Positions 1-64,000 of a DNA stretch of 64,000 nucleotides are shown piece after piece. The first letter of the stretch is position 1; each line of letters starts with the position of its first letter. Made by a program: the position numbers and the translations under genes. A model generated the notes under the pieces. That model saw only the letters and a program-made list of their open reading frames with translations. It made no database searches and was not told the origin of the DNA. The stretch is taken from contig JAOQAE010000006.1 in the NCBI GenBank assembly GCA_025963725.1, forward strand, positions 868,001-932,000, read 5' to 3'. The DNA comes from Bacteroidota bacterium. Its GTDB lineage: Bacteria > Bacteroidota > Bacteroidia > 2-12-FULL-35-15.

Positions 1-1036
1 CATCAGCCGTAGGCTGCGCATCGGTACCCACAGAGTAGGAGTTAATGCCCAATATTCTGATCCACCTCATATTTCCGGTATTATCAAGCGCAGCCATGCA
101 TGGCCCGTTCCAGCTGTCGGCGGAAATCAGATACCCTCCGCCTGGCTTTTTCCGTATGGTAAAGCCCTGGTACATACCCGCGACAGGAGTATTGTAGGCC
201 TTTACCCAACTGATCACTCCTGCGCCAGTAACTTTAACCACCGTAATATTATTTGATACAGTCCCGCAGGCAACATATCCTCCGTCGGGCGATTCGGCAA
301 CATCATTGAACACTCCTGTTTCACCCGTAAAGCTATATTCCCAGCTAACCGTGAAATTGTGATCCAGCTTCAGGAGAAAAGGATAATCATAACCGCCCGC
401 AACAATATAGCCGCCGTCCGTGGTTTCCCGGATCGCATAGGCGCATCCCCACACGTCGGAAGGAATAGTAAATGCTTTCCCTGCCAGCGGATTTCCGCTG
501 CTGTCGGTTTTCAAAACATAAGCGCGCTGGATCCCGGATGCGAGAGTAGAGCCGGCAACAATAAAGCAATTATCGGAGGTTTGCTGCACACAGTAAGCTG
601 CGCTCGTACCTGCGCCGGGATACAGCCTTGACCAGCTTACGTTTCCGGAAGCATCGGTACGGATGAGGCAGATCCCCTGGTTCGCGTTCTGCGGATACAA
701 GCAGGTAGCGATGATATAACCATTGTCGGCACACTGAAAAACCGAGCAACCGTCGCTTGGCTTAACGGAATAGTCTGATTTATTATATTCTTTGATCCAT
801 TGTGAAACACCTGCCGCATCAAGCTTGATAAGATAACCTTTGCTCAGGTTGGTTTCAGGATCCATTTCGTACACGGCATCGGAGGAGATAATATAGCCGC
901 CATCGGACGTTTGCTGAAAATTGTGCATTGAAGCCTCATTCCACATCTCAAAGTTCTTTACAAACGTTACCGGCGCCTGCGCATGGATCTTTAAATGGAT
1001 CAGTATTGCCAAAAGGAACAGAGTGGAACGCTTCAT
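1..1036 (-). CDS. Secreted DGGY-repeat protein, 3' end outside window
   Basis: The frame is open from an ATG at 1034-1036 to the window edge, giving about 345 residues without a stop. It opens with a short basic segment, a hydrophobic stretch (LFLLAILI) and a signal-peptidase-like HAQA site, so it is exported. The mature part has at least six copies of a 45-60 residue unit with the phrase DGGYI(I/V), for example near 860-930, 400-450 and 290-330. Such repeats occur in large delta-60/propeller-like surface proteins of Bacteroidota that usually end in a T9SS sorting domain, but that end lies beyond the window. The function is unknown. No partner gene is evident; the next gene (1142-1372) lies upstream on the same strand and has its own terminator. 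Confidence 0.8.
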   Translation of the reverse strand, partial: MKRSTLFLLAILIHLKIHAQAPVTFVKNFEMWNEASMHNFQQTSDGGYIISSDAVYEMDPETNLSKGYLIKLDAAGVSQWIKEYNKSDYSVKPSDGCSVFQCADNGYIIATCLYPQNANQGICLIRTDASGNVSWSRLYPGAGTSAAYCVQQTSDNCFIVAGSTLASGIQRAYVLKTDSSGNPLAGKAFTIPSDVWGCAYAIRETTDGGYIVAGGYDYPFLLKLDHNFTVSWEYSFTGETGVFNDVAESPDGGYVACGTVSNNITVVKVTGAGVISWVKAYNTPVAGMYQGFTIRKKPGGGYLISADSWNGPCMAALDNTGNMRWIRILGINSYSVGTDAQPTAD

Positions 1037-1091
1037 GTCGCCTGTTTTTTGAGGTAGACGCAAAAATGCCGGAAAGGTTGCACTAAACATA

Positions 1092-1122
1092 AAAGGGCTG
1101 CTTCGTAAAGAAGCAGCCCTTT
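1092..1122 (-). terminator. Rho-independent terminator of the small lipoprotein gene
   Basis: A 13-bp perfect stem (AAAGGGCTGCTTC and its complement, loop GTAAA) lies 20 bases past the stop of the minus-strand gene 1142-1372 and is followed by a short T run on that strand. Confidence 0.8.
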
Positions 1123-1141
1123 CAATTAAAGAAACCGGTAA

Positions 1142-1372
1142 TTATTTTTTCTCTGTTGTTGTTGTTGCAGGCGCAGTAACCGTATCGGTTGTTGCAGGGG
1201 CTGTAGTTGCCTCAGTAGGCATCGCGCTTGCAGCATTGAATAATGAATCCATTTTTTTCTGCTCTTTAGCTTTTTCTTCAGCTTCCATTTTGGCTTTTTC
1301 CTCAGCGCTTGGTCCGCAAGCTACAAAGCACATAGTGCCTGCTACGAACAATAAAGTAAATAATTTTTTCAT
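1142..1372 (-). CDS. Small Ala/Thr-rich lipoprotein
   Basis: A 76-residue protein. The start at 1372 is preferred over the longer frame (to 1552) because it gives a lipoprotein signal peptide directly: two Lys, a hydrophobic core and a lipobox-like FVAC with Cys at about residue 19. After the Cys comes a charged helical stretch rich in A, E, K and M (EEKAKMEAEEKAKEQKK), probably a short coiled coil, then a low-complexity tail of Ala, Thr, Pro and Val ending in EKK. Tiny lipoproteins of this design are common in Bacteroidota and generally have no assigned function. It has its own terminator and is divergent from the superoxide dismutase gene. Confidence 0.75.
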   Translation of the reverse strand: MKKLFTLLFVAGTMCFVACGPSAEEKAKMEAEEKAKEQKKMDSLFNAASAMPTEATTAPATTDTVTAPATTTTEKK

Positions 1373-1551
1373 TTTGTTTGTTTGTTTTGGGTTAGTACTT
1401 GTATCTGAGCGCAAAGGTAGCCAAAAACGTATATGAAAATTTTTGATAATCAGTTTAGTAGCCCTTTCTTTAAACACAGCAATGTTGAAAACCCCGGAAA
1501 GCAGGAGTTTAATTTGCGGCTTTTTATGCTCCCGGACGGTTAAAAATTGCA

Positions 1552-1559
1552 TACCTTTG
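1552..1559 (+). promoter_or_regulatory. TAnnTTTG -7 box upstream of sod
   Basis: TACCTTTG matches the Bacteroidota -7 consensus and lies 45 bases before the superoxide dismutase start. I see no good -33 TTG at the usual spacing. Confidence 0.5.
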
Positions 1560-1603
1560 AAATGATAAATACCAAATTTAATTAACCTAAAAATCGTAAT
1601 ACT

Positions 1604-2209
1604 ATGGCTTTTGAATTACCTAAATTACCGTATGCATACAATGCGCTGGAGCCGCATGTAGATGCAAAGACCATGGAGATCCACCACAGCAAACACCACC
1701 AGGCGTATGTGACCAACCTTAACAATGCCATTGCGGGAACGGATGCTGAAAAGCTGAGCATTGAAGAAATCTGCAAAAATATTTCGAAGTACCCGATGCC
1801 GGTACGTAACAACGGCGGCGGACATTTCAACCACTCGCTGTTCTGGACGATAATGGCGCCCGGCGCAGGCGGAGAGCCTACAGGAGACCTTGCTGCCGCT
1901 ATCAACTCGGCATTCGGATCATTCGCAGAGTTTAAAACACAGTTTGCCGCTGCTGCCGCAACACGCTTTGGATCGGGCTGGGCCTGGCTCATCGTGAAGG
2001 ATGGCAAGCTTGCCGTTTCTTCAACGCCTAACCAGGACAATCCACTGATGGACGTTGCGGAAGTTAAAGGAACGCCGATCCTGGGAATAGATGTATGGGA
2101 ACATGCCTACTACCTGAACTACCAGAACAGAAGGCCTGATTATGTTACCGCATTCTGGAATGTGATCAGCTGGCCGGAAGTGGCAAAACGCTTCAGCGCT
2201 GCAAAATAA
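1604..2209 (+). CDS. sod: Superoxide dismutase (Mn or Fe/Mn type)
   Basis: Converts superoxide to hydrogen peroxide and oxygen. The 201-residue length is normal for the bacterial Fe/Mn family. Metal ligands are visible as H27 (MEIHHSKHH), H77 (NHSLFW), D163 and H167 (DVWEHAYY). The GGGHxNHSLFW context and the QDNPL segment near residue 144, which supplies the second-sphere Gln from the C-terminal domain, resemble Mn-type enzymes, so Mn or cambialistic use is more likely than strict Fe; this cannot be settled from sequence alone. There is no signal peptide, so it is cytoplasmic. It is monocistronic, with a TACCTTTG box upstream and a strong terminator directly after the stop. Confidence 0.96.
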
Positions 2210-2214
2210 TTTCC

Positions 2215-2246
2215 AATGCCCTCCGTATTCAGCGGAGGGCATTCTT
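2215..2246 (+). terminator. Terminator after superoxide dismutase
   Basis: An 11-bp perfect stem (AATGCCCTCCG, loop TATTCAG, complement at 2233-2243) begins five bases after the stop codon. Only a weak T tract follows (CTTATCT). Confidence 0.7.
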
Positions 2247-2259
2247 ATCTCCCCGAGTC

Positions 2260-2673
2260 ATGAACAAAGCTTTTTTTATGTTGTTGATGATGCTTTTCAC
2301 AGGCAGCCTGAGACCCTCCGCCTTTGCTGCCGCACTTCCTGCGAGCGATTCGCTTGCACAACCCGGTAAAATGCAATTCAGGGCACTCTCGCCTTCCGAA
2401 GCCGAGAACATGCTCATCCGTACTTTTCCGGGAATGACCGTGGAGAAGCGGAAAAAGATCGTTTCCGCGATCCTTGCCTTTCCTTTTCCATTCGGCTTTA
2501 TGGGTGCGCACCGCGTGCTGCTCGGCTGCAAGCCCTGGATCCCGGTGGTGTACATGGCCACTTTCGGGGGATGCTTCGGCCTGCTTCCAATGATCGATTT
2601 TATTGCGATCGTATGCAGCAAGGATATTGAGCAATATGAGAATAACCCGCATGTGTTCATGTGGCTGAAGTAG
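2260..2673 (+). CDS. TM2-domain membrane protein
   Basis: A 137-residue protein with an N-terminal signal-like hydrophobic segment (residues 1-24), a polar stretch of about 40 residues, and a C-terminal TM2 module from about residue 65. That module has KKIVSAILAFPFPFGFMGAHR, then two membrane segments split by a short turn, with the family's GxxGxHRxxLG pattern seen as GFMGAHRVLLG and an Asp in the second helix (PMIDFIAIV). Family members are small membrane proteins of unknown role in many bacteria. It begins 50 bases after sod but beyond a terminator, so it probably has its own promoter; nadD follows 31 bases later. Confidence 0.85.
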   Translation: MNKAFFMLLMMLFTGSLRPSAFAAALPASDSLAQPGKMQFRALSPSEAENMLIRTFPGMTVEKRKKIVSAILAFPFPFGFMGAHRVLLGCKPWIPVVYMATFGGCFGLLPMIDFIAIVCSKDIEQYENNPHVFMWLK

Positions 2674-2704
2674 TTTCGTAAATTAGTACAGATTCGTATT
2701 CGTA

Positions 2705-3280
2705 ATGAAGGTTGGTTTATTTTTCGGCTCATTTAATCCCATCCATGCAGGCCACATGGTGCTGGCCAATTACATGCTGGAGTTCACCGATCTCGACAGG
2801 ATCTGGTTCGTGATCTCACCGCATAATCCCTTAAAAAACAAATCCTCTTTGCTGCATGAGCGGCACCGGCTGCAGATGGTGCAGATAGCGGTGGAAGACA
2901 ACAGTAAAATGAAGGCAAGCGATGCAGAGTTCAAGCTCCCACAACCCTCATACACCGTAAATACACTTGCGCATTTAAAGGAAAAATATCCGAAGAATGA
3001 GTTTGTGCTGATCATGGGTGAGGATAACCTGGGCAGCTTTCATAAATGGAAGAATTACGAGGAGATCCTGAAACACCATGAGCTGTACGTGTATCCGCGC
3101 CCCGAAGGAATTAAAACGCCGCTGCACCTGCACAAGAAAGTGAAGCTTGTGAATGCTCCGCACATGGAGCTTTCCTCCACCATGATCCGCACCGCGATTA
3201 AAGAAAAGAAAGACATCCGTTATTTTATTCCCGCAAAGGTGTGGGACTACATTAAGGAAATGCATTTCTACGAAAAGTAA
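2705..3280 (+). CDS. nadD: Nicotinate-nucleotide adenylyltransferase
   Basis: Adenylylates nicotinate mononucleotide to deamido-NAD in NAD biosynthesis. The 191-residue protein begins with the nucleotidyltransferase signature GSFNPIHAGH (residues 8-17, the HxGH type active site) and has the C-terminal ATP-binding motif SSTMIR near residue 158, both diagnostic of the NadD/NadR/CoaD fold. The length fits bacterial NadD (about 190-215 residues). It lies after the TM2 gene on the same strand and 60 bases before the DUF502 gene, with which it may be co-transcribed. Cytoplasmic. Confidence 0.95.
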   Translation: MKVGLFFGSFNPIHAGHMVLANYMLEFTDLDRIWFVISPHNPLKNKSSLLHERHRLQMVQIAVEDNSKMKASDAEFKLPQPSYTVNTLAHLKEKYPKNEFVLIMGEDNLGSFHKWKNYEEILKHHELYVYPRPEGIKTPLHLHKKVKLVNAPHMELSSTMIRTAIKEKKDIRYFIPAKVWDYIKEMHFYEK

Positions 3281-3340
3281 GCTGCATTGAGCAGACAGCC
3301 TTTTTTAATTCGTAATTTTACACCGCAAAATTTATTCAGC

Positions 3341-3922
3341 ATGTCGAGGATCATCCGTTATTTCATCCAGGGTTTAATCATTACCGTTCCGGTTGCCGTA
3401 ACCGTAATTGTTATTTATAAGATCATTGTTTGGATCGGCTCTCTTTTCAAAGGCTTTGGAACGATCATCAGCCCGGTGATCGATCCCTTCATCATTATCC
3501 TTACGGCCCTGGTGCTCATTTTCCTGATGGGACTGCTCGGCTCTTCCATTATCCTGCGCCCTTTGTTCAGCATGTTCGACAATGCGCTGGAACGTACTCC
3601 CGTTATTAAAACGGTGTATTCGTCCATCAAGGATCTTTTCTCCGCATTTGTAGGCAGCAAAAAACGCTTTAACCGGCCGGTGCTGGTTACCATCAATAAG
3701 GAAAATAACATCCAGCAGCTGGGCTTCATTACGCAGGAAGACCTTACGGAGCTTAACCTGCAAAAAGGGCATTTCGCTGTTTATGTACCTCTCTCCTACT
3801 CTTTTTCAGGAAACCTGCTGATCGTTCCGGCCGACCATATTACGGTGGTGGAGGCTTCATCCACGGAGGTCATGAAGTTCATTGTGTCGGGCGGCGTGAC
3901 CGATCTCGACGACAAAGAATAG
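3341..3922 (+). CDS. DUF502 family inner-membrane protein
   Basis: A 193-residue protein of the DUF502 family. Two strong hydrophobic segments (about residues 10-35 and 50-85) are followed by a soluble C-terminal domain with the conserved PVIKTVYSSIKDL segment. The start at 3341 is chosen because it places the first helix near the N terminus, as in relatives, and because a TAATTTTA element lies just upstream; a longer frame to 3287 adds a polar leader with nothing to support it. The family is widespread and functionally unassigned. It follows nadD on the same strand. Confidence 0.85.
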   Translation: MSRIIRYFIQGLIITVPVAVTVIVIYKIIVWIGSLFKGFGTIISPVIDPFIIILTALVLIFLMGLLGSSIILRPLFSMFDNALERTPVIKTVYSSIKDLFSAFVGSKKRFNRPVLVTINKENNIQQLGFITQEDLTELNLQKGHFAVYVPLSYSFSGNLLIVPADHITVVEASSTEVMKFIVSGGVTDLDDKE

Positions 3923-3979
3923 TTTTTTTTATTTGAAGAAGAATTGTATCTTGTACTTGTCAACTAAAAACACACAGAC

Positions 3980-4648
3980 ATGAAGAAGATCGTTACTCTT
4001 GCAATCGCCCTGTCCATGGGCCTCGGAGCAATTGCCCAAAAAATCAAGATCAAGGAATCCAATGAAAGCATCGGCGGCGGAAGCCACAATGCCTTAACCG
4101 TAACGCTTTACGAGATCAGTCCTTCCGATGCCGAAGATGCCTTCCGCTCGTTCATGAAAAAATATGACGGCAAGCGCTCTTCCAAGGATGGCGCCATCTT
4201 CGTAGACCATGCCACTATCAAGGACATGGGAAACAACACGATCGATATTTATGGAAAAGCGCAGGGTAAAAAAGGCGATCCGGAAATTACATTCGTGGTT
4301 GCCTTCGACCTTGGCGGCGCTTTTTTAAATTCCGGCGATCACAAGGAACAATATAAGATCGCTGAAAAAATTGTGAAGGAATTCGCCGTACAGGCCACAA
4401 AGGATGCCATCCAGGAAAAGCTGAAGGCCGCCCAGAAAGTACAGTCGAACTTTGAGGATGAGCAAAAATCACTCGAAAAGGAGAACAAGAACCTGAACGA
4501 CGATATTGCGGATTACAAAGCGAAGATCACGAAAGCCGAGCAGGACATTGCCAAGAACAAAACCGACCAGGACAAGAAAAAAGCGGAGATCGAAGCACAG
4601 AAAAAAGTGGTAGGCGAGATCGACAAAAAATTACAGGCGGTAGAATAA
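3980..4648 (+). CDS. Exported protein with C-terminal coiled coil
   Basis: A 222-residue protein with a clear Sec signal peptide (basic MKK, hydrophobic ALSMGLGAIAQ, cleavage after Ala-Gln about residue 20). The mature N-terminal half is a compact mixed domain. From about residue 145 the chain is a long charged heptad-like helix (QKVQSNFEDEQKSLEKENKN onward, with repeated K/E/D/Q), predicted to form a coiled coil. Proteins of this form recur in Bacteroidota as hypothetical exported proteins; I know no assigned function. It has its own terminator and is not closely packed with its neighbours. Confidence 0.75.
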   Translation: MKKIVTLAIALSMGLGAIAQKIKIKESNESIGGGSHNALTVTLYEISPSDAEDAFRSFMKKYDGKRSSKDGAIFVDHATIKDMGNNTIDIYGKAQGKKGDPEITFVVAFDLGGAFLNSGDHKEQYKIAEKIVKEFAVQATKDAIQEKLKAAQKVQSNFEDEQKSLEKENKNLNDDIADYKAKITKAEQDIAKNKTDQDKKKAEIEAQKKVVGEIDKKLQAVE

Positions 4649-4669
4649 TCACCGGCGAATTATAAAAGA

Positions 4670-4697
4670 ACCCTGGCATTCCTGCCGGGGTTTTTTA
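4670..4697 (+). terminator. Rho-independent terminator
   Basis: A nine-pair stem (ACCCTGGCA with TGCCGGGGT, one G-U pair, loop TTCC) is followed by six T. It ends the coiled-coil protein gene. Confidence 0.85.
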
Positions 4698-4834
4698 TTG
4701 AAGCTTTCGCTGCGTTTCATTGCCCTCAGATGACACACAGGATGGCTCAGTTTCTCTTAACGATGCATATTATCCGGTTACCGAAATGCCGCCAAAATCA
4801 GCAGTTTGAGGATGTATCTTTGAAAGAAAAAACC

Positions 4835-5701
4835 ATGAAAAAGCTCATTCTGCTAACACTCGCAACCGCTCTTTTTTCCTGTGAGAAAAATGAGCCCGGC
4901 TCACATGCCACAACTACAACAACCACTACTTCGACCAGCGGACTTCCCACACCCGACCACATTATTTTTGTGTGGCTGGAAAACAAGAACTATTCGCAGA
5001 TCATTAATGCGTCAACCGCACCGTACATTAATTCACTGATCGCCGAAGGAACGTTCTTTACCGATTTTCACGCTTTAGGACATCCGTCATACCCCGAATA
5101 CATCCGCTTCTTTTCCGGCACCGACAATGGAAAGAACGATGACCACTGCATTACCGGAAAGCCCTACAGCAACGAGAACCTGTACACGCTGCTCAAGGCA
5201 AAGGGAAAAACATTTGCCTGGTACAGCGAAGACCTTCCCGCAACAGGCAGCGATACCTGCAGCGCAGGTAAGTATGTTGAAAGGCATAATCCTACACAGT
5301 GCTTTTCAAATGTTCCGAAAAGCGCCAATAAGAAGTGGAGTGATTTCCCAAGCAATTATACCTTGCTGGAAAATGTTGTCTGCATTTCACCAAACCTGAA
5401 CCATGATATGCATGACGGAAGCATTGCCGAAGGAGACACCTGGGTGAAGAATAACCTTCAAAACCTGGCCACCTGGTGCAAAACGCATAACTCCGTTTTT
5501 GTGATCTACTTTGATGAGGACGATGGAAGCAGCGCCAATCACATTCCGGTGATCGCGGTAGGCCAGCCGGTTAAGGCCAATCACAAAAGCTCAACGTATT
5601 ATGACCACTATAACATGACAAGGACGATCCTTGCCATCTATGGTGCAAACCAAGTTTTAAATACCAAATCGAGGGCAACAATAACGGATTGCTGGAAGTA
5701 A
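4835..5701 (+). CDS. Lipoprotein phosphoesterase (acid phosphatase / phospholipase C family)
   Basis: A 288-residue secreted hydrolase of the phosphoesterase family related to bacterial phospholipase C and acid phosphatases. The start at 4835 gives a lipoprotein signal with lipobox ALFSC (Cys about residue 17); the longer frame to 4730 would bury it. A Thr-rich linker (eight or more Thr) follows the lipidated Cys. Family motifs are the opening HIIFVWLENKNYSQ, HPSYPEY, the CISPNLNHDMHDGS segment with metal-binding Asn/His/Asp, FDEDDGSSANHIPVIAVG and a closing YDHYNMTRTILAIYG. It probably sits on the outer membrane and cleaves phosphomonoesters or phosphodiesters; the substrate is unknown. TATCTTTG at 4815-4822 matches a -7 box, and a bidirectional hairpin follows. 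Confidence 0.85.
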   Translation: MKKLILLTLATALFSCEKNEPGSHATTTTTTTSTSGLPTPDHIIFVWLENKNYSQIINASTAPYINSLIAEGTFFTDFHALGHPSYPEYIRFFSGTDNGKNDDHCITGKPYSNENLYTLLKAKGKTFAWYSEDLPATGSDTCSAGKYVERHNPTQCFSNVPKSANKKWSDFPSNYTLLENVVCISPNLNHDMHDGSIAEGDTWVKNNLQNLATWCKTHNSVFVIYFDEDDGSSANHIPVIAVGQPVKANHKSSTYYDHYNMTRTILAIYGANQVLNTKSRATITDCWK

Positions 5702-5719
5702 AACTGCGATATAAAAGTC

Positions 5720-5754
5720 AAAGCCCCGTTTTCCCAAAAAGGAAACGGGGCTTT
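5720..5754. terminator. Bidirectional terminator between convergent genes
   Basis: A 12-bp perfect stem (AAAGCCCCGTTT and complement, loop of 11) lies between the plus-strand phosphoesterase gene and the minus-strand T9SS protein gene and can serve both. Confidence 0.85.
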
Positions 5755-5771
5755 GCTGCTATTCAGATGAA

Positions 5772-6626
5772 TTATCTCGACACCTTCACCAGCTTTTGGG
5801 AAAATAAACGGTCTGTTGAAATATACTGCAGCATGTAGCATCCATCAGGAAGGCTTTCATCAAGGCCAATTTTTATCTCCCCCAGCATCGGCTCTGCCGT
5901 AAATTTTAAATCCTTTCCATACATATCCGTAAGCTTTAGCTTCGAAAGATCAAAAGTATTTGTATGGATATTTTTCAGGTAAAAGCCGGTATTAACAGGG
6001 TTTGGATAGATCAGCATCTCCTGCACCGATTGTTCATTGATCCCGACTGTTGAAGGCATGGCCGAAAAATCTTTCACATAACAGCTGTCCTCCGTGGGGC
6101 ATTGCACGCGGATCCAGCCATACGCGGTAGTGCTGCCGTTCTGGTATTTCAGGCCGATGTATTTATCGCCACCGATCCAGTCGTTCACATTTTTATTACC
6201 TCCGCCATATCCCGAGTGATCGCTGATGTATTGCATGGTGTCCCACATTGCACCCGGAGGATCTATCGGATCACCTGCATTCAGGGGCTTGGCCACTTTG
6301 GTGACATACCAGAGGGAATATGCGGGAACATAAACCGAATCAAGCCGTCCTAAACGAATGAGTACATCGGGGTTTAACGGATATACACTGATGTATGCCG
6401 CAGTTCCGCCGGAGCTCACAGCGCCGTTGGCCTTTATCTGGATGTCGGCCGAGGCATCGCCAAACAGGTTAATATCATACGTTTCATCGCTGTAGGGCAC
6501 AATTGTGTAATTGATAAGTGTGTCTGGCGTTATGTCGGTATAAACCGGGAATACAGTTCCTGCATTCTGGCTGTGAGCGCCCATATAAGCGCCGATCAGG
6601 AGGGGCATAAGTAAAAGTTTCTTCAT
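5772..6626 (-). CDS. T9SS type A sorting-domain protein
   Basis: A 284-residue secreted protein. The start at 6626 is chosen because MKK is followed at once by a hydrophobic signal segment ending in AHSQ; the longer frame adds a charged leader. The body is a single beta-rich domain with no family I recognise. The last 80 residues form a T9SS type A sorting domain: IYPNPVNTGFYLKN, a middle strand LKLTDMYGKDL, and a terminal FSQKLVKVSR. It is therefore expected to cross the outer membrane by the type IX system and be anchored or released. It is transcribed alone; the 256 bases upstream to the histidine kinase gene show no further gene. Confidence 0.85.
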   Translation of the reverse strand: MKKLLLMPLLIGAYMGAHSQNAGTVFPVYTDITPDTLINYTIVPYSDETYDINLFGDASADIQIKANGAVSSGGTAAYISVYPLNPDVLIRLGRLDSVYVPAYSLWYVTKVAKPLNAGDPIDPPGAMWDTMQYISDHSGYGGGNKNVNDWIGGDKYIGLKYQNGSTTAYGWIRVQCPTEDSCYVKDFSAMPSTVGINEQSVQEMLIYPNPVNTGFYLKNIHTNTFDLSKLKLTDMYGKDLKFTAEPMLGEIKIGLDESLPDGCYMLQYISTDRLFSQKLVKVSR

Positions 6627-6882
6627 CTTTTTCTGTTTTAAATTAAACAATAGCAACTGGAGAGGCGACTGCCGAAAAAATATTCAGCGGTAAAAAGCAG
6701 TAAATATTCATGCCTTTGGAGGGAAATAAACTTGAAAAAATGCGCAGAAATAACGATGGTAAAGAGACAGGGAGAATTCCTGATCTTTAAAAATCTTTCT
6801 TCAAAAAAGAGTGTTGCGGAAAAATGTCGGCGGGATGAAAGCTCCGAAATTTATATGCCATGAGCGTTATACCAAATCAAGC

Positions 6883-8619
6883 TCAGGCTGAAGGCAGATA
6901 GATATTGAATACGGATCCTTCGCCGGGAATGCCGGAAGCATCCATGAATCCCATGTGCATGGTTACTATTTTCCGGCAGATCGCCAGCCCGATCCCGTTG
7001 CCTTCATATTTGTCTTTTGCATGCAGGCGCTGGAACATTTCAAAGATCTTTTCTGCATACTGCGCCTCAAATCCTATCCCGTTATCCTGCACGCTGATCT
7101 TCCAGTAAAAGAGCGCAGTGGCATCGGACCGCTTTAATGCTGCACCCGGAACTTTAACGGAGGTGATCTTTACCACAGGAGGCACGTCGGGCTTGCAGTA
7201 TTTGATGGCGTTGCTGAGCAGGTTTATCATTACCTGCTGGAACTGGGCGGGTGCAACTGACAGCACAGGCAGCTCCGTGTATTCTATCACGGCATTCTTC
7301 TCCCTGATCACGTCCTGCAGGTCGGCAAGCACATCCTTCATAAGAATGTTCAGATCGGTGCTTTCCAACACAAGGGAGCTATTGCCGATCTTTGAATAAT
7401 TGAGGAAAGCCAGGATGAGCCGCTGCATTCTTGCCGCCGAAAAGGCGATACGCTCAAGGTAGCTCGCCGCTTTTTCCGAAACCTGGTTCCGTTCCTTCTC
7501 CAGCAGGAGATTGCTGAAGATGCGGATCTTTCTTACAGGCTCCTGCAGATCGTGGCTGGCTACATAATTAAAGGATGCCAGCTGGGCATTGCTCTCCTCC
7601 AGCTCAAGGTTTTTCAGCTTCAGCTGCTCATTCAGGTGAATGTCCTCGGTGATGTCCTGAAGCGTCCCGATCAGGATCGCGTTTTTTTCCTTTCCGATGA
7701 TCCTTCCGGTAGCACGCAGGTATTTCAGCTCTCCTTTGGCTGTGATCGTGCGGTGAATATAGGTTCCGGCAACGCGGCTGTTTAAGGTGGCTTCGCTCTG
7801 GGCGATGAGTAATTCACGGTCATCGGGATGAATAAAGCTCAGGTACTTTTCCAGCGAAGGCACAAAGTCTCCGGGCTCATGCCCGAGCAGGCGAAAGAGG
7901 TTATCGGAATACTCCAGCGTTCCGGAAGTAAGGTTCCATGCATAGCTCCCGATATTGGCGTTCTCTTCGGCATGGCTGAAAATATCGTTCTTCAGCTTTA
8001 ATGCCGCATTCAGCGCGGTAAGTTCCACCTGCTTTTCAGCCAGCATACGATGCGCCTCCCCTGCTTCCTCGGCAAGCTTCTGCATGTCGAGCTTCTGCTG
8101 CGTTTGGCTTAATGTTTCACTGGTGATCAGGTTGGTCATGAACCCGATGATGAAAATAAATCCCGTTCGGACGAAGGCATAAACAAAATTACCATCCAGC
8201 TGGTCCAGGTAGTGCACGAGTAGAAAATAGCAGAGCGTATACAGGCTCGCCGTAAACATGGTTGTTTTCAGGTTGAACCGGAAAGCCACAGCAATGATGG
8301 AAGTGTACAGCATTACATGATAAGGCGAGAAAATGCCACCGGTTGCATAGATCCAGAGCGTTGCAAAAATGCAGTCGCTGATATAGGTGAACCAGCTGGC
8401 GAGGAATACCGGGTATTTCTCATAAGGCTTGAAATACAATGTAAATGCACCATAGAGCCAGATCAGCACCAGCAGAAAATATGCGAGATGCATTTTTACA
8501 TGCGCTTCATCAAGGAAAAAAAAGGAGAGTGTGCCAAATAAAATAACCACAGAGCGTGCATACGAGATCTGCTTCTCTGCATTAAAGGCCTTTTGCTGCT
8601 CAGCGGTTTCCAGTTTCAT
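6883..8619 (-). CDS. Membrane-bound PAS sensor histidine kinase
   Basis: A 578-residue hybrid of six predicted membrane helices (about residues 22-165), a coiled linker, one PAS/PAC domain (about 212-330, with SFIHPDDREL and the PAC end LQDITED), a HisKA domain with phosphoacceptor H356 in NYVASHDLQEP, and a C-terminal HATPase_c domain (N box INLLSNAIKY, G1 DNGIGF, G2 GNGIGLAICRKI). The membrane region resembles small multi-helix input modules, so it probably senses a membrane or cytoplasmic cue. No response regulator is adjacent, so it is an orphan kinase. It is divergent from the amine oxidase gene. Its H box and ATPase closely match the kinase at 29410, showing they belong to the same subfamily. 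Confidence 0.92.
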   Translation of the reverse strand: MKLETAEQQKAFNAEKQISYARSVVILFGTLSFFFLDEAHVKMHLAYFLLVLIWLYGAFTLYFKPYEKYPVFLASWFTYISDCIFATLWIYATGGIFSPYHVMLYTSIIAVAFRFNLKTTMFTASLYTLCYFLLVHYLDQLDGNFVYAFVRTGFIFIIGFMTNLITSETLSQTQQKLDMQKLAEEAGEAHRMLAEKQVELTALNAALKLKNDIFSHAEENANIGSYAWNLTSGTLEYSDNLFRLLGHEPGDFVPSLEKYLSFIHPDDRELLIAQSEATLNSRVAGTYIHRTITAKGELKYLRATGRIIGKEKNAILIGTLQDITEDIHLNEQLKLKNLELEESNAQLASFNYVASHDLQEPVRKIRIFSNLLLEKERNQVSEKAASYLERIAFSAARMQRLILAFLNYSKIGNSSLVLESTDLNILMKDVLADLQDVIREKNAVIEYTELPVLSVAPAQFQQVMINLLSNAIKYCKPDVPPVVKITSVKVPGAALKRSDATALFYWKISVQDNGIGFEAQYAEKIFEMFQRLHAKDKYEGNGIGLAICRKIVTMHMGFMDASGIPGEGSVFNIYLPSA

Positions 8620-8743
8620 GCAATGCTAAAATACCGATTGCCCTTTGATTACAGTAAAAAAGCTGTGTGGTATTTTTTCTACAAGCGACAAAGGCATCCG
8701 TATATTTCATACTTTACGGCATTGTTTTTTTGATCAGAGCACT

Positions 8744-10042
8744 ATGAAGGAACCTACAGACATTCTTATTATCGGGGCAGGTATTTGCGGGCTGTATGCC
8801 GCGAAGGAATTATCCGCCAGGGGAAAGACCGTGATGCTGCTCGAAGCAAGAACGGAAACCGGGGGACGCATCCGTACTATTACGGGTGACTTTTCACATC
8901 CTGTTGCTTCAGGCCCCGAATTCATTCATGGCGACCTGCCGCTCACCAAAGCGCTGATCAGGGAAGCGAATGGAAAATTTTATGAGCAGGACGGAAAGTT
9001 TTACCGTTCGAAGAATGGAAAGATCAGTAAAAGTGAGGAAATGATCGCCGGCTGGGACAGGCTCATAAAGGAATTGAAAGCATTGAAAAAGGATCTTCCG
9101 CTTATGGAGTTCCTTGATACCCATTTTAACAGCAAGGCCGACCAGGAATTAAAAGCGGCAGTGATCAATATGGCAGAAGGCTTCGATGCCGCAGATGCCA
9201 GCCGCATCAGCACTTTCGCGGTGCGCGATGAATGGACGGGCGACAGCATGGAACTCTCCTACCGCATTGAGGGTGGCTACAGCATGCTTGCCGACTACCT
9301 TACAGCCGAATGCAAAAAGCAGGGCTGTATATTTCTCCTGGGCACTACCGTGAAAGAGATCAACTGGAAACCGGAGCCTGTGTTTGTGCATTGCGGCGAT
9401 GGCCGCTCCTATTCCTCGGAACAGGTAGTAGTAACTGTGCCGGTCGGCGTTCTTTTATCAGAAGAAACCGCACAATGCCACATTAGCTTTTCACCGGACA
9501 TTCCGGAAAGGATGAAAGCATTAACGCAATTGGGCTTCGGCCCGGTGATCAAGATCAACCTGGAGTTCAGCAGCGCGTTCTGGGCCGATCCTGCCCACAA
9601 GAACAGCGCTCCCCAGCTTTTAGACCTCGGCTTCCTGCTCAGCGAAAGCGAAATTCCTGTGTGGTGGACACAGGCGCCCGATGCGCCTTTCCTCACCGGT
9701 TGGGCAGGCGGCAGCAGGGCTGAGAAGCTGAAAGGGCTAAGCGATAAAGAGCTTTTTGAAAAAGCAATGGCCGCGCTTTCCGAAGCCATGAACACGCCTG
9801 TTGAATTTTTATATAGCCAGCTAAAAGCGCATTCCGTTTCCAACTGGGGTATAGATCCTTTTACCCTCGGCGCGTATTGCTATGAAACGCCCACTACACC
9901 AAAAGCAAAATTGATCATTGGAGAACCGCTTGAGAATAAAGTGTTCTTTGCGGGTGAAGCGTTGGGGGAGAGTACAGGAACTGTGGAGGCGGCGTTGGAG
10001 AGTGCGGTGCGGGTGTTAGAGAATCTAAATTCTCAAAAATAA
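8744..10042 (+). CDS. Flavin-dependent amine oxidase family protein
   Basis: A 432-residue FAD oxidoreductase of the amine oxidase family, which oxidises amines or related C-N substrates. The start at 8744 puts the dinucleotide-binding motif GAGICGLYAAKEL at residues 10-22, followed by the ARTETGGRIRT loop that contacts FAD. The C terminus has the second family signature, FFAGEALGESTGTVEAALES, which closes over the flavin. There is no signal peptide. The substrate cannot be read from sequence. It is convergent with the DUF3883 gene and the two overlap by ten bases at 10033-10042, marking the edge of the AT-rich defence region. Confidence 0.9.
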   Translation: MKEPTDILIIGAGICGLYAAKELSARGKTVMLLEARTETGGRIRTITGDFSHPVASGPEFIHGDLPLTKALIREANGKFYEQDGKFYRSKNGKISKSEEMIAGWDRLIKELKALKKDLPLMEFLDTHFNSKADQELKAAVINMAEGFDAADASRISTFAVRDEWTGDSMELSYRIEGGYSMLADYLTAECKKQGCIFLLGTTVKEINWKPEPVFVHCGDGRSYSSEQVVVTVPVGVLLSEETAQCHISFSPDIPERMKALTQLGFGPVIKINLEFSSAFWADPAHKNSAPQLLDLGFLLSESEIPVWWTQAPDAPFLTGWAGGSRAEKLKGLSDKELFEKAMAALSEAMNTPVEFLYSQLKAHSVSNWGIDPFTLGAYCYETPTTPKAKLIIGEPLENKVFFAGEALGESTGTVEAALESAVRVLENLNSQK

Positions 10043-10869
10043 CCTTTGTATTGAATTGCTTCCTTTTTGCAGAAGGAATCAAAATCTCCATTCAAAAGAA
10101 ACAATTTTGGAGATTCAGAAAAGTTATAGAGGCGATACAAATGATAACTTTCCGTCTTTTCCTTCGAAAATTCATATTCATTTTTTGAAAAGTAAAACGG
10201 CGTTTCCTTGCTTAGCTTCGTTGTTTTTACTTCAATGTAACGATCTGTACCATTTTTATTTTTAGATAGGATGTCAAAGCCTGCACCGTCGTCGTTTTTA
10301 GACACCCATTCAATCCTACTTGCTAAGGAATCCTTTCCTTCATTGATCAATCGCCACCGTTCATATTCTATTATCAACTCTTCGCCTTTCAATCCAAGGG
10401 CAACATTCTTTTGTTCGCGCTCAATATAATTAATCTTGATTGGTCTTCTTTTGTATACTGCTTGGGGATCATTCACGGATTCAATCTTTTCAGGGGCCTC
10501 CGAAATTATTTTTGCAAAGTCTACAGCATTTGTTACCTCTGCATTTTCCGCAAAGAACTCAAATTTTGGAACCAGACTCTTTCTCTTATTGCTAATATAT
10601 TCCAGTGTTCTTTCCTCTAAAATCTGCTGGTAATTAAACCGGGGCTTATATCCTCGGATATAAGGTAGTCCTTGCCTCACTAAAACACCACTAATGTTTT
10701 GATGCTTAAATTCGATTGAGCCTTCCGACCGATTGTTCAATAAAGGAGAAAGCGCCTTTCTATGAAATGTTTTGCTGTATACCTTGTTCAAAAGCTCATC
10801 ATTAAGCATTGCAAAATAATCCGCAATGATTAATTCTACTTCCTGAATTGTCCAGTCGTTTAATGCCAA
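10033..10869 (-). CDS. DUF3883 PD-(D/E)XK nuclease-like protein of R-M operon
   Basis: A 278-residue protein, last gene of the five-gene operon. Residues about 1-85 form an N-terminal module (NNRSEGSIEFKHQNIS, LPYIRGYKPRFNY) of a type I associate with restriction proteins. The C-terminal domain is DUF3883: GLKGEELIIEYERW, then GAGFDILS with D199 and YIEVKTT with E213 and K215, a D-(X)n-EXK arrangement of the restriction-endonuclease fold. Whether it cuts DNA or only binds it is not known. It starts 37 bases after the methyltransferase stop. DUF3883 also occurs beside or fused to GHKL (MORC/sacsin-like) ATPases, which fits this operon. It is clearly AT-rich next to the amine oxidase. Confidence 0.8.
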   Translation of the reverse strand: MALNDWTIQEVELIIADYFAMLNDELLNKVYSKTFHRKALSPLLNNRSEGSIEFKHQNISGVLVRQGLPYIRGYKPRFNYQQILEERTLEYISNKRKSLVPKFEFFAENAEVTNAVDFAKIISEAPEKIESVNDPQAVYKRRPIKINYIEREQKNVALGLKGEELIIEYERWRLINEGKDSLASRIEWVSKNDDGAGFDILSKNKNGTDRYIEVKTTKLSKETPFYFSKNEYEFSKEKTESYHLYRLYNFSESPKLFLLNGDFDSFCKKEAIQYKGYF

Positions 10870-10906
10870 AATAAGTGCCTCATCTTAAATTTATTAGCGT
10901 CTAGCG

Positions 10907-12748
10907 TTAGGGGAGAGAAATATTGTACTTCTTTTCAAAAAAAGCGTCTAGTTTGTTTTTATCCCGTTCACTAAGTACATATTTCTTTTCACTTGGCGAT
11001 AGTTCACAAATACCAAAATTATTTATGTAATTCCCATTCAATGAGTAGTATTGGGCTGAATATGGTTTGCTTGTTCTCTCAATATAATACCAAAATAATT
11101 TGGTTTCTAATAATTTCTTGATGATGGCTAGTTCCTTTTGTGTGCTCCCAATGATTGCGCATCCATTATAAAATAGCAAATTTTCATCCGTATTTATGAT
11201 ATAACTAGGAGTCTTGTTGGACATCTTTGGAAAGAACATCTTATTTTTCACCTTTTCTAAAGACTGCGTTCTACCAAAAGCAAACCATTTTTCGTACTTC
11301 CTACTACCTTTATCTCTTGCTTTAAGTAACTTTTTTTTTCCTGCCAAGTAAAAATATGCATGTGGATAATTAGTTCTAAAGAAATCCTCATTTAACAGGC
11401 GAGGCTTTTCTTCGTCACTATAAGGAAAAATAACTTTTTCTTTGAGATCATTTAATCTCACAGAACTACTAAGCTTATTAGAATTTACAATATCCTTACA
11501 TATATCTTTTTCAATAGGATAAAGGCTACCATTTTGTAAGTAATAAAAATCATCATCTTCATCCACTGGTCTGAAAATATAAACTTCGTTTCTTAAAGTA
11601 GCTATACCATGCCGAGTCTTAAATAGTTTCCCAAAGGCATTACCAGTCGATTCTATTTTAGTAATTAGTTCTATGTCTTGTAAGTTCCACCCTTTCTTAG
11701 AATTCAATCCTGCATACTTAATTTTTGTAGGAATTAAATCTTTGGGAAGATCTTTACTATTGGTTTTAACATACTGCATAAAATCCTGATGACTCTTTTC
11801 TATCAAACATATGCATGTATAAGTATTCTTCGCCCTAAAAACCTGTTCTGCCCCAAAGTCAATGATATCGAATTTTAAACTACAACGTTGAAAATAAGCT
11901 CTCAGCGCTCTGCCATTCAAACTTTTGAAGAAACTATTCATCGTAATGAATCCAAGAATCCCACTAGATTGAAGCAGCTCTATCCCAATTTGGAAGAATG
12001 GGATGTAGAGGTCTGGATTACCAGATTTACAAACTTCCCACTTTGCTAATCTTTTTTTAGTGATTTCAGATAAATGCTTCGCACCAACATACGGAGGATT
12101 TCCCAAAATTATGTCGAACCCAAAAAAATTCTGAATCTTTTTGTCCCATTGAAATGTTAAGCTATCGCCTTTAAACAAATTAAAGTGGAATACTTCGCTA
12201 TCCTCTCCTTCCAAAACAGCCAGAAGAGTTAATAATAATTTTGTCCTAGTGATTGAATATGGCTGAATGTCCAATCCAAAAATTTGGTTTTTAAATATAT
12301 CAAAATACGTCTGTTTTGTTCTTTTTTTAAGTTGCGTTGCAGCCGTATATAAAAAACCGCCACAGCCACAGGAGATGTCAGCAATTTTTGTTTCTGAAAG
12401 TGATTCTTTTTTTGAAAAAAAAGTTTTCTCAACAATATATTCCCTGATATATAAAGGCGTATAGACGGCCCCGTTAACTATTCTATCCGCAGGAGAAATT
12501 ACAAACTCAAATATCTCAATTAATTCTTCAGCGCCAAATTTCCCAACCTCCTTTTCCAGAGTTGAAATAAATTTGGTTAAAATTTCATATTCCTTTTTGC
12601 TTTTCTCTTGAATTATAAAATCTTGAAGAAATTTGTTTTTAGTAACTGTTATATTATTCTTAGATAAAAAAGCGGATATAATAAGCCTATCAACTTGCTT
12701 AGGTTGAGTTGCTGACTTTTCTAAAAATTTAAATACCTCATTCTTCAT
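10907..12748 (-). CDS. N6-adenine DNA methyltransferase with TaqI-like specificity region
   Basis: A 613-residue DNA methyltransferase. An N-terminal helical segment is followed by motif I (ADISCGCGGFLY, about residues 123-134, binding S-adenosylmethionine) and catalytic motif IV NPPY at 217-220, which defines an amino-methyltransferase, most likely N6-adenine. The region after about residue 350 (KTRHGIATLRNEVYIF and later FGRTQSLEKVKNKMFFPKMS) matches the TaqI-like C-terminal target-recognition region. No nuclease domain is fused, unlike type IIG enzymes. The start overlaps the HNH stop by four bases and the downstream DUF3883 gene begins 37 bases on, so all belong to one transcript. It probably protects host DNA from the neighbouring nuclease; the target site is unknown. 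Confidence 0.92.
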   Translation of the reverse strand: MKNEVFKFLEKSATQPKQVDRLIISAFLSKNNITVTKNKFLQDFIIQEKSKKEYEILTKFISTLEKEVGKFGAEELIEIFEFVISPADRIVNGAVYTPLYIREYIVEKTFFSKKESLSETKIADISCGCGGFLYTAATQLKKRTKQTYFDIFKNQIFGLDIQPYSITRTKLLLTLLAVLEGEDSEVFHFNLFKGDSLTFQWDKKIQNFFGFDIILGNPPYVGAKHLSEITKKRLAKWEVCKSGNPDLYIPFFQIGIELLQSSGILGFITMNSFFKSLNGRALRAYFQRCSLKFDIIDFGAEQVFRAKNTYTCICLIEKSHQDFMQYVKTNSKDLPKDLIPTKIKYAGLNSKKGWNLQDIELITKIESTGNAFGKLFKTRHGIATLRNEVYIFRPVDEDDDFYYLQNGSLYPIEKDICKDIVNSNKLSSSVRLNDLKEKVIFPYSDEEKPRLLNEDFFRTNYPHAYFYLAGKKKLLKARDKGSRKYEKWFAFGRTQSLEKVKNKMFFPKMSNKTPSYIINTDENLLFYNGCAIIGSTQKELAIIKKLLETKLFWYYIERTSKPYSAQYYSLNGNYINNFGICELSPSEKKYVLSERDKNKLDAFFEKKYNISLP

Positions 12749-13347
12749 TTGTTATAAATCCCTCTAATCTCTGCTGCTAAATCTCCCTGTTGCGCTCGCA
12801 ATTCCCTTATACTTGCTTGTATTATAGGGTCAGTCGTTGAATTATGCAATGTTTTTAAAATTTTTTCTTGTTTTAAAATTTTTTCAAATTTCCAATTTAA
12901 TGCATGAATTGGCTGGTTTAAAGCTAAATTCTCATGTATATATTTTGCTAGAGGATTGCCATTAAATACGGCAATACTGCCATCTGCATTTCTTCTAAAT
13001 AACTTTCCATACTTTATTAAAGTTGGATTTACAAAACCCTGAATTCCATCATGAGATTTTTTATAATTCCTGGTTGGCCACTTATTCTTTTTTGCACTAT
13101 TGCAAAAAGGGCAAGCATAAATTAGGTTTTCATACTTATTATCAGGAATTGTATGAGTCCACCCATCAGGTTTTCTTGGAAGAAAGTGATCTATTACATA
13201 ACTCCTGATCCGTAGTTCATCCACATCATCACAATATCCACAGCGTTTCAGAAAGTCTTCTCGTAAGGTTTTTTTATAAGTAGTATACTTTTTGCAAGTT
13301 TTACGCCCAACTCGGTGCTTAGGAGTGGTTTCTCTAAAAGCGGTCAT
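12745..13347 (-). CDS. HNH endonuclease of the R-M operon
   Basis: A 200-residue HNH nuclease. Zinc-binding Cys pairs are C36/C39 (CGYC) and C79/C82 (CPFC), and the ββα-metal residues are D53-H54 (VIDHFLPRK) and N74 (ENLIYACPFCNSAKKNKWP). The rest is helical with charged ends and no other recognised domain. It overlaps the receiver gene stop by four bases and the methyltransferase start by four bases, which implies coupled translation. In this setting it is the most likely restriction component, although a McrA-like or regulatory role is possible. No fusion or truncation is seen. Confidence 0.88.
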   Translation of the reverse strand: MTAFRETTPKHRVGRKTCKKYTTYKKTLREDFLKRCGYCDDVDELRIRSYVIDHFLPRKPDGWTHTIPDNKYENLIYACPFCNSAKKNKWPTRNYKKSHDGIQGFVNPTLIKYGKLFRRNADGSIAVFNGNPLAKYIHENLALNQPIHALNWKFEKILKQEKILKTLHNSTTDPIIQASIRELRAQQGDLAAEIRGIYNK

Positions 13348-14009
13348 TTCTTCTTCTTTCCAATTTTCTTAATTAATGCATCGGTTTTCGAAATAATATC
13401 ATCCAGTTTTTTGTTCGTCTCCACAGAAAAAAATTTCATAGGGATCTCATTATGGCCAGTTATCATTTTCGACAATTCGTTGTTTAATTCGATATACTCG
13501 TTTTCCTGAGATTCATCAAGCTTGTTTTTAAGCCTAAGTTTTTCAAGTGCATTCACTCTTTTGGTTTTGTCTTGAATTACAGCTTGATGAACTTGAATTT
13601 CATATTTAAGGATGTCCTTAAATCCAATCCGATCCTCTTCGGATGCCAGCTTGGGATATAGAATTCTCTTACTAATAATAAATCTTGGATTAATCAATTT
13701 GCTTTCTTTTCTAGCCTTATCAGCGTCCTTAGTTAGAATAAATGCAGGGAATCCCTGAAGTTGAGCAATTAGATTTTTGAAGAAAAAGTCGCCATTTTCT
13801 TTGAATCTACTATCATGATCTTTAAGCTTGTAATCTATCGCAATGGCATCTACTCCCAACTCCTTAATTTTTGAGATAAGATCATCAACAGAAGAAGCGA
13901 ATGGAATTTGAACAATTGTAAATTCGTCCTTAAGAAATTTTACAAATCTACCTCGTTCTAATGCTTCCTCATCTAGGATAGCAATTGTATAATTCGATTT
14001 TTTTGCCAT
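13344..14009 (-). CDS. Receiver-domain protein without DNA-binding output
   Basis: A 221-residue protein with an N-terminal receiver domain. Expected residues are all present: acidic pocket D13/E14, phosphoacceptor D59 (AIAIDYKL), T93 (FILTKD) and K114 (FIISKRI). From about residue 125 the chain is helical and charged (VNALEKLRLKNKLDESQENE) and ends in a Lys-rich tail; no HTH or enzyme domain is recognisable. It begins three bases after the GHKL/kinase gene, its obvious phosphodonor, and overlaps the HNH gene by four bases. I infer that it acts by protein contact, for example on the nuclease, rather than as a transcription factor. Confidence 0.85.
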   Translation of the reverse strand: MAKKSNYTIAILDEEALERGRFVKFLKDEFTIVQIPFASSVDDLISKIKELGVDAIAIDYKLKDHDSRFKENGDFFFKNLIAQLQGFPAFILTKDADKARKESKLINPRFIISKRILYPKLASEEDRIGFKDILKYEIQVHQAVIQDKTKRVNALEKLRLKNKLDESQENEYIELNNELSKMITGHNEIPMKFFSVETNKKLDDIISKTDALIKKIGKKKK

Positions 14010-14012
14010 TTT

Positions 14013-16319
14013 TTACTTTGCCGTTTTAAAACTAATACCCAATTCAAACCCCTTATTAGGTCTAACCAAGTTTGCTTTTCCTTTATTTGAAGTAATAGCT
14101 GATTTAACCAACCACATTCCCAGTCCAGTTCCAATATCATTACCCTTGTCATCTTTTTTAGATGTTTCAAAAGGATTAAAAATATCAGTAATACGAGTAT
14201 ATTCGGTGGGAATTCCTGGTCCCGAATCTGTGTAGGTCATTTCAATTGTTCCCCCTTTATTCAAGACTTCTATTGCGATTTGTTTTTTACCATGAAACCC
14301 AGACCGATCAAATGCTTCAATAGAGTTAGTTATTAAATTATCAAATATCGTATCCAAGTCTAACTCAGATATCTTGACAGAATAATTGTGTTGCTTGTTT
14401 ATGGAAATATCAAATTTAATATTCCTTTCTCTAAAAAGACTAAGCCATAAACGGTTAAAGTTTTTGAAATAATCTTTCAAGTCGAGCTTCTTTGTTTTAC
14501 GCCTATCCTTTTTTGTTAATTCTACTGAGAATCCAATCCATTCACTAATTTTAGCGTCTTGCTTCTCAATATCATCAATAAGTAAAAACGGATTTTCCTC
14601 TTGAGAAAGTTTCTTAAGTTTAGTCTTGTCGATGAGAGCCTCAAGCGATTCCCGTAAATCGTCTGTTCGAGCAGACAAAGTATTTCTTATCCCATGAAAT
14701 TCATGGGAAAAACTTGCAACCATTATACCTGCACTTGCCATCGCTCTTGAGATAGAAAGCTCTTCTTCCTTTTCAACAAGCTTGTTTTTTGCCGCTTTGT
14801 AACCACGTTTAACTGCACGATTTTTTTTCTTTGTTTCTTCTTGAGTTTCACTATCCGATTCATCTTCCTCTATAATGGAGTCCGTTTCATCAATAGCAGC
14901 CTCTTCCTCATTTAACGACTTATAAAGTTCATCAAGATTAAACGCGACTGTGCTTCTGTCATCTTCCTGAACCTTTATAATCCCAAGTAAAATATTTTTA
15001 AAGAATTCAAAAGTTTCATTTTCCTGTAGTCCTTCTCGACTTGATTTATCTTCTAAATAGTCATTTCCAATTCTTGAAAATTTTACAGTCCCTGCTATCT
15101 GATTTGGTCTTATTCGGCTTCCTTTTCTTGAAACAGCGGCTGGATTTAAACCATATCTTTCACCCAACATGAGCCAATCGTACGAAGGAGTTCCTATTTC
15201 ACCGTAAGGCCTTACCCTGAAATAATCCCGATATAGCTTTACGCCCCCAAATTTTCGGAGCCAGAATCCACGGTCTCCAAGAAAGTCTTTATACTTGAAT
15301 TTTTCTCTGTTTTCCTCGCTTAGTGTATTTTTTAAAAAATAAAACGTAAACTCAAAGTCTCCAAGAGTCTTAGCGATTTTCTTTGTATCCTCAAAACCTT
15401 TTATGAGTTGCTTAAATGTCATGTCAAGGTCGAAATGTTCCTTTTTGAAAGTTTTCTTGTCAAACGGAAACACTTTCATGTCGGGATACTCAAATAGTTT
15501 CGGATCAATTAAACTAAAATCAAATTCATTTCTATGAATTTTAATATGAACTTTCTGCTGTGAGTTCTTTTTGTAGGTTGCAGTAACTTTATAATCATAA
15601 TCGTTAAATTGATTATTAGGCACTAAACCATACTTTTGTGATTCAGTGGCATTGATGAGATAGATCCTAATTTTGTTAGAGCCGTCAGGAGGAGTTAAGA
15701 GCTCTAAATTTTCGTATATCCTTGCTACAGTATCATCAGACCACTCGTCTCTTAATCCTGAAATTTTTAACATTGTCCCTTTTGCAAAGGCTCCTTTTGC
15801 AATAAGTTTGAGGACAGACTTGTTTTTTATCTCTCTTAATAAAAAAAATTTGTATGATGAATTTTTTAGTTCAGTTAGGTCTGCAAACACCTCATTAATT
15901 TTTTTTGTGTTTTTTCCAGCCTTCCCTTCAAAGTCACTCCAATCAACAGACCATTTGTAACCGACTTTACCCGGATACGTTATCATAGTGCATCTTTCTC
16001 CTAAACGATCCAAGGCAAAACGCCCTATCCCTTTCGCACCAGCTTTTACCCGACCAGAGTTCGTGACAGCGTTATTGAGTTTATTGTCAGTACCAATTGT
16101 CATCCATTGATCTGTAATGACAGTTTCCGTCATTCCATCACCACTATCAATAATTAGTATTGTGTCATTGGGTTTGTCAATTAGAACTATGGCTGTTGTA
16201 GAGTCTGCATCATAGCAATTTTTCACCAATTCAAATAAAGCGCCTTCCGCATTAGCAACGTTTTCACGTCCTATGAGCCGAGCAGTCCTTGCTGAAACGG
16301 AAAAAGCTATTTTCGCCAT
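14013..16319 (-). CDS. Two-headed GHKL ATPase / histidine kinase of the R-M operon
   Basis: A 768-residue protein with two separate GHKL ATP sites. The N-terminal one is Hsp90/MutL/MORC-like: E30 and N34 in ELVKNCYDAD, DSGDGM at 58-63 and GAKGIGRFALDRLG from 94. A long middle region ends in an acidic stretch (DETDSIIEEDESDSETQEE). The C-terminal part is a histidine kinase: phosphoacceptor-type H539 in SFSHEFHGIRNTL, N661 in DNLITNSIEAF, DSGPG at 698-702 and GTGLG at 730-734. The ATG at 16319 is chosen because a TAAATTTG -7 box lies 21-28 bases upstream; the longer frame starts with TTG inside that promoter. It heads the operon, followed by its receiver partner three bases on. There are no membrane segments, so it senses something in the cytoplasm. 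Confidence 0.88.
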   Translation of the reverse strand: MAKIAFSVSARTARLIGRENVANAEGALFELVKNCYDADSTTAIVLIDKPNDTILIIDSGDGMTETVITDQWMTIGTDNKLNNAVTNSGRVKAGAKGIGRFALDRLGERCTMITYPGKVGYKWSVDWSDFEGKAGKNTKKINEVFADLTELKNSSYKFFLLREIKNKSVLKLIAKGAFAKGTMLKISGLRDEWSDDTVARIYENLELLTPPDGSNKIRIYLINATESQKYGLVPNNQFNDYDYKVTATYKKNSQQKVHIKIHRNEFDFSLIDPKLFEYPDMKVFPFDKKTFKKEHFDLDMTFKQLIKGFEDTKKIAKTLGDFEFTFYFLKNTLSEENREKFKYKDFLGDRGFWLRKFGGVKLYRDYFRVRPYGEIGTPSYDWLMLGERYGLNPAAVSRKGSRIRPNQIAGTVKFSRIGNDYLEDKSSREGLQENETFEFFKNILLGIIKVQEDDRSTVAFNLDELYKSLNEEEAAIDETDSIIEEDESDSETQEETKKKNRAVKRGYKAAKNKLVEKEEELSISRAMASAGIMVASFSHEFHGIRNTLSARTDDLRESLEALIDKTKLKKLSQEENPFLLIDDIEKQDAKISEWIGFSVELTKKDRRKTKKLDLKDYFKNFNRLWLSLFRERNIKFDISINKQHNYSVKISELDLDTIFDNLITNSIEAFDRSGFHGKKQIAIEVLNKGGTIEMTYTDSGPGIPTEYTRITDIFNPFETSKKDDKGNDIGTGLGMWLVKSAITSNKGKANLVRPNKGFELGISFKTAK

Positions 16320-16339
16320 TTGGGGGTGTGTATATTCAC

Positions 16340-16347
16340 CAAATTTA
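16340..16347 (-). promoter_or_regulatory. TAnnTTTG -7 box of the R-M operon
   Basis: TAAATTTG on the minus strand matches the Bacteroidota -7 consensus and lies 20 bases upstream of the ATG at 16319. The -33 element is not clear. Confidence 0.5.
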
Positions 16348-16486
16348 ACCAAAAAAATGACTTATAAAACGGAAATGTATTTACCTAAATACTTAACAAT
16401 CAAGTGATTAATAAGAGTGCCTTAGAGGGTAACATTGGTACAACAGAGAATTGGGATGGTGCAACTCCCTTGAACCACTTGTTTAG

Positions 16487-17015
16487 TTGCGAATTGAAGG
16501 CTTATTAGATCAACGGTTTCTAGACTATTTATCAGCAAATCCACATCTTATTAATTCGATACATTGGAGAAATTTTGAACGATTCTGCGCTGAGTACTTT
16601 GAGAGAAAAGGTTCACAACCCAACTTGGCCCAGAAACAAATGATGGTGGGGTTGACATTAGAGCCAAAGACAAAAACGATGAAAATAGCCCATTAATCCT
16701 CATTCAATGCAAACGGTATAAAAATCAGGAAGTAAAGATAGAAGCCGTCAAAGCGTTTTATACTGATGTCATAATAGAGAATGCGGAAGGGATTATTGTA
16801 ACCACTTCATCCATAGCCACTGGCGAAAAAAGGTATGCGAAGCAAAGAAATATCCACTTACGTTTGCCCAAAACGAGGAAGTTAAACAATGGGCAATCGG
16901 CATGGGTCGCTATTATAATTATTGCAAGAGTAGGTTGTCGCACTCTGAACTATTGGAATTCTGTCAAATAGTACTTAAACATCAAGCAAGTAAAGAACTT
17001 AAAGCAAGTGTCTGA
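16487..17015 (+). pseudogene. Frameshifted Mrr-like restriction endonuclease
   Basis: Three reading frames join into one restriction-endonuclease-like protein. The first (from 16487) gives HWRNFERFCAEYFERKG. The frame then changes near 16611 to TQLGPETNDGGVDIRAKDKN and ILIQCKRYKNQEVKIEAVK, with the D-(X)n-QCK catalytic core of the Mrr_cat family. It changes again near 16825-16838 to CEAKKYPLTFAQNEEVKQWA, and stops at 17013-17015. Both breaks are single-base-type shifts at or near A runs (AAAAGG and AAAAAAGG). The start is uncertain because a stop sits directly before the TTG at 16487. It is divergent from the R-M operon. Sequencing error is possible, but no neighbouring gene shows similar shifts, so decay is more likely. 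Confidence 0.8.
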
Positions 17016-17045
17016 AGTTTAAAAGTTTGAGTTCACGTGCTTAAA

Positions 17046-17252
17046 CTACATAATCACCATTGAATGTTCAAATTCTCCAATAAATGAATATCCGCAAGCT
17101 ACTCTCTCCATGCAATAATGCTTTTGAATAATCTCATTCCTTTCTAGGAACTGGCTAAAATTTGTTCGCCTACCACACTGAGGACAAGTAGTTGGCTGTT
17201 CATTATCTAAAATATATATTATTTCCTTTTCATTTAATAAAAAATCTGACAT
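17046..17252 (-). CDS. Small zinc-ribbon-like protein
   Basis: A 68-residue protein from the ATG at 17252; a GTG at 17264 would add four residues. It has a CPQCGRR knuckle near residue 24 and further His/Cys residues (HYCMERVACGY), consistent with binding one zinc. I recognise no family. It begins close behind the 99-residue gene on the same strand, so the pair is probably one transcript, divergent from the XRE regulator at 17703. Its position between a broken restriction gene and the regulator suggests an accessory or defence-linked unit, but the function is unknown. Confidence 0.55.
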   Translation of the reverse strand: MSDFLLNEKEIIYILDNEQPTTCPQCGRRTNFSQFLERNEIIQKHYCMERVACGYSFIGEFEHSMVIM

Positions 17253-17280
17253 CAGAAAGTACACAATTTGTTATGAAGAT

Positions 17281-17580
17281 CTACTGCTCTTTTAAGTTCG
17301 TTTCTAATTCATTATAAATTTCCAAAGCTAATCCATCTAAGGCTGTATCATTTTTAGATATATCAATCTTATTCACTTTTAATGAAAGCTTCATAAATCT
17401 CTCATATACCTCAGCGCGTTCATTTTCAAATCCCAGCAATCCAAAAATAGTATCCCCTAAATGGAGGGAATACTGATCACTGTCCAACCCTAAGTTATTT
17501 AATCCATTTATCAGCTTTGTGTTAATGAGGCTATCCTTTATCAATGAGAGGATTAGTTTCTTTTTCTCTTTTGCCACCAT
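17281..17580 (-). CDS. Hypothetical 99-residue helical protein
   Basis: A 99-residue acidic-basic helical protein with no signal peptide or membrane segment, containing LSLIKDSLINTKLINGLNNLG and a later DTIFGLLGFENE segment. I do not recognise a family. The clean ATG at 17580, plausible amino-acid composition, and tight spacing to the zinc-ribbon gene downstream argue that it is real. Its start lies eight bases from a set of TACAGA half sites that could bind the divergently encoded XRE protein, so it is probably regulated by that protein. The base composition is AT-rich like the defence region. Confidence 0.6.
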   Translation of the reverse strand: MVAKEKKKLILSLIKDSLINTKLINGLNNLGLDSDQYSLHLGDTIFGLLGFENERAEVYERFMKLSLKVNKIDISKNDTALDGLALEIYNELETNLKEQ

Positions 17581-17587
17581 ACGAATT

Positions 17588-17614
17588 TACAGATTTTCTG
17601 TACAAACATACAGA
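17588..17614. promoter_or_regulatory. Candidate XRE operator: TACAGA half sites
   Basis: TACAGA-TTT-TCTGTA forms an inverted repeat at 17588-17602, and a third TACAGA half site follows at 17609-17614. The cluster sits just upstream of the 99-residue gene and in the divergent region facing the XRE gene. Binding by that regulator is inferred. Confidence 0.5.
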
Positions 17615-17702
17615 ATAAATTTCAAAAATCAGGCAAATTGTAAAGAATCTGTTAACGTTTATCATATTTATCTAACAACCCGATCAGAAATTCTTAAAAT
17701 CG

Positions 17703-17918
17703 ATGACCAAGCTTGGTAAATATCTTGCCAAAAGATCAGTAAACAAATCCGAAATTTCAAGGAAAACTGGCATCAGTAAACCACGAATAAGTGAGCTAAC
17801 TCTTAATACAGCTACCAAGCTAAGGGCAGACGAACTATATCTGATCGCTCTCGCAATTAACGTGGAACCGTGCGAGATTTTATTGGAAGTTTGCGGGCAT
17901 CTTAAACTTGAAAAGTGA
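17703..17918 (+). CDS. XRE-family HTH regulator
   Basis: A 71-residue single-domain helix-turn-helix protein. The HTH runs from about residue 15 to 60: NKSEISRKTGISKPRISELTL is the helix-turn-helix core, followed by a helix with ADELYLIALAINVEP, typical of Cro/C1-type regulators. There is no extra domain. It is divergent from the 17281-17580 and 17046-17252 pair, with TACAGA half sites in between, an arrangement typical of a self-regulated accessory module. It could also act as a controller protein for nearby restriction genes, but no direct link is visible. Confidence 0.75.
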   Translation: MTKLGKYLAKRSVNKSEISRKTGISKPRISELTLNTATKLRADELYLIALAINVEPCEILLEVCGHLKLEK

Positions 17919-18235
17919 TCAGCCCCATTAAATTAATCCTGGGTTTTCACCCAAAATAATTTCGTCAATAATCCTCTTCCCGCTTCCGCTTCCTAGGAAC
18001 AAGATAGTTCACTGATAAACTTTTGAAGAATGGGGGATGTGTGCCGACATTTTCCCAAATCGACAGCAATCTCTTCCCACTGATACAACCACCATCGCCG
18101 CAACTCCTGTTGATTCTCACAATGCGTTTTTTCCTGGCAATGGGCATATTTTTTTCATGCTGATCTACTGCTGGACATGAAAATTCCGGCTTAAAAACTC
18201 AGTAAAATTTAAACAATTAACCCAAAACCATTCAC
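17919..18235. other. Gene-free interval of 317 bases
   Basis: I see no supported gene here. Short minus-strand frames exist at 17965-18147, one reading ENQQELRRWWLYQWEEIAVD without any usable start, which might be a decayed coding remnant. No IS ends or tRNA are visible. Confidence 0.4.
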
Positions 18236-20284
18236 ATGAAAATATCTACCCGATCAGTTATCCTGTTCGCCTTTCTGCTCCTCGGAATTACCGCGGGCAA
18301 AGCGCAGTGGGCAGCCACAAGCAACCTCTATGGAGGAAGCATCTTCTCCATGGCCTCCGATGGAACCAACACCTTTGCAGGCACCATCGACGGCGTATTC
18401 CTTACAACCGACAACGGCGCCAGCTGGCATGCATCAAACAGCGGCCTGCCCAACAACATTACGGTAAATGCCATTGCCATCGGCCTTGGCAAGGTCTTCA
18501 TCGGCACCTACGGCTCCGGGATCTACGTTTCTTCGGATAACGGAAGCTCCTGGACACAATCGAACACCGGCCTTGTAAGCCTCGATGTACGCCACCTCCT
18601 TATCAATGGAAGCAGCATCTATGCAGGAACGGGCTCCAACGGGCTTTTCGTGTCAACGGATAACGGCGCCACATGGACAGCGATGCCCGGCACCATAGGA
18701 TTTGAATCAGGCGCCATTGCCATCAGCGGAAGCTACATGTTCGTAGGCAACAGCAGCGGCGTTGAAGTATCGACCAATAACGGGCTCACCTGGAACCTGA
18801 TGACCTCCGGCCTTACCAATCCGCATGTGAATACAATCGCCATCAGCGGCAGCACCATTTTTGCGGGCACTAACGGCGGCATGTCCATGTCGACCGATAA
18901 CGGCAGCACCTGGAGCGCAACCAACACCGGCCTGAGCAACGATGGCGGCATCACCCATCCTCCGATCGCCGACATTGCCATCAGTGGAAGCACATTGTAT
19001 GCAGCAACAGCAACGGGATTATTCCTCTCCACCGACAATGGCGCCACCTGGAGCAACTCCAGCAGCGGCATGGCCAACACCTATATTCATGCGCTCGCCC
19101 TGAGCGGAACGGATGTGTTCGCGGGAACGGACGGCGGCGCTTACCTTTCTACCAACAGCGGCAGCTCCTGGATGATCAAAAACAACGGGATCACCACTAC
19201 GGTTGTTTTCTCGCTGCTGGCAGACGGCTCCTATATTTATGCAGGCACCGATTACCTCGGGATCTTCCGCTCGGGCGACGATGGCAATACCTGGATTGAA
19301 GCTAACAATGGGCTTAACAGCCGGTATGTGCGGGCGCTGGCCAAAAACGGCAGCACACTTTTTGCAGGAACGGATGCGGGCGTATTTGTATCTTCCGACA
19401 GCGGAAGCAATTGGACAGCCTCCAACACGGGCCTTACTAACCTGCAGGTAACAGCCATTGCAGTGAATGCTGCGGGCATCTTCGCAGGAACATACGGCGG
19501 CGGCGTGTTTATGTCGGCAGATAACGGAGCCAGCTGGTCGCCCGTAAATACGGGCCTTACCACCCAGAATATGCTCACGATCGCTATCAATGGCTCCAAT
19601 ATATTTGCAGGAACCTTCTTCGGCGGCGCATTTTTATCCACCGATAATGGCAGCACCTGGACAGAAGTGAACACAGGGCTTTCAAACCCGATCGTGCGTT
19701 CCTTTACGTTCAGCGGAAGCAATGTTTTTGCAGGAACGGAAGGCGGCGTGTTCTTGTCGGCCGACAACGGTGCTACCTGGACACCCGTAAATTCGGGACG
19801 CGCAGGCTCTGACGTGATCAATTCGATGGTCAGCAACGGGCCGGAGGTATATGCAGGCACAGAGGACGGGGTTTATCTCACCATCGACAACGGCAGCTCG
19901 TGGATGCCTGTTAACTCCGGCTTTTCAGCGAACACTATCGCTTATGCGATGGCCGTAAGCGGAACCGATATTTTTGCCGGAACCGACAGTGGCGGAGTAT
20001 GGCGCCGCTCCCTTGCAGAGATCACAGGAATTAAAACCCCGCAAACGGCAAGGATCAATGTCTATCCGAACCCATCCACAGGCATGTACAGAATTTCAAA
20101 TACGGGCATTGAAAACCCGGAGCTGAAGGTTTACAACACTACAGGCGAACTGATCTACGGCTCGGAGACAAGCGGCATGAGCTCGGAGATCGACCTCAGC
20201 GCACAGCCTGCAGGGATCTATTTTCTCAGCATAAAGAACAGGGATGGCAGCAAACAATTTTATGAAAAGCTGCTGAAGCAATAA
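18236..20284 (+). CDS. Secreted BNR-like propeller protein with T9SS type A domain
   Basis: A 682-residue secreted protein. The signal peptide has a hydrophobic LFAFLLLGITAG core and cleavage after KAQ. The mature region is thirteen full copies and one partial copy of a unit of about 42-45 residues with the phrase (F/Y)xSxDNGxxW...NxGL, as in BNR/Ycf48-type beta-propellers (for example FLSTDNGSTWTEVNTGL). The number of blades suggests two seven-bladed propellers or one extended array. The C-terminal 75 residues are a T9SS type A sorting domain (INVYPNPSTGMYRI ... FYEKLLKQ). It is expected on the cell surface or secreted; the ligand is unknown. It is a single gene with its own terminator. Confidence 0.9.
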   Translation: MKISTRSVILFAFLLLGITAGKAQWAATSNLYGGSIFSMASDGTNTFAGTIDGVFLTTDNGASWHASNSGLPNNITVNAIAIGLGKVFIGTYGSGIYVSSDNGSSWTQSNTGLVSLDVRHLLINGSSIYAGTGSNGLFVSTDNGATWTAMPGTIGFESGAIAISGSYMFVGNSSGVEVSTNNGLTWNLMTSGLTNPHVNTIAISGSTIFAGTNGGMSMSTDNGSTWSATNTGLSNDGGITHPPIADIAISGSTLYAATATGLFLSTDNGATWSNSSSGMANTYIHALALSGTDVFAGTDGGAYLSTNSGSSWMIKNNGITTTVVFSLLADGSYIYAGTDYLGIFRSGDDGNTWIEANNGLNSRYVRALAKNGSTLFAGTDAGVFVSSDSGSNWTASNTGLTNLQVTAIAVNAAGIFAGTYGGGVFMSADNGASWSPVNTGLTTQNMLTIAINGSNIFAGTFFGGAFLSTDNGSTWTEVNTGLSNPIVRSFTFSGSNVFAGTEGGVFLSADNGATWTPVNSGRAGSDVINSMVSNGPEVYAGTEDGVYLTIDNGSSWMPVNSGFSANTIAYAMAVSGTDIFAGTDSGGVWRRSLAEITGIKTPQTARINVYPNPSTGMYRISNTGIENPELKVYNTTGELIYGSETSGMSSEIDLSAQPAGIYFLSIKNRDGSKQFYEKLLKQ

Positions 20285-20292
20285 AAATCAAG

Positions 20293-20316
20293 AAGGGGCC
20301 GAAAGGCCCTTTTTTA
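20293..20316 (+). terminator. Rho-independent terminator
   Basis: An eight-pair stem (AAGGGGCC with GGCCCTTT, one G-U pair) closed by a GAAA tetraloop and followed by a T run, nine bases after the propeller gene stop. Confidence 0.85.
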
Positions 20317-20371
20317 TTCCGCATGAGTAATAAGATCACTTCGCCATTGCTTAGGCCCAAATGAATTTTTT

Positions 20372-20399
20372 TAAAATAATACCGATCGGTATTATTTTA
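20372..20399. promoter_or_regulatory. TetR operator: perfect 28-bp palindrome
   Basis: Positions 20372-20399 are a perfect palindrome centred between 20385 and 20386, with core ATACCGATCGGTAT. It lies upstream of the TetR gene and abuts its -7 box (20402-20409), so bound protein would block RNA polymerase. The same core recurs before the thiolase gene at 21040. Confidence 0.85.
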
Positions 20400-20401
20400 T
20401 T

Positions 20402-20409
20402 TATATTTG
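20402..20409 (+). promoter_or_regulatory. TAnnTTTG -7 box of the TetR gene
   Basis: TATATTTG matches the Bacteroidota -7 consensus, 22 bases before the TetR start and directly after the operator palindrome. Confidence 0.6.
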
Positions 20410-20430
20410 CAGCGTAAACGAAATTGTAAG

Positions 20431-21021
20431 ATGTCAAAAGCCGGTCGCACACGCCAGTATATCATTGAAAAAACAGCGCATGTTTTTAATGCCAAGGGCT
20501 ATTCCGGCACTTCGCTCAGCGACCTGATAGAAGCCACTGGCCTTACCAAAGGCAGCATCTACGGGAACTTTGAGAATAAGGATGAAGTGGCCATTGCAGC
20601 CTTTGATTACAACTTCGGCAACATCACCGCGCTGATCAGGGACCGCATCCGGGAAAAGGATACGGCGATTGAAAAGCTCCTCGTATATCCGCAAACACAC
20701 CGTAACCTCCTGAAGATCCCTTTTCTTAAAGCCGGCTGCCCCCTCCTGAACACTTCCGTGGATGCTGATGATACACATCCCCTGCTCCGGGAAAGAGCGG
20801 TGAAGGCATTGAACTTATGGCGCTCCTCCATTGTAAAGATCATCGAGCATGGCATCCAGGCAAAAGAGATCAGGAAGGATACAAACCCAACGGCCTTTGC
20901 AGCTATCCTCATTTCATTAACTGAAGGTGCCATAATGCAGGCGAAGGTAACCGGCAAGCCAGCCGAACTAAACATTACCATGGACTTTTTAGAAAATATG
21001 ATCCGGGATTTAAAACGATAA
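20431..21021 (+). CDS. TetR-family transcriptional regulator
   Basis: A 196-residue repressor-type protein. The N-terminal HTH is evident (TRQYIIEKTAHVFNAKGYSG, then LSDLIEATGLTKGSIYGNFENKDEV), and the rest is the helical ligand-binding domain. The start at 20431 follows the -7 box by 22 bases. Matching palindromes stand before its own gene and before the thiolase gene 60 bases downstream, so it probably controls itself and the acyl-CoA genes that follow. The inducer may be an acyl-CoA or fatty-acid-like molecule, inferred only from the neighbours. Confidence 0.9.
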   Translation: MSKAGRTRQYIIEKTAHVFNAKGYSGTSLSDLIEATGLTKGSIYGNFENKDEVAIAAFDYNFGNITALIRDRIREKDTAIEKLLVYPQTHRNLLKIPFLKAGCPLLNTSVDADDTHPLLRERAVKALNLWRSSIVKIIEHGIQAKEIRKDTNPTAFAAILISLTEGAIMQAKVTGKPAELNITMDFLENMIRDLKR

Positions 21022-21039
21022 AAAAATTTACTCATAACC

Positions 21040-21053
21040 ATACCGTTCGGTAT
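21040..21053. promoter_or_regulatory. Second TetR operator before the thiolase gene
   Basis: ATACCG-TT-CGGTAT repeats the core of the 20372-20399 palindrome with one central base changed. It lies 30 bases before the thiolase start, overlapping the expected promoter. Confidence 0.75.
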
Positions 21054-21082
21054 ATTTTGCAGAACGTTTAAAACTTATACTT

Positions 21083-22264
21083 ATGAAAGAAGCATTTATC
21101 ATTTCCGCCAAACGAACGCCGACAGGCGGGTTCCTGGGCAGCTTATCGGGATCGTCTGCAACGGAGCTGGGCGCCATCGCGATCAGGGAAGCGTACCTGT
21201 CGGCAGGCGTTGAACCCACGGCCATCGATTCGGTTTACATGGGCAATGTGCTGTCGGCCAACCTCGGGCAATCACCGGCCCGGCAGGCGGCAAAGTTCGC
21301 AGGCATTCCAAATGAAACGGATTGCACTACTGTAAATAAAGTATGTGCGGCCGGCATGAAAGCCGCCATTATAGGCGCACAGCAGATCCAGCTCGGACTG
21401 GAGCATCTCGTGATCGCAGGAGGCATGGAAAGCATGAGCAACGTCCCGCATTACGCGATGCTGAGAAAAGGATTGAAAATGGGCAACGCCACTTTTATTG
21501 ACGGATTGCTGAAGGATGGCTTAACGGATGTGTATCACAACTTCCACATGGGAAACGCCGCTGAAATGTGCGTGCAGAAATATGAGCTGAGCCGCGAGCA
21601 GCAGGATGAGTTCGCGCTCCTGTCGTACGCGCGTGCCGCCAAAGCCAGCAGGGAAGGCAAGTTCAAAGGTGAGATCATCCCTTTCAGGGTAGCCCAGAAA
21701 ACAGGTGAAACCCTGTTAGAGGAAGATGAGGACATCTCCAAAATAATTCCCGACAAGGTTGCTAAATTAAAGCCCACCTTCCAGGAGAACGGCACCATCA
21801 CTGCCGCCAACGCGAGCAATTTAAACGATGGCGCCGCCGCCCTGCTCCTCGCATCCGCAGATGCCGTGACGAAGCACAAGCTCAAACCCCTGGCAAAGAT
21901 CATCGCGTATGCCGATGCTGCGCAGGCACCCGAATGGTTTACCACAGCGCCATCGGCAGCCATCGGCAAAGCATTAAAAATGGCAGGCTTAACATTGGAG
22001 GACATCAGCTTTTTTGAGATCAATGAAGCGTATGCAGCGGTTGTGCTGGCCAATCAAAAGATCCTTGGCCTCGATCCGAACAAAGTGAATGTATATGGCG
22101 GCGCAGTGGCGATGGGCCATCCGCTGGGTGCCTCCGGGGCGCGCATCATCTGTACGTTGATCTCCGTATTGAAACAGGAAGGCGGCCGCTACGGCTTAGC
22201 CGCGATCTGCAACGGCGGCGGCGGCGCATCCGCAATCATCATCGAAAACATTAACGCGAATTAA
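21083..22264 (+). CDS. Acetyl-CoA C-acetyltransferase (thiolase)
   Basis: Condenses or cleaves acyl-CoA, here most like biosynthetic acetoacetyl-CoA thiolase. The 393-residue length is standard. Catalytic residues are C88 in VNKVCAAGMKA, H346 in GHPLGASGARI and C376 in CNGGGGAS. It is cytoplasmic. It follows the TetR gene and a matching operator, and precedes a DUF1572 gene and a hotdog thioesterase on the same strand, suggesting a small regulated acyl-CoA unit. Whether it acts in degradation or in making ketone-type precursors is not determined; no partner hydroxyacyl-CoA dehydrogenase is adjacent. Confidence 0.94.
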   Translation: MKEAFIISAKRTPTGGFLGSLSGSSATELGAIAIREAYLSAGVEPTAIDSVYMGNVLSANLGQSPARQAAKFAGIPNETDCTTVNKVCAAGMKAAIIGAQQIQLGLEHLVIAGGMESMSNVPHYAMLRKGLKMGNATFIDGLLKDGLTDVYHNFHMGNAAEMCVQKYELSREQQDEFALLSYARAAKASREGKFKGEIIPFRVAQKTGETLLEEDEDISKIIPDKVAKLKPTFQENGTITAANASNLNDGAAALLLASADAVTKHKLKPLAKIIAYADAAQAPEWFTTAPSAAIGKALKMAGLTLEDISFFEINEAYAAVVLANQKILGLDPNKVNVYGGAVAMGHPLGASGARIICTLISVLKQEGGRYGLAAICNGGGGASAIIIENINAN

Positions 22265-22284
22265 ATAATTAAAAACAACACGCT

Positions 22285-22863
22285 ATGAAAACAGGCTATT
22301 TAGAAAGTGTGACCAAACAATTCGAGTATTACAAATCACTGGGCGATAAAACGATTGCGCAGCTGCCCGCTGAAAAGCTCTCCTGGCAATACAATGCGGA
22401 GTCGAACAGCATCGCCACCATTGTGAAGCACCTGAGCGGGAATATGCTTTCACGCTGGACCGACTTCCTCACTACCGACGGCGAAAAGGAATGGCGGCAG
22501 CGCGACAATGAATTTGAGAACGACATGAGCTCTAAGGAAGACATCATCGCCACCTGGGAAAAAGGATGGAAATGTTTGTTCGATGCATTGGCAAGCGTGA
22601 ATGATGATGAGCTCGATAAGATCATCTACATCCGCAACCAGGGGCATACCGTAATGGAGGCCATTAACCGGCAGCTGGCGCATTATCCGTACCATGTAGG
22701 GCAGATGGTGTTTATCGGCAAGATGATCCTTGATGAGAGCTGGCAATCTCTTTCGATACCCCGCGGGAAATCCGGCGCGTTCAATGCAGAAAAATTCTCA
22801 AAAGAAAAGCACAGGGAACATTTCACAGAAGAGTTCCTGAAAAACAAGGACGAAAAAAAGTAA
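22285..22863 (+). CDS. DUF1572 / DinB-like metal-binding protein
   Basis: A 192-residue four-helix-bundle protein of the DUF1572/DinB-like group. Likely metal-binding His residues are in IVKHLSGN (about residue 50) and in HYPYHVGQMVFIGKM (about residues 133-137), the usual three-His set. Members bind a divalent metal, and some act as thiol-dependent transferases, but most have no known reaction. It starts 20 bases after the thiolase stop and so is very likely co-transcribed. Confidence 0.85.
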   Translation: MKTGYLESVTKQFEYYKSLGDKTIAQLPAEKLSWQYNAESNSIATIVKHLSGNMLSRWTDFLTTDGEKEWRQRDNEFENDMSSKEDIIATWEKGWKCLFDALASVNDDELDKIIYIRNQGHTVMEAINRQLAHYPYHVGQMVFIGKMILDESWQSLSIPRGKSGAFNAEKFSKEKHREHFTEEFLKNKDEKK

Positions 22864-22936
22864 TCTTAAAGATACAGATAACGAATGCCCGCGAATTTTA
22901 CGAATCGCGGATGCATAAATATATTCAGTAAAAACT

Positions 22937-23428
22937 ATGGATAAAACTTCAACCTCCAACTACAAGATCCGCTTTAACGATTGCGATATGTTCGGACACC
23001 TCAACAACTCCAGCTATCTCGATTACCTGATCAACGCACGCGAAGATCATTTAAAGGATAATTACAACCTGAGCCTGGCCGACTATTATAAAAAGGGACA
23101 GGGCTGGGTAGTGAGCACGCACGAGATCGCCTATGTGCGACCCGCTGTGTACAACGAAACGGTAAGCATTCAATCCACCCTGCTGCTTGCCGATAATGAA
23201 TCGGTATATGTGGAGACCATGATGATGAATGAAAAGCAGGATCAGCTGAAAGCGATCATGCGAACAAAGCTGATCCATGTAAGCACAACCACCGGAAGAA
23301 AGGAACCGCATGATCCGGAATTTCTTGCATGGGCCAAATCAATGGAGAACAGCGAAGTATACGCGCAGGGTAATCTGCAGGAACGGATCAAACTACTGCT
23401 TGCGGAGATGAAGGAAAGAAAGGGATGA
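22937..23428 (+). CDS. Acyl-CoA thioesterase, 4HBT hotdog family
   Basis: A 163-residue hotdog-fold hydrolase that releases free acids from acyl-CoA. The family signature RFNDCDMFGHLNNSSYLDYL (from residue 12) contains the catalytic Asp region of 4-hydroxybenzoyl-CoA thioesterases (D15/D17) and the HxNN loop. It is 73 bases downstream of the DUF1572 gene and probably shares its transcript, ending the TetR-controlled group. The substrate is unknown. It is convergent with the large M43 protease gene; only nine bases separate them. Confidence 0.88.
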   Translation: MDKTSTSNYKIRFNDCDMFGHLNNSSYLDYLINAREDHLKDNYNLSLADYYKKGQGWVVSTHEIAYVRPAVYNETVSIQSTLLLADNESVYVETMMMNEKQDQLKAIMRTKLIHVSTTTGRKEPHDPEFLAWAKSMENSEVYAQGNLQERIKLLLAEMKERKG

Positions 23429-23437
23429 GGTTCGGCT

Positions 23438-26400
23438 CTATCTCAGCAGGCTGATAAAGCCTGTGAACGTTTTCTTTACACCTGAAACATATTCGATCTC
23501 CGCGATATAATAGTAAACGCCGTCGGATGCGTTCTCACCCTTTATTTTCCCGTCCCAGGAACCACCATCGGCAACCGCTGCAATTTCAAGTCCCCAGCGG
23601 TCGAAGAGCCTGCAGCTGATCTTCTCCCCGCACAAGGCCGGGATGAACCACCTGTCGTTTACGTTATCATTATTGGGGCTGAAGCAATTGGGAATGCTGA
23701 GCGTATCCGCGCTGCCATAGCCAGAAACATGAACCGTTGTATCGTACATGCAGCTGTGATCATCTTTTATCTCTATGCTGTAATAACCGCTTACAAGGTT
23801 CGGATAGCTTAATGCAGAGGTATAACCGCCGTTATTAAAGCTCACGAGGTAAGGCGCGGCAGAATTATCCGTAATGGTTAACAGGATGCTTCCACCGCCG
23901 TTTCCGCAGGTCTCATCAGTGGCTGTTACGAGGATCGCATCAGAAGGATCGGGAAGCACCGTGATCTCTATGCTGTCGGTTGCCGTGCATCCCTCTGCTG
24001 TGCTGGCGGCCAGATAATAGTGAATGCTGCCCAGAGGGCTTGCCACCGGATGATCGCAGGTATTGCAGCTGAGATAGGTGGCAGGCTCCCAGTTAAAGCT
24101 GCTGAAGGTGGCGCTGCCTGTGAATGAGAGCTGCAGGCTGTCGCCGCCGCAGACCGTGGTGTCACTCACTATATCCACAACAGGAGCGGGCGCCGCAATG
24201 ATCCTCATTGTATCCGTAAGAGCGCCGCAGGGGCTGTTGGCTGTGACCCAGTACAGACCCGGGCCGAATGCCGTGTACGTTTGGCCATGCGAGCCATCCT
24301 GCCAGGTATACTGCTGGAAGCCCGCGCCGGCATCGATCACGATGGTGCCGTTGCCGCATAAGGCAGTATCGTTTCCAAGGTTGAGGCTGGAAGAATCGTT
24401 ACCGATGCTTACGGTTACCGTATCGGAAGCTGTGCAGATCCTGCGCAGTGAAAAATCATCCATTCCAAAATCATTTCCATAGCCGTCTGTTTCCGTATTT
24501 ACCACTTTAAATGTAACGCTTGTATTCGGCCCCGAATTCCACACCGGCGGGCCATACTGATCCCACGTCCATGTTCCCGTATACGGGATGCCCGCCTGGG
24601 TGGCAAGGGTTATATCGCCCGTAACATTTCCAATGGCGTGGATCTCAAAATCGGGCTGAACCTGATCTGCACGCGAAGCCCAGAATGTGAATTCATAATC
24701 CGTATTCGCCGTGATCGCCGGAATAGATTGCTCCCAAAGCATTGTTACCCCGCTCGAACACCCGTCAACCGACATAAAATAATTATCACTTGTAGGCGTA
24801 TGATCCGGAAGCCCTGAAAAGGCCGTAAAGAAATCAGGCCCCACATAGTAATTGCAGGGTGCATAAGAAGCGCTGTATAGCTGTCCGCTGCTAAAGCCGT
24901 AATTGCCAAGCACAAAACCCGGGTTCACCACAAGGTTGGAATCGATATTCACACCAGTTACCGTATACGTTGTTGTGCCTATGGCAGATGCCACCGGGTT
25001 CGCGACCGAGGGATCGGAGAGCCCCGTGGCCGGCGACCATGAATAGCTGGTATAGCCGCCGCTTACACTAAGCTGCACGGAAGTTCCGCTGCAGACGGTC
25101 GTGTCATCACAGGCAAGCAGCTCAGGACAAAATGAATTACACAGGTTCGCGCAATTAGTGGTGATTATTGAAGCCTGCTGCACCGACCACATTGCGGTCG
25201 AGGAAAGCGTTCCGTTATTCCCGTTCGGAGTAGCATCGAGGCAGGCTGTTCCTGCATTTTGGTTTGCACGGTAATAGATCAGGAGATCGGCCTCGCTGCC
25301 TGCGAGGCATTGGTCATGGTCTGCTGCGATCTCAGCATCCGTCCGTACCTTTTTCCAGATCCTGACCTCGTCGAGGTTGCCTCCCAGCGGCGGGCCGGGA
25401 TATCCCGGGTTTAACGCTGCATCCCAGCTGAGCTGCCCGGGGATGATCCTTGAAAAAGGCGTTGAGCTGATCGTTTTCGTATCCACTAAAGCGCCATCCA
25501 GGTAAAGCTTCCCGGTGTGCGTTACGTAATCCATTGTGCCGGCAACGTGGTACCATGTTCCGAGAATGAATCCGCCCGGAGGCGCATAATTACAGGTGGA
25601 AGGGCTCGGGCCGCCGGGGCCGTCCACTTTAAATGCAAGGCTTGTTACAGGCACATTCCCTACTCCGCCGGTCCAGCCGAAGGACAATGAAATGTCTTCA
25701 TACACCACGCCATCAATGGCGCAGATCATGGGCCGGAAATCGGTTCCGAATGGGTCCGTTAAGCGTACCCAGCATTCCCAGGTAAAGCCGTTGCTGCTGT
25801 AGATCTCATTTGTAAGCGGCAGGTGAACCGAAGAATTTGTATTGGTAAGGTCGAGAGAGCCTTCACAGGTAGTGGAAACCGGCTCGGTAACAATTACCTG
25901 CACGGAATCAAGCGCGTCGAGGCAAAAAGATGGATCGGTGCTGATGGCGCGGTATTTCATCCAGAATGATCCCTGTGAAGCAAAGGTATGCGCAAAGGTG
26001 GATGCCGTGCTCAGGATGCTGCCCGGATTTAAATACCATTGCTGTCCGCCCGCATTTGTAAACGTTCCCTGGAAATTCACGGAGCTGCCGGTAGTAACCG
26101 TAACTGCTGAAGACGGGAGTGTGATGGTGGCTGTAACCGGCGCTGGGCATGGAGAAGAACAGCTCAGGCAGTTCAGCAGGCTGCTCCTTACATTATTTAA
26201 AAAGTAATTCATCCGGGTATACTGTCCGGCAGTGAACAGGTTATAGCAGGAGAAGCTGCTGTAATCCATATAGTCGTTCCCAAGGTCGGCCACATCCGCA
26301 GTGAAGGGATTGTTCGAAGTTGGGTCATCGGTATCGGTGCTGCAGGAGTTTGCGCTTGGCGTGCAGGAGGAGAACGTGGTTTGGTCGGGAGGAGTATCGC

Positions 26401-27169
26401 ATACCTGGTCGCCATCCAGCAGGCAGTTATTATTGCTGCAGGCATTCTCAAACGTATGGTACAAGCCAAGGTAATGGCCGAGCTCATGCGCTCCTACCGC
26501 ATCATTTGTTGCGCTGCTTACAAAGAACCCGGCTTCGATCACCACACCATCCATCGGCATTCCGTGGGCGGAGGGTAAATACGCATAGCCGATCACACCG
26601 GGGCCCGAGCTCAGGCTGTTGATCCCGCTTACGATCCAGATGTTGAGGTAGCAGGTGGGCGGCCAGCGGTTAATATTCTTCAGGGCGATGTCATCCACTT
26701 CCATTGTTTCGTTGGTAAGCGCAGAGATGTCGCGTGTGATGCCATCTGTGGGATTTCCAAGCGGATCGCGCTGTGCGAGGCAGAACTGGATCTGCGTATT
26801 GTCATTCTCGAGGAACTTACTGTTGATGTTGCTGATCGCGGTTTGCACCTGCAGGTTGGAAATGTTCTCGGGGCCGCCGTTGTGAATGATGTGTACAACA
26901 ACAGGAATGTATTGTACCATTGCTTTTGGGCTCCGCAGGCTTTGGCCTGATGTGAGCTGATATTCGTAAGCCTTTATATTCAGGGAATTCTGAGCGCTGT
27001 TCAGCTGCGGATCCTGCCGCAACAGCAGGTTGGTGCCGCAGCCGGAAAAGATCCCTTCGGTATTTGTTTGCGCGGTTGCCAGGCTGGCGTATATAAAAAC
27101 GAGGCAGTAAAGCAGTATGTATTTTTTCACCTGGAATAATTTAGACCAGATAATGACCATTTTTAGCAT
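23438..27169 (-). CDS. Secreted M43 metalloprotease, T9SS type B (CHU_C) anchored
   Basis: A 1243-residue secreted protease. After a signal segment ending in LATAQ comes an M43 (cytophagalysin/pappalysin) catalytic domain with HELGHYLGLYH at residues 228-238 (zinc ligands H228, H232, H238; catalytic E229) and a Met-turn DYMDY near 300. It is followed by PKD-like modules, a LamG/concanavalin-type jellyroll (about 460-640), further Ig/PKD modules and a CUB-like stretch, and a T9SS type B C-terminal domain (FSPNNDNVNDRWFIP, LFDRWG, DGVYYYIAEI, TGFISLLR). The start may instead be ATG 27160 or GTG 27127. It probably digests extracellular protein and is held at the surface by type IX export. Confidence 0.88.
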   Translation of the reverse strand: MLKMVIIWSKLFQVKKYILLYCLVFIYASLATAQTNTEGIFSGCGTNLLLRQDPQLNSAQNSLNIKAYEYQLTSGQSLRSPKAMVQYIPVVVHIIHNGGPENISNLQVQTAISNINSKFLENDNTQIQFCLAQRDPLGNPTDGITRDISALTNETMEVDDIALKNINRWPPTCYLNIWIVSGINSLSSGPGVIGYAYLPSAHGMPMDGVVIEAGFFVSSATNDAVGAHELGHYLGLYHTFENACSNNNCLLDGDQVCDTPPDQTTFSSCTPSANSCSTDTDDPTSNNPFTADVADLGNDYMDYSSFSCYNLFTAGQYTRMNYFLNNVRSSLLNCLSCSSPCPAPVTATITLPSSAVTVTTGSSVNFQGTFTNAGGQQWYLNPGSILSTASTFAHTFASQGSFWMKYRAISTDPSFCLDALDSVQVIVTEPVSTTCEGSLDLTNTNSSVHLPLTNEIYSSNGFTWECWVRLTDPFGTDFRPMICAIDGVVYEDISLSFGWTGGVGNVPVTSLAFKVDGPGGPSPSTCNYAPPGGFILGTWYHVAGTMDYVTHTGKLYLDGALVDTKTISSTPFSRIIPGQLSWDAALNPGYPGPPLGGNLDEVRIWKKVRTDAEIAADHDQCLAGSEADLLIYYRANQNAGTACLDATPNGNNGTLSSTAMWSVQQASIITTNCANLCNSFCPELLACDDTTVCSGTSVQLSVSGGYTSYSWSPATGLSDPSVANPVASAIGTTTYTVTGVNIDSNLVVNPGFVLGNYGFSSGQLYSASYAPCNYYVGPDFFTAFSGLPDHTPTSDNYFMSVDGCSSGVTMLWEQSIPAITANTDYEFTFWASRADQVQPDFEIHAIGNVTGDITLATQAGIPYTGTWTWDQYGPPVWNSGPNTSVTFKVVNTETDGYGNDFGMDDFSLRRICTASDTVTVSIGNDSSSLNLGNDTALCGNGTIVIDAGAGFQQYTWQDGSHGQTYTAFGPGLYWVTANSPCGALTDTMRIIAAPAPVVDIVSDTTVCGGDSLQLSFTGSATFSSFNWEPATYLSCNTCDHPVASPLGSIHYYLAASTAEGCTATDSIEITVLPDPSDAILVTATDETCGNGGGSILLTITDNSAAPYLVSFNNGGYTSALSYPNLVSGYYSIEIKDDHSCMYDTTVHVSGYGSADTLSIPNCFSPNNDNVNDRWFIPALCGEKISCRLFDRWGLEIAAVADGGSWDGKIKGENASDGVYYYIAEIEYVSGVKKTFTGFISLLR

Positions 27170-27219
27170 AAAATGGTTGCATTAGCGCCTTCTTAAGCCA
27201 TTTTAGGGCAAGTTGCCGC

Positions 27220-27264
27220 ATGCGGAGAATAGCCTGTTTATTCTCCGCATAAATGCGGAGAATA
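27220..27264. repeat. Three-copy 12-bp operator-like repeat
   Basis: ATGCGGAGAATA occurs at 27220-27231 and 27253-27264, with its perfect reverse complement at 27239-27250. It lies between the divergent protease and Fic genes, with a TATATTTA -7-like box at 27270-27277 on the Fic side. This is the arrangement of a regulator-binding site for the Fic promoter; the C-terminal winged helix of the Fic protein itself is a candidate binder. Confidence 0.7.
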
Positions 27265-27295
27265 ATTCGTATATTTACCGCAGAATTGCAATAAT

Positions 27296-28405
27296 ATGGG
27301 AAAGTACATTTATAACTATAAGTCATGGCCTGCTTTCACATGGGATCATGAAGCAATAACCCCTCTGTTATCGAACATCAGGCACAAACAGGGACGGTTA
27401 AAGGGTATTATGGAAGTATTGGGCTTCTCGCTGAGGAATGAAACTCTTTTAGAAACACTCACCCTGGATGTTCTTAAATCGACCGAAATAGAAGGTGAAC
27501 TGTTGAATCCCGCCCAGGTGCGTTCTTCCATTGCGAAACGATTAGGAATGGATATAGCTGGCCTGGTGCCTGCCGATCGCCATGTGGAAGGTGTTGTGGA
27601 GATGATGATGGACGCAACACAAAATTACAATGCTCCCCTGGATAAAGACCGGCTGTTCGGGTGGCATTCAGCTTTATTCCCCACGGGCAGAAGCGGCATT
27701 CACACTATCATTGTGGGGAACTGGCGCGATAATGCAAAAGGCCCCATGCAGGTTGTATCGGGAGCAATGGGTAAGGAAAAGGTTCATTATGAAGCGCCCG
27801 GTGCCGAAACGTTGGAACAGGAAATGAATGTGTTCTTAGAGTGGTTCAATACTGAACATACCATTGATGCTGTATTAAAATCAGCCATTGCGCACCTCTG
27901 GTTTGTTACCGTTCACCCTTTTGATGATGGCAATGGCCGTATCGCGAGAGCTATAGCGGATATGCAGCTGGCCAGGGCAGATGGTGACCGGCAGCGCTTT
28001 TACAGCATGTCAGCGCAGATAAGGCTGGAACGGAATGATTATTATAGCATTCTTGAAAGAACCCAACAGGGAACACTGAACATCACGGACTGGCTCGAAT
28101 GGTTTCTCAACTGCCTCGACAGGTCGCTGAATGTTACAGACGATTCACTGAGACGCGTACTCAGTAAAACAAAGTTCTGGGACAGGCATGCTCAAACCTC
28201 TGTGAATGAAAGGCAGCGCATGCTGATCAATAAACTGTTTGATGGATTTACAGGCAAACTGAATTCTTCAAAATGGGCAAAGATTGCGAAATGCTCAACA
28301 GATACTGCATTGCGGGATATTAATGACCTCCTTCAGAAGAACATCCTCGAAAAAGAAGCGGGAGGCGGAAGAAGCACAAGCTATATTTTAAAAGAAGGAA
28401 TATAA
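27296..28405 (+). CDS. Fic-domain AMPylation-type protein, class II, with wHTH
   Basis: A 369-residue Fic protein that would transfer a nucleotide moiety to a target or to itself. The catalytic loop HPFDDGNGRIAR begins at H207. An N-terminal inhibitory helix motif S62-xxx-E66-G67 (STEIEGE) marks it as class II, so it is normally auto-inhibited. The N terminus is DUF4172-like and the C terminus (from about residue 295) has a winged-helix look: SKWAKIAKCSTDTALRDIND followed by GGGRSTSYIL. Such proteins are widespread and some control their own expression. Its promoter carries three copies of a 12-bp repeat. No antitoxin gene is adjacent, consistent with intramolecular inhibition. Confidence 0.92.
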   Translation: MGKYIYNYKSWPAFTWDHEAITPLLSNIRHKQGRLKGIMEVLGFSLRNETLLETLTLDVLKSTEIEGELLNPAQVRSSIAKRLGMDIAGLVPADRHVEGVVEMMMDATQNYNAPLDKDRLFGWHSALFPTGRSGIHTIIVGNWRDNAKGPMQVVSGAMGKEKVHYEAPGAETLEQEMNVFLEWFNTEHTIDAVLKSAIAHLWFVTVHPFDDGNGRIARAIADMQLARADGDRQRFYSMSAQIRLERNDYYSILERTQQGTLNITDWLEWFLNCLDRSLNVTDDSLRRVLSKTKFWDRHAQTSVNERQRMLINKLFDGFTGKLNSSKWAKIAKCSTDTALRDINDLLQKNILEKEAGGGRSTSYILKEGI

Positions 28406-28417
28406 GAAAGCAAGTCA

Positions 28418-28822
28418 TCAGCGGTACGGCGGAGCATTTCTTACCGCACTGTTATTTACCCCTTGTTTTATTCTTGCTTTTCCCTGCTCCCCATAGGTTA
28501 TAGTAGTTTCCAGTCCGGTATTGGTGTCAAGAAGATACACTTCGTGCAGCTTTCCTTTCCGCACGCTGATCCGCCGCATTGCAAAGCAGCATAATCCTTC
28601 GCCTGTTTTCGCACGAAAATTGCTGCCATTACTATCTGTATTGCCGTATTCTGTTATAACAGTATCGCCCATCTGGCTGTAATCGTACAGCTTTTCATAG
28701 TCAGGAGATATAAAGTTAGCATCGATGTACAGCTGATGAGCAGTATCGGCGGCGGTTTGCGCTGCTAAACGGCCTGCGTGTGAAAGCAAAAGAATGAGTG
28801 AAATTAATAGAAGCCTGATCAT
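28418..28822 (-). CDS. Hypothetical exported protein
   Basis: A 134-residue protein from the ATG at 28822, chosen because it gives a signal peptide directly (MIRLL, then a Leu/Ile core, then GRLAAQ). A longer frame to 28912 would add an unlikely Pro-rich leader. The mature part includes a CCFAMRR segment and a C-terminal NAPPYR; no domain is recognised. It is convergent with the Fic gene and divergent from the receiver gene at 28970. Confidence 0.6.
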   Translation of the reverse strand: MIRLLLISLILLLSHAGRLAAQTAADTAHQLYIDANFISPDYEKLYDYSQMGDTVITEYGNTDSNGSNFRAKTGEGLCCFAMRRISVRKGKLHEVYLLDTNTGLETTITYGEQGKARIKQGVNNSAVRNAPPYR

Positions 28823-28969
28823 GAACATAAAGATAACAATAAACAGCGGAGGCCCCGCAAACCAAAAAGACGGGAAATATATTCCCCGGAAGAACGGGGA
28901 CGGGGTTGTCAACTCTAATTTTACCGGCTGCTGATTTTTTAAGGATTACAATAACGACCAAGCATTTTT

Positions 28970-29389
28970 ATGGAAATAAACGAATTAAAACATTGCTTAA
29001 TCATTGATGACGACACGGACGACCAGGAGATCTTCCTCATGTGCCTCAAGAAAGTCAGCGATAATATTGATGGAAAAACGGCCAACAGCGGCGTTGATGC
29101 AATTAAGATGCTGAATTCGGATCAGGCCTATATCCCCGATTATATTTTTCTTGATGTAAACATGCCGAAGATGAACGGTATCGACTGCCTGAAGCAGCTC
29201 AGGTCGATCGACCGGCTGAAGAACACGAAGATCTTTATGTATTCAACCACCTCGGAGAGCGCAGTTGTTAAGCAGAGCAAGGGACTTGGCGCAAATGACT
29301 TTATTAAAAAGCCATCGAAAACGAAAGAATTGAAAGAAAAGCTCTCCGCCATTTTCAATATCGTTTCAAAAATAGACCCTACGAATTAA
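28970..29389 (+). CDS. Single-domain response regulator
   Basis: A 139-residue stand-alone receiver domain, CheY-like. Acidic pocket D13/D14, phosphoacceptor D62 (IFLDVNMPKMNG), Thr in YSTTS and K113 in FIKKPS are all present. There is no output domain, so it probably acts by protein interaction or in a phosphorelay. It lies 20 bases before the double-PAS kinase gene on the same strand, its likely partner. Confidence 0.92.
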   Translation: MEINELKHCLIIDDDTDDQEIFLMCLKKVSDNIDGKTANSGVDAIKMLNSDQAYIPDYIFLDVNMPKMNGIDCLKQLRSIDRLKNTKIFMYSTTSESAVVKQSKGLGANDFIKKPSKTKELKEKLSAIFNIVSKIDPTN

Positions 29390-29409
29390 TTGCAAATTTT
29401 GTTTAGAAT

Positions 29410-30972
29410 ATGACTTTAAATACAGAACAGCATAGCGCGAACCGCTTGAAAGCAAGGAGTGACCTTTACCAGAAGATGATCGAGGAGATCGAGGATTATG
29501 CCATCATACTTATGGATGAGAACGGCATCATTCAGAATTGGAATAAGGGAGCGCAGAAGATCAAAGGCTATACCGACCAGGAAATAATCGGCAAGCATTT
29601 CAGCATTTTTTATCTGCCGGAAGACCTTGCGGTCCAGCTGCCGCAAAAGCTGATGGAGCAGGCCAGGAGTAACGGGAAGGCGGGACAGGAAGGCTGGCGT
29701 AAAAGAAAGGACGGCACAAGATTCTGGGGAAGCATCACCATCACGGCAATACACGACGAGGAGCATAATGTGATCGGCTATTCGAAGGTAACAAGGGACC
29801 TTACGGATAAAAAAGTAGCCGAGGATGAGCTGCGCATGAGTGAAGAGCGGTATCACCAGATGATCGCGGAAGTGCAGGATTATGCCATTATTCTTTTAAG
29901 CCCGCAGGGGATCATTGAAAACTGGAATATAGGTGCGGAAAAGATCAAAGGCTATACTGCAGCGGAAGTGATCGGGAAAAAATTTGAGATGTTCTATACT
30001 CCCGAGGACCGCGCGATCAACCTGCCCGATAAGCTGCTGGCGCGCGCCAAAGAGGAAGGCAAAGCGGTTCAGGAAGGCTGGCGCGTAAGAAAGGACGGCA
30101 CCAGGTTTTGGGGAACCATTGTGATCACCGCCCTGCATGGAAAGGACGGCCGCATAATCGGGTTCTCAAAGGTAACGCGTGACCTTACGGCGCAGAAGCT
30201 TGCAGAAGAGAAAGTAAACGCATACTATGCGGAGCTCGAGCTCCAGAACAGCGAGCTGGAACAATTCGCATACGTGGCATCGCATGATCTCCAGGAGCCG
30301 CTCCGTAAGATCCAGACATTTGCCGAGCTGATCCAGGAAAATTATTCCGATGAAGAGTTTGTAAAAAGATATTTTGAAAAATTGGAATCATCGGCCCAGC
30401 GCATGGCCGAGCTTGTAAAATCGCTGCTGGATTACAGCCGCCTTTCCAAAGACAAGGAGAAAGACAAAGACAAATCAAATCTATCAGAAGTGGACCTGAA
30501 TGAAATAGTGGACGAAGTAAAACAGGATTTTGAGCTATTGATCGAAGATAAAAAGGCGGTTATTATTAGTGAGCCCCTTCCCACGCTAAGCGGAAACCGG
30601 ATGCAGCTCGGCCAGCTATTTTCCAACATGGTGAGCAATTCCTTAAAGTTCTCCAAAACCAACCCTATCATCAGGATGAGCTCGACGATCGTAAATAAAT
30701 CCCAGATCCCGGACGCACCCGATACGCTTGCGGATAAAAAGTATTACCAGATCCTGTTTGAAGATAACGGGATAGGCTTTGAGCAGCAGTATGACAAGAT
30801 CATATTTTCCTTGTTTCAGCGCTTACACGGAAAGCAGGATTATGCAGGCACAGGCATAGGGCTTGCGCTGTGTAAAAAGATCGTGGACAACCATAAGGGA
30901 ATGATCACCGCTGTGAGCGAGCCCGATAAAGGAGCGAAGTTTTATGTTTATTTGCCGGTTAACAGCAATTAA
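29410..30972 (+). CDS. Double-PAS cytoplasmic sensor histidine kinase
   Basis: A 520-residue soluble histidine kinase. Two PAS/PAC domains (about residues 17-135 and 145-262) are near duplicates, each with NWN(K/I)GAxKIKGYT, a DG(T)RFWG(S/T)I segment and a (G)(Y/F)SKVTRDLT end. HisKA follows with H292 (YVASHDLQEPLRK), then HATPase_c (N box MVSNSLKFSK, G1 DNGIGF, G2 GTGIGLALCKKI). There are no membrane segments, so the signal is cytoplasmic, perhaps a ligand or redox state read by the PAS domains. It is in an operon with the single-domain receiver at 28970. Confidence 0.93.
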   Translation: MTLNTEQHSANRLKARSDLYQKMIEEIEDYAIILMDENGIIQNWNKGAQKIKGYTDQEIIGKHFSIFYLPEDLAVQLPQKLMEQARSNGKAGQEGWRKRKDGTRFWGSITITAIHDEEHNVIGYSKVTRDLTDKKVAEDELRMSEERYHQMIAEVQDYAIILLSPQGIIENWNIGAEKIKGYTAAEVIGKKFEMFYTPEDRAINLPDKLLARAKEEGKAVQEGWRVRKDGTRFWGTIVITALHGKDGRIIGFSKVTRDLTAQKLAEEKVNAYYAELELQNSELEQFAYVASHDLQEPLRKIQTFAELIQENYSDEEFVKRYFEKLESSAQRMAELVKSLLDYSRLSKDKEKDKDKSNLSEVDLNEIVDEVKQDFELLIEDKKAVIISEPLPTLSGNRMQLGQLFSNMVSNSLKFSKTNPIIRMSSTIVNKSQIPDAPDTLADKKYYQILFEDNGIGFEQQYDKIIFSLFQRLHGKQDYAGTGIGLALCKKIVDNHKGMITAVSEPDKGAKFYVYLPVNSN

Positions 30973-30988
30973 GCAGCTGCCTGCATAA

Positions 30989-31519
30989 TTATTTTTCGAG
31001 GATGCTTTTCAAGGTGAGCAGGCTGCCGTCCATATCCTTCGCCACAGCTTTCTCCATCACCGGGATGAGTATGTTCACTGGATATTTCAATGCTCCGGCA
31101 TTGCTCCAGTACACTTTGGTCTGATCAGCGGATAGGGATTCCATTTCCATAATGATGCGGGCGGTGGCTGCCATTGGCTTCACAAAACGGATCTCCATTT
31201 CAATCTTCTTCCCTTCAACAATGCCTTTGATCTCCTTTTCGCCTTCACCGGCATTCTTATCGCCGCTCCAGGCATATACGTATCCCACTGTTCCGTCGGT
31301 TCCCCTGAATTCCTTTTTCCTGTCGGCGCCTGCCTGTGCATGCCTGTTGAACTCATCCTGGTTTTTGAGGAGCTTTAAGTAGTCAAACACTTTCTGCCGG
31401 GGCGCATTGATAATGATCTCACGCCTTACGTAATGTTCCTTTTTCATGAAAAGGCCAATGGTCAGCAGCAGGGTAATGAGGCCGGCCAGCACAAGGAGAA
31501 TTATGATCAGTAGATGCAT
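30989..31519 (-). CDS. Membrane-anchored SRPBCC-domain protein
   Basis: A 176-residue protein with one N-terminal membrane helix (IIILLVLAGLITLLLTIGLF), then an SRPBCC/polyketide-cyclase-like fold (RREIIINAPRQKVFDYLKLL, and a C-terminal helix MEKAVAKDMDGSLLTLKSIL). The family binds small hydrophobic ligands in a deep cavity. The function is unknown. It is convergent with the kinase at 29410 and lies just downstream of the PAS protein gene on the same strand. Confidence 0.85.
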   Translation of the reverse strand: MHLLIIILLVLAGLITLLLTIGLFMKKEHYVRREIIINAPRQKVFDYLKLLKNQDEFNRHAQAGADRKKEFRGTDGTVGYVYAWSGDKNAGEGEKEIKGIVEGKKIEMEIRFVKPMAATARIIMEMESLSADQTKVYWSNAGALKYPVNILIPVMEKAVAKDMDGSLLTLKSILEK

Positions 31520-31537
31520 ATCAGCTTTTTGAAGAGG

Positions 31538-32725
31538 TTATTGATTATTTATTCCACCTTGGGGTTCACGTGTATTGGTAATGTCTGCAAACGACTGCAC
31601 CAATGTATCGGCATTCATTTTAGAGACTGAAATATAATACCAGCCATTATAGCCTTCTCCTTTATAAAAGAACTCTTTAACAATGGGTTCGCCCGTGGTA
31701 AGCGCGGTTTTATACAGGTCGAAAAAGCCATTCGCCTTTGCATTGGGGAATAGCTCAAGGTAGGTTTTATCCTTCTCTTCCTGCCTGATCCCCAACAGCT
31801 TTTCTGCTGCATTGTTTATTAATACAAACCGGAAATCATCGATCCTGCCCGCGGCATCATATACAGCCTGCAAGGCGATCAAGCCGGTAATGGATGCATT
31901 CAGGATGCCGTTAAGCATTTCAGCCTGCTCCTTCGCTTTCTTTTCAAGATTCTTGGTATGTGTAATATCAATGTAGTTGAGCAGGTAGCCGTCATCGAAC
32001 TTCTGAATGGAAAACGCGATCCACTGGTCCCTGCCCGGTGAATAGTACTCGGTAAAAACAGGGTTCCCGGTTTCGGTCACCTTTACAAGCATTTCGAAAT
32101 AATTGGATTGCGCCCTGATCAGCATCAGCTCTTTCACGGTGTACTTATAAAGCTCTTCAAGGGAAAAGGCGGTGATGTCGGCGCTTTTCTGGTTGGCGAT
32201 CTTTAATTTAAAATCGATGATCTTCCCGTTTTTGTCGCGCACCGCCTCATAGAGTGAAATGCCGCTGGAGGAGCTTTCGATGATCTGGTTTAAGAACCTC
32301 GATTGCTCTTCTTTCTCGGTTTGGGTCTTTACGAAATTAGTATGATCCCTTGTAATGCTTAAAACCCCGCCAAGGATCCTGCTTCTCTGAACATTAAAGT
32401 GCTTGTCGAGGCCGGCACTATAATAAGTGAACTCTATGCTTTCTCCCGACTTCCATACCTGCATGCACTGCGCCAGGATCTTCATCCGCGATGCTTCATC
32501 CATCAATGCCGAAGATGTGAGAAAAGAACCTATGATGCGGCTTTTAGGGGCATTTAATATTAAGACTGCGGCGTTGTTACAATAGCCCACTTCAAAATCC
32601 ACCGGCAGGCCATCATCATTACCACCAAAATGCGGAACAAACCATACCACAGAATCCGGCTGGTGATCGAACAATTCGGTTATTAACTGGTGCTCTGTGA
32701 ATTTATCGTGCCTTGCTTCTTTCAT
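31538..32725 (-). CDS. Multi-PAS protein lacking a kinase domain
   Basis: A 395-residue soluble protein with about three PAS-like domains (roughly residues 15-135, 145-265 and 275-390). Cues include DQWIAFSIQKFDDGYLLNYIDITH and QSFADITNTREPQ, which are PAC ends. No HisKA, ATPase, GGDEF or HTH follows, so it is an orphan sensory adaptor or a decayed kinase. The start at 32725 is preferred over TTG 32773, because TATTTTTG at 32773-32780 is a good -7 box and would lie inside the longer frame. It ends 18 bases before the SRPBCC gene in the same direction. Confidence 0.75.
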   Translation of the reverse strand: MKEARHDKFTEHQLITELFDHQPDSVVWFVPHFGGNDDGLPVDFEVGYCNNAAVLILNAPKSRIIGSFLTSSALMDEASRMKILAQCMQVWKSGESIEFTYYSAGLDKHFNVQRSRILGGVLSITRDHTNFVKTQTEKEEQSRFLNQIIESSSSGISLYEAVRDKNGKIIDFKLKIANQKSADITAFSLEELYKYTVKELMLIRAQSNYFEMLVKVTETGNPVFTEYYSPGRDQWIAFSIQKFDDGYLLNYIDITHTKNLEKKAKEQAEMLNGILNASITGLIALQAVYDAAGRIDDFRFVLINNAAEKLLGIRQEEKDKTYLELFPNAKANGFFDLYKTALTTGEPIVKEFFYKGEGYNGWYYISVSKMNADTLVQSFADITNTREPQGGINNQ

Positions 32726-32772
32726 AGTAGCGCTGCTTCGAAAGCTGCTGTGCCTCCGTTGGCTTACCGGCA

Positions 32773-32780
32773 AAAATACA
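32773..32780 (-). promoter_or_regulatory. TAnnTTTG -7 box of the multi-PAS gene
   Basis: TATTTTTG on the minus strand matches the consensus, directly downstream of the GNAT gene stop and 47 bases before the chosen start. It supports an internal promoter and the shorter start. Confidence 0.5.
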
Positions 32781-33302
32781 TTATTTTAACTGCAGTTTCA
32801 TCATTATATCCGTTTGCTCATCTTCGCCTAATCTGAAGATATGCCTGTCAAATTCCACAAAGCCATTTTTCTTATAAAAGCTTATCGCCTTTGGATTTTC
32901 CTCCCAAACACCTAACCATACATAATCTGCATTCTTCTGACGGGCAACGCTGATTGCCTTTTCATAAAGCATTTGTCCAACCTTCTTTCCCTGGAACTCT
33001 TTCAGCACATAGATCCGCTCGATCTCCAGTGCCCTGTCATCCTTCAACTCGGTTTGCGATCTCCCAGAATTCAGCTTTAAATAGCCAATGGCTTCATGCT
33101 CCAGCATTGCAAAATACAGCTCGGAATCTTCGTTCATCAACTCGGCAGTCAGCTTTGCCTCCGAGAACCCTTCCTCCAGGTATTTCCTCATATTCTCCTC
33201 CGTATTGCCGGCGGAAAATGTCTCCGAAAATGTTTGCCTGCCAATTTTCTGTAGCTGGCTAATATCTTTTAGAGTTGCCCTTTTTATCTCTATGTGTTCC
33301 AT
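32781..33302 (-). CDS. GNAT-family N-acetyltransferase
   Basis: A 173-residue acetyltransferase. Motif A, binding acetyl-CoA, is seen as ERIYVLKEFQGKKVGQMLYEKA, and the family C-terminal YKKNGFVEFDRHIF is present. The length is standard for a single-domain GNAT. The substrate, a small amine or a protein N terminus, is unknown. It is followed by the multi-PAS gene, which has its own promoter. Confidence 0.9.
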   Translation of the reverse strand: MEHIEIKRATLKDISQLQKIGRQTFSETFSAGNTEENMRKYLEEGFSEAKLTAELMNEDSELYFAMLEHEAIGYLKLNSGRSQTELKDDRALEIERIYVLKEFQGKKVGQMLYEKAISVARQKNADYVWLGVWEENPKAISFYKKNGFVEFDRHIFRLGEDEQTDIMMKLQLK

Positions 33303-33322
33303 TTCCTTACAAATGTATTAAT

Positions 33323-33347
33323 AAAAAAAGGCCGCCGGAGCGACCTT
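33323..33347 (-). terminator. Rho-independent terminator after the VOC gene
   Basis: On the minus strand an eight-pair stem (AAGGTCGC with GCGGCCTT, one G-U pair) has loop TCCG and a run of T, ending the DinB-SRPBCC-VOC operon. Confidence 0.8.
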
Positions 33348-33362
33348 CTTCATCTTAACCAT

Positions 33363-33767
33363 TTACATTCCCGGCCAATATAAAACATTGAATTTATGCC
33401 CGTCGGGATCAGCGAAAACAAAAGTATATCCCTTCCCGATCTCATAAGGCTCAACAGCTATTTTCCCGCCTGCTTCCTTCACAACTTCAACCCATTCATG
33501 TATTTCTTCCCTGCTCCCGGCGGAAAGGCTGAAAATGATCTCATTTCCCTTCTTAAGATCCGCAATTTCGCTTTGGGTATTGCTCCGGAGGATCTCTTTC
33601 AGAAAGAAATTCACTATAAGGCCATTTTCACCAAAGGAAAAGCTTGTGAGCTCCCTGCTTGGTGAACCGCCGGAATTGTTCTCCTTAAAGCCGAGCGCAG
33701 CATAGAACTTCGTTGTTCTTTCAAGATCGCCTGTCGCGAGGTTTGCCCAGATCTGTTTAGCTTTCAT
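33363..33767 (-). CDS. VOC / glyoxalase-like protein
   Basis: A 134-residue vicinal-oxygen-chelate fold protein. It opens with IWANLATGDLERTTKFYAALGF and ends in FADPDGHKFNVLYWPG, the usual metal-ligand region of glyoxalase/bleomycin-resistance relatives. The reaction is unassigned. It is the third gene in a minus-strand operon with DinB and SRPBCC genes, 48 bases after the second. Confidence 0.87.
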   Translation of the reverse strand: MKAKQIWANLATGDLERTTKFYAALGFKENNSGGSPSRELTSFSFGENGLIVNFFLKEILRSNTQSEIADLKKGNEIIFSLSAGSREEIHEWVEVVKEAGGKIAVEPYEIGKGYTFVFADPDGHKFNVLYWPGM

Positions 33768-33815
33768 GATCTTCTATTTAAAAAATTAGCTTCTTAACCA
33801 GGATCAAATATACAG

Positions 33816-34256
33816 CTAAAAAACCTTCGTTCCCTTGCCGGTAGTGATCAGGCTGAATAGGCTTTTCCGGATAAGATCGCTCCATCCGCCGGAACACCCG
33901 CCATAGCATTCGATCTCAGGCACCAGGCCCTCGTGCGTGAAACGGACCTGTGTTTTGCCGCCTGCCTCAGAGATCTCGAAAATGATTTTCGTTCCCGTCC
34001 ACTCGCTCTTATCCTTAATGAAATTCAGCTTGCTTTCCGTAACCAGCCAAACAACTTTTTTATCGGGGATAAGCTCCACTAATTTTTGCTTTGAAAAATG
34101 AAACTCCTTCATGCGGTAGCTAAACTCATCATTCAGCTTGTGTGTACCGCCGGTGATCTCCCCATCCCACCAGGCTTCAACATTGTTGATCGCGTTAAAT
34201 ACTTCTTTGGGGCTTTGCTCTACCGATATAGCAGTAGTAAAGTTTGTTGTGTTCAT
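33816..34256 (-). CDS. SRPBCC (AHSA1-like) protein
   Basis: A 146-residue activator-of-Hsp90-like/SRPBCC protein: ISVEQSPKEVFNAINNVEAWW at the N terminus and a C-terminal helix WSDLIRKSLFSLITTGKG. These bind small ligands; many are induced with DinB- and VOC-type genes in soil bacteria. It starts 11 bases after the DinB stop, so it is in the operon. Confidence 0.87.
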   Translation of the reverse strand: MNTTNFTTAISVEQSPKEVFNAINNVEAWWDGEITGGTHKLNDEFSYRMKEFHFSKQKLVELIPDKKVVWLVTESKLNFIKDKSEWTGTKIIFEISEAGGKTQVRFTHEGLVPEIECYGGCSGGWSDLIRKSLFSLITTGKGTKVF

Positions 34257-34267
34257 GATTTACAGAA

Positions 34268-34753
34268 TTAAGATTTTTTTATAAGCGCAACCTGCCCGAT
34301 GTGATATTGCAAATGATTCGTCCGGCCGATCACCACATTCAGCCTGTTCCGGTGCGGCTCTTTTATAAAATCTTCTTCCGAAACAGAAGTATGGCGTTTG
34401 AACCACTCATCGGCGCTCAGCTTATTGTAATGCGAGGCAAGCTTTGAATTAACATCTTTCCAGATCTCCCTGAGCTCTTTTGCGGTCGGTATTTCCGGAA
34501 CAGCCTTATCGGGCTTGTTTAAAAAAGCCTCTTCCAGATGTGCGTAATGCTGAGGCCCGAAATCAAGCAATGGCAGCATTTTGTCGTGCACAAGCGCCAA
34601 GTGTCCCAACAGGTAGATCGCCCTGTTTCTTCCCGGGGATACTTCTTTCTGAAGATCATCGTCTGTAAGTGAATCAAAGATCTTACCGGCGGCTTCTATT
34701 CTTGAGTTCCATGCATCGAGCACCGACTTTACTATTACTTGCTTTACATCCAT
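34268..34753 (-). CDS. DinB-family protein
   Basis: A 161-residue four-helix-bundle protein of the DinB superfamily. The likely metal ligands are His in LLGHLALVHDKM (about residue 50) and the paired His in RTNHLQYHIGQVALI (about 146-150). Possible roles include thiol or bacillithiol-type transferase or damage-response protein; none is proven here. It heads an operon with SRPBCC and VOC genes and is divergent from the AraC regulator gene. Confidence 0.87.
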   Translation of the reverse strand: MDVKQVIVKSVLDAWNSRIEAAGKIFDSLTDDDLQKEVSPGRNRAIYLLGHLALVHDKMLPLLDFGPQHYAHLEEAFLNKPDKAVPEIPTAKELREIWKDVNSKLASHYNKLSADEWFKRHTSVSEEDFIKEPHRNRLNVVIGRTNHLQYHIGQVALIKKS

Positions 34754-34848
34754 TTTATTTCGTTTTATAGGTTACCAGGTTTAATTACAGCGCAAATGTA
34801 TAGACATCTGCCGGATCTGAAGGTGTGCGAAACAGACATTATAGAGGG

Positions 34849-34879
34849 TTGATCTGGACAATTAAAAAACATACCTTTG
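34849..34879 (+). promoter_or_regulatory. Bacteroidota promoter of the GlxA/AraC gene
   Basis: TTG at 34849-34851, a 20-base spacer and TACCTTTG at 34872-34879 match the TTG/TAnnTTTG consensus, seven bases before the ATG. Confidence 0.65.
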
Positions 34880-34886
34880 CAGCACC

Positions 34887-35867
34887 ATGAAACATGTTTC
34901 CATACTGATTCCCGAAGAGGATCCGAACCTCAGCACAATTGTAGGGTCTTATAAAATTTTAGACAGGGCCAATAAATACCTTGCAAATAATGGGAAGAAG
35001 CCGGCCTTCACCATTCAGCTTGTAGGAAATTCAAAGAAGGTAAGCGTGCATGAGGGGCTCTTTTCCATTCATCCGAATGCGGCCTTAAGCCAGGTAAAAA
35101 AAACCAACCTGATCATTATCCCCGCTATTAAATCAAACTATACGGCATCTATAAAAGGAAATAAAGATCTGTTCCCATGGATAGCTGCCCGCTACAAGCA
35201 GGGAGCTGAAGTGGCCAGCATGTGCACAGGCGCATTTTTACTGGCATCCACAGGATTGTTAAAAGGAAAAATCTGCTCTACGCACTGGATCGCATCCGAT
35301 GCATTTGCTAAAATGTTCCCCGACGTAAATTTAGTTACCGACAGGGTAATTACAGATGAGCATGGCATTTATACAAATGGCGGCGCTTACTCATTCCTGC
35401 ATTTGCTGCTGTATTTGGTTGAGAAGTACTGCGGAAGGGAGGTGGCTGTTTATTGCTCCAAAGTTTTTGAAGTTGATATCGACCGCCAGACGCAATCCCA
35501 GTTCACCATATTCTCAGGATTAAAGGACCACCAGGATGCGGCAATAAAAAAGGCGCAGCTGTATATTGAAAAGCATGTGAGTGAAAAAATATCCATCGGG
35601 GAGCTGGCCGGCCAGTTCGCTATCGGCAGAAGGAATTTTGACAGGCGCTTCATTAAAGCAACAGCAAACACTCCGGTAGAATACATGCAAAAGGTAAAAA
35701 TGGAAGCTGCAAAAAGAAAGCTGGAAAGCAGCAGGGAAACGGTGGATGAAATAATGTACAGCGTGAGCTACTCCGACAGTAAAGCTTTCAGAACTGTATT
35801 TAAAAAAGTTACTGGCTTGTCGCCGCTGGAGTATAGGAATAAATATAATAAGGAAGCTGTGGCCTGA
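34887..35867 (+). CDS. GlxA-type AraC transcriptional regulator
   Basis: A 326-residue regulator with an N-terminal DJ-1/PfpI-like amidotransferase-fold domain (about residues 1-195, with ASMCTGAFLLAST as the nucleophile-elbow region) and a C-terminal AraC HTH pair (about 220-320, ISIGELAGQFAIGRRNFDRRF and VDEIMYSVSYSDSKAFRTVF). This is the GlxA subfamily. It is divergent from the DinB-SRPBCC-VOC operon and probably controls it. It is preceded by a clear Bacteroidota promoter. Confidence 0.92.
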   Translation: MKHVSILIPEEDPNLSTIVGSYKILDRANKYLANNGKKPAFTIQLVGNSKKVSVHEGLFSIHPNAALSQVKKTNLIIIPAIKSNYTASIKGNKDLFPWIAARYKQGAEVASMCTGAFLLASTGLLKGKICSTHWIASDAFAKMFPDVNLVTDRVITDEHGIYTNGGAYSFLHLLLYLVEKYCGREVAVYCSKVFEVDIDRQTQSQFTIFSGLKDHQDAAIKKAQLYIEKHVSEKISIGELAGQFAIGRRNFDRRFIKATANTPVEYMQKVKMEAAKRKLESSRETVDEIMYSVSYSDSKAFRTVFKKVTGLSPLEYRNKYNKEAVA

Positions 35868-35894
35868 TGGATTAACAAGAAGATATCTCCTAAT

Positions 35895-36512
35895 CTATTT
35901 ATCCGAAAAGGAGATCTGTCCGCAGGGAATAATGGAGTAGCTTCTATCCGGCCCTGTATGGCTAAAGCCTAAACCAAGCAATAGCGTTAATTGATCTTTT
36001 GTTGCCGGAACTTCGTTTACAGTGTTATCCGGAATGGATCTGAAATGAAGCTTATGCCCCTTCGAAAATAAGGCGAATGGAATAGGATTCATTTCAGGGC
36101 TGTACTCCGCCAGGAACCCAATATACAGATCACATTCTTCCTCCGGATGAATAACTTTACTGAATTTTGCAGGAGGGGCGCTGAGAGCCTTTTTTATATC
36201 TGTGTTGGAAAGAGACAGGCTATCTTGTAAAAACACTTTAAACTTCTGTCCGTTAATGGGCGTGGGTTGGTAATATTCCTTTGAGAAAGCAATTTGCAGG
36301 TTCATGGGAAGTGCGCTATCATTAATGATCGTAGCAGTAACGTAGCAGTAAAAATAACGGGTTCCCGCAGAGTCCTTAAAGACCCGTCCCATTCGCTGGC
36401 CATTTTTAATGTATGTGCCAAAATATTTTTCGGAGAGCTCTTGTGATCCATCACCGGAGCAGCAACAAAAACCAAGTACCACGAATAGCGCAATCAAATT
36501 TCTAAGCTTCAT
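35895..36512 (-). CDS. Hypothetical lipoprotein
   Basis: A 205-residue protein from the ATG at 36512, giving a lipoprotein signal (MKLRN, a hydrophobic core, lipobox LGFCCC with Cys about residues 18-20). A longer frame to 36554 would precede it. The mature part is beta-rich with FGTYIKNGQRMGRVFKDSAG and ends FSDK. No family is recognised. It is convergent with the AraC regulator. Confidence 0.65.
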   Translation of the reverse strand: MKLRNLIALFVVLGFCCCSGDGSQELSEKYFGTYIKNGQRMGRVFKDSAGTRYFYCYVTATIINDSALPMNLQIAFSKEYYQPTPINGQKFKVFLQDSLSLSNTDIKKALSAPPAKFSKVIHPEEECDLYIGFLAEYSPEMNPIPFALFSKGHKLHFRSIPDNTVNEVPATKDQLTLLLGLGFSHTGPDRSYSIIPCGQISFSDK

Positions 36513-36646
36513 ACGAAGGATGTAAGGATTATATTCCAATAGCTCTATCTTCAATGACGTTTAATTACCCGCTTAGCTCATAAACAGGCGTTGCCGATAA
36601 GTAAATATAATAAATAAGTTCCCGTCTTATTCATACATTTATAATT

Positions 36647-37495
36647 ATGGAATCTCACGCTCAGGAACTCATCTCACTTCGCCCCTATCTTTTCAAGATC
36701 GCGTATAGCATGACGGGAGTTGTGGAAGAAGCCGAGGACATTGTGCAGGATGTGTATGCGAAATGGCTGGAGGCCAACCGCCAGGGCGTAGAAAGCATGA
36801 AGGCATATCTTGCCCGCATGGTTGTGAATCAAAGCATAAACCGGCTTAATGAATTAAAAAAGGAACGGGAAACCTATAAGGGATTCTGGATGCCCGAGCC
36901 ATACATTACCCTGAATGCTGATCCGGAAGTTCCTGCTATCGATTATGGCCTGCTGCTGTTGCTGGAACGCCTGAACCCGGTGGAACGCGCAGTTTTTATA
37001 TTACGTGAAAGCTTCTCCGAGAAGTATGATGCTATTGCAGACCTCACCGGGCAGTCGGAGGAAAACTGCAGGCAGCTGTTGCACCGTGCGCGTGAAAAAA
37101 CACGCTCAGAAGCTACACGCGCGGCAGACCATGAGAAAGTGCGTGCCCTGACTGAAGCGTTTCTCTCGGCACTTTACCGGCAAGACCGTTCAGCACTGGA
37201 AGAGATCTTACGGCACGACATCGAGCTGTATGGTGATGGCGGCGGCAAAAAGGCTGCTTCACTGAAGCCGCTCTTCGGAATTGATAAAGTATTGAAATTC
37301 CTGCTTGGTGTATCGAAGCTGGAGGAGAACAATAGCTATTCGTATAAACAGGGCTTCGTAAACGGCCACCCTGCCGCTCTTATGTATTCAGATGCAAGCG
37401 GGGAAATAGACAGCGCCCTTTGCATTGACTACGATGAGGCGGGCATTTCACGGCTTCATTATATCCGCAACCCCGACAAATTAAACCTCCGTTAA
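36647..37495 (+). CDS. ECF41-group RNA polymerase sigma factor
   Basis: A 282-residue sigma-70 family factor. Region 2 (residues 10-75, with EDIVQDVYAKWL) and region 4 (120-165) are followed by a SnoaL-like C-terminal extension. Group-specific cues are the linker WMPEPY between the sigma domains, DGGGKK at about residue 203 and NPDKL at the end, which together mark ECF41, where the C-terminal domain tunes activity instead of an anti-sigma factor. The gene 72 bases downstream encodes a carboxymuconolactone decarboxylase-like protein, the typical ECF41 partner, and carries a TGTCACA promoter element. Confidence 0.92.
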   Translation: MESHAQELISLRPYLFKIAYSMTGVVEEAEDIVQDVYAKWLEANRQGVESMKAYLARMVVNQSINRLNELKKERETYKGFWMPEPYITLNADPEVPAIDYGLLLLLERLNPVERAVFILRESFSEKYDAIADLTGQSEENCRQLLHRAREKTRSEATRAADHEKVRALTEAFLSALYRQDRSALEEILRHDIELYGDGGGKKAASLKPLFGIDKVLKFLLGVSKLEENNSYSYKQGFVNGHPAALMYSDASGEIDSALCIDYDEAGISRLHYIRNPDKLNLR

Positions 37496-37512
37496 TTTTT
37501 TTTTCAGGATCC

Positions 37513-37538
37513 TGTCACAAAATAACCGGGAGGCAGTC
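37513..37538 (+). promoter_or_regulatory. Candidate ECF41-dependent promoter
   Basis: TGTCACA at 37513-37519 equals the -35 element I recall for ECF41 targets; AGTC at 37535-37538, after a 15-base spacer, approximates the -10 CGTC. It precedes the CMD gene by 29 bases. Confidence 0.65.
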
Positions 37539-37566
37539 TTTAGGGTAAACCTAAAAACTATCTCTT

Positions 37567-38115
37567 ATGGATACCTATTTAAAGCCTATTGAAAAGCCGG
37601 AAGGCTTATTATGGAAAATGATCTATTCATTTTCCCGCAGGATGTTCGGAAAAGTATTAACCCCTCTGAAGATCATGTCGGTGCGCCTGCCGGTCGGATT
37701 TGCCCTGTTTTCGATGAAGATCGGCAAGCTCGATAAGAAACTGCGCTTACCGCAGGAAACCCTCATGCTTGTACGCCAGCAGGTAGCGCGGCTGAATGTT
37801 TGCCTGTTCTGCATCGACATTGCCCGGATGATCACTATCCAATCGTCCATGAAACAGGAAAAATTCGATGCGCTCGGCGAGTATAAAACAAGCCCTCTCT
37901 TTTCGGATGCTGAGCGGGCGCTTCTCGACTTTGTAACATTGTTAACAAAAGAAAGGCGCATGGACCAGGAAACATTTTCGGCACTGGCGAAGCATTACCC
38001 GGAGCGGGAGATCTGCGAGATCGTTTGGATCATCAGCACAGAGTTTTATTACAACATCGGCAATATCGGGCTGAATATTCATTCGGATATGCTGTGCGAA
38101 ATTGTGAGGAAGTAG
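37567..38115 (+). CDS. Carboxymuconolactone decarboxylase / AhpD-like protein
   Basis: A 182-residue CMD-family protein. The signature CLFC in NVCLFCIDIAR (about residues 79-82) gives the CxxC seen in AhpD-like peroxidase partners. In ECF41 loci such genes are the usual target, probably in detoxification or redox control. It follows the ECF41 sigma gene and has a matching promoter, and is followed by a terminator. Confidence 0.9.
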   Translation: MDTYLKPIEKPEGLLWKMIYSFSRRMFGKVLTPLKIMSVRLPVGFALFSMKIGKLDKKLRLPQETLMLVRQQVARLNVCLFCIDIARMITIQSSMKQEKFDALGEYKTSPLFSDAERALLDFVTLLTKERRMDQETFSALAKHYPEREICEIVWIISTEFYYNIGNIGLNIHSDMLCEIVRK

Positions 38116-38150
38116 TTTTCCGCCAAATGAGGCCGCATAAATAGTATTAA

Positions 38151-38177
38151 AAAGGGTTGCTCTTTGAGTAACCCTTT
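38151..38177 (+). terminator. Terminator after the CMD gene
   Basis: AAAGGGTT and AACCCTTT pair with an inner CTC/GAG stem, one G-T pair and a TTT loop, 36 bases after the stop. The T run is short. Confidence 0.65.
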
Positions 38178-38282
38178 CCTGTTTTCTGCTAATATTCATG
38201 TATTTATTTTATCTTTATTACTATACGGCAGCAGTATGCCGGGGCTTTCATGCGTTTGGGGCCAATTAACTGAAAATAAAAG

Positions 38283-39668
38283 ATGAAGAATAAAAATAAT
38301 TTCTACTGGTTAACTTGTTTTTCCGATCAACGCTTTGGCCTGCCAAATACCTCGGGGGTGAGAACAGAATACGAAAGAGATTATGACCGGATAATCTTTT
38401 CTTCGGCATTTCGAAGGCTTCAGAATAAAACGCAGGTATTTCCTTTACCAAAACATATATTCGTACATAACCGCTTAACACATTCCTTAGAAGTTGCGAG
38501 TGTTGGCAGGTCGCTTGGCAAGATCATAGGCAAGCACATTGCTGCAATGCCGGAAATCGATAAAAATGACGAAGCGCGCCGCTTTTACCGCAATCATTTA
38601 AAAAGTGTAATTGCCGCCGCTGCGCTGGCGCATGATCTGGGCAACCCGGCTTTTGGCCATTCGGGGGAAGAAGCGATCTCTAAATTCTTTAAGGAAAACA
38701 GCGATCCGGGCCTGAAAAAATTATTTTCGCGTGATGAGTGGTCAGACCTTACCAATTTCGAAGGAAATGCCAATGCTCTCAGAATTTTAACGAGACAATA
38801 TCATGGCCGGCTTGTAGGAGGCTTTAGATTAACGTATGCAACACTGTCGAGCATCCTGAAATATCCCTGCTCATCCAGGCAAAGCCAGGGTAAAAAAGGG
38901 CCGCTGCATTTAAAAAAATACGGTTATTTCCAAACTGAAAAAAACGTTTTTGATGATGTTGCCAAAGCTACGGGAATGATCCCTGATCCGGAAAACAAAG
39001 GAGCCTACTTCAGGCACCCCTTCGTTTATTTAGTAGAGGCTGCGGATGATATATGCTATAACATTATTGATTTTGAAGATGCCCATCGCTTGAAAATATT
39101 AAATACAAAATATGTTGCCGATACATTTCTTAAAATTATTAAGGCCAATAAAAAGGAGAAGATGGCACAAGTGAAAAGGACTTGCAAGCTTCTTGAGGAA
39201 GACCCGAATGAACTAATTGGCTATTTAAGGGCAAAAGCCATTAACTATTTAGCGCTGTCAGTCTCCGCAGAGTTCATCAGCAACATCGATAAAATAGCGG
39301 AAGGTTCCTACAGGGGTTCGCTTTATTCTAATTTAAAGGATGTAAGATCTGTTCTGGAAGAAATAGAAAAAGTGTCATACGATAAAATATATAACTACTC
39401 AAGCGTTGCTAAGATCGAATTAGCAGGGTTCCAGATCATGTCTACCCTTGTTGAAAAATTTATAGAGGCGGCATTGACCAAAGAAGCGCTGCGGATTAAG
39501 CGGCATAAAAAAATACTCGAGCTTTTACCTGCTCAGCACAGGTTTGACGAGACTGATTCCGCGTATGTAAAGTCGATGAACATAATCGATTATATTTCGG
39601 GGATGACGGATCTGTATGCATTGGAGCTTTATAATAATATTACCGGGATCGAGATGCCGGGCTTTTAA
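38283..39668 (+). CDS. dgt: Deoxyguanosinetriphosphate triphosphohydrolase-like HD protein
   Basis: A 461-residue dNTP triphosphohydrolase of the dGTPase group, hydrolysing dNTP to nucleoside and tripolyphosphate. HD-domain residues are visible as H67 (NRLTHSLEV), H117-D118 (AHDLGNPAFGH) and H126. The N terminus has the FSSAFRRLQNKTQVFPLP phrase that is diagnostic for the family, and VEAADDICYNIIDFED supplies a further metal Asp. Such enzymes balance dNTP pools, and some deplete dNTPs during phage attack. It sits just before the peptide-cluster operon in the opposite direction. Confidence 0.92.
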   Translation: MKNKNNFYWLTCFSDQRFGLPNTSGVRTEYERDYDRIIFSSAFRRLQNKTQVFPLPKHIFVHNRLTHSLEVASVGRSLGKIIGKHIAAMPEIDKNDEARRFYRNHLKSVIAAAALAHDLGNPAFGHSGEEAISKFFKENSDPGLKKLFSRDEWSDLTNFEGNANALRILTRQYHGRLVGGFRLTYATLSSILKYPCSSRQSQGKKGPLHLKKYGYFQTEKNVFDDVAKATGMIPDPENKGAYFRHPFVYLVEAADDICYNIIDFEDAHRLKILNTKYVADTFLKIIKANKKEKMAQVKRTCKLLEEDPNELIGYLRAKAINYLALSVSAEFISNIDKIAEGSYRGSLYSNLKDVRSVLEEIEKVSYDKIYNYSSVAKIELAGFQIMSTLVEKFIEAALTKEALRIKRHKKILELLPAQHRFDETDSAYVKSMNIIDYISGMTDLYALELYNNITGIEMPGF

Positions 39669-39703
39669 AACAAAAGCCTCATCTTCCCGGGGAAAATGGG
39701 CCT
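39669..39703. repeat. Dispersed CATCTTC hairpin repeat, divergent copy
   Basis: AAACAAAAGCCTCATCTTC followed by GAAAATGGGCC is a diverged member of the repeat family at 44490, 55160, 57201 and 57599. It lies between convergent genes and may act as a terminator. Confidence 0.5.
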
Positions 39704-39711
39704 AAGTAGCT

Positions 39712-40920
39712 CTATACATGAGCCTTATTCTTAAGCAAGTTAATATAGTGCATTTTCTCCTTAAACCCTTCCTGCGCTCCGAAACTACCAATGGTTTCAA
39801 TAGCCTTCTCATAAGAAGTACCAGCGCATTCAACGCTAATCGCAATATTGATCGCCGAAACAATTTCCTGTAGCTTTTCCAGTTCGGGCTTTGATAAAAA
39901 AACTGCATTCAAACCATCTTCGTTTATTCCGTTCGTTACAACAGGAATTAGTTTACCCGTTGTTGTTAACCATACAAGTGGCGTATCTCTCCATAAAGGA
40001 TTGTCTATTGGAGCCGCTGAACATCTTGCCAAGGCAGAAATAATAGTATTTCCCAAAATATTCACGCGTATATCATAGTAAAAGTTCCGCCCCTCTATAT
40101 TAACCGATGATGGTTCTATCCATTCCTGAAATACAACTTCCTCATCGTGTATGGAATTAGTAAGATCTTGGCATGCCTGTTCCCATACAGGGATTGATGA
40201 TACTTTTTGAACTCCTTTGCTCCCTGAGCCTCGCTTTGGCTTAATTATAACTGATTTACCAGATTCCAATAACAACCTCGCCACTTTATCTTCTGTTTTC
40301 AAGCTGTAATATGGAATACAGTTCTTTTCCAGGCCAACAGACTTTAACAAAAGCCCCACATGAGATTTGTCCCGACAGATTTTCCTTAAACGAAGATCAT
40401 TTAAGCAGTAACAACTGGTCACACTAAGGGGAAACTGAGCGCTTCGCCTATACATCGCAGCAACAGGCCTTTTTTTTACCCAAACCTCATCCCTTTTCTG
40501 CTCAACAGCAGTTACATCCGAGATATAAGCTTTTGCCTTGTTTTGTTTAAGTTCCTTTAATAAGGCATTAAAATCATCAAGGTTACGCCCGATCCGGTAA
40601 TCTTCCAAAAAATTCAAGTCTGTTGCTTTAACAGAAACATTACTTACTCCTCCTCTTATTCTATAACAATCCGGAAGCAGCAATATGATGTCCTCATTAT
40701 TGGAGTGGGACATCAATTCACTGGCAATTTCTTCAATTCCGGAAGAAGATCTTTCTGACCAAGGGTCTCTGCCTGCATTGAATAGTTGATCCGATAGTTT
40801 TAAACCTACAGGATGATCATTCACCTCTATAATATGCCATTGGCGGTGCTGATCCAAAATCAGATCAACACCCAATAATATCTTCTTATGTCGGGCATTA
40901 TTTTTTTCGCCCTTTAACAT
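39712..40920 (-). CDS. ATP-grasp enzyme, apparently circularly permuted
   Basis: A 402-residue ATP-grasp ligase-like protein. The order of motifs is unusual: GVDLILDQ...WHIIEVNDHPVG (D19, E32, N34), normally near the C-terminal end of an ATP-grasp fold, comes first. Then follow VAAMYRRS, and the ATP-binding loop IIKPKRGSGSKGV at 225-237, with YYDIRVNIL and ISALARCSA near 310-330. This fits circularly permuted ATP-grasp families. It overlaps the 87-residue peptide gene by 23 bases and ends the operon, so it probably ligates an amino acid or peptide to, or closes bonds within, that peptide. This is inference. Confidence 0.7.
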   Translation of the reverse strand: MLKGEKNNARHKKILLGVDLILDQHRQWHIIEVNDHPVGLKLSDQLFNAGRDPWSERSSSGIEEIASELMSHSNNEDIILLLPDCYRIRGGVSNVSVKATDLNFLEDYRIGRNLDDFNALLKELKQNKAKAYISDVTAVEQKRDEVWVKKRPVAAMYRRSAQFPLSVTSCYCLNDLRLRKICRDKSHVGLLLKSVGLEKNCIPYYSLKTEDKVARLLLESGKSVIIKPKRGSGSKGVQKVSSIPVWEQACQDLTNSIHDEEVVFQEWIEPSSVNIEGRNFYYDIRVNILGNTIISALARCSAAPIDNPLWRDTPLVWLTTTGKLIPVVTNGINEDGLNAVFLSKPELEKLQEIVSAINIAISVECAGTSYEKAIETIGSFGAQEGFKEKMHYINLLKNKAHV

Positions 40921-41161
40921 TATGCTCTATTTTTACTGCGTCCCAACCCTTCCGGAGATCCAGTATCTTTGGCGCAATAGTAGAAACAGAAGTCCCATTG
41001 ACGATGTCGATTATGGCAATTGTTTCATTTGCTGAAAGATCGATTCCGCTTTCCTGAAGCGTCTTTAAGGGATTTTCTTCCAGATCGTGTGCAAATTTTT
41101 TATCCTTCCGTGCTATTTCAAAAACGAAAGACACCTTCATTAACATTGCTTTTTGTATCAT
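40898..41161 (-). CDS. Putative precursor peptide with NHLP/Nif11-like leader
   Basis: An 87-residue peptide. Its N-terminal half (IARKDKKFAHDLEENPLKTL then SGIDLSANETIAIID) has the pattern A..D..F...L..NP...L...GI.LS..E of nitrile-hydratase-like and Nif11 leader peptides used by many modified-peptide pathways. The remainder, about 30-35 residues (from VNGTSVSTIAPK to GRKK), would be the core, though no double-Gly cleavage site is plain and it lacks Cys. It lies between the radical SAM and ATP-grasp genes, overlapping the latter by 23 bases. A small structural role is the alternative. Confidence 0.55.
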   Translation of the reverse strand: MIQKAMLMKVSFVFEIARKDKKFAHDLEENPLKTLQESGIDLSANETIAIIDIVNGTSVSTIAPKILDLRKGWDAVKIEHNVKGRKK

Positions 41162-41186
41162 AACATTTGGTTTTAGTGGTTTTTTT

Positions 41187-42440
41187 TTAATTGTCTCCTA
41201 TTATTCGTTTCATTATATATGTTGCAAATCTTTGGCTGGCGGTATTTAAAGTAATTGCCCGGTCATTCATCGATATTAATCCCTCATTTTCCAGTTCCGC
41301 CAGGTGTTCCTTAATAAGCGGGTCAATCTCCCCCACTTTCGTTAAAATTGGATCGAGCGGAATCTGCAATAGGCAAACGCCCATGGCTAAATCCCTTTTA
41401 CAGATATCTGTAGAATTCATCTTAAACATCTTATGGTAGGGTAATTCATCTGCCTTTACGGAAGAATGATATAAAGTGTGCAGCACGTGATTCTCCCAGA
41501 GATAACTGCCGTTCCGACTATATGCAGCAGGACCAAAGCCTAAATAATCCGAACCATTCCAGTTGGAAGTTACATATCTACATTGGTATCCTGACTTACA
41601 ATATTCTGTAAGCGAATATTGATCATACCCGTTTTCCGTTAGCTGTATTTGGGCCCATTCACGCATCTCATTAATAACCTCTGTAGAAGGAAGCTGTTTC
41701 ATAGTACCGTTTGCCAATGATCTATCCAGAAGCTCATTCTTAAACACAATAAGTGTATACAGTGAAAAATGCTTTGGTGCTAATTTTAAAGCCTCCTGAA
41801 TTGAAAATTTCCAATCCTCCATTGTTTGGCCGGGCAACCCAAACATCAGATCTATATGAATGTTTTCAATACCAGCTTCTTTAACGCTATTAAACATTTT
41901 AAGACTTTCCTCAATAGTATGCATCCTATTCAGTGATCTTAATAGCTCATTTTGAAAAGCCTGAAAACCAATGGACACTCTATTTATACCTATGCTCTTG
42001 AGTTGCCTAAAATCAGACAATTGCTTGGTTCCCGGCTCACATTCAAGCGTAATTTCCGCGTCTTTCAACAGCCCGAAAGAAGATCTTAGCTTATTCACCA
42101 AAATCGTTAGATCAGATACGGATAATAGCGATGCTGTTCCGCCTCCTAAATATAGGGCGCCGGGTTTTGACTCAGAAAAATCCCATTTTGCCAGTGTGAT
42201 CTCAATCTCCTTTAATATAGAGCCCATAAATTTATTTAACGCTCCCTTTTCTAGTTTTTTCCTTTCGAATGTGCAAAACGTACAGATCTCCCGGCAAAAC
42301 GGAACATGAACATATAGTGTGAAATCTGTCCATTTCATTAGAGGTAAGTCCTCTTTTTCCCAAAGAAATTTTGGCGGATGATGAAAAACATAAGCGCCAT
42401 CTTCTCTTCGTTGCTTCTCATTAATTTCTATTTTTTCCAT
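41187..42440 (-). CDS. HemN-like (class C-type) radical SAM enzyme
   Basis: A 417-residue radical S-adenosylmethionine enzyme of the HemN/HemW family. The cluster motif is C49-xxx-C53-xx-C56 in FCREICTFC, with the Y/H/P residues before it (LYVHVPFC), LGGGTAS near residue 98 and a C-terminal HemN-like domain (IKEHLAELENEGLIS). HemN relatives include heme chaperones, coproporphyrinogen dehydrogenases and peptide C-methylases. Its position next to a leader-peptide gene and ATP-grasp gene suggests that it modifies the peptide. It starts within the upstream QueG-like gene, overlapping by 13 bases. Confidence 0.85.
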   Translation of the reverse strand: MEKIEINEKQRREDGAYVFHHPPKFLWEKEDLPLMKWTDFTLYVHVPFCREICTFCTFERKKLEKGALNKFMGSILKEIEITLAKWDFSESKPGALYLGGGTASLLSVSDLTILVNKLRSSFGLLKDAEITLECEPGTKQLSDFRQLKSIGINRVSIGFQAFQNELLRSLNRMHTIEESLKMFNSVKEAGIENIHIDLMFGLPGQTMEDWKFSIQEALKLAPKHFSLYTLIVFKNELLDRSLANGTMKQLPSTEVINEMREWAQIQLTENGYDQYSLTEYCKSGYQCRYVTSNWNGSDYLGFGPAAYSRNGSYLWENHVLHTLYHSSVKADELPYHKMFKMNSTDICKRDLAMGVCLLQIPLDPILTKVGEIDPLIKEHLAELENEGLISMNDRAITLNTASQRFATYIMKRIIGDN

Positions 42441-43132
42441 TCGTATAATTTTTCAATGTTTAGTCCAATAGGACAACTATCAATACAGGCTCTGCATTCG
42501 ACATAACTATCTGAAGTAACTGCAACAGCTTTACTCTTGATCTTTTCAGGAGACGCAACAACACTTGAACAACGGAAAGCAAAAAAATCCGTCGGAGAAA
42601 GCGCATTTACCGGGCATGCATCAACACATCTACCACACTTTATGCACACATCCTTATCCATCGGCCTTCCATAGTTAATATCTAAAAAAACGTCTTTCGT
42701 AACTATTGTTGTCAACTGAATATAGGCGCCATGTTCAGGGTGCAGCAGAACGTTGTTCCATCCACGTGTTCCCAACCCAGCCATTTCGGCCAATACGACC
42801 TGAGCAATTTTATGGTTGGAGATCCTATCCAGGGACTGGATATGAGATGCGGGAAACATTTCAGCCAGGGAAACAATTATCGATTCAAGAATGTGATTGG
42901 CAGTTAAATAACGCTTTCCATTCAGATGATTCCAAAACCATAATGCCTCGCTGTCAATCGGAAGCCCAAAGATGAAAAGACTGCCCCCTTTGTATAAGCT
43001 CATTTTTTCCTTTTCCTTCTCATCCAATCTTTCTTCAAGACGAAGGCTTAAGCGTTCATCTAACCGCAATACTCCATATATGGCTTTGGGAATGAATGTT
43101 TGAATATGTGAGGTGTACTCCTGGAATAACAT
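42428..43132 (-). CDS. QueG-like 4Fe-4S ferredoxin protein
   Basis: A 234-residue iron-sulfur protein related to epoxyqueuosine reductase-type ferredoxins. It shows the family region AEMAGLGTRGWNNVLLHPEHGAYIQLT and two cluster motifs: CIKCGRCVDACPV (about residues 166-178) and CRACIDSCPIG (about 213-223). It is shorter than true QueG (about 350) and I do not see a full cobalamin domain, so it probably donates electrons, perhaps to the radical SAM enzyme. It overlaps that gene by 13 bases. Confidence 0.85.
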   Translation of the reverse strand: MLFQEYTSHIQTFIPKAIYGVLRLDERLSLRLEERLDEKEKEKMSLYKGGSLFIFGLPIDSEALWFWNHLNGKRYLTANHILESIIVSLAEMFPASHIQSLDRISNHKIAQVVLAEMAGLGTRGWNNVLLHPEHGAYIQLTTIVTKDVFLDINYGRPMDKDVCIKCGRCVDACPVNALSPTDFFAFRCSSVVASPEKIKSKAVAVTSDSYVECRACIDSCPIGLNIEKLYEWKK

Positions 43133-43158
43133 TGTTCGATAATGGTTTATAGATGTCT

Positions 43159-43569
43159 TTAATTCCCGTAATATTCAGCACAGATACGCGGTGTTTCAAA
43201 TAATTTTACCCGGTGTAATTTTACATTCGGCGGCAAATGGGGAGTGATCTGATTCCAGATCGCTATCGCCAGGTTCTCTGTGCTCGACATGGTATCTTTC
43301 ATAAATTCAACATCTAGGTTAAGATTTTTATGATCTAATTTTTCACAAACCTGTTCATCAAGAATTTTGCATACCAATTTTGCATCAATTAAAAAACCGG
43401 TGTCTTCATTCACTTCGCCTTTAAGCGTCACAATTAATTCGTAATTGTGGCCGTGCCAGTTAGTATTAGCGCATTTACCAAACACTTCTATGTTTTTCTC
43501 CTCGTCCCATTTGGGGTTGTATAATTTATGAGCTGCATTAAAATGCACATATCGTGTTAAATAAATCAT
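43159..43569 (-). CDS. 6-pyruvoyl-tetrahydropterin synthase-type enzyme
   Basis: A 136-residue PTPS-family enzyme. Zinc ligands H14 (FNAAHKLYN), H39 and H41 (WHGHNY) and catalytic C33 are present. The spacing C-x5-HGH and the segments LDHKNLN and SSTENLAIAIWNQI resemble true PTPS (biopterin route) more than bacterial QueD, which has C-x3-HGH. The gene heads a five-gene operon with the ferredoxin-like gene 26 bases on. The operon has no obvious partner such as GTP cyclohydrolase or sepiapterin reductase, so the product is uncertain. Confidence 0.85.
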   Translation of the reverse strand: MIYLTRYVHFNAAHKLYNPKWDEEKNIEVFGKCANTNWHGHNYELIVTLKGEVNEDTGFLIDAKLVCKILDEQVCEKLDHKNLNLDVEFMKDTMSSTENLAIAIWNQITPHLPPNVKLHRVKLFETPRICAEYYGN

Positions 43570-43636
43570 GTGAATATTGCGTCCATGTTAAATAGTTGGA
43601 AATAGAGTGCTGTCAAATGTACAAGACTGAAATGTC

Positions 43637-43664
43637 AAAAAAGGGGCGGCTAACCCCCCTTTTT
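43637..43664. terminator. Hairpin with T run between divergent genes
   Basis: A run of A, GGGG, a nine-base loop, CCCC and a run of T form an intrinsic-terminator-like hairpin. It lies upstream of both the minus operon (start 43569) and the plus regulator (43826), so it does not obviously end either gene. Confidence 0.5.
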
Positions 43665-43713
43665 CGATGGCCGATAAAGAATATATTGCCCTGGAATCAT
43701 TTTTTTTAGCTCG

Positions 43714-43736
43714 GTGAATAATGTTCGATTATTCAC
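43714..43736. promoter_or_regulatory. Inverted repeat upstream of LuxR-type regulator gene
   Basis: GTGAATAAT and ATTATTCAC are perfect 9-bp arms with a five-base spacer (GTTCG), a candidate dimer-binding site between two divergent genes. The binding protein is not known. Confidence 0.5.
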
Positions 43737-43825
43737 AAAACCATTTATACAAATGTCTTGAAAGCTGAAAAGTGTCCACGGCACCCAACATAAGTTATCT
43801 TAACTTGCGTACAACTTTAAGCACC

Positions 43826-44449
43826 ATGGAAAAAATAAAAGTGATTATTACAGACGATAAGGCAGGTTACCGAAATCTTATTTCAGAGATGTTAAACTTA
43901 TCCGAAGCGACCGTCATTGCTGAAGCAGAAAATGGAAAGCAATTATTTAAATTACTCCACAGTAAACAACCTGATGTTATTCTGCTCGATCTTGAAATGC
44001 CGGTAATGGATGGAAACAAAGCATTTGATCTCGTGAATAAGCATTTTCCTGATGTGAAGGTGATCATTCTCAGTTTTTATTCTGACCCCTTGTTGATAGA
44101 GTATTACCTTAAATGTGGCGCAAAAGGCTATATTCCTAAAGATATCCTGAATTCTGAGCTGCTGATCGGCGCATTAAATGAAATTCAAAACGGTGGTGTG
44201 TATGTTCCCCAAAATTCAACTCAAAAGGAAATATATACCACCCGCCAAAAGGAAATAATACCACTTATTTTTGAATCCCTTACAAATAAAGAAATCGCCG
44301 ACGAAATATATATTACTGAGCGTGCGGTTGAAAAACAGAGGAAAAAGATCTATGAACGAAGCGGTGCAACTAAAGCCATGGACTTCTATAAATATGCATT
44401 TAGCCACGGCTTGCAATTTTTAGGACGAGTGAAGTCCGCAAAGAATTGA
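43826..44449 (+). CDS. NarL/LuxR-type response regulator
   Basis: A 207-residue response regulator. The receiver has D10/D11, phosphoacceptor D55 (LLDLEMPVMDG) and a conserved Lys in GYIPKDI. The C-terminal HTH is LuxR-like (YTTRQKEIIPLIFESLTNKE and ITERAVEKQRKKIYERSG). The start at 43826 is preferred over 43772 because it places the first beta strand at the N terminus. The cognate kinase is not adjacent. It might regulate the divergent natural-product-like operon. Confidence 0.9.
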   Translation: MEKIKVIITDDKAGYRNLISEMLNLSEATVIAEAENGKQLFKLLHSKQPDVILLDLEMPVMDGNKAFDLVNKHFPDVKVIILSFYSDPLLIEYYLKCGAKGYIPKDILNSELLIGALNEIQNGGVYVPQNSTQKEIYTTRQKEIIPLIFESLTNKEIADEIYITERAVEKQRKKIYERSGATKAMDFYKYAFSHGLQFLGRVKSAKN

Positions 44450-44489
44450 AACATTATAGCCTTAATATCGAGCCATAGTTATTCAAACA

Positions 44490-44521
44490 AAAGCCTCATC
44501 TTCTTTCGAAGATGGGGCTTT
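44490..44521. terminator. Bidirectional terminator; copy of the dispersed hairpin repeat
   Basis: AAAGCCTCATCTTC pairs with GAAGATGGGGCTTT over 14 positions with one G-T pair, loop TTTC. It lies between convergent genes. It is the best-formed member of the repeat family at 39669, 55160, 57201 and 57599, and a shared downstream tail TAATTAGCTTCAGG also resembles the 57201 copy. Confidence 0.8.
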
Positions 44522-44547
44522 AATTAGCTTCAGGATGGAGGCTCTTA

Positions 44548-49920
<5,373 letters not shown>

Positions 49921-50022
49921 AGGTTCTGATTTAGAGTAGAAGTATGGAGAATCTGTGAGGCGCAATTTAAGAATAAGTTGCTTACGAAAAGCGTTCTCGC
50001 AGAAAATCCGCAGGATGAATTA

Positions 50023-50856
50023 TCATTCCGGAGCAAGATCACCGTACCAATATGAGGCAGTAACACCACCATCCATCAGGAAATCGCTACCTGTGATAAA
50101 TGTGCCATCGCTTCCCATTAAAAGTGCAGCTACCGCTCCCACTTCATCAGGAGTTCCGGCCCGCCCCGCTGGCGACAAGTCGATCATTCGCCTGTACCCT
50201 TCTCCACGAGGGCCGCTTAGCTCGTCTTTGGCGAGGGGCGTAATTATAATTCCGGGGCTGATTGTATTGATCCGCGCGCCCCGTTTGCCCCATTTAACGG
50301 CTTCAGCCCGCACTCGCAACGAATTACCCCGCTTGGATATTTGGTAGGCATGCAATGGATCTGTGATATTTTGAAGCATTGGAAGAGCAAGCAATTCATC
50401 GGCAGAAGTGGTGGCTAATGCTTTGTCCTGTTCGGCAGTTAAGGCAGGAAGCCGGTGCCCTGACTGAGATGAAATCACTACTCCCGATCCGCCTTGTTGC
50501 ATAATATTTCCAAACTCTTCAAGAACCAAGGCAGTACCATATAAATCCACCCTGAGGATCACCTCGGGAGAAGCTTGTGAAGGTGAAACTCCCGCTGCAT
50601 GAATTAGTCCGGTTACTTTTCCTAACGATGCAGCCTTCTTTACAAGAGCATGAACAGAGCTCCTTGAAGAAACATCGACGATCGCGGTACTTACCTCAAA
50701 TCCGGCTTCGCTAAGAACCTTTGCTGCCGCATCGCTATTTTCTTTCCGTAGATCCGCCAATAAAATATGTTTCCCGAAACTTACCCGTCTTGCTATTGCC
50801 TGCCCGATGGATCCGGCACCGATCACAACTATACTATTTTTATCATTGTCTTTCAT
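50023..50856 (-). CDS. Short-chain dehydrogenase/reductase
   Basis: A 277-residue NAD(P)-dependent SDR. The cofactor motif is VVIGAGSIGQAIARR at residues 9-23, the catalytic pair is in HAYQISKRGN (Y-x-x-x-K), and NTISPGIIITPL closes over the cofactor. The substrate is unknown. It is divergent from the YCII gene at 51062 and lies near a second SDR at 53634, to which it is not closely similar. Confidence 0.92.
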   Translation of the reverse strand: MKDNDKNSIVVIGAGSIGQAIARRVSFGKHILLADLRKENSDAAAKVLSEAGFEVSTAIVDVSSRSSVHALVKKAASLGKVTGLIHAAGVSPSQASPEVILRVDLYGTALVLEEFGNIMQQGGSGVVISSQSGHRLPALTAEQDKALATTSADELLALPMLQNITDPLHAYQISKRGNSLRVRAEAVKWGKRGARINTISPGIIITPLAKDELSGPRGEGYRRMIDLSPAGRAGTPDEVGAVAALLMGSDGTFITGSDFLMDGGVTASYWYGDLAPE

Positions 50857-51001
50857 ACTTCATTTTTTAACTAAATAAAGATACCAATAAAAAAAGGCCA
50901 CCGAAGTGACTGCCCGGCTTGATATTGGATAGCCACCCGTCCCCTAAGGTCATTGCTAATGGGCTCTTTTCAAACTTAAGCCTACATTAATTCTTTTATC
51001 G

Positions 51002-51028
51002 TGTCCAAATTGCGTAACCTTGATTGTC
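51002..51028 (+). promoter_or_regulatory. Candidate ECF42 promoter 1 (YCII gene)
   Basis: TGTCCAAAT at 51002-51010 and TGTCTTTAG at 51025-51033, with 17 bases between TGTCCA and TGTC, are repeated with identical spacing before the next gene at 51433. The pattern fits a sigma-specific -35/-10 pair. Confidence 0.65.
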
Positions 51029-51061
51029 TTTAGCATATATATAAACCTTAAAAATATAATC

Positions 51062-51415
51062 ATGAAAGAATTTCTTTTACTATTTCGTGGCGGTGATGCC
51101 GAACGTAAACATTTATCCCCGGACCAAATTGAGGCGCACATGAAACGCTGGCAAGAGTGGATCGGCAGCATTGCTCAGAAAAATCTTTTAATTAACGCGC
51201 AGCCCCTTGTACAGGGTGGTAAGGTTATAACAGGCACTTCGAAAAAATTAACTGACGGCCCTTATATGGAGGGAAAAGAAATTTTAGGAGGCTACGTGCT
51301 TTTAAAGGCCAATAGCATTGAAGAAGCTTCCGAAATCGGGCTGGGGTGCCCTAATCTGGAGGCAGAAAGCGGCACTGTTGAGATCCGTGAGATCGGCTCT
51401 ATGACTGCAAACTAA
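51062..51415 (+). CDS. YCII / DGPF-type protein
   Basis: A 117-residue YCII-related protein with FLLLFRGGDAE at the start and the family DGPF-like motif as TDGPYMEGKEILGGYVLL. Such proteins are the usual neighbours and targets of ECF42 sigma factors, as here (52318). The start at 51062 is preferred over the longer frame at 51020 because the promoter motif ends at 51033. The biochemical activity is unknown; an oxidative-stress or antibiotic-related role has been suggested for the class. Confidence 0.88.
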   Translation: MKEFLLLFRGGDAERKHLSPDQIEAHMKRWQEWIGSIAQKNLLINAQPLVQGGKVITGTSKKLTDGPYMEGKEILGGYVLLKANSIEEASEIGLGCPNLEAESGTVEIREIGSMTAN

Positions 51416-51432
51416 ATTAATTCTCCTGTTTG

Positions 51433-51459
51433 TGTCCAAATAGGAACATCCACATTGTC
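51433..51459 (+). promoter_or_regulatory. Candidate ECF42 promoter 2 (VOC gene)
   Basis: TGTCCAAAT at 51433-51441 and TGTCTTTAG at 51456-51464 reproduce the 51002 motif with the same 17-base spacing, while the spacer sequence differs, which argues that the matched ends are under selection. Confidence 0.65.
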
Positions 51460-51501
51460 TTTAGTATAACAAGTATTTAAACAATTTAAAAAATAAAGAA
51501 C

Positions 51502-51885
51502 ATGAACGACAAAGCAAATGCCTTAAACTGGTTCGAATTACCTGTTAGTGATATTACCAGGGCAAAAAAGTTTTATGAGAATGTATTTTCAATACAAATG
51601 CATCAGCAAGAAGCCATGGGCATGCAAATGGCTCTTTTTCCTGCCGGGGAAAATAATGGAAAAGTCTCCGGCGCCCTGGTACAAGGCCCAATGCATAAGC
51701 CAAGCGCTGAAGGAGCAGTTATTTATTTAAATGCAAATCCTGACCTTTCAACGGCATTAAGTAAAGTAGAAAATGGCGGCGGTAAAATTATCATGCCCAA
51801 AACCCACATTAGCGCGGAAATTGGATATATGGCTTTTATTACGGACAGCGAAGGCAACAAAGTAGGTTTCCACTCAAACAATTAA
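51502..51885 (+). CDS. VOC-family (glyoxalase-like) protein
   Basis: A 127-residue vicinal-oxygen-chelate protein: LNWFELPVSDITRAKKFYEN at the start and MAFITDSEGNKVGFHS at the end. The metal-binding pattern is that of the glyoxalase/dioxygenase fold but the reaction is unassigned. It has its own candidate ECF42 promoter and is followed 26 bases later by the SnoaL-like gene. Confidence 0.88.
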   Translation: MNDKANALNWFELPVSDITRAKKFYENVFSIQMHQQEAMGMQMALFPAGENNGKVSGALVQGPMHKPSAEGAVIYLNANPDLSTALSKVENGGGKIIMPKTHISAEIGYMAFITDSEGNKVGFHSNN

Positions 51886-51911
51886 ACAAAAACATTTTAA
51901 ACAAAAACTTT

Positions 51912-52286
51912 ATGACGACCACACAAAAAACAATGACTACACAGGAAGTAGCAGACAGATTAGTTGAACTGATGCGTATCGGACAGGTTCAGCAGGTTCA
52001 GGAAGAATTATATGCTGACGATGTTACCAGCACTGAGCCTTCGCACTCACCTGTTGCTTCGGCCAAAGGTAAAATAGCCGTGATGCAAAAAGGCGCTGAG
52101 TTTGCCGGCATGATCGAAACCCGCCATGGCGGCTCATTTTCAGATGCTGTGGTTGGTGGCCGTTATTTTAGCTGCGCCATGACCCTCGACGCAACGTTTA
52201 AAGGAAAAGGCAGAATGAATTTAGAAGAGATCTGTGTGTTTGAGGTGAAGGATGGCAAAATAGTTTCCGACCAGTTCTTTTTTTAG
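51912..52286 (+). CDS. SnoaL-like / NTF2-fold protein
   Basis: A 124-residue protein with the NTF2-like cone fold pattern: an N-terminal helix VADRLVELMRIGQVQQVQEEL, then YADDVTSTEPS, and a C-terminal strand pair MNLEEICVFEVKDGKIVSDQFF. Family members include cyclases and small-molecule-binding proteins; the role here is unknown. It lies between the VOC gene and the ECF42 gene, 31 bases before the latter, and is likely part of the same transcript. Confidence 0.82.
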   Translation: MTTTQKTMTTQEVADRLVELMRIGQVQQVQEELYADDVTSTEPSHSPVASAKGKIAVMQKGAEFAGMIETRHGGSFSDAVVGGRYFSCAMTLDATFKGKGRMNLEEICVFEVKDGKIVSDQFFF

Positions 52287-52317
52287 ATAAAGGAAGCCTT
52301 ACATTTGGCATAAGCTT

Positions 52318-53598
52318 ATGTCAAATACACTTGAAATAGAAAGCACCGTTAATCATTTATTCCGGCATCAATCCGGTAAAATGGTTGCGGTGCTTACCCG
52401 TATTTTCGGAATGCATAATTTAGAGCTGGCCGAAGACGTTGTCCAGGAAACCCTGATCGCTGCCTTAGAACAATGGAAGATCAAAGGCCTGCCAAAAAAC
52501 CCGGAAGGCTGGTTATTTACAGTTGCCAAGAACAAAGCTCTTAATCTTATTAAGAAGCAAAAAAACCAGATCTTATTTGGCAATGATGAAACCAATATAC
52601 TTCTTAGTTCAGGGTATACAGCGGAAGCAACCTTCAATCAACTGGCAGATGACGATCTGATCAAGGACGATCAGCTGAGAATGATGTTTGCCTGCTGCTA
52701 CCCTGACATTTCGGAAGAAAATCAAGTCACATTAATTCTTAAAACACTTTGTGGATTTAGTACAATTGAAATTGCAAAGGCGTTCCTGACCTCTGAAGAC
52801 ACTATTTCCAAACGCTTGTACCGAACCAGGGAATTTTTCAGGGAAAATAAGATCAGTCTCGTAATTCCAAATGCTGAGGAAATAAAAAGCAGGACCGCAG
52901 CTGTTTTAAACGCTATTTATCTGTTATTTAATGAAGGCTATAACTCAACTCATTCCGAAGAATTAATACGTAAAGACTTAATAGTTGAAGCGGTAACATT
53001 ATGCAAGTTATTAACCGAAAACACTAACACCCGGCAGCCGGAGGTAAATGCTTTGATGGCCTTAATGTGTTTTCATGCTTCGCGAAGTGAGAGCAGGATC
53101 TCCGCAGAAGGCGAAATAATTTTGTTAGCCGATCAGGATAGAACAAAATGGAATACCGCTCTGATTGAAGAAGGAATCCTGTTTTTTAATAACGCTGCTT
53201 TGGGCGATACCATTACGTCCTTTCATTTACAAGCTGCAGTCGCCTTTGAACATTGCACATCCCCGAATTTTAAAGAAACCAACTGGACAACCATCCTCTC
53301 GCATTACGAATTATTATGTAAGATCCAGCCTTCTCCCATTACGGAGCTTAACCGGACAGTTGCTATACTGCAGGTGCATGGTCCCGCAAAGGCACTTAAA
53401 GCTTTAAATGCAATTAAAGAAAAGGATAAATTGGCTTCTTATTATCTCTATTACAGTACACTTGGTGAGATTTATCACCGCTTAGGTGACCCCGGTGAAG
53501 CTGAAAAGCAATTTGGAATTGCAATGAAGCTGACATTATCTGAGCCAGAAAAGAGAATGTTAGCGAGTAAGATCAAGAATTTATACCCGGGGGCTTAG
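52318..53598 (+). CDS. ECF42-group RNA polymerase sigma factor
   Basis: A 426-residue sigma factor: region 2 (residues 10-75, LAEDVVQETLIAALEQWKIKG, then NPEGWLFTVAKNKALNLIKK), region 4 (about 110-180, CGFSTIEIAKAFLTSEDTIS) and a C-terminal extension of about 230 residues made of TPR-like helices (YLLFNEGYNSTHSEELIR, TELNRTVAILQVHGPAKALK). Such an extension is the mark of ECF42, which is not held by an anti-sigma factor and is typically encoded next to YCII/DGPF genes, as at 51062. Two matching promoter motifs upstream are its likely targets. Confidence 0.92.
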   Translation: MSNTLEIESTVNHLFRHQSGKMVAVLTRIFGMHNLELAEDVVQETLIAALEQWKIKGLPKNPEGWLFTVAKNKALNLIKKQKNQILFGNDETNILLSSGYTAEATFNQLADDDLIKDDQLRMMFACCYPDISEENQVTLILKTLCGFSTIEIAKAFLTSEDTISKRLYRTREFFRENKISLVIPNAEEIKSRTAAVLNAIYLLFNEGYNSTHSEELIRKDLIVEAVTLCKLLTENTNTRQPEVNALMALMCFHASRSESRISAEGEIILLADQDRTKWNTALIEEGILFFNNAALGDTITSFHLQAAVAFEHCTSPNFKETNWTTILSHYELLCKIQPSPITELNRTVAILQVHGPAKALKALNAIKEKDKLASYYLYYSTLGEIYHRLGDPGEAEKQFGIAMKLTLSEPEKRMLASKIKNLYPGA

Positions 53599-53604
53599 GC
53601 AATA

Positions 53605-53629
53605 AAAAAGGCCCAATTGGCGACCTTTT
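53605..53629. terminator. Bidirectional terminator between ECF42 and SDR genes
   Basis: AAAAGG and CCTTTT are the outer arms of an imperfect hairpin (inner CC/GG) between convergent genes, with A and T runs at both ends. It resembles the AAAAAGGCC elements near 33323 and 50885. Confidence 0.55.
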
Positions 53630-53633
53630 GTTT

Positions 53634-54377
53634 CTAATTTCCCTTTTCAGGAAATGATACATCAGTGATCTCTTTACATAAGGTCAAAAACCGTTCTTGT
53701 AACAAGATGTTATCAGCCTCGGGATTAGAAGGAAGTTCTTTCTTATGATAAAAGTATCGTCCACTTACTTTCGCCCTTTCATCATTGCTTACGGCAAGCC
53801 AAACCTGAGTTTGAAACCCGCTTTCCAAACTATCCGGAGCACCCGCTCCTCCCATCTTTGTAGGAACCCAACCCGGGTTAAGTGCATTGACATAAACTCC
53901 TTGCCATCTTCGTGCTACCGCTTTAGCAAGCATTAACACATGCAGCTTCGAATCAGAGTAGTTAATTTCATTAATGTCATTTTTAAAGCTTTCCAATTTT
54001 GCCTGTCCTCCCTGGTGCATGTCCGAGCTTAAATAGATTAAGCGTTTAGGTTTTTGTATAAGGCAAGTTAAAACATAAGGAGCTAACGTGTTGACAGCGA
54101 AAAGATCTTTTGGAGAAGCATTATAAACACCGGCATTGTGAATAACGGCATCAAATATTCCTAAAGCATTTACCCTCGAAGCTAACTTTTTTGTTTCATC
54201 TATATTACTCAGATCTCCGGTTACAACAGCTTCTGCACCGGGCGTTTTATCCAAAGCTTCCTGTCCGCGTTCTTCGTTGCGTGCATGTAAAACAACTTGA
54301 TGTCCTCCGGCAATCAAGGCCCTGGCTGCTAACTGTCCAAGTCCATCAGCCGATCCGGTAATAAATATTCTTCCCAT
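53634..54377 (-). CDS. Short-chain dehydrogenase/reductase
   Basis: A 247-residue SDR of the retinol-dehydrogenase-like type. Cofactor motif ITGSADGLGQLAARAL at residues 6-21, NAG at about 85, and the catalytic motif YSDSKLH at about 142. The substrate is unknown. It is encoded 30 bases after the cupin gene and is likely in the same transcript, since no promoter is seen in the gap. Confidence 0.9.
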   Translation of the reverse strand: MGRIFITGSADGLGQLAARALIAGGHQVVLHARNEERGQEALDKTPGAEAVVTGDLSNIDETKKLASRVNALGIFDAVIHNAGVYNASPKDLFAVNTLAPYVLTCLIQKPKRLIYLSSDMHQGGQAKLESFKNDINEINYSDSKLHVLMLAKAVARRWQGVYVNALNPGWVPTKMGGAGAPDSLESGFQTQVWLAVSNDERAKVSGRYFYHKKELPSNPEADNILLQERFLTLCKEITDVSFPEKGN

Positions 54378-54407
54378 TTGTTTGCTATTTAAAAGGAATA
54401 TTCCAAA

Positions 54408-54809
54408 TTATTTTGATTTGCTATATTGTTCGGCTGTTACCTCCTCCAACCAATCAACCATTTTGCCATTCAGGCTTTCCTGGACTGCAATATGCGACAT
54501 GCCATTTGTTGCGGTAGCACCATGCCAGTGTTTTTCATTTGCTTCAAACCAAACAACATCACCTGCATGTACTTCTTCTATTGGGCCTCCTTCGCACTGT
54601 ACCCATCCGGAGCCGCTTGTTATGATCAAAGTCTGCCCAAGAGGATGTGTGTGCCAAACCGTTCTCGCACCCGGCTCAAATCTTACATGAGTCCCTGCAA
54701 CTTTCCGTGATTCATTTGGGTCAAAAAGTGCATCCGCCCATACGTTTCCGGTGAACCAATCTTTTGGGCCTTTAAATGACGGCTTCGAACCTACTTTTGT
54801 GATTTCCAT
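54408..54809 (-). CDS. Cupin-domain protein
   Basis: A 133-residue small cupin. Metal-binding motif 1 is WHTHPLGQTLIITSGSG (about residues 52-68) and motif 2 is GDVVWFEANEKHWHGA (about 83-98). Such single-domain cupins often accompany SDR or carboxymuconolactone decarboxylase genes and act on small organic molecules. It is the first gene of a two-gene operon with the SDR at 53634. Confidence 0.88.
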   Translation of the reverse strand: MEITKVGSKPSFKGPKDWFTGNVWADALFDPNESRKVAGTHVRFEPGARTVWHTHPLGQTLIITSGSGWVQCEGGPIEEVHAGDVVWFEANEKHWHGATATNGMSHIAVQESLNGKMVDWLEEVTAEQYSKSK

Positions 54810-55121
54810 TTTCCTGTTTTTTTATTTGTTTAATTTTTATTTTTCGTTTCTGCACTTAATTTAGCACTATTTCGGCTTGAGATGTTATGCAGATTTCAAA
54901 GCCCCAAACCTCTTTTGCCTATAAACATATACCAGTTTTTTACTTGTAGTTCCGGATTTCCATTTTTTATAGCTGAAAAATCCTTGCCAGATGGTTGGGA
55001 TAATTTTGAAGATCTTTTTCAATATCCCCACTTTTAAAATATCAAAGCAATTATAATCCTTCATTAAAGGTAGTGGGCTTAACCCGAATTATCAATTCGG
55101 GTTTAAAGGAAAGAAAAATCC
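54810..55121. other. Mostly gene-free AT-rich interval
   Basis: No convincing conserved gene is visible. It contains a 59-codon minus-strand frame (54885-55064) and a perfect hairpin AACCCGAATT-ATC-AATTCGGGTT at 55081-55103 without a clear T run. Confidence 0.5.
54885..55064 (-). CDS. Possible small basic protein, 59 residues
   Basis: An ATG-to-stop frame of 59 codons, rich in Lys, Ile, Phe and Tyr, with an amphipathic-looking ILKKIFKIIPTIWQGFFSYK and a basic end. I recognise no family. It may be a real membrane-active small protein or a remnant of a larger decayed gene. The upstream region shows no clear promoter. Confidence 0.25.
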   Translation of the reverse strand: MKDYNCFDILKVGILKKIFKIIPTIWQGFFSYKKWKSGTTSKKLVYVYRQKRFGALKSA

Positions 55122-55222
55122 GGTTCGTACCCGGGAACCGGAAGTCGACCATACTTTTAAAAACAAAAACCCCATCTTCCTACGAAAATGAGGCGAAAGT
55201 TAGGCTCAGAACTTGGGAAGCC
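55122..55222 (-). repeat. tRNA-3'-end-like repeat with hairpin, copy 3
   Basis: Positions 55122-55154 resemble the T arm and acceptor end of tRNA-Leu(CAA) (TACCCGGGAACCGGAAGTCGA) with small indels. Positions 55160-55222 match the sequence flanking the real tRNA at 57599-57660: the CCCCATCTTC...GAAAATGAGG hairpin, then GTTAGGCTCAGAACTTGG. It bounds the SEC-C/HNH unit on its far side from the tRNA. Confidence 0.75.
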
Positions 55223-55264
55223 TTCAGTTGATCAATAATTTTTGGACATTCTATCTTATTGATA

Positions 55265-56482
55265 TTATATCAAATTCAATCTATCACGGAACTCTTTAGG
55301 AAAGGCCGGATTAACCGATTCTAATTTTTTAAAGATGCTCTCTAACGCAGACTTAATTTCTGTGATGAAATATTGCATATCACGATTACTGGTTTTATCG
55401 ATAAGCTTCCACCTTTTCAACTCATGCATAATGAATATATTAAGTAAACATGAATAAATAATAGCGTCTGAAGTAAATGTTCTTAGCGAGGATGTAAAGC
55501 CCTTCTCCCTATCTATATAACTTGGCAATGATCGGAAATCAGGATGAGTGTAACTTGACAAAAAATCATATAAAAACTGATAAATAACTTTGTCAAAATC
55601 GCCGTAATCAGGATGAAGAGCCGCTAATTTATATTTATTAGTAAATTTTAATATATACTCTTCGCCTGTTTTTATATTCACAACCTTGGAAGAACCATTC
55701 TTTGATAGTTTGTGTGTGCCTAATAGCACTCCGGTTTTATATTCCAGCTCTTTTATAAATTCATCTGTATGATTTAACACAGTTGAAACATGCAGGTAGT
55801 TTTCAAACACTGACCTGATCAGGTTCAACGCGTCTTCACCAAAATGCTCATCTATCAGCCTGACTATAGCTCTTAGCGTTTTTAAATTTTTTGTAAAACA
55901 AAACAAAAGATAGTCGTCGGCGAGGCGATGACCCTTCCTGCTTTTCTTAATTTTCTCATTTAGTTTAAATAAAATCAAAGCATATATGTATTGTAAATCA
56001 CATAATTTATCCTGTATAAATCTTACGTCCTGGACGTATTGAGGAACTTTGATCTTCTTTCTTCCTGCCTTAATATCTTTAAACTCTTTAATAGCTTCAT
56101 CCCACTCTTTCAAAACGCTCTCCGGAATCAAATGTTCATTCATTTCGGATACCACATAACCGGTTTTTGTAGACGCATATAATAGCTCCTCAGGCAATTT
56201 CAACTCCTCAAACATTTCTGCCAGTGAATCATTGTAATCATCCTGAGACATCAATAAAGCGTCGAAAAACAACGGATCATCCTTTACCGGTTTACGGCCC
56301 AGAATTCTTATAAATTTTTCTTCCTGCTTTTTTATGATCTCAAGCGCTTCATCGTTTATTGGCATTTGCTGAACAGTCAACCCTTTGTCATTTAGAAAAA
56401 ATATATTTTTCTTTTTACAACAGCGCTTATGTTTTTTGCCACTTTCACAGGGACACAACTCATTATCCGGAAATGGTTTCAT
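55265..56482 (-). CDS. SEC-C motif / DUF5677 protein
   Basis: A 405-residue protein. The start at 56482 is chosen because it gives an N-terminal SEC-C zinc motif (CPCESGKKHKRCC, residues 10-22) and follows the HNH stop by one base (TGAAATG), implying coupled translation. The middle and C-terminal part is DUF5677-like: HRLADDYLLFCFTKNLKTLR, DEHFGEDALNLIRSVFENYL, and a long helical end. The family has no proven function. It is the second gene of an AT-rich accessory pair. Confidence 0.82.
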   Translation of the reverse strand: MKPFPDNELCPCESGKKHKRCCKKKNIFFLNDKGLTVQQMPINDEALEIIKKQEEKFIRILGRKPVKDDPLFFDALLMSQDDYNDSLAEMFEELKLPEELLYASTKTGYVVSEMNEHLIPESVLKEWDEAIKEFKDIKAGRKKIKVPQYVQDVRFIQDKLCDLQYIYALILFKLNEKIKKSRKGHRLADDYLLFCFTKNLKTLRAIVRLIDEHFGEDALNLIRSVFENYLHVSTVLNHTDEFIKELEYKTGVLLGTHKLSKNGSSKVVNIKTGEEYILKFTNKYKLAALHPDYGDFDKVIYQFLYDFLSSYTHPDFRSLPSYIDREKGFTSSLRTFTSDAIIYSCLLNIFIMHELKRWKLIDKTSNRDMQYFITEIKSALESIFKKLESVNPAFPKEFRDRLNLI

Positions 56483-56483
56483 T

Positions 56484-57179
56484 TCAATATTTATTGCTTT
56501 TTTTAAAAGTAAGCTTGTCTTTCGTAAGTGCCTTGGATTCTTTAGGGTCATTTATTTCAAGGCTTTCTGGAATGTCATTCCTTTGAGGAAATTTATTTTG
56601 TACGCTTATTAAAGGAGAATAAATCCTTGTAACATATGGAAGAATCACATTAAGGTTAAAATAGCATTGAAGTTCATACATATCATGATCAAATGCCCCT
56701 TTTTCATTCCTGTGACCATCTATATCAATATACATATAACGTTCTTGGTTCGGATACTTTTTTTGTGTTTCATATATTGATGAAAACATTACTCTTGCTG
56801 CATCTTCAAACGTATCTTTAGGCAATATAGCATGATAAAATACTATTCCTTTATCTTTTAGAAGATGTCTGGAATTTGGATCGATCTCTACATATATGTG
56901 TTCTTCTATATTTCCTGTTTTGACAACGAATTCTGTTCTCGCTTTTATAATCGTCCACCAATAATCTCTCATTTGACGTATTTTCTTGCTTTTAGCTGGA
57001 TTATCTCCAAATAAGTCATGACATGAAGCGCATAATGGTGCTGCATTTTCGAGTAAGTTAGACCCCTTCTTACTTTTAGGAATTATGTGATGGACGTCAG
57101 CCGCTAAATCTTGACAAATGCAACATCTAAATGCGGAGTTTTCCAATGCCTGAACTTTAATTGATTCTGGGAATGCCAT
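56484..57179 (-). CDS. HNH endonuclease
   Basis: A 231-residue HNH nuclease. The domain is at the N terminus: C19-xx-C22, H30/H31 (DVHHIIPKSKKGS), N45, C50/C53 and H54 (LCASCHDLFGDN). The rest has no other known domain. It is translationally coupled to the SEC-C protein gene and lies in an AT-rich unit bounded by tRNA-like repeats, so mobile or defence use is likely. Confidence 0.85.
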   Translation of the reverse strand: MAFPESIKVQALENSAFRCCICQDLAADVHHIIPKSKKGSNLLENAAPLCASCHDLFGDNPAKSKKIRQMRDYWWTIIKARTEFVVKTGNIEEHIYVEIDPNSRHLLKDKGIVFYHAILPKDTFEDAARVMFSSIYETQKKYPNQERYMYIDIDGHRNEKGAFDHDMYELQCYFNLNVILPYVTRIYSPLISVQNKFPQRNDIPESLEINDPKESKALTKDKLTFKKSNKY

Positions 57180-57200
57180 AAGTTTTTGACGATAAATTTA

Positions 57201-57314
57201 AAAACAAAAACCCCATCTTCTTGCGAAAATGAGGCTTTAATTAACTTTCAGGGTGGAAGCCCCTTGAGTCGTACGCGGGACCGGTCCCGATAGCTATCGG
57301 GACGAACCGGTACG
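57201..57314 (-). repeat. tRNA-3'-end-like repeat with palindromic insertion, copy 2
   Basis: 57201-57234 repeats the CCCCATCTTC...GAAAATGAGG hairpin of the tRNA flank, nearly unchanged. 57271-57314 is a copy of the tRNA-Leu T arm and acceptor end (GTACGCGGGACCGG ... GAACCGGTACG) in which an 18-bp perfect palindrome, TCCCGATAGCTATCGGGA at 57285-57302, replaces most of the T loop. It separates the GIY-YIG unit from the HNH/SEC-C unit. Confidence 0.8.
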
Positions 57315-57590
57315 ATATTTATGAATTAGCTTATGCGTAATATCAGGATATATGCGAAGGTTTTCCAAATACTTCCGGCTTTTCATTTTCTTAATATGTG
57401 CCTCAATAGCTCTTGCTTCCTGGTAATTTAATTCGTTAATAGAATAATACAATTCCCAATCATCCATATCAGCCGTAAAGCCATCAAATATCTTCTCACG
57501 ATGCTGATGCAATCGTTCCTCCAACTCCTTGCAGCTTCCAATATAATAGCGATCCGCATTTTTAGAATAAAGAATATATACTGAAGCCAT
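57294..57590 (-). CDS. GIY-YIG endonuclease
   Basis: A 98-residue single-domain nuclease. The GIY-YIG element is VYILYSKNADRYYIGSC (residues 4-20), with the family Arg/Glu residues in LEERLHQHRE and EARAIEAHIKKM (E63 the likely catalytic Glu). The last codons, YRTGSSR, read through the tRNA-T-arm-like repeat, and its TAG stop lies inside the 18-bp palindrome. It sits directly behind tRNA-Leu and its hairpin. Small GIY-YIG genes beside tRNA genes and tRNA-like repeats recur in Bacteroidota, from my recollection, and may be homing-type mobile units. Confidence 0.85.
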   Translation of the reverse strand: MASVYILYSKNADRYYIGSCKELEERLHQHREKIFDGFTADMDDWELYYSINELNYQEARAIEAHIKKMKSRKYLENLRIYPDITHKLIHKYRTGSSR

Positions 57591-57598
57591 AGTTAATT

Positions 57599-57670
57599 AA
57601 AACAAAAACCCCATCTTCTTGCGAAAATGAGGTTAAAGTTAGGCTCAGAACTTGGAAGCTCCTGAGCTTT
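57599..57670 (-). repeat. tRNA-flanking hairpin repeat, copy 1
   Basis: The sequence from the tRNA 3' end (57670) to 57599 contains GTTAGGCTCAGAACTTGG and the CCCCATCTTC-TTGC-GAAAATGAGG hairpin followed on the minus strand by a T run. It can terminate tRNA transcription and is the likely source of the copies at 57201 and 55160. Confidence 0.8.
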
Positions 57671-57671
57671 G

Positions 57672-57751
57672 TACCCGGGACCGGAGTCGAACCGGTACGG
57701 TTTCCCACAGGTGTTTGAGACCAGCGCGTCTACCAATTCCGCCACCCGGGC
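57672..57751 (-). tRNA. tRNA-Leu (CAA anticodon)
   Basis: The minus strand folds as a tRNA: acceptor GCCCGGG with CCCGGGT, D-arm region GGCGGAATTGGTAGACGC, anticodon loop CTCAAAC (anticodon CAA, Leu), a short variable arm, and T arm ACCGG-TTCGACT-CCGGT. The anticodon stem has one apparent T-T mismatch and the 1-72 pair is G-U. CCA is not encoded. Its 3' end is copied in nearby repeats. Confidence 0.9.
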
Positions 57752-57821
57752 ATTTGTAAGCGGGGTTGCAAAACTACGAAATGTTTTCGAATAGCAAAAA
57801 CCCGCCTGCCTTTTAAAGCGT

Positions 57822-58604
57822 TTATTTACTTCCGGCCACTTCCTCAAGGAACGCCAGCATCGCTTTCCAGGAACGCTCATCCGCCAGCTTATTGTAAGCT
57901 GCTCCCTTACTGTTATCATTACCTGCAGCCGGATCGGTGAATGCATGCACCGCGTTGGCATAATACACCATCTGCCAGTCGGCCTTGCCATCACGCATCT
58001 CCTGCTGGAACTGCTTTACGTCATTTGCCGGAACATACGGATCATCCGCGCCGTGAAGCACCAGCACTTTCGCCTGCACCGGCACATTCGCCCTTAATGA
58101 ATCTTTGCCCAGTCCGCCGTGGAAGGTAACCACACCCTTTACCGGCAAGCCTCCGCGCATAGCCTCGAGCGCACCCGTGCCCCCGAAGCAATAGCCCATC
58201 ACTACTACATTTCCTGCCTCGTTGCCCTGCGCCTCCAGCGCTTTCAGCGCGGCTTTGATCCTCGACTGGTAAACCTGGTAATTCTTTTTATAGAATCCCG
58301 CAAGGGCGCCCGCTTCCTTTGCACCAGCAGGATGAACGCCCTCGCCATAGATATCCGCTACCAGCACATTATAGCCGAGCTTGCCCAGACGGTCCGCGGA
58401 GGCTTTCTCATGATCCGTAATGCCCATCCAGGCATGGATGATAAGTATGGAAGGCGCTTTTTTCGCCTGCTTTACCGCGGCACGCACGTAATAGCCTTTG
58501 AGGCTTGCAGTGTCATCTTTGTATTTCAGGTCGGTGCCCTGTGAGAAGGCTGTTTGGCTCATTACGCCGGCAAGAAGTATCATTAACAGTTGGATCTTTT
58601 TCAT
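57822..58604 (-). CDS. Exported dienelactone hydrolase-family protein
   Basis: A 260-residue alpha/beta hydrolase with a Sec signal peptide ending in AFSQ. The nucleophile is C139 in the elbow GYCFGG, as in true dienelactone hydrolases, with Asp at 187/188 (HGADDPYV) and H220 (NAVHAFTDP). It is therefore a periplasmic or surface hydrolase of esters or lactones. It ends 71 bases from the tRNA-Leu 5' end, and is divergent from nfo. Confidence 0.92.
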   Translation of the reverse strand: MKKIQLLMILLAGVMSQTAFSQGTDLKYKDDTASLKGYYVRAAVKQAKKAPSILIIHAWMGITDHEKASADRLGKLGYNVLVADIYGEGVHPAGAKEAGALAGFYKKNYQVYQSRIKAALKALEAQGNEAGNVVVMGYCFGGTGALEAMRGGLPVKGVVTFHGGLGKDSLRANVPVQAKVLVLHGADDPYVPANDVKQFQQEMRDGKADWQMVYYANAVHAFTDPAAGNDNSKGAAYNKLADERSWKAMLAFLEEVAGSK

Positions 58605-58694
58605 GCTGCAAAGCTAAAAAGAAGAAAGGGATAATTCAAACGGATTTAACATGCTCCCTTCCACCGCTGGCACCTTTTTTTCTGCATTCCCTGC

Positions 58695-59543
58695 ATGCTT
58701 TTAGGCGCACATGTATCAATTTCAGGAGGGTATTCCAATGCGGCGATCGAGGCGCACCGGCTTGGCATTGATGCGATCCAGATCTTCAGCAAGAACCAGC
58801 GTACCTGGGCGGAAAAAACTGTCAGCCCCGAAGAAGGCCTTACCTTCCGAAAAGCCTGTGCGCAGTACGGCGTGAAACAAGCCTTTTCGCATTCCATTTA
58901 CCTTATCAGCCTCGGCACGGAAAATGAAGAGATCGCGCAAAAATCCATGCTCTCGCTGGCGATGGAGCTGGAGCGCTGCCGGGTGCTCGGGCTCAGCCAC
59001 ACAGTGCTGCATCCCGGAGCGGCAGGAAGCCTGTCCATGCCTGCTGCGATCGAGCGCATCGGCTGGCGGATCAAAAAGGTGCTGGAAGCAACAAAGGGAA
59101 ATCCGGTAAAGATCTTGCTGGAGAACACGGCCGGACAAGGCAGTAGCGTTGGCGGAAAGCTGGAGAACATTGCCGCGCTAGTGGACACCATCAGCTCGAA
59201 GCGAATCGGGATCTGCATCGATACCTGCCATGCCTTCGCTGCCGGGTATGACATTCGCGATAAAAAAGGCATCGACAAATTTTTCAAGGAGCTCGACCAG
59301 CGGATCGGGCTGGAAAAGCTGCTCTGCTTTCACCTGAACGATTCCAAAGGCGGGCTTGGCAGCAGGCTCGACAGGCACGCACACATCGGCGAAGGGCTAT
59401 TGGGCCTTGCGCCTTTTGAATACATCATGCAGAATTTTCAGCATGTTCCGAAAGTGCTGGAAACATCGAAGGAGAATGATGCCGATAAAAAGAACATCAG
59501 CCTGCTGCGGGAGCTGGCAGGAAAAAAGCGGAAAACAAAATGA
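58695..59543 (+). CDS. nfo: Endonuclease IV
   Basis: A 282-residue AP endonuclease that incises abasic and other damaged sites in base excision repair. Trinuclear zinc-binding segments are visible: HVSISGG at the start, HSIYL near 66, LLENTAGQG, IDTCHAFAAGYD, and HLNDSKGGLGSRLDRHAHIG near the end. The length is standard. It overlaps the AlkB-like gene by four bases, so the two repair enzymes are translationally coupled. Confidence 0.96.
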   Translation: MLLGAHVSISGGYSNAAIEAHRLGIDAIQIFSKNQRTWAEKTVSPEEGLTFRKACAQYGVKQAFSHSIYLISLGTENEEIAQKSMLSLAMELERCRVLGLSHTVLHPGAAGSLSMPAAIERIGWRIKKVLEATKGNPVKILLENTAGQGSSVGGKLENIAALVDTISSKRIGICIDTCHAFAAGYDIRDKKGIDKFFKELDQRIGLEKLLCFHLNDSKGGLGSRLDRHAHIGEGLLGLAPFEYIMQNFQHVPKVLETSKENDADKKNISLLRELAGKKRKTK

Positions 59544-60109
59544 GCAGCCTCTTCTCCCTCGATCCCGTTTTCCCGGAAGGCTTCAGCTATTTTCCCGATT
59601 TCATTACCGAAAAGGAAGAAGCGGCGCTTTGCGAAACCATCTCGACGCTCAGCCTTCAAACCTTTCTTTTCCGCGGATACGAAGCCAAACGCAAAGTGGC
59701 GAGCTACGGGTACGATTACCATTTCGACAGCCGGAGCATCTCGAAAGGAAACCCGATCCCGCCGCAGTTCAATCCCCTGCTGGAAGCTACAGCCCGCCAT
59801 TTGCAGCTTCCCGTGCGGGAGTTCGAGGAAGTGCTTGTTACCGAATATCCTCCCGGATCGGTGATCAACTGGCACCGCGATGCACCACCTTTTGACCTGA
59901 TAGCGGGCATTTCACTGCTTTCCGACTGCAGCTTCAAGCTGCGCCCTTATGATAAATCAAAGCAGGGCCGCGGCTCCATCATCACCATTCCTGTGAAGCG
60001 CCGCTCACTCTACGTGATGCAGGGCGTGGTACGCGATGAATGGGAACACAGCATTGCTGAAATGAAGCAGGGAAGATATTCGATCACGCTGCGGACCCTC
60101 CGAAAATGA
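59540..60109 (+). CDS. AlkB-like 2-oxoglutarate/Fe(II) dioxygenase
   Basis: A 189-residue oxygenase of the AlkB family, which directly reverses alkylation in DNA or RNA. Iron ligands are H112-x-D114 (WHRDAP) and H170 (WEHSI), and R179/R185 in RYSITLRT bind 2-oxoglutarate. It closely resembles short bacterial AlkB paralogues. Coupling to nfo by a four-base overlap suggests a repair role rather than a metabolic one. Confidence 0.93.
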   Translation: MSSLFSLDPVFPEGFSYFPDFITEKEEAALCETISTLSLQTFLFRGYEAKRKVASYGYDYHFDSRSISKGNPIPPQFNPLLEATARHLQLPVREFEEVLVTEYPPGSVINWHRDAPPFDLIAGISLLSDCSFKLRPYDKSKQGRGSIITIPVKRRSLYVMQGVVRDEWEHSIAEMKQGRYSITLRTLRK

Positions 60110-60186
60110 CCTAAAGCATTGCCAGCCAACGCTTCCAGGCCCCTTTGGCAGGTTCCGGGCGATTCCGGAAATTCATACCCTTTTTT

Positions 60187-60217
60187 TTGGTCAAAAGCCC
60201 AAATTTTACTACATTTG
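60187..60217 (+). promoter_or_regulatory. Bacteroidota promoter of prs
   Basis: TTG at 60187-60189, a 20-base spacer and TACATTTG at 60210-60217 match the consensus, 21 bases before the prs start. Confidence 0.7.
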
Positions 60218-60238
60218 CAACCCTTATAAAAAAAGGTT

Positions 60239-61177
60239 ATGAATCATAAAGTAAAATTATTTTCAGGTTCCGCATCCCGTACCTTGTCTGAGAGCATCAG
60301 CGCAAGCTACAAGCAGGAGCTGGGTAAGGTGTCTCTGCTACGCTTCAGCGATGGTGAGATCCAGACTTCCTATGAGGAAACCGTTCGCGGAAGCGATGTG
60401 TTCATCATCCAGTCGACCATGCCGCCTACTGAAAATCTTTTTGAACTGCTGCTCATGATCGATGCTGCAAAACGCGCATCAGCCAACCGCATCATTGCCG
60501 TGATCCCGTATTTCGGCTTTGCGCGCCAGGACCGCAAGGACCAGCCACGCGTGGCCATCGGCGCCAAAATGGTGGCCAACCTGCTCGCAAGCGCCGGCGC
60601 TACCCGCATTATCACCATGGACCTTCACGCGGACCAGATCCAGGGCTTCTTTGAATGCCCGGTGGACCATTTATACGCTTCTTCCATCTTCATCCCATAC
60701 ATCCAGGAGCTCGACCTCCCGAACCTTACCATGGCTGCGCCTGATATGGGCGGCTCCAAGCGTGCGAACGCTTACGCGAAGTTCCTGAAGTCCGACATCG
60801 TGATCTGCTACAAGCAGCGCGCAAAGGCGAATGTGATCGAAAGCATGACCGTGATCGGCGAAGTGGAAGGTAGGGACATTGTACTCATCGACGATCTGAT
60901 CGATACCGGCGGAACGCTTACCAAAGCGGCCGATATGATGCTCGACAGGGGCGCGAACAGCGTAAGGGCATTCTGCACACATGCCGTATTATCCGGCAAG
61001 GCTTACGAGAACATTGAAAAATCAAGGATCACGGAGCTGGTTGTTACCGATACCATTCCGCTGAAGCAGCAAAGCTCAAAGATCAGGGTACTATCGGTAG
61101 CCGACCTGTTTGCAAAAGTGCTGCACAGCGTGCATAATTACGAATCCATCAGCTCGAGCTTTATTGCGAGCGTGTAA
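60239..61177 (+). CDS. prs: Ribose-phosphate pyrophosphokinase
   Basis: Makes PRPP from ribose 5-phosphate and ATP for nucleotide, His, Trp and NAD synthesis. The 312-residue length is standard class I. It has the N-terminal FSGSAS/SLLRFSDGEI, the catalytic flexible-loop region FGFARQDRKDQPR, DLHADQIQGFF, and the PRPP loop VLIDDLIDTGGTL. It has a clear promoter and precedes rplY, as is common in Bacteroidota. Confidence 0.97.
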   Translation: MNHKVKLFSGSASRTLSESISASYKQELGKVSLLRFSDGEIQTSYEETVRGSDVFIIQSTMPPTENLFELLLMIDAAKRASANRIIAVIPYFGFARQDRKDQPRVAIGAKMVANLLASAGATRIITMDLHADQIQGFFECPVDHLYASSIFIPYIQELDLPNLTMAAPDMGGSKRANAYAKFLKSDIVICYKQRAKANVIESMTVIGEVEGRDIVLIDDLIDTGGTLTKAADMMLDRGANSVRAFCTHAVLSGKAYENIEKSRITELVVTDTIPLKQQSSKIRVLSVADLFAKVLHSVHNYESISSSFIASV

Positions 61178-61280
61178 ATAAGAAACTGCGCCAATTAATT
61201 ACTAACGTTGACTGGGGCGCGACAGTCAATTAACCAGTCCACCGAAAAACAAAAACCGGTGGATAAAATGAAAAAACAAA

Positions 61281-61916
61281 ATGAAATCAGTATCTATTAG
61301 CGGTTCGCCAAGAGCGAACGTAGGGAAAAAAGATGCAACTGCATTGAGAAATGCTAAAGCTGTACCATGCGTACTTTACGGAGGTAAAGAGCAGATCCAC
61401 TTTTCAGCACTCGCTGCAGACTTCAGGGATCTTATCTACACGCCACATGTAAACACAGTGAACATCGAAGTTGGTGGTAAAACATACCATGCGATCATCC
61501 AGGAAGCGCAATTCCACAGGGTGCACGACCAATTATTACACGTTGATTTCCTGGAGATCGTTGCAGGAAGGCCTGTAACAATGAATATCCCGGTTAAAAC
61601 TACCGGAACTTCACCGGGTGTAAGAGAAGGTGGTAAGCTGAACAAAAAGCTGAAAACAATGAAAGTAAAAGGGCTTGTTGAAAAAATGCCTGACACGATC
61701 GACATCGCTATCGATGGATTGAAGATCGGCGATTCAGTTCGCGTTGAAGATATCAAGATCGACGGGCTTACTATGCTGGATGCTCCAAACGTTACCGTGA
61801 TCGGTGTTCAGGTAACACGTGCGGTTGTTGCTGATGCAGCTGCTGCCGCTGCAACTCCTGCTGCAAAAGCTGCCCCTGCTGCTGCTGCAAAAGCTGCTCC
61901 TGCTGCAAAAAAATAA
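61281..61916 (+). CDS. rplY: 50S ribosomal protein L25 / general stress protein Ctc
   Basis: A 211-residue long-form L25 (TL5/Ctc type) that binds 5S rRNA. The N-terminal domain has VNTVNIEVGGKTYHAIIQEA and the C-terminal beta domain VEKMPDTIDIAIDGLKIGDSVR. After about residue 180 comes an Ala/Pro/Lys-rich tail (repeats of AAPAAAAKA), typical of Bacteroidota. A strong terminator follows. Confidence 0.95.
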   Translation: MKSVSISGSPRANVGKKDATALRNAKAVPCVLYGGKEQIHFSALAADFRDLIYTPHVNTVNIEVGGKTYHAIIQEAQFHRVHDQLLHVDFLEIVAGRPVTMNIPVKTTGTSPGVREGGKLNKKLKTMKVKGLVEKMPDTIDIAIDGLKIGDSVRVEDIKIDGLTMLDAPNVTVIGVQVTRAVVADAAAAAATPAAKAAPAAAAKAAPAAKK

Positions 61917-61935
61917 TTTATCCTTAACATGAATC

Positions 61936-61962
61936 AAACCCCGCAAACGCGGGGTTTTTTTA
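61936..61962 (+). terminator. Rho-independent terminator after rplY
   Basis: A nine-pair perfect stem AAACCCCGC/GCGGGGTTT with loop AAAC, followed by a T run of about six. Confidence 0.9.
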
Positions 61963-62015
61963 TGTTTGCGCGGCACTGTTCTGCTGCCGGATAGCATGGC
62001 TTCGCCTGAATTTCG

Positions 62016-62023
62016 TATTTTTG
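62016..62023 (+). promoter_or_regulatory. TAnnTTTG -7 box of pth
   Basis: TATTTTTG lies 20 bases before the pth start, after the rplY terminator, so pth has its own promoter. Confidence 0.5.
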
Positions 62024-62043
62024 AACAGGATTAAATATATTCC

Positions 62044-62610
62044 ATGAGTAAATTTTTGATCGCAGGTTTGGGAAATATCGGCAGCGAGTATGAAGATACC
62101 CGCCACAACATCGGCTTTAAGGTGCTGGATGCGCTGGCAAAGGAGAACGGGTTGAAATTCATTTCCGACCGCCTTGCAGCTGTTGCCGAGCTCCGGTTCA
62201 AGGGCCGCACGCTGATCCTGATCAAGCCAAGCACGTACATGAACCTCAGCGGTAAAGCCGTGAACTACTGGATGCAGGCGGAAAAGATAGACAAGGAAAA
62301 CCTGCTGGTTGTCACCGACGATATTGCCCTGCCTTTCGGCTCTCTCCGCATGAAAGGGAAAGGCAGCGATGGCGGGCACAACGGACTCAAGAACATCCAG
62401 GAAACGCTCGGCAGCGTGGAATATGCACGCCTGCGCTTCGGTGTGGGAAGCGAATTCTCCAAAGGCCGGCAAGTGGAATACGTGCTGGGGAAATGGAGCG
62501 CCGAAGAGGAAAAGCAGCTGGAGCCGAGGATCGGCATGGCATGCGATATGATCAAAGGATTTGCCACCATCGGGCTGCAGCTTACAATGACGAACTACAA
62601 TAAGAAATAA
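62044..62610 (+). CDS. pth: Peptidyl-tRNA hydrolase
   Basis: Releases peptides from tRNA during translation recycling. The 188-residue protein has IAGLGNIGSEYEDTRHNIGF with catalytic H21, TDDIALPFGSLRMKGKGSDG and GGHNGLKNIQETLGSVEYAR, all standard. It is cytoplasmic and follows rplY, with a TATTTTTG promoter element between. Confidence 0.96.
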   Translation: MSKFLIAGLGNIGSEYEDTRHNIGFKVLDALAKENGLKFISDRLAAVAELRFKGRTLILIKPSTYMNLSGKAVNYWMQAEKIDKENLLVVTDDIALPFGSLRMKGKGSDGGHNGLKNIQETLGSVEYARLRFGVGSEFSKGRQVEYVLGKWSAEEEKQLEPRIGMACDMIKGFATIGLQLTMTNYNKK

Positions 62611-62667
62611 ACACCTGCAACCAGGGCCTTTTTAATTGCATCTTAAATTATAGAAAAAAGAAATCAC

Positions 62668-64000
62668 ATGAAAAAAATTACATTATTCGCAGTAGCCACA
62701 TTTATCAGCATCTGCTCGCAAGCGCAAAGCTTTTCGGGGCTGTATGCCTTCGACAGCGTGAAGACCACTTCCGGGGTCACCGACCCTTCTCCCCTGCCAA
62801 CAGCAACGGGTGTAACGTTCGGCAGCTTCTCGGCTATGGGAACTCCCGCCAACCCTAATGCAACCGCGCGCTTTTCGTTTACCGACTGGGCAACAGGCGC
62901 AACCAACGGCGAAACCGTGTATGCCAACCTTACCGGCGCCGTAAGCACCGCCGAATACTATGAAGTAACGGTAGCTCCTGCTGCCGGCTATACCATTTCA
63001 CTGAGCAGCATCACTTTCAGCTTCGGCCGCTCAGGCACAGGCGTGCGTACCTATGCGGTGCGCTCCGATGCGGATGGCTATGCCGCCAACCTGCCGGCAT
63101 CCATCAGTCCGGCCAACCCGAACCTGAGCGTACAGGCAGGCGATGTATTCTTTTTGAATGCCGACATCACCACCACCAGCCAGAACGGAAGCACCATCAC
63201 ACTGAGCGGCGCATCGTTCAGCGGCTTAAGCGGCCCGAGAACATTCCGCTTTTACGGCTGGAATGCGGAAGCGACCACGGGAACTTTCAGCATTGATAAC
63301 GTAACGATCAATGGAACCGCTGTAGCAAATCCTTTATTAACTGCGGGCTTTACCGGAACGAATGTTTGCTTCGGCGATACAACCGATTTTACGGACATGA
63401 CAACAGGCCCCAACCCTGTGATGAGCTATGCGTGGAGCTTTGGGGACGGCGGAACTTCCACCCAGCAGAATCCTTCTTACATGTACGCAGCGCCCGGAGA
63501 TTACGAGGTGACACTCGTTGTGATCGACAATATGCTGAACACGGATACCTACACTGATTCCGTACATGTGTATACGCTTCCGGTTGCAGGCTTCTCCGTA
63601 ATGGACATGTGCAGCGGCAGCTATATGTTTAATGATATGTCGACCGTGAGCAATGGCATTGTTAATACCTGGACCTGGAACTTCGGGGATCCTGCGAGCG
63701 GGACGAACAATGTTGCAACTGTTCAGAACCCATCGCATACATTCAGCAGCAGCGGAAACTTTACCGTAACAGAGATCGTTGTCAGCAACCACGGCTGTAT
63801 TGATACGTTCATGCTCAACATGAACAACTACCCGCTGAATGCGATGCTGAGTGATACGGTGATGAACGACACGGTGAACTTCACAGGATCTGTAAACGGT
63901 GGCAGCGGCCCTTATTTGTATTCATTTGATTTTGGCGATGGCAGCCCGGCAAGCAGCAGCCCGATGGCAACCGCAACGCACATTTATGCAAACGGCACAT
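62668..64000 (+). CDS. Secreted PKD-repeat protein, 3' end outside window
   Basis: The frame is open from the ATG at 62668 to the window edge (444 codons). It begins with a signal peptide (MKK, hydrophobic core, CSQAQ). The first 215 residues form a beta-rich region. From about residue 230 there are PKD domains, with SYAWSFGDGGTS, NTWTWNFGDPASG and YSFDFGDGSPAS motifs. Such proteins usually end in a T9SS sorting domain, which would lie beyond the window. Confidence 0.85.
   Translation, partial: MKKITLFAVATFISICSQAQSFSGLYAFDSVKTTSGVTDPSPLPTATGVTFGSFSAMGTPANPNATARFSFTDWATGATNGETVYANLTGAVSTAEYYEVTVAPAAGYTISLSSITFSFGRSGTGVRTYAVRSDADGYAANLPASISPANPNLSVQAGDVFFLNADITTTSQNGSTITLSGASFSGLSGPRTFRFYGWNAEATTGTFSIDNVTINGTAVANPLLTAGFTGTNVCFGDTTDFTDMTTGPNPVMSYAWSFGDGGTSTQQNPSYMYAAPGDYEVTLVVIDNMLNTDTYTDSVHVYTLPVAGFSVMDMCSGSYMFNDMSTVSNGIVNTWTWNFGDPASGTNNVATVQNPSHTFSSSGNFTVTEIVVSNHGCIDTFMLNMNNYPLNAMLSDTVMNDTVNFTGSVNGGSGPYLYSFDFGDGSPASSSPMATATHIYANGT

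Follow-up and report, generated by a model that had tools for sequence, protein, structure and literature searches.

The question raised by positions 39712 to 43569 of our window, a stretch of 64,000 nucleotides from a Bacteroidota bacterium, is whether the five genes packed there form a pathway acting on a ribosomal peptide, and which of them belong to it. A preliminary description, made from the sequence alone, had read them as a peptide natural-product cluster of no named class that mixes pterin and radical SAM chemistry. All five open reading frames of that description are indeed present on the minus strand, namely, in gene order, those for a PTPS, a QueG-like protein, a HemN-like radical SAM enzyme, an 87-residue peptide and an ATP-grasp enzyme. 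The PTPS gene, which is the first, lies 26 nt upstream of the QueG-like gene, and the latter overlaps the radical SAM gene by 13 nt; the peptide gene follows after a gap of 25 nt and overlaps the ATP-grasp gene by 23 nt, a spacing as in an operon. The GC content of the cluster genes (37-41%) is near that of both neighbours, and the cluster is flanked by genes for an HD-domain phosphohydrolase, pointing at it, and for a response regulator, pointing away. Neither a transporter nor a protease is encoded in the set, and no transporter was found among the flanking genes scanned. Scanning the cluster for promoters and terminators gave results no better than those for shuffled sequences, and the PADLOC and PHROGs searches returned nothing informative for it. 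Beside the cluster, positions 44548-49965 encode a protein of secreted type (1805 aa), in which many nearly identical domains are repeated and which has a tail of sorting type at its C-terminus.

When 84,980 species were scanned with the radical SAM enzyme, an orthologue of 69% identity was found, among the matches listed, in Hyunsoonleella pacifica (Flavobacteriaceae), a species that is also a member of the Bacteroidota and belongs to a different order from the source genome. Its gene is accompanied there by those for a QueG-like protein, an 87-aa peptide and an ATP-grasp enzyme, with order and strand as in the window, and its overlap with the QueG-like gene is again 13 nt. As four genes recur in order with an identical overlap, the set is more than a chance assembly: two distantly related Bacteroidota share four adjacent, partly overlapping core genes in one order, and the peptide is the most conserved of them (74% identity, compared with 64% for the QueG-like protein and 47% for the ATP-grasp enzyme). 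There is thus a second copy, with four of the five genes in the same order, in which the combination of leader-type peptide, radical SAM enzyme and ATP-grasp enzyme is kept together. The absence or lack of conservation of the peptide gene in other copies, which had been named as the finding that would speak against a peptide pathway, was not observed in these two genomes; instead, a small peptide gene is conserved beside modifying enzymes in both, as is expected of RiPPs. On the same scale, the HemW proteins of the two genomes are only 52% identical, so that the cluster may possibly have moved between lineages.

The gene set nevertheless appears to be very rare. The source order was represented in our search by 36 genomes of one single genus, and neither the ATP-grasp gene nor the QueG-like gene was found in the other 35 of them (0/35 for each). 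The ATP-grasp gene was likewise not found in 394 other sampled Bacteroidota, in 396 other Flavobacteriaceae, in plasmids, in viral contigs, or in an exact-pattern search of the 84,980 species. No copy of the QueG-like gene was found in plasmids and none of the peptide in plasmids or viral contigs, and a peptide search of 325 other Bacteroidota genomes gave weak, chance-like matches only, nearly all of them within long open reading frames. Besides the two known copies, radical SAM searches of 395 Bacteroidia genomes, and of 12 genomes of Hyunsoonleella's genus plus 326 of its order, returned matches at the level of HemW/HemN only. The four-gene set therefore occurs in at least two genomes, as judged in the species-wide radical SAM scan from the matches listed, and further copies may exist. 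In Hyunsoonleella, a lanthipeptide-type pair of genes (L150:3944-6956) lies some 5.7 kb upstream of the cluster. The first encodes a peptide of 107 aa whose C-terminal part is rich in Cys, and the second a kinase-LanC enzyme of 876 aa, whose closest model is class IV LanL (E-value 2.8e-115, below the cut-off). A calpain-family (C2) cysteine protease gene adjoins the Hyunsoonleella cluster on the opposite strand (L037:5520-6767); it could possibly encode a leader peptidase, or be unrelated.

The pterin gene does not share in this conservation. The PTPS of the cluster (43159..43569, minus strand) is of the eukaryote-like type with a C-x5-HGH motif, as identified by Pfam PF01242 (E-value 1.7e-33) and by its best PDB match, the 6-PTPS 1b66 (E-value 2.5e-33). 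However, PTPS is missing from the Hyunsoonleella cluster, the only other copy found, and that genome has just one PTPS, encoded on a different contig. The source genome carries a second, normal PTPS gene directly ahead of folE (L149:2991-4057; G000:C6:21490 onwards), a pair kept in most genomes of the same genus. We rejected a recent duplication of this host gene as the origin of the cluster PTPS, because the two are 59% identical, whereas the copies of the genus average 81% among themselves; the cluster PTPS is, judged by these identities, a divergent, local second copy. It may share a transcript with the cluster, but it appears to be an accessory of the source genome and not part of the conserved core. 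The mixing of pterin chemistry into the pathway can thus be claimed for the source genome only, since PTPS is missing from the Hyunsoonleella copy, and our literature search found no paper in which a precursor peptide is associated with either PTPS or epoxyqueuosine reductase.

The 87-aa peptide (40898..41161, minus strand) is probably a precursor. The two copies differ at 24, 6 and 47 first, second and third codon positions, respectively, and 34 of the changed codons are synonymous while 23 are non-synonymous; as the differences fall mostly on third positions and are more often synonymous than not, the small open reading frame must encode a real, selected protein. Residues 1-60 are identical at 51 of 60 positions (85%), and residues 61-87 at 13 of 27 (48%), with conservative exchanges. 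Conservation thus falls towards the C-terminus, the pattern of leader more than core seen in RiPP precursors, although the boundary between leader and core is not separable with confidence, since only two copies are compared. Two models of nitrile-hydratase-type leaders match residues 15-52 of both peptides, weakly but repeatedly: NF038399 (Os1348-type NHLP clan) has an E-value of 6.5e-5 in the window copy (22.9 bits against a curated cut-off of 40) and of 8.1e-5 in the Hyunsoonleella copy, and TIGR03793 has E-values of 0.0032 (17.3 bits against a cut-off of 50.9) and 0.0019, the Hyunsoonleella scores also being below the curated cut-offs. The top match of a two-sequence profile of the peptide in the PDB was 6lk7_A, annotated 'nitrile hydratase, alpha chain', at a weak E-value of 0.05. 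We therefore keep the nitrile-hydratase-type leader of the preliminary description only in a weaker form: the matches repeat in both copies and the N-terminal part is weakly leader-like, but the scores do not make the peptide a certified NHLP member. The window peptide has no Gly-Gly cleavage site, and the peptide contains no Cys. The candidate core 61-87 is not rich in Cys, Ser or Thr; it contains one conserved aromatic residue, W73, and conserved Lys (K65, K71, K77) and acidic (D68, D/E74, E79) residues. Conservation of the C-terminus, which had been suggested as a check, is the lowest in the peptide, with W73 kept.

The radical SAM enzyme (41187..42440, minus strand; 417 aa) has a PF04055 domain (E-value 7.6e-22) with the motif LYxHxPFCxxxCxxCxF, and a HemN-like domain. 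It passes the HemW model TIGR00539 (220.4 against a cut-off of 205.4). However, we rejected its identification as HemW, because it lacks the HNxxYW motif, it falls in a clade outside HemW, and the genome encodes its own HemW elsewhere. The motif is present in 107 of the 113 compared proteins and in the HemW of the genome, whereas the corresponding position of the cluster enzyme reads YVTSNW. In the phylogenetic tree, the enzyme, its Hyunsoonleella orthologue and a Methylobacter plasmid protein lie outside HemW with a support of 100/96, a placement to be read with caution as some of the branches are long. Its closest match in the PDB is NocN (E-value 4.1e-32), a class C radical SAM methylase. 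Class C chemistry transfers a methylene from a second SAM to an sp2 carbon (PMC6050322). The HemW motif and related motifs have been described (PMC10320005), and the enzyme lacks the additional motifs given there for menaquinone methylases. Among the matches listed, its nearest other relative is the 512-aa protein (33% identity) encoded on a plasmid of Methylobacter sp. YRD-M1 (L034:11571-13524), where the gene lies directly 3' of that for a 126-aa protein of unknown function, amid transposases, and without the other cluster genes. A match on a conjugative plasmid of Rhizobium gallicum was rejected as a relative, as it is a different HemN-like protein; this gene is followed by that for a 398-aa unknown protein (L035:5803-8489), and the two may represent another natural-product-type pair.

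The QueG-like protein (42428..43132, minus strand; 234 aa) contains two 4Fe-4S motifs according to Pfam. Its residues 105-222 match TIGR00276 with an E-value of 1.4e-13 at about 50 bits (49.7-50.6) against a cut-off of 200, which the complete QueG encoded elsewhere in the genome passes with 341.9 bits. Allowing for an inferred offset in chain numbering, S105 aligns with the catalytic Asp134 of QueG, and with Ser in place of this Asp, the cluster protein is unlikely to act as a QueG epoxyqueuosine reductase. Its AlphaFold model has a mean pLDDT of 57 and is fairly confident over most of residues 1-150. Foldseek found no significant match to this model (best E-value 0.036); with a second structure aligner, QueG (Z 9.7), a reductive dehalogenase (Z 9.0) and human CblC/MMACHC (Z 8.9) came out as the nearest solved folds, aligned over about 138-151 residues, while plain nitroreductases score Z 7.1 and below. 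The model thus supports placement in the cobalamin-type QueG/reductive-dehalogenase/CblC fold superfamily, and as these are the nearest folds, the protein probably binds cobalamin.

The ATP-grasp enzyme (39712..40920, minus strand; 402 aa) is matched by several families, the best Pfam E-value being 1.5e-6 and the best NCBIfam one 3.2e-10, to MptN. The arrangement of these matches is unusual. Residues ~14-42 match the C-terminal, Mg-binding E-x-N end of the Pfam RimK, ATPgrasp_ST and TTL profiles, and residues 18-37 match positions 256-275 of the D-Ala ligase profile, whereas residues ~180-300 match the central ATP-binding part that normally lies ahead of the E-x-N end. With the N-terminal piece moved to the C-terminus, the D-Ala ligase model scored 32.8 bits instead of 22.6, compared with 20.8 when the same piece was reversed; the YheCD model gave 28.1 for the native sequence, 31.4 with the piece moved and 16.8 with it reversed. 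The layout is alike in both copies and the peptide gene is directly upstream, so a missed N-terminal part does not explain it. The AlphaFold model (mean pLDDT 36) was too poor and was left out of the analysis; consequently, the profile matches are the basis on which we consider the enzyme to be apparently circularly permuted, with its E-x-N end at the N-terminus. Circular permutation is known in the ATP-grasp families PF04174 and PF14403 (CP_ATPgrasp_1 and _2); neither of them matched the enzyme in the Pfam search, nor did any graspetide ligase model in the NCBIfam search, both at E-values up to 1.

Our preferred reading, to which we assign a probability of roughly 0.6, is that the cluster encodes a RiPP-type pathway, rare and as yet unnamed, whose core consists of four genes, those for the QueG-like protein, the radical SAM enzyme, the peptide and the ATP-grasp enzyme. 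The 87-aa peptide would be the substrate, its first ~60 residues serving as a nitrile-hydratase-like leader bound by the enzymes and its C-terminal ~27 residues being modified. The HemN-family enzyme would act on this C-terminal part, and W73 is our best guess for its target, as it is the only conserved aromatic residue there and class C relatives act on sp2 carbons. A B12-dependent reduction would fall to the QueG-like protein, which has a cobalamin-type fold and two FeS clusters, and the permuted ATP-grasp enzyme would activate a carboxylate, either a side chain of D68, D/E74 or E79 or the C-terminus, to form an amide or ester. The order of these steps, like the choice of W73, is a guess. 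Without a transporter, a protease or a Gly-Gly site beside the cluster, the product would stay in the cell or leave it via genes elsewhere. The absence of a transporter, a peptidase and a leader cleavage motif, all of which occur in described NHLP clusters (PMC2887384), counts against the RiPP-type reading, as do the NHLP scores below the curated cut-offs and the missing menaquinone-methylase motifs.

The same absence of export and protease genes, together with the strong conservation of the peptide over its full length between orders, would suit a peptide that is a reusable carrier, at whose C-terminus the ATP-grasp enzyme attaches or builds a small molecule that is then processed by the radical SAM and B12-type enzymes and released as a cofactor or an amino-acid-like metabolite. 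LysW-type carrier proteins and pearlin scaffold peptides are precedents, and the nearest profiles of the ATP-grasp enzyme are of RimK/LysX/MptN type, in which an amino acid is ligated to a carboxylate. However, its scores are far below the cut-offs of these families, no PEARL-type gene is in the set, and the C-terminal end, which should be the most conserved part of a carrier, is the least conserved one; we consider a carrier unlikely. Alternatively, the ATP-grasp enzyme might link K65, K71 and K77 to the acidic D68, D/E74 and E79 through side-chain lactam or ester bonds, giving a graspetide-like macrocycle that the other enzymes decorate, a special case of the RiPP-type explanation. These Lys and acidic residues are conserved in the candidate core, and radical SAM enzymes do occur in some graspetide loci (PMC8939145), but the lack of any graspetide ligase match, the apparent permutation, the absence of a 'GG' leader and a radical SAM enzyme of HemN type rather than SPASM type make this quite improbable.

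Ranking just behind it, and doubtful as well, is a role of the 87-aa protein as a small structural or regulatory partner, the true substrate being a small molecule or a tetrapyrrole or cobalamin derivative. CblC and the HemN/HutW relatives do act on cobalamin or haem, and the peptide has no Cys/Ser/Thr-rich core; on the other hand, its leader-like N-terminus with nitrile-hydratase-type matches in both copies, and the precursor-like drop in conservation towards the C-terminus, speak for a RiPP substrate. Finally, the position of a divergent extra PTPS gene at the head of the cluster, 26 nt upstream of the core, and a tetrahydromethanopterin:glutamate ligase as the top NCBIfam profile of the ATP-grasp enzyme might suggest that this enzyme joins a PTPS-supplied pterin to the peptide. 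But the Hyunsoonleella cluster does without PTPS, and the score of 39.6 against a cut-off of 350 reflects a general RimK-type similarity, making a pterin-linked peptide very improbable.

Returning to the RiPP-type pathway, no named family, model or paper that we searched covers its gene set, in agreement with the preliminary description. If this reading holds, the cluster would represent an unnamed RiPP-type class whose enzymes (HemN-family radical SAM, QueG/CblC-like and permuted ATP-grasp) are undescribed as a set in the literature found, and a four-gene, directly expressible system for asking whether B12-dependent reductases modify peptides; the local nature of the pterin gene narrows the set needing expression. 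More tentatively, and with odds well below even, it might yield a new class of peptide-derived cofactor or metabolite, in whose formation a QueG/dehalogenase-type FeS reductase dependent on B12 would act on a ribosomal peptide alongside the HemN-family radical SAM enzyme and an ATP-grasp ligase in a new, circularly permuted arrangement. A B12/FeS reductase working on a peptide would be new chemistry for RiPPs, as we know of none.

Each component of the cluster resembles a known system in part. The QueG-like protein shares its cobalamin-type fold with QueG, reductive dehalogenases and CblC, and its two 4Fe-4S motifs with the former two, but differs from QueG in its small size, in S105 at the position of the catalytic Asp and in standing apart from the full QueG of the genome. 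The radical SAM enzyme has the CxxxCxxC motif and HemN-like domain in common with HemW and the HemN-family class C methylases (NosN/NocN, C10P, HutW); unlike them, it forms a clade of its own with the Methylobacter plasmid protein, and lacks HNxxYW and the menaquinone-methylase motifs. The ATP-grasp enzyme possesses the catalytic elements of RimK/LysX/MptN/Ddl-type ligases, though far below all RimK/LysX/Ddl cut-offs, and apparently a circular permutation, as such known from CP_ATPgrasp_1 and _2, though with no profile match to either family. As in proteusin/NHLP-type RiPP clusters (Haft et al. 2010, PMC2887384), a small peptide with a long, here weakly nitrile-hydratase-like N-terminal part is encoded beside modifying enzymes; however, its scores are below the cut-offs, and the cluster has no Gly-Gly site, ABC transporter, cyclodehydratase, lanthionine synthetase or epimerase. 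Although its radical SAM enzyme is of HemN type instead of SPASM type and its peptide sequence is not shared, the cluster is also similar to the PQQ and mycofactocin pathways, where a short conserved peptide, the possible source of a cofactor, likewise has a radical SAM enzyme encoded next to it (PMC3023750).
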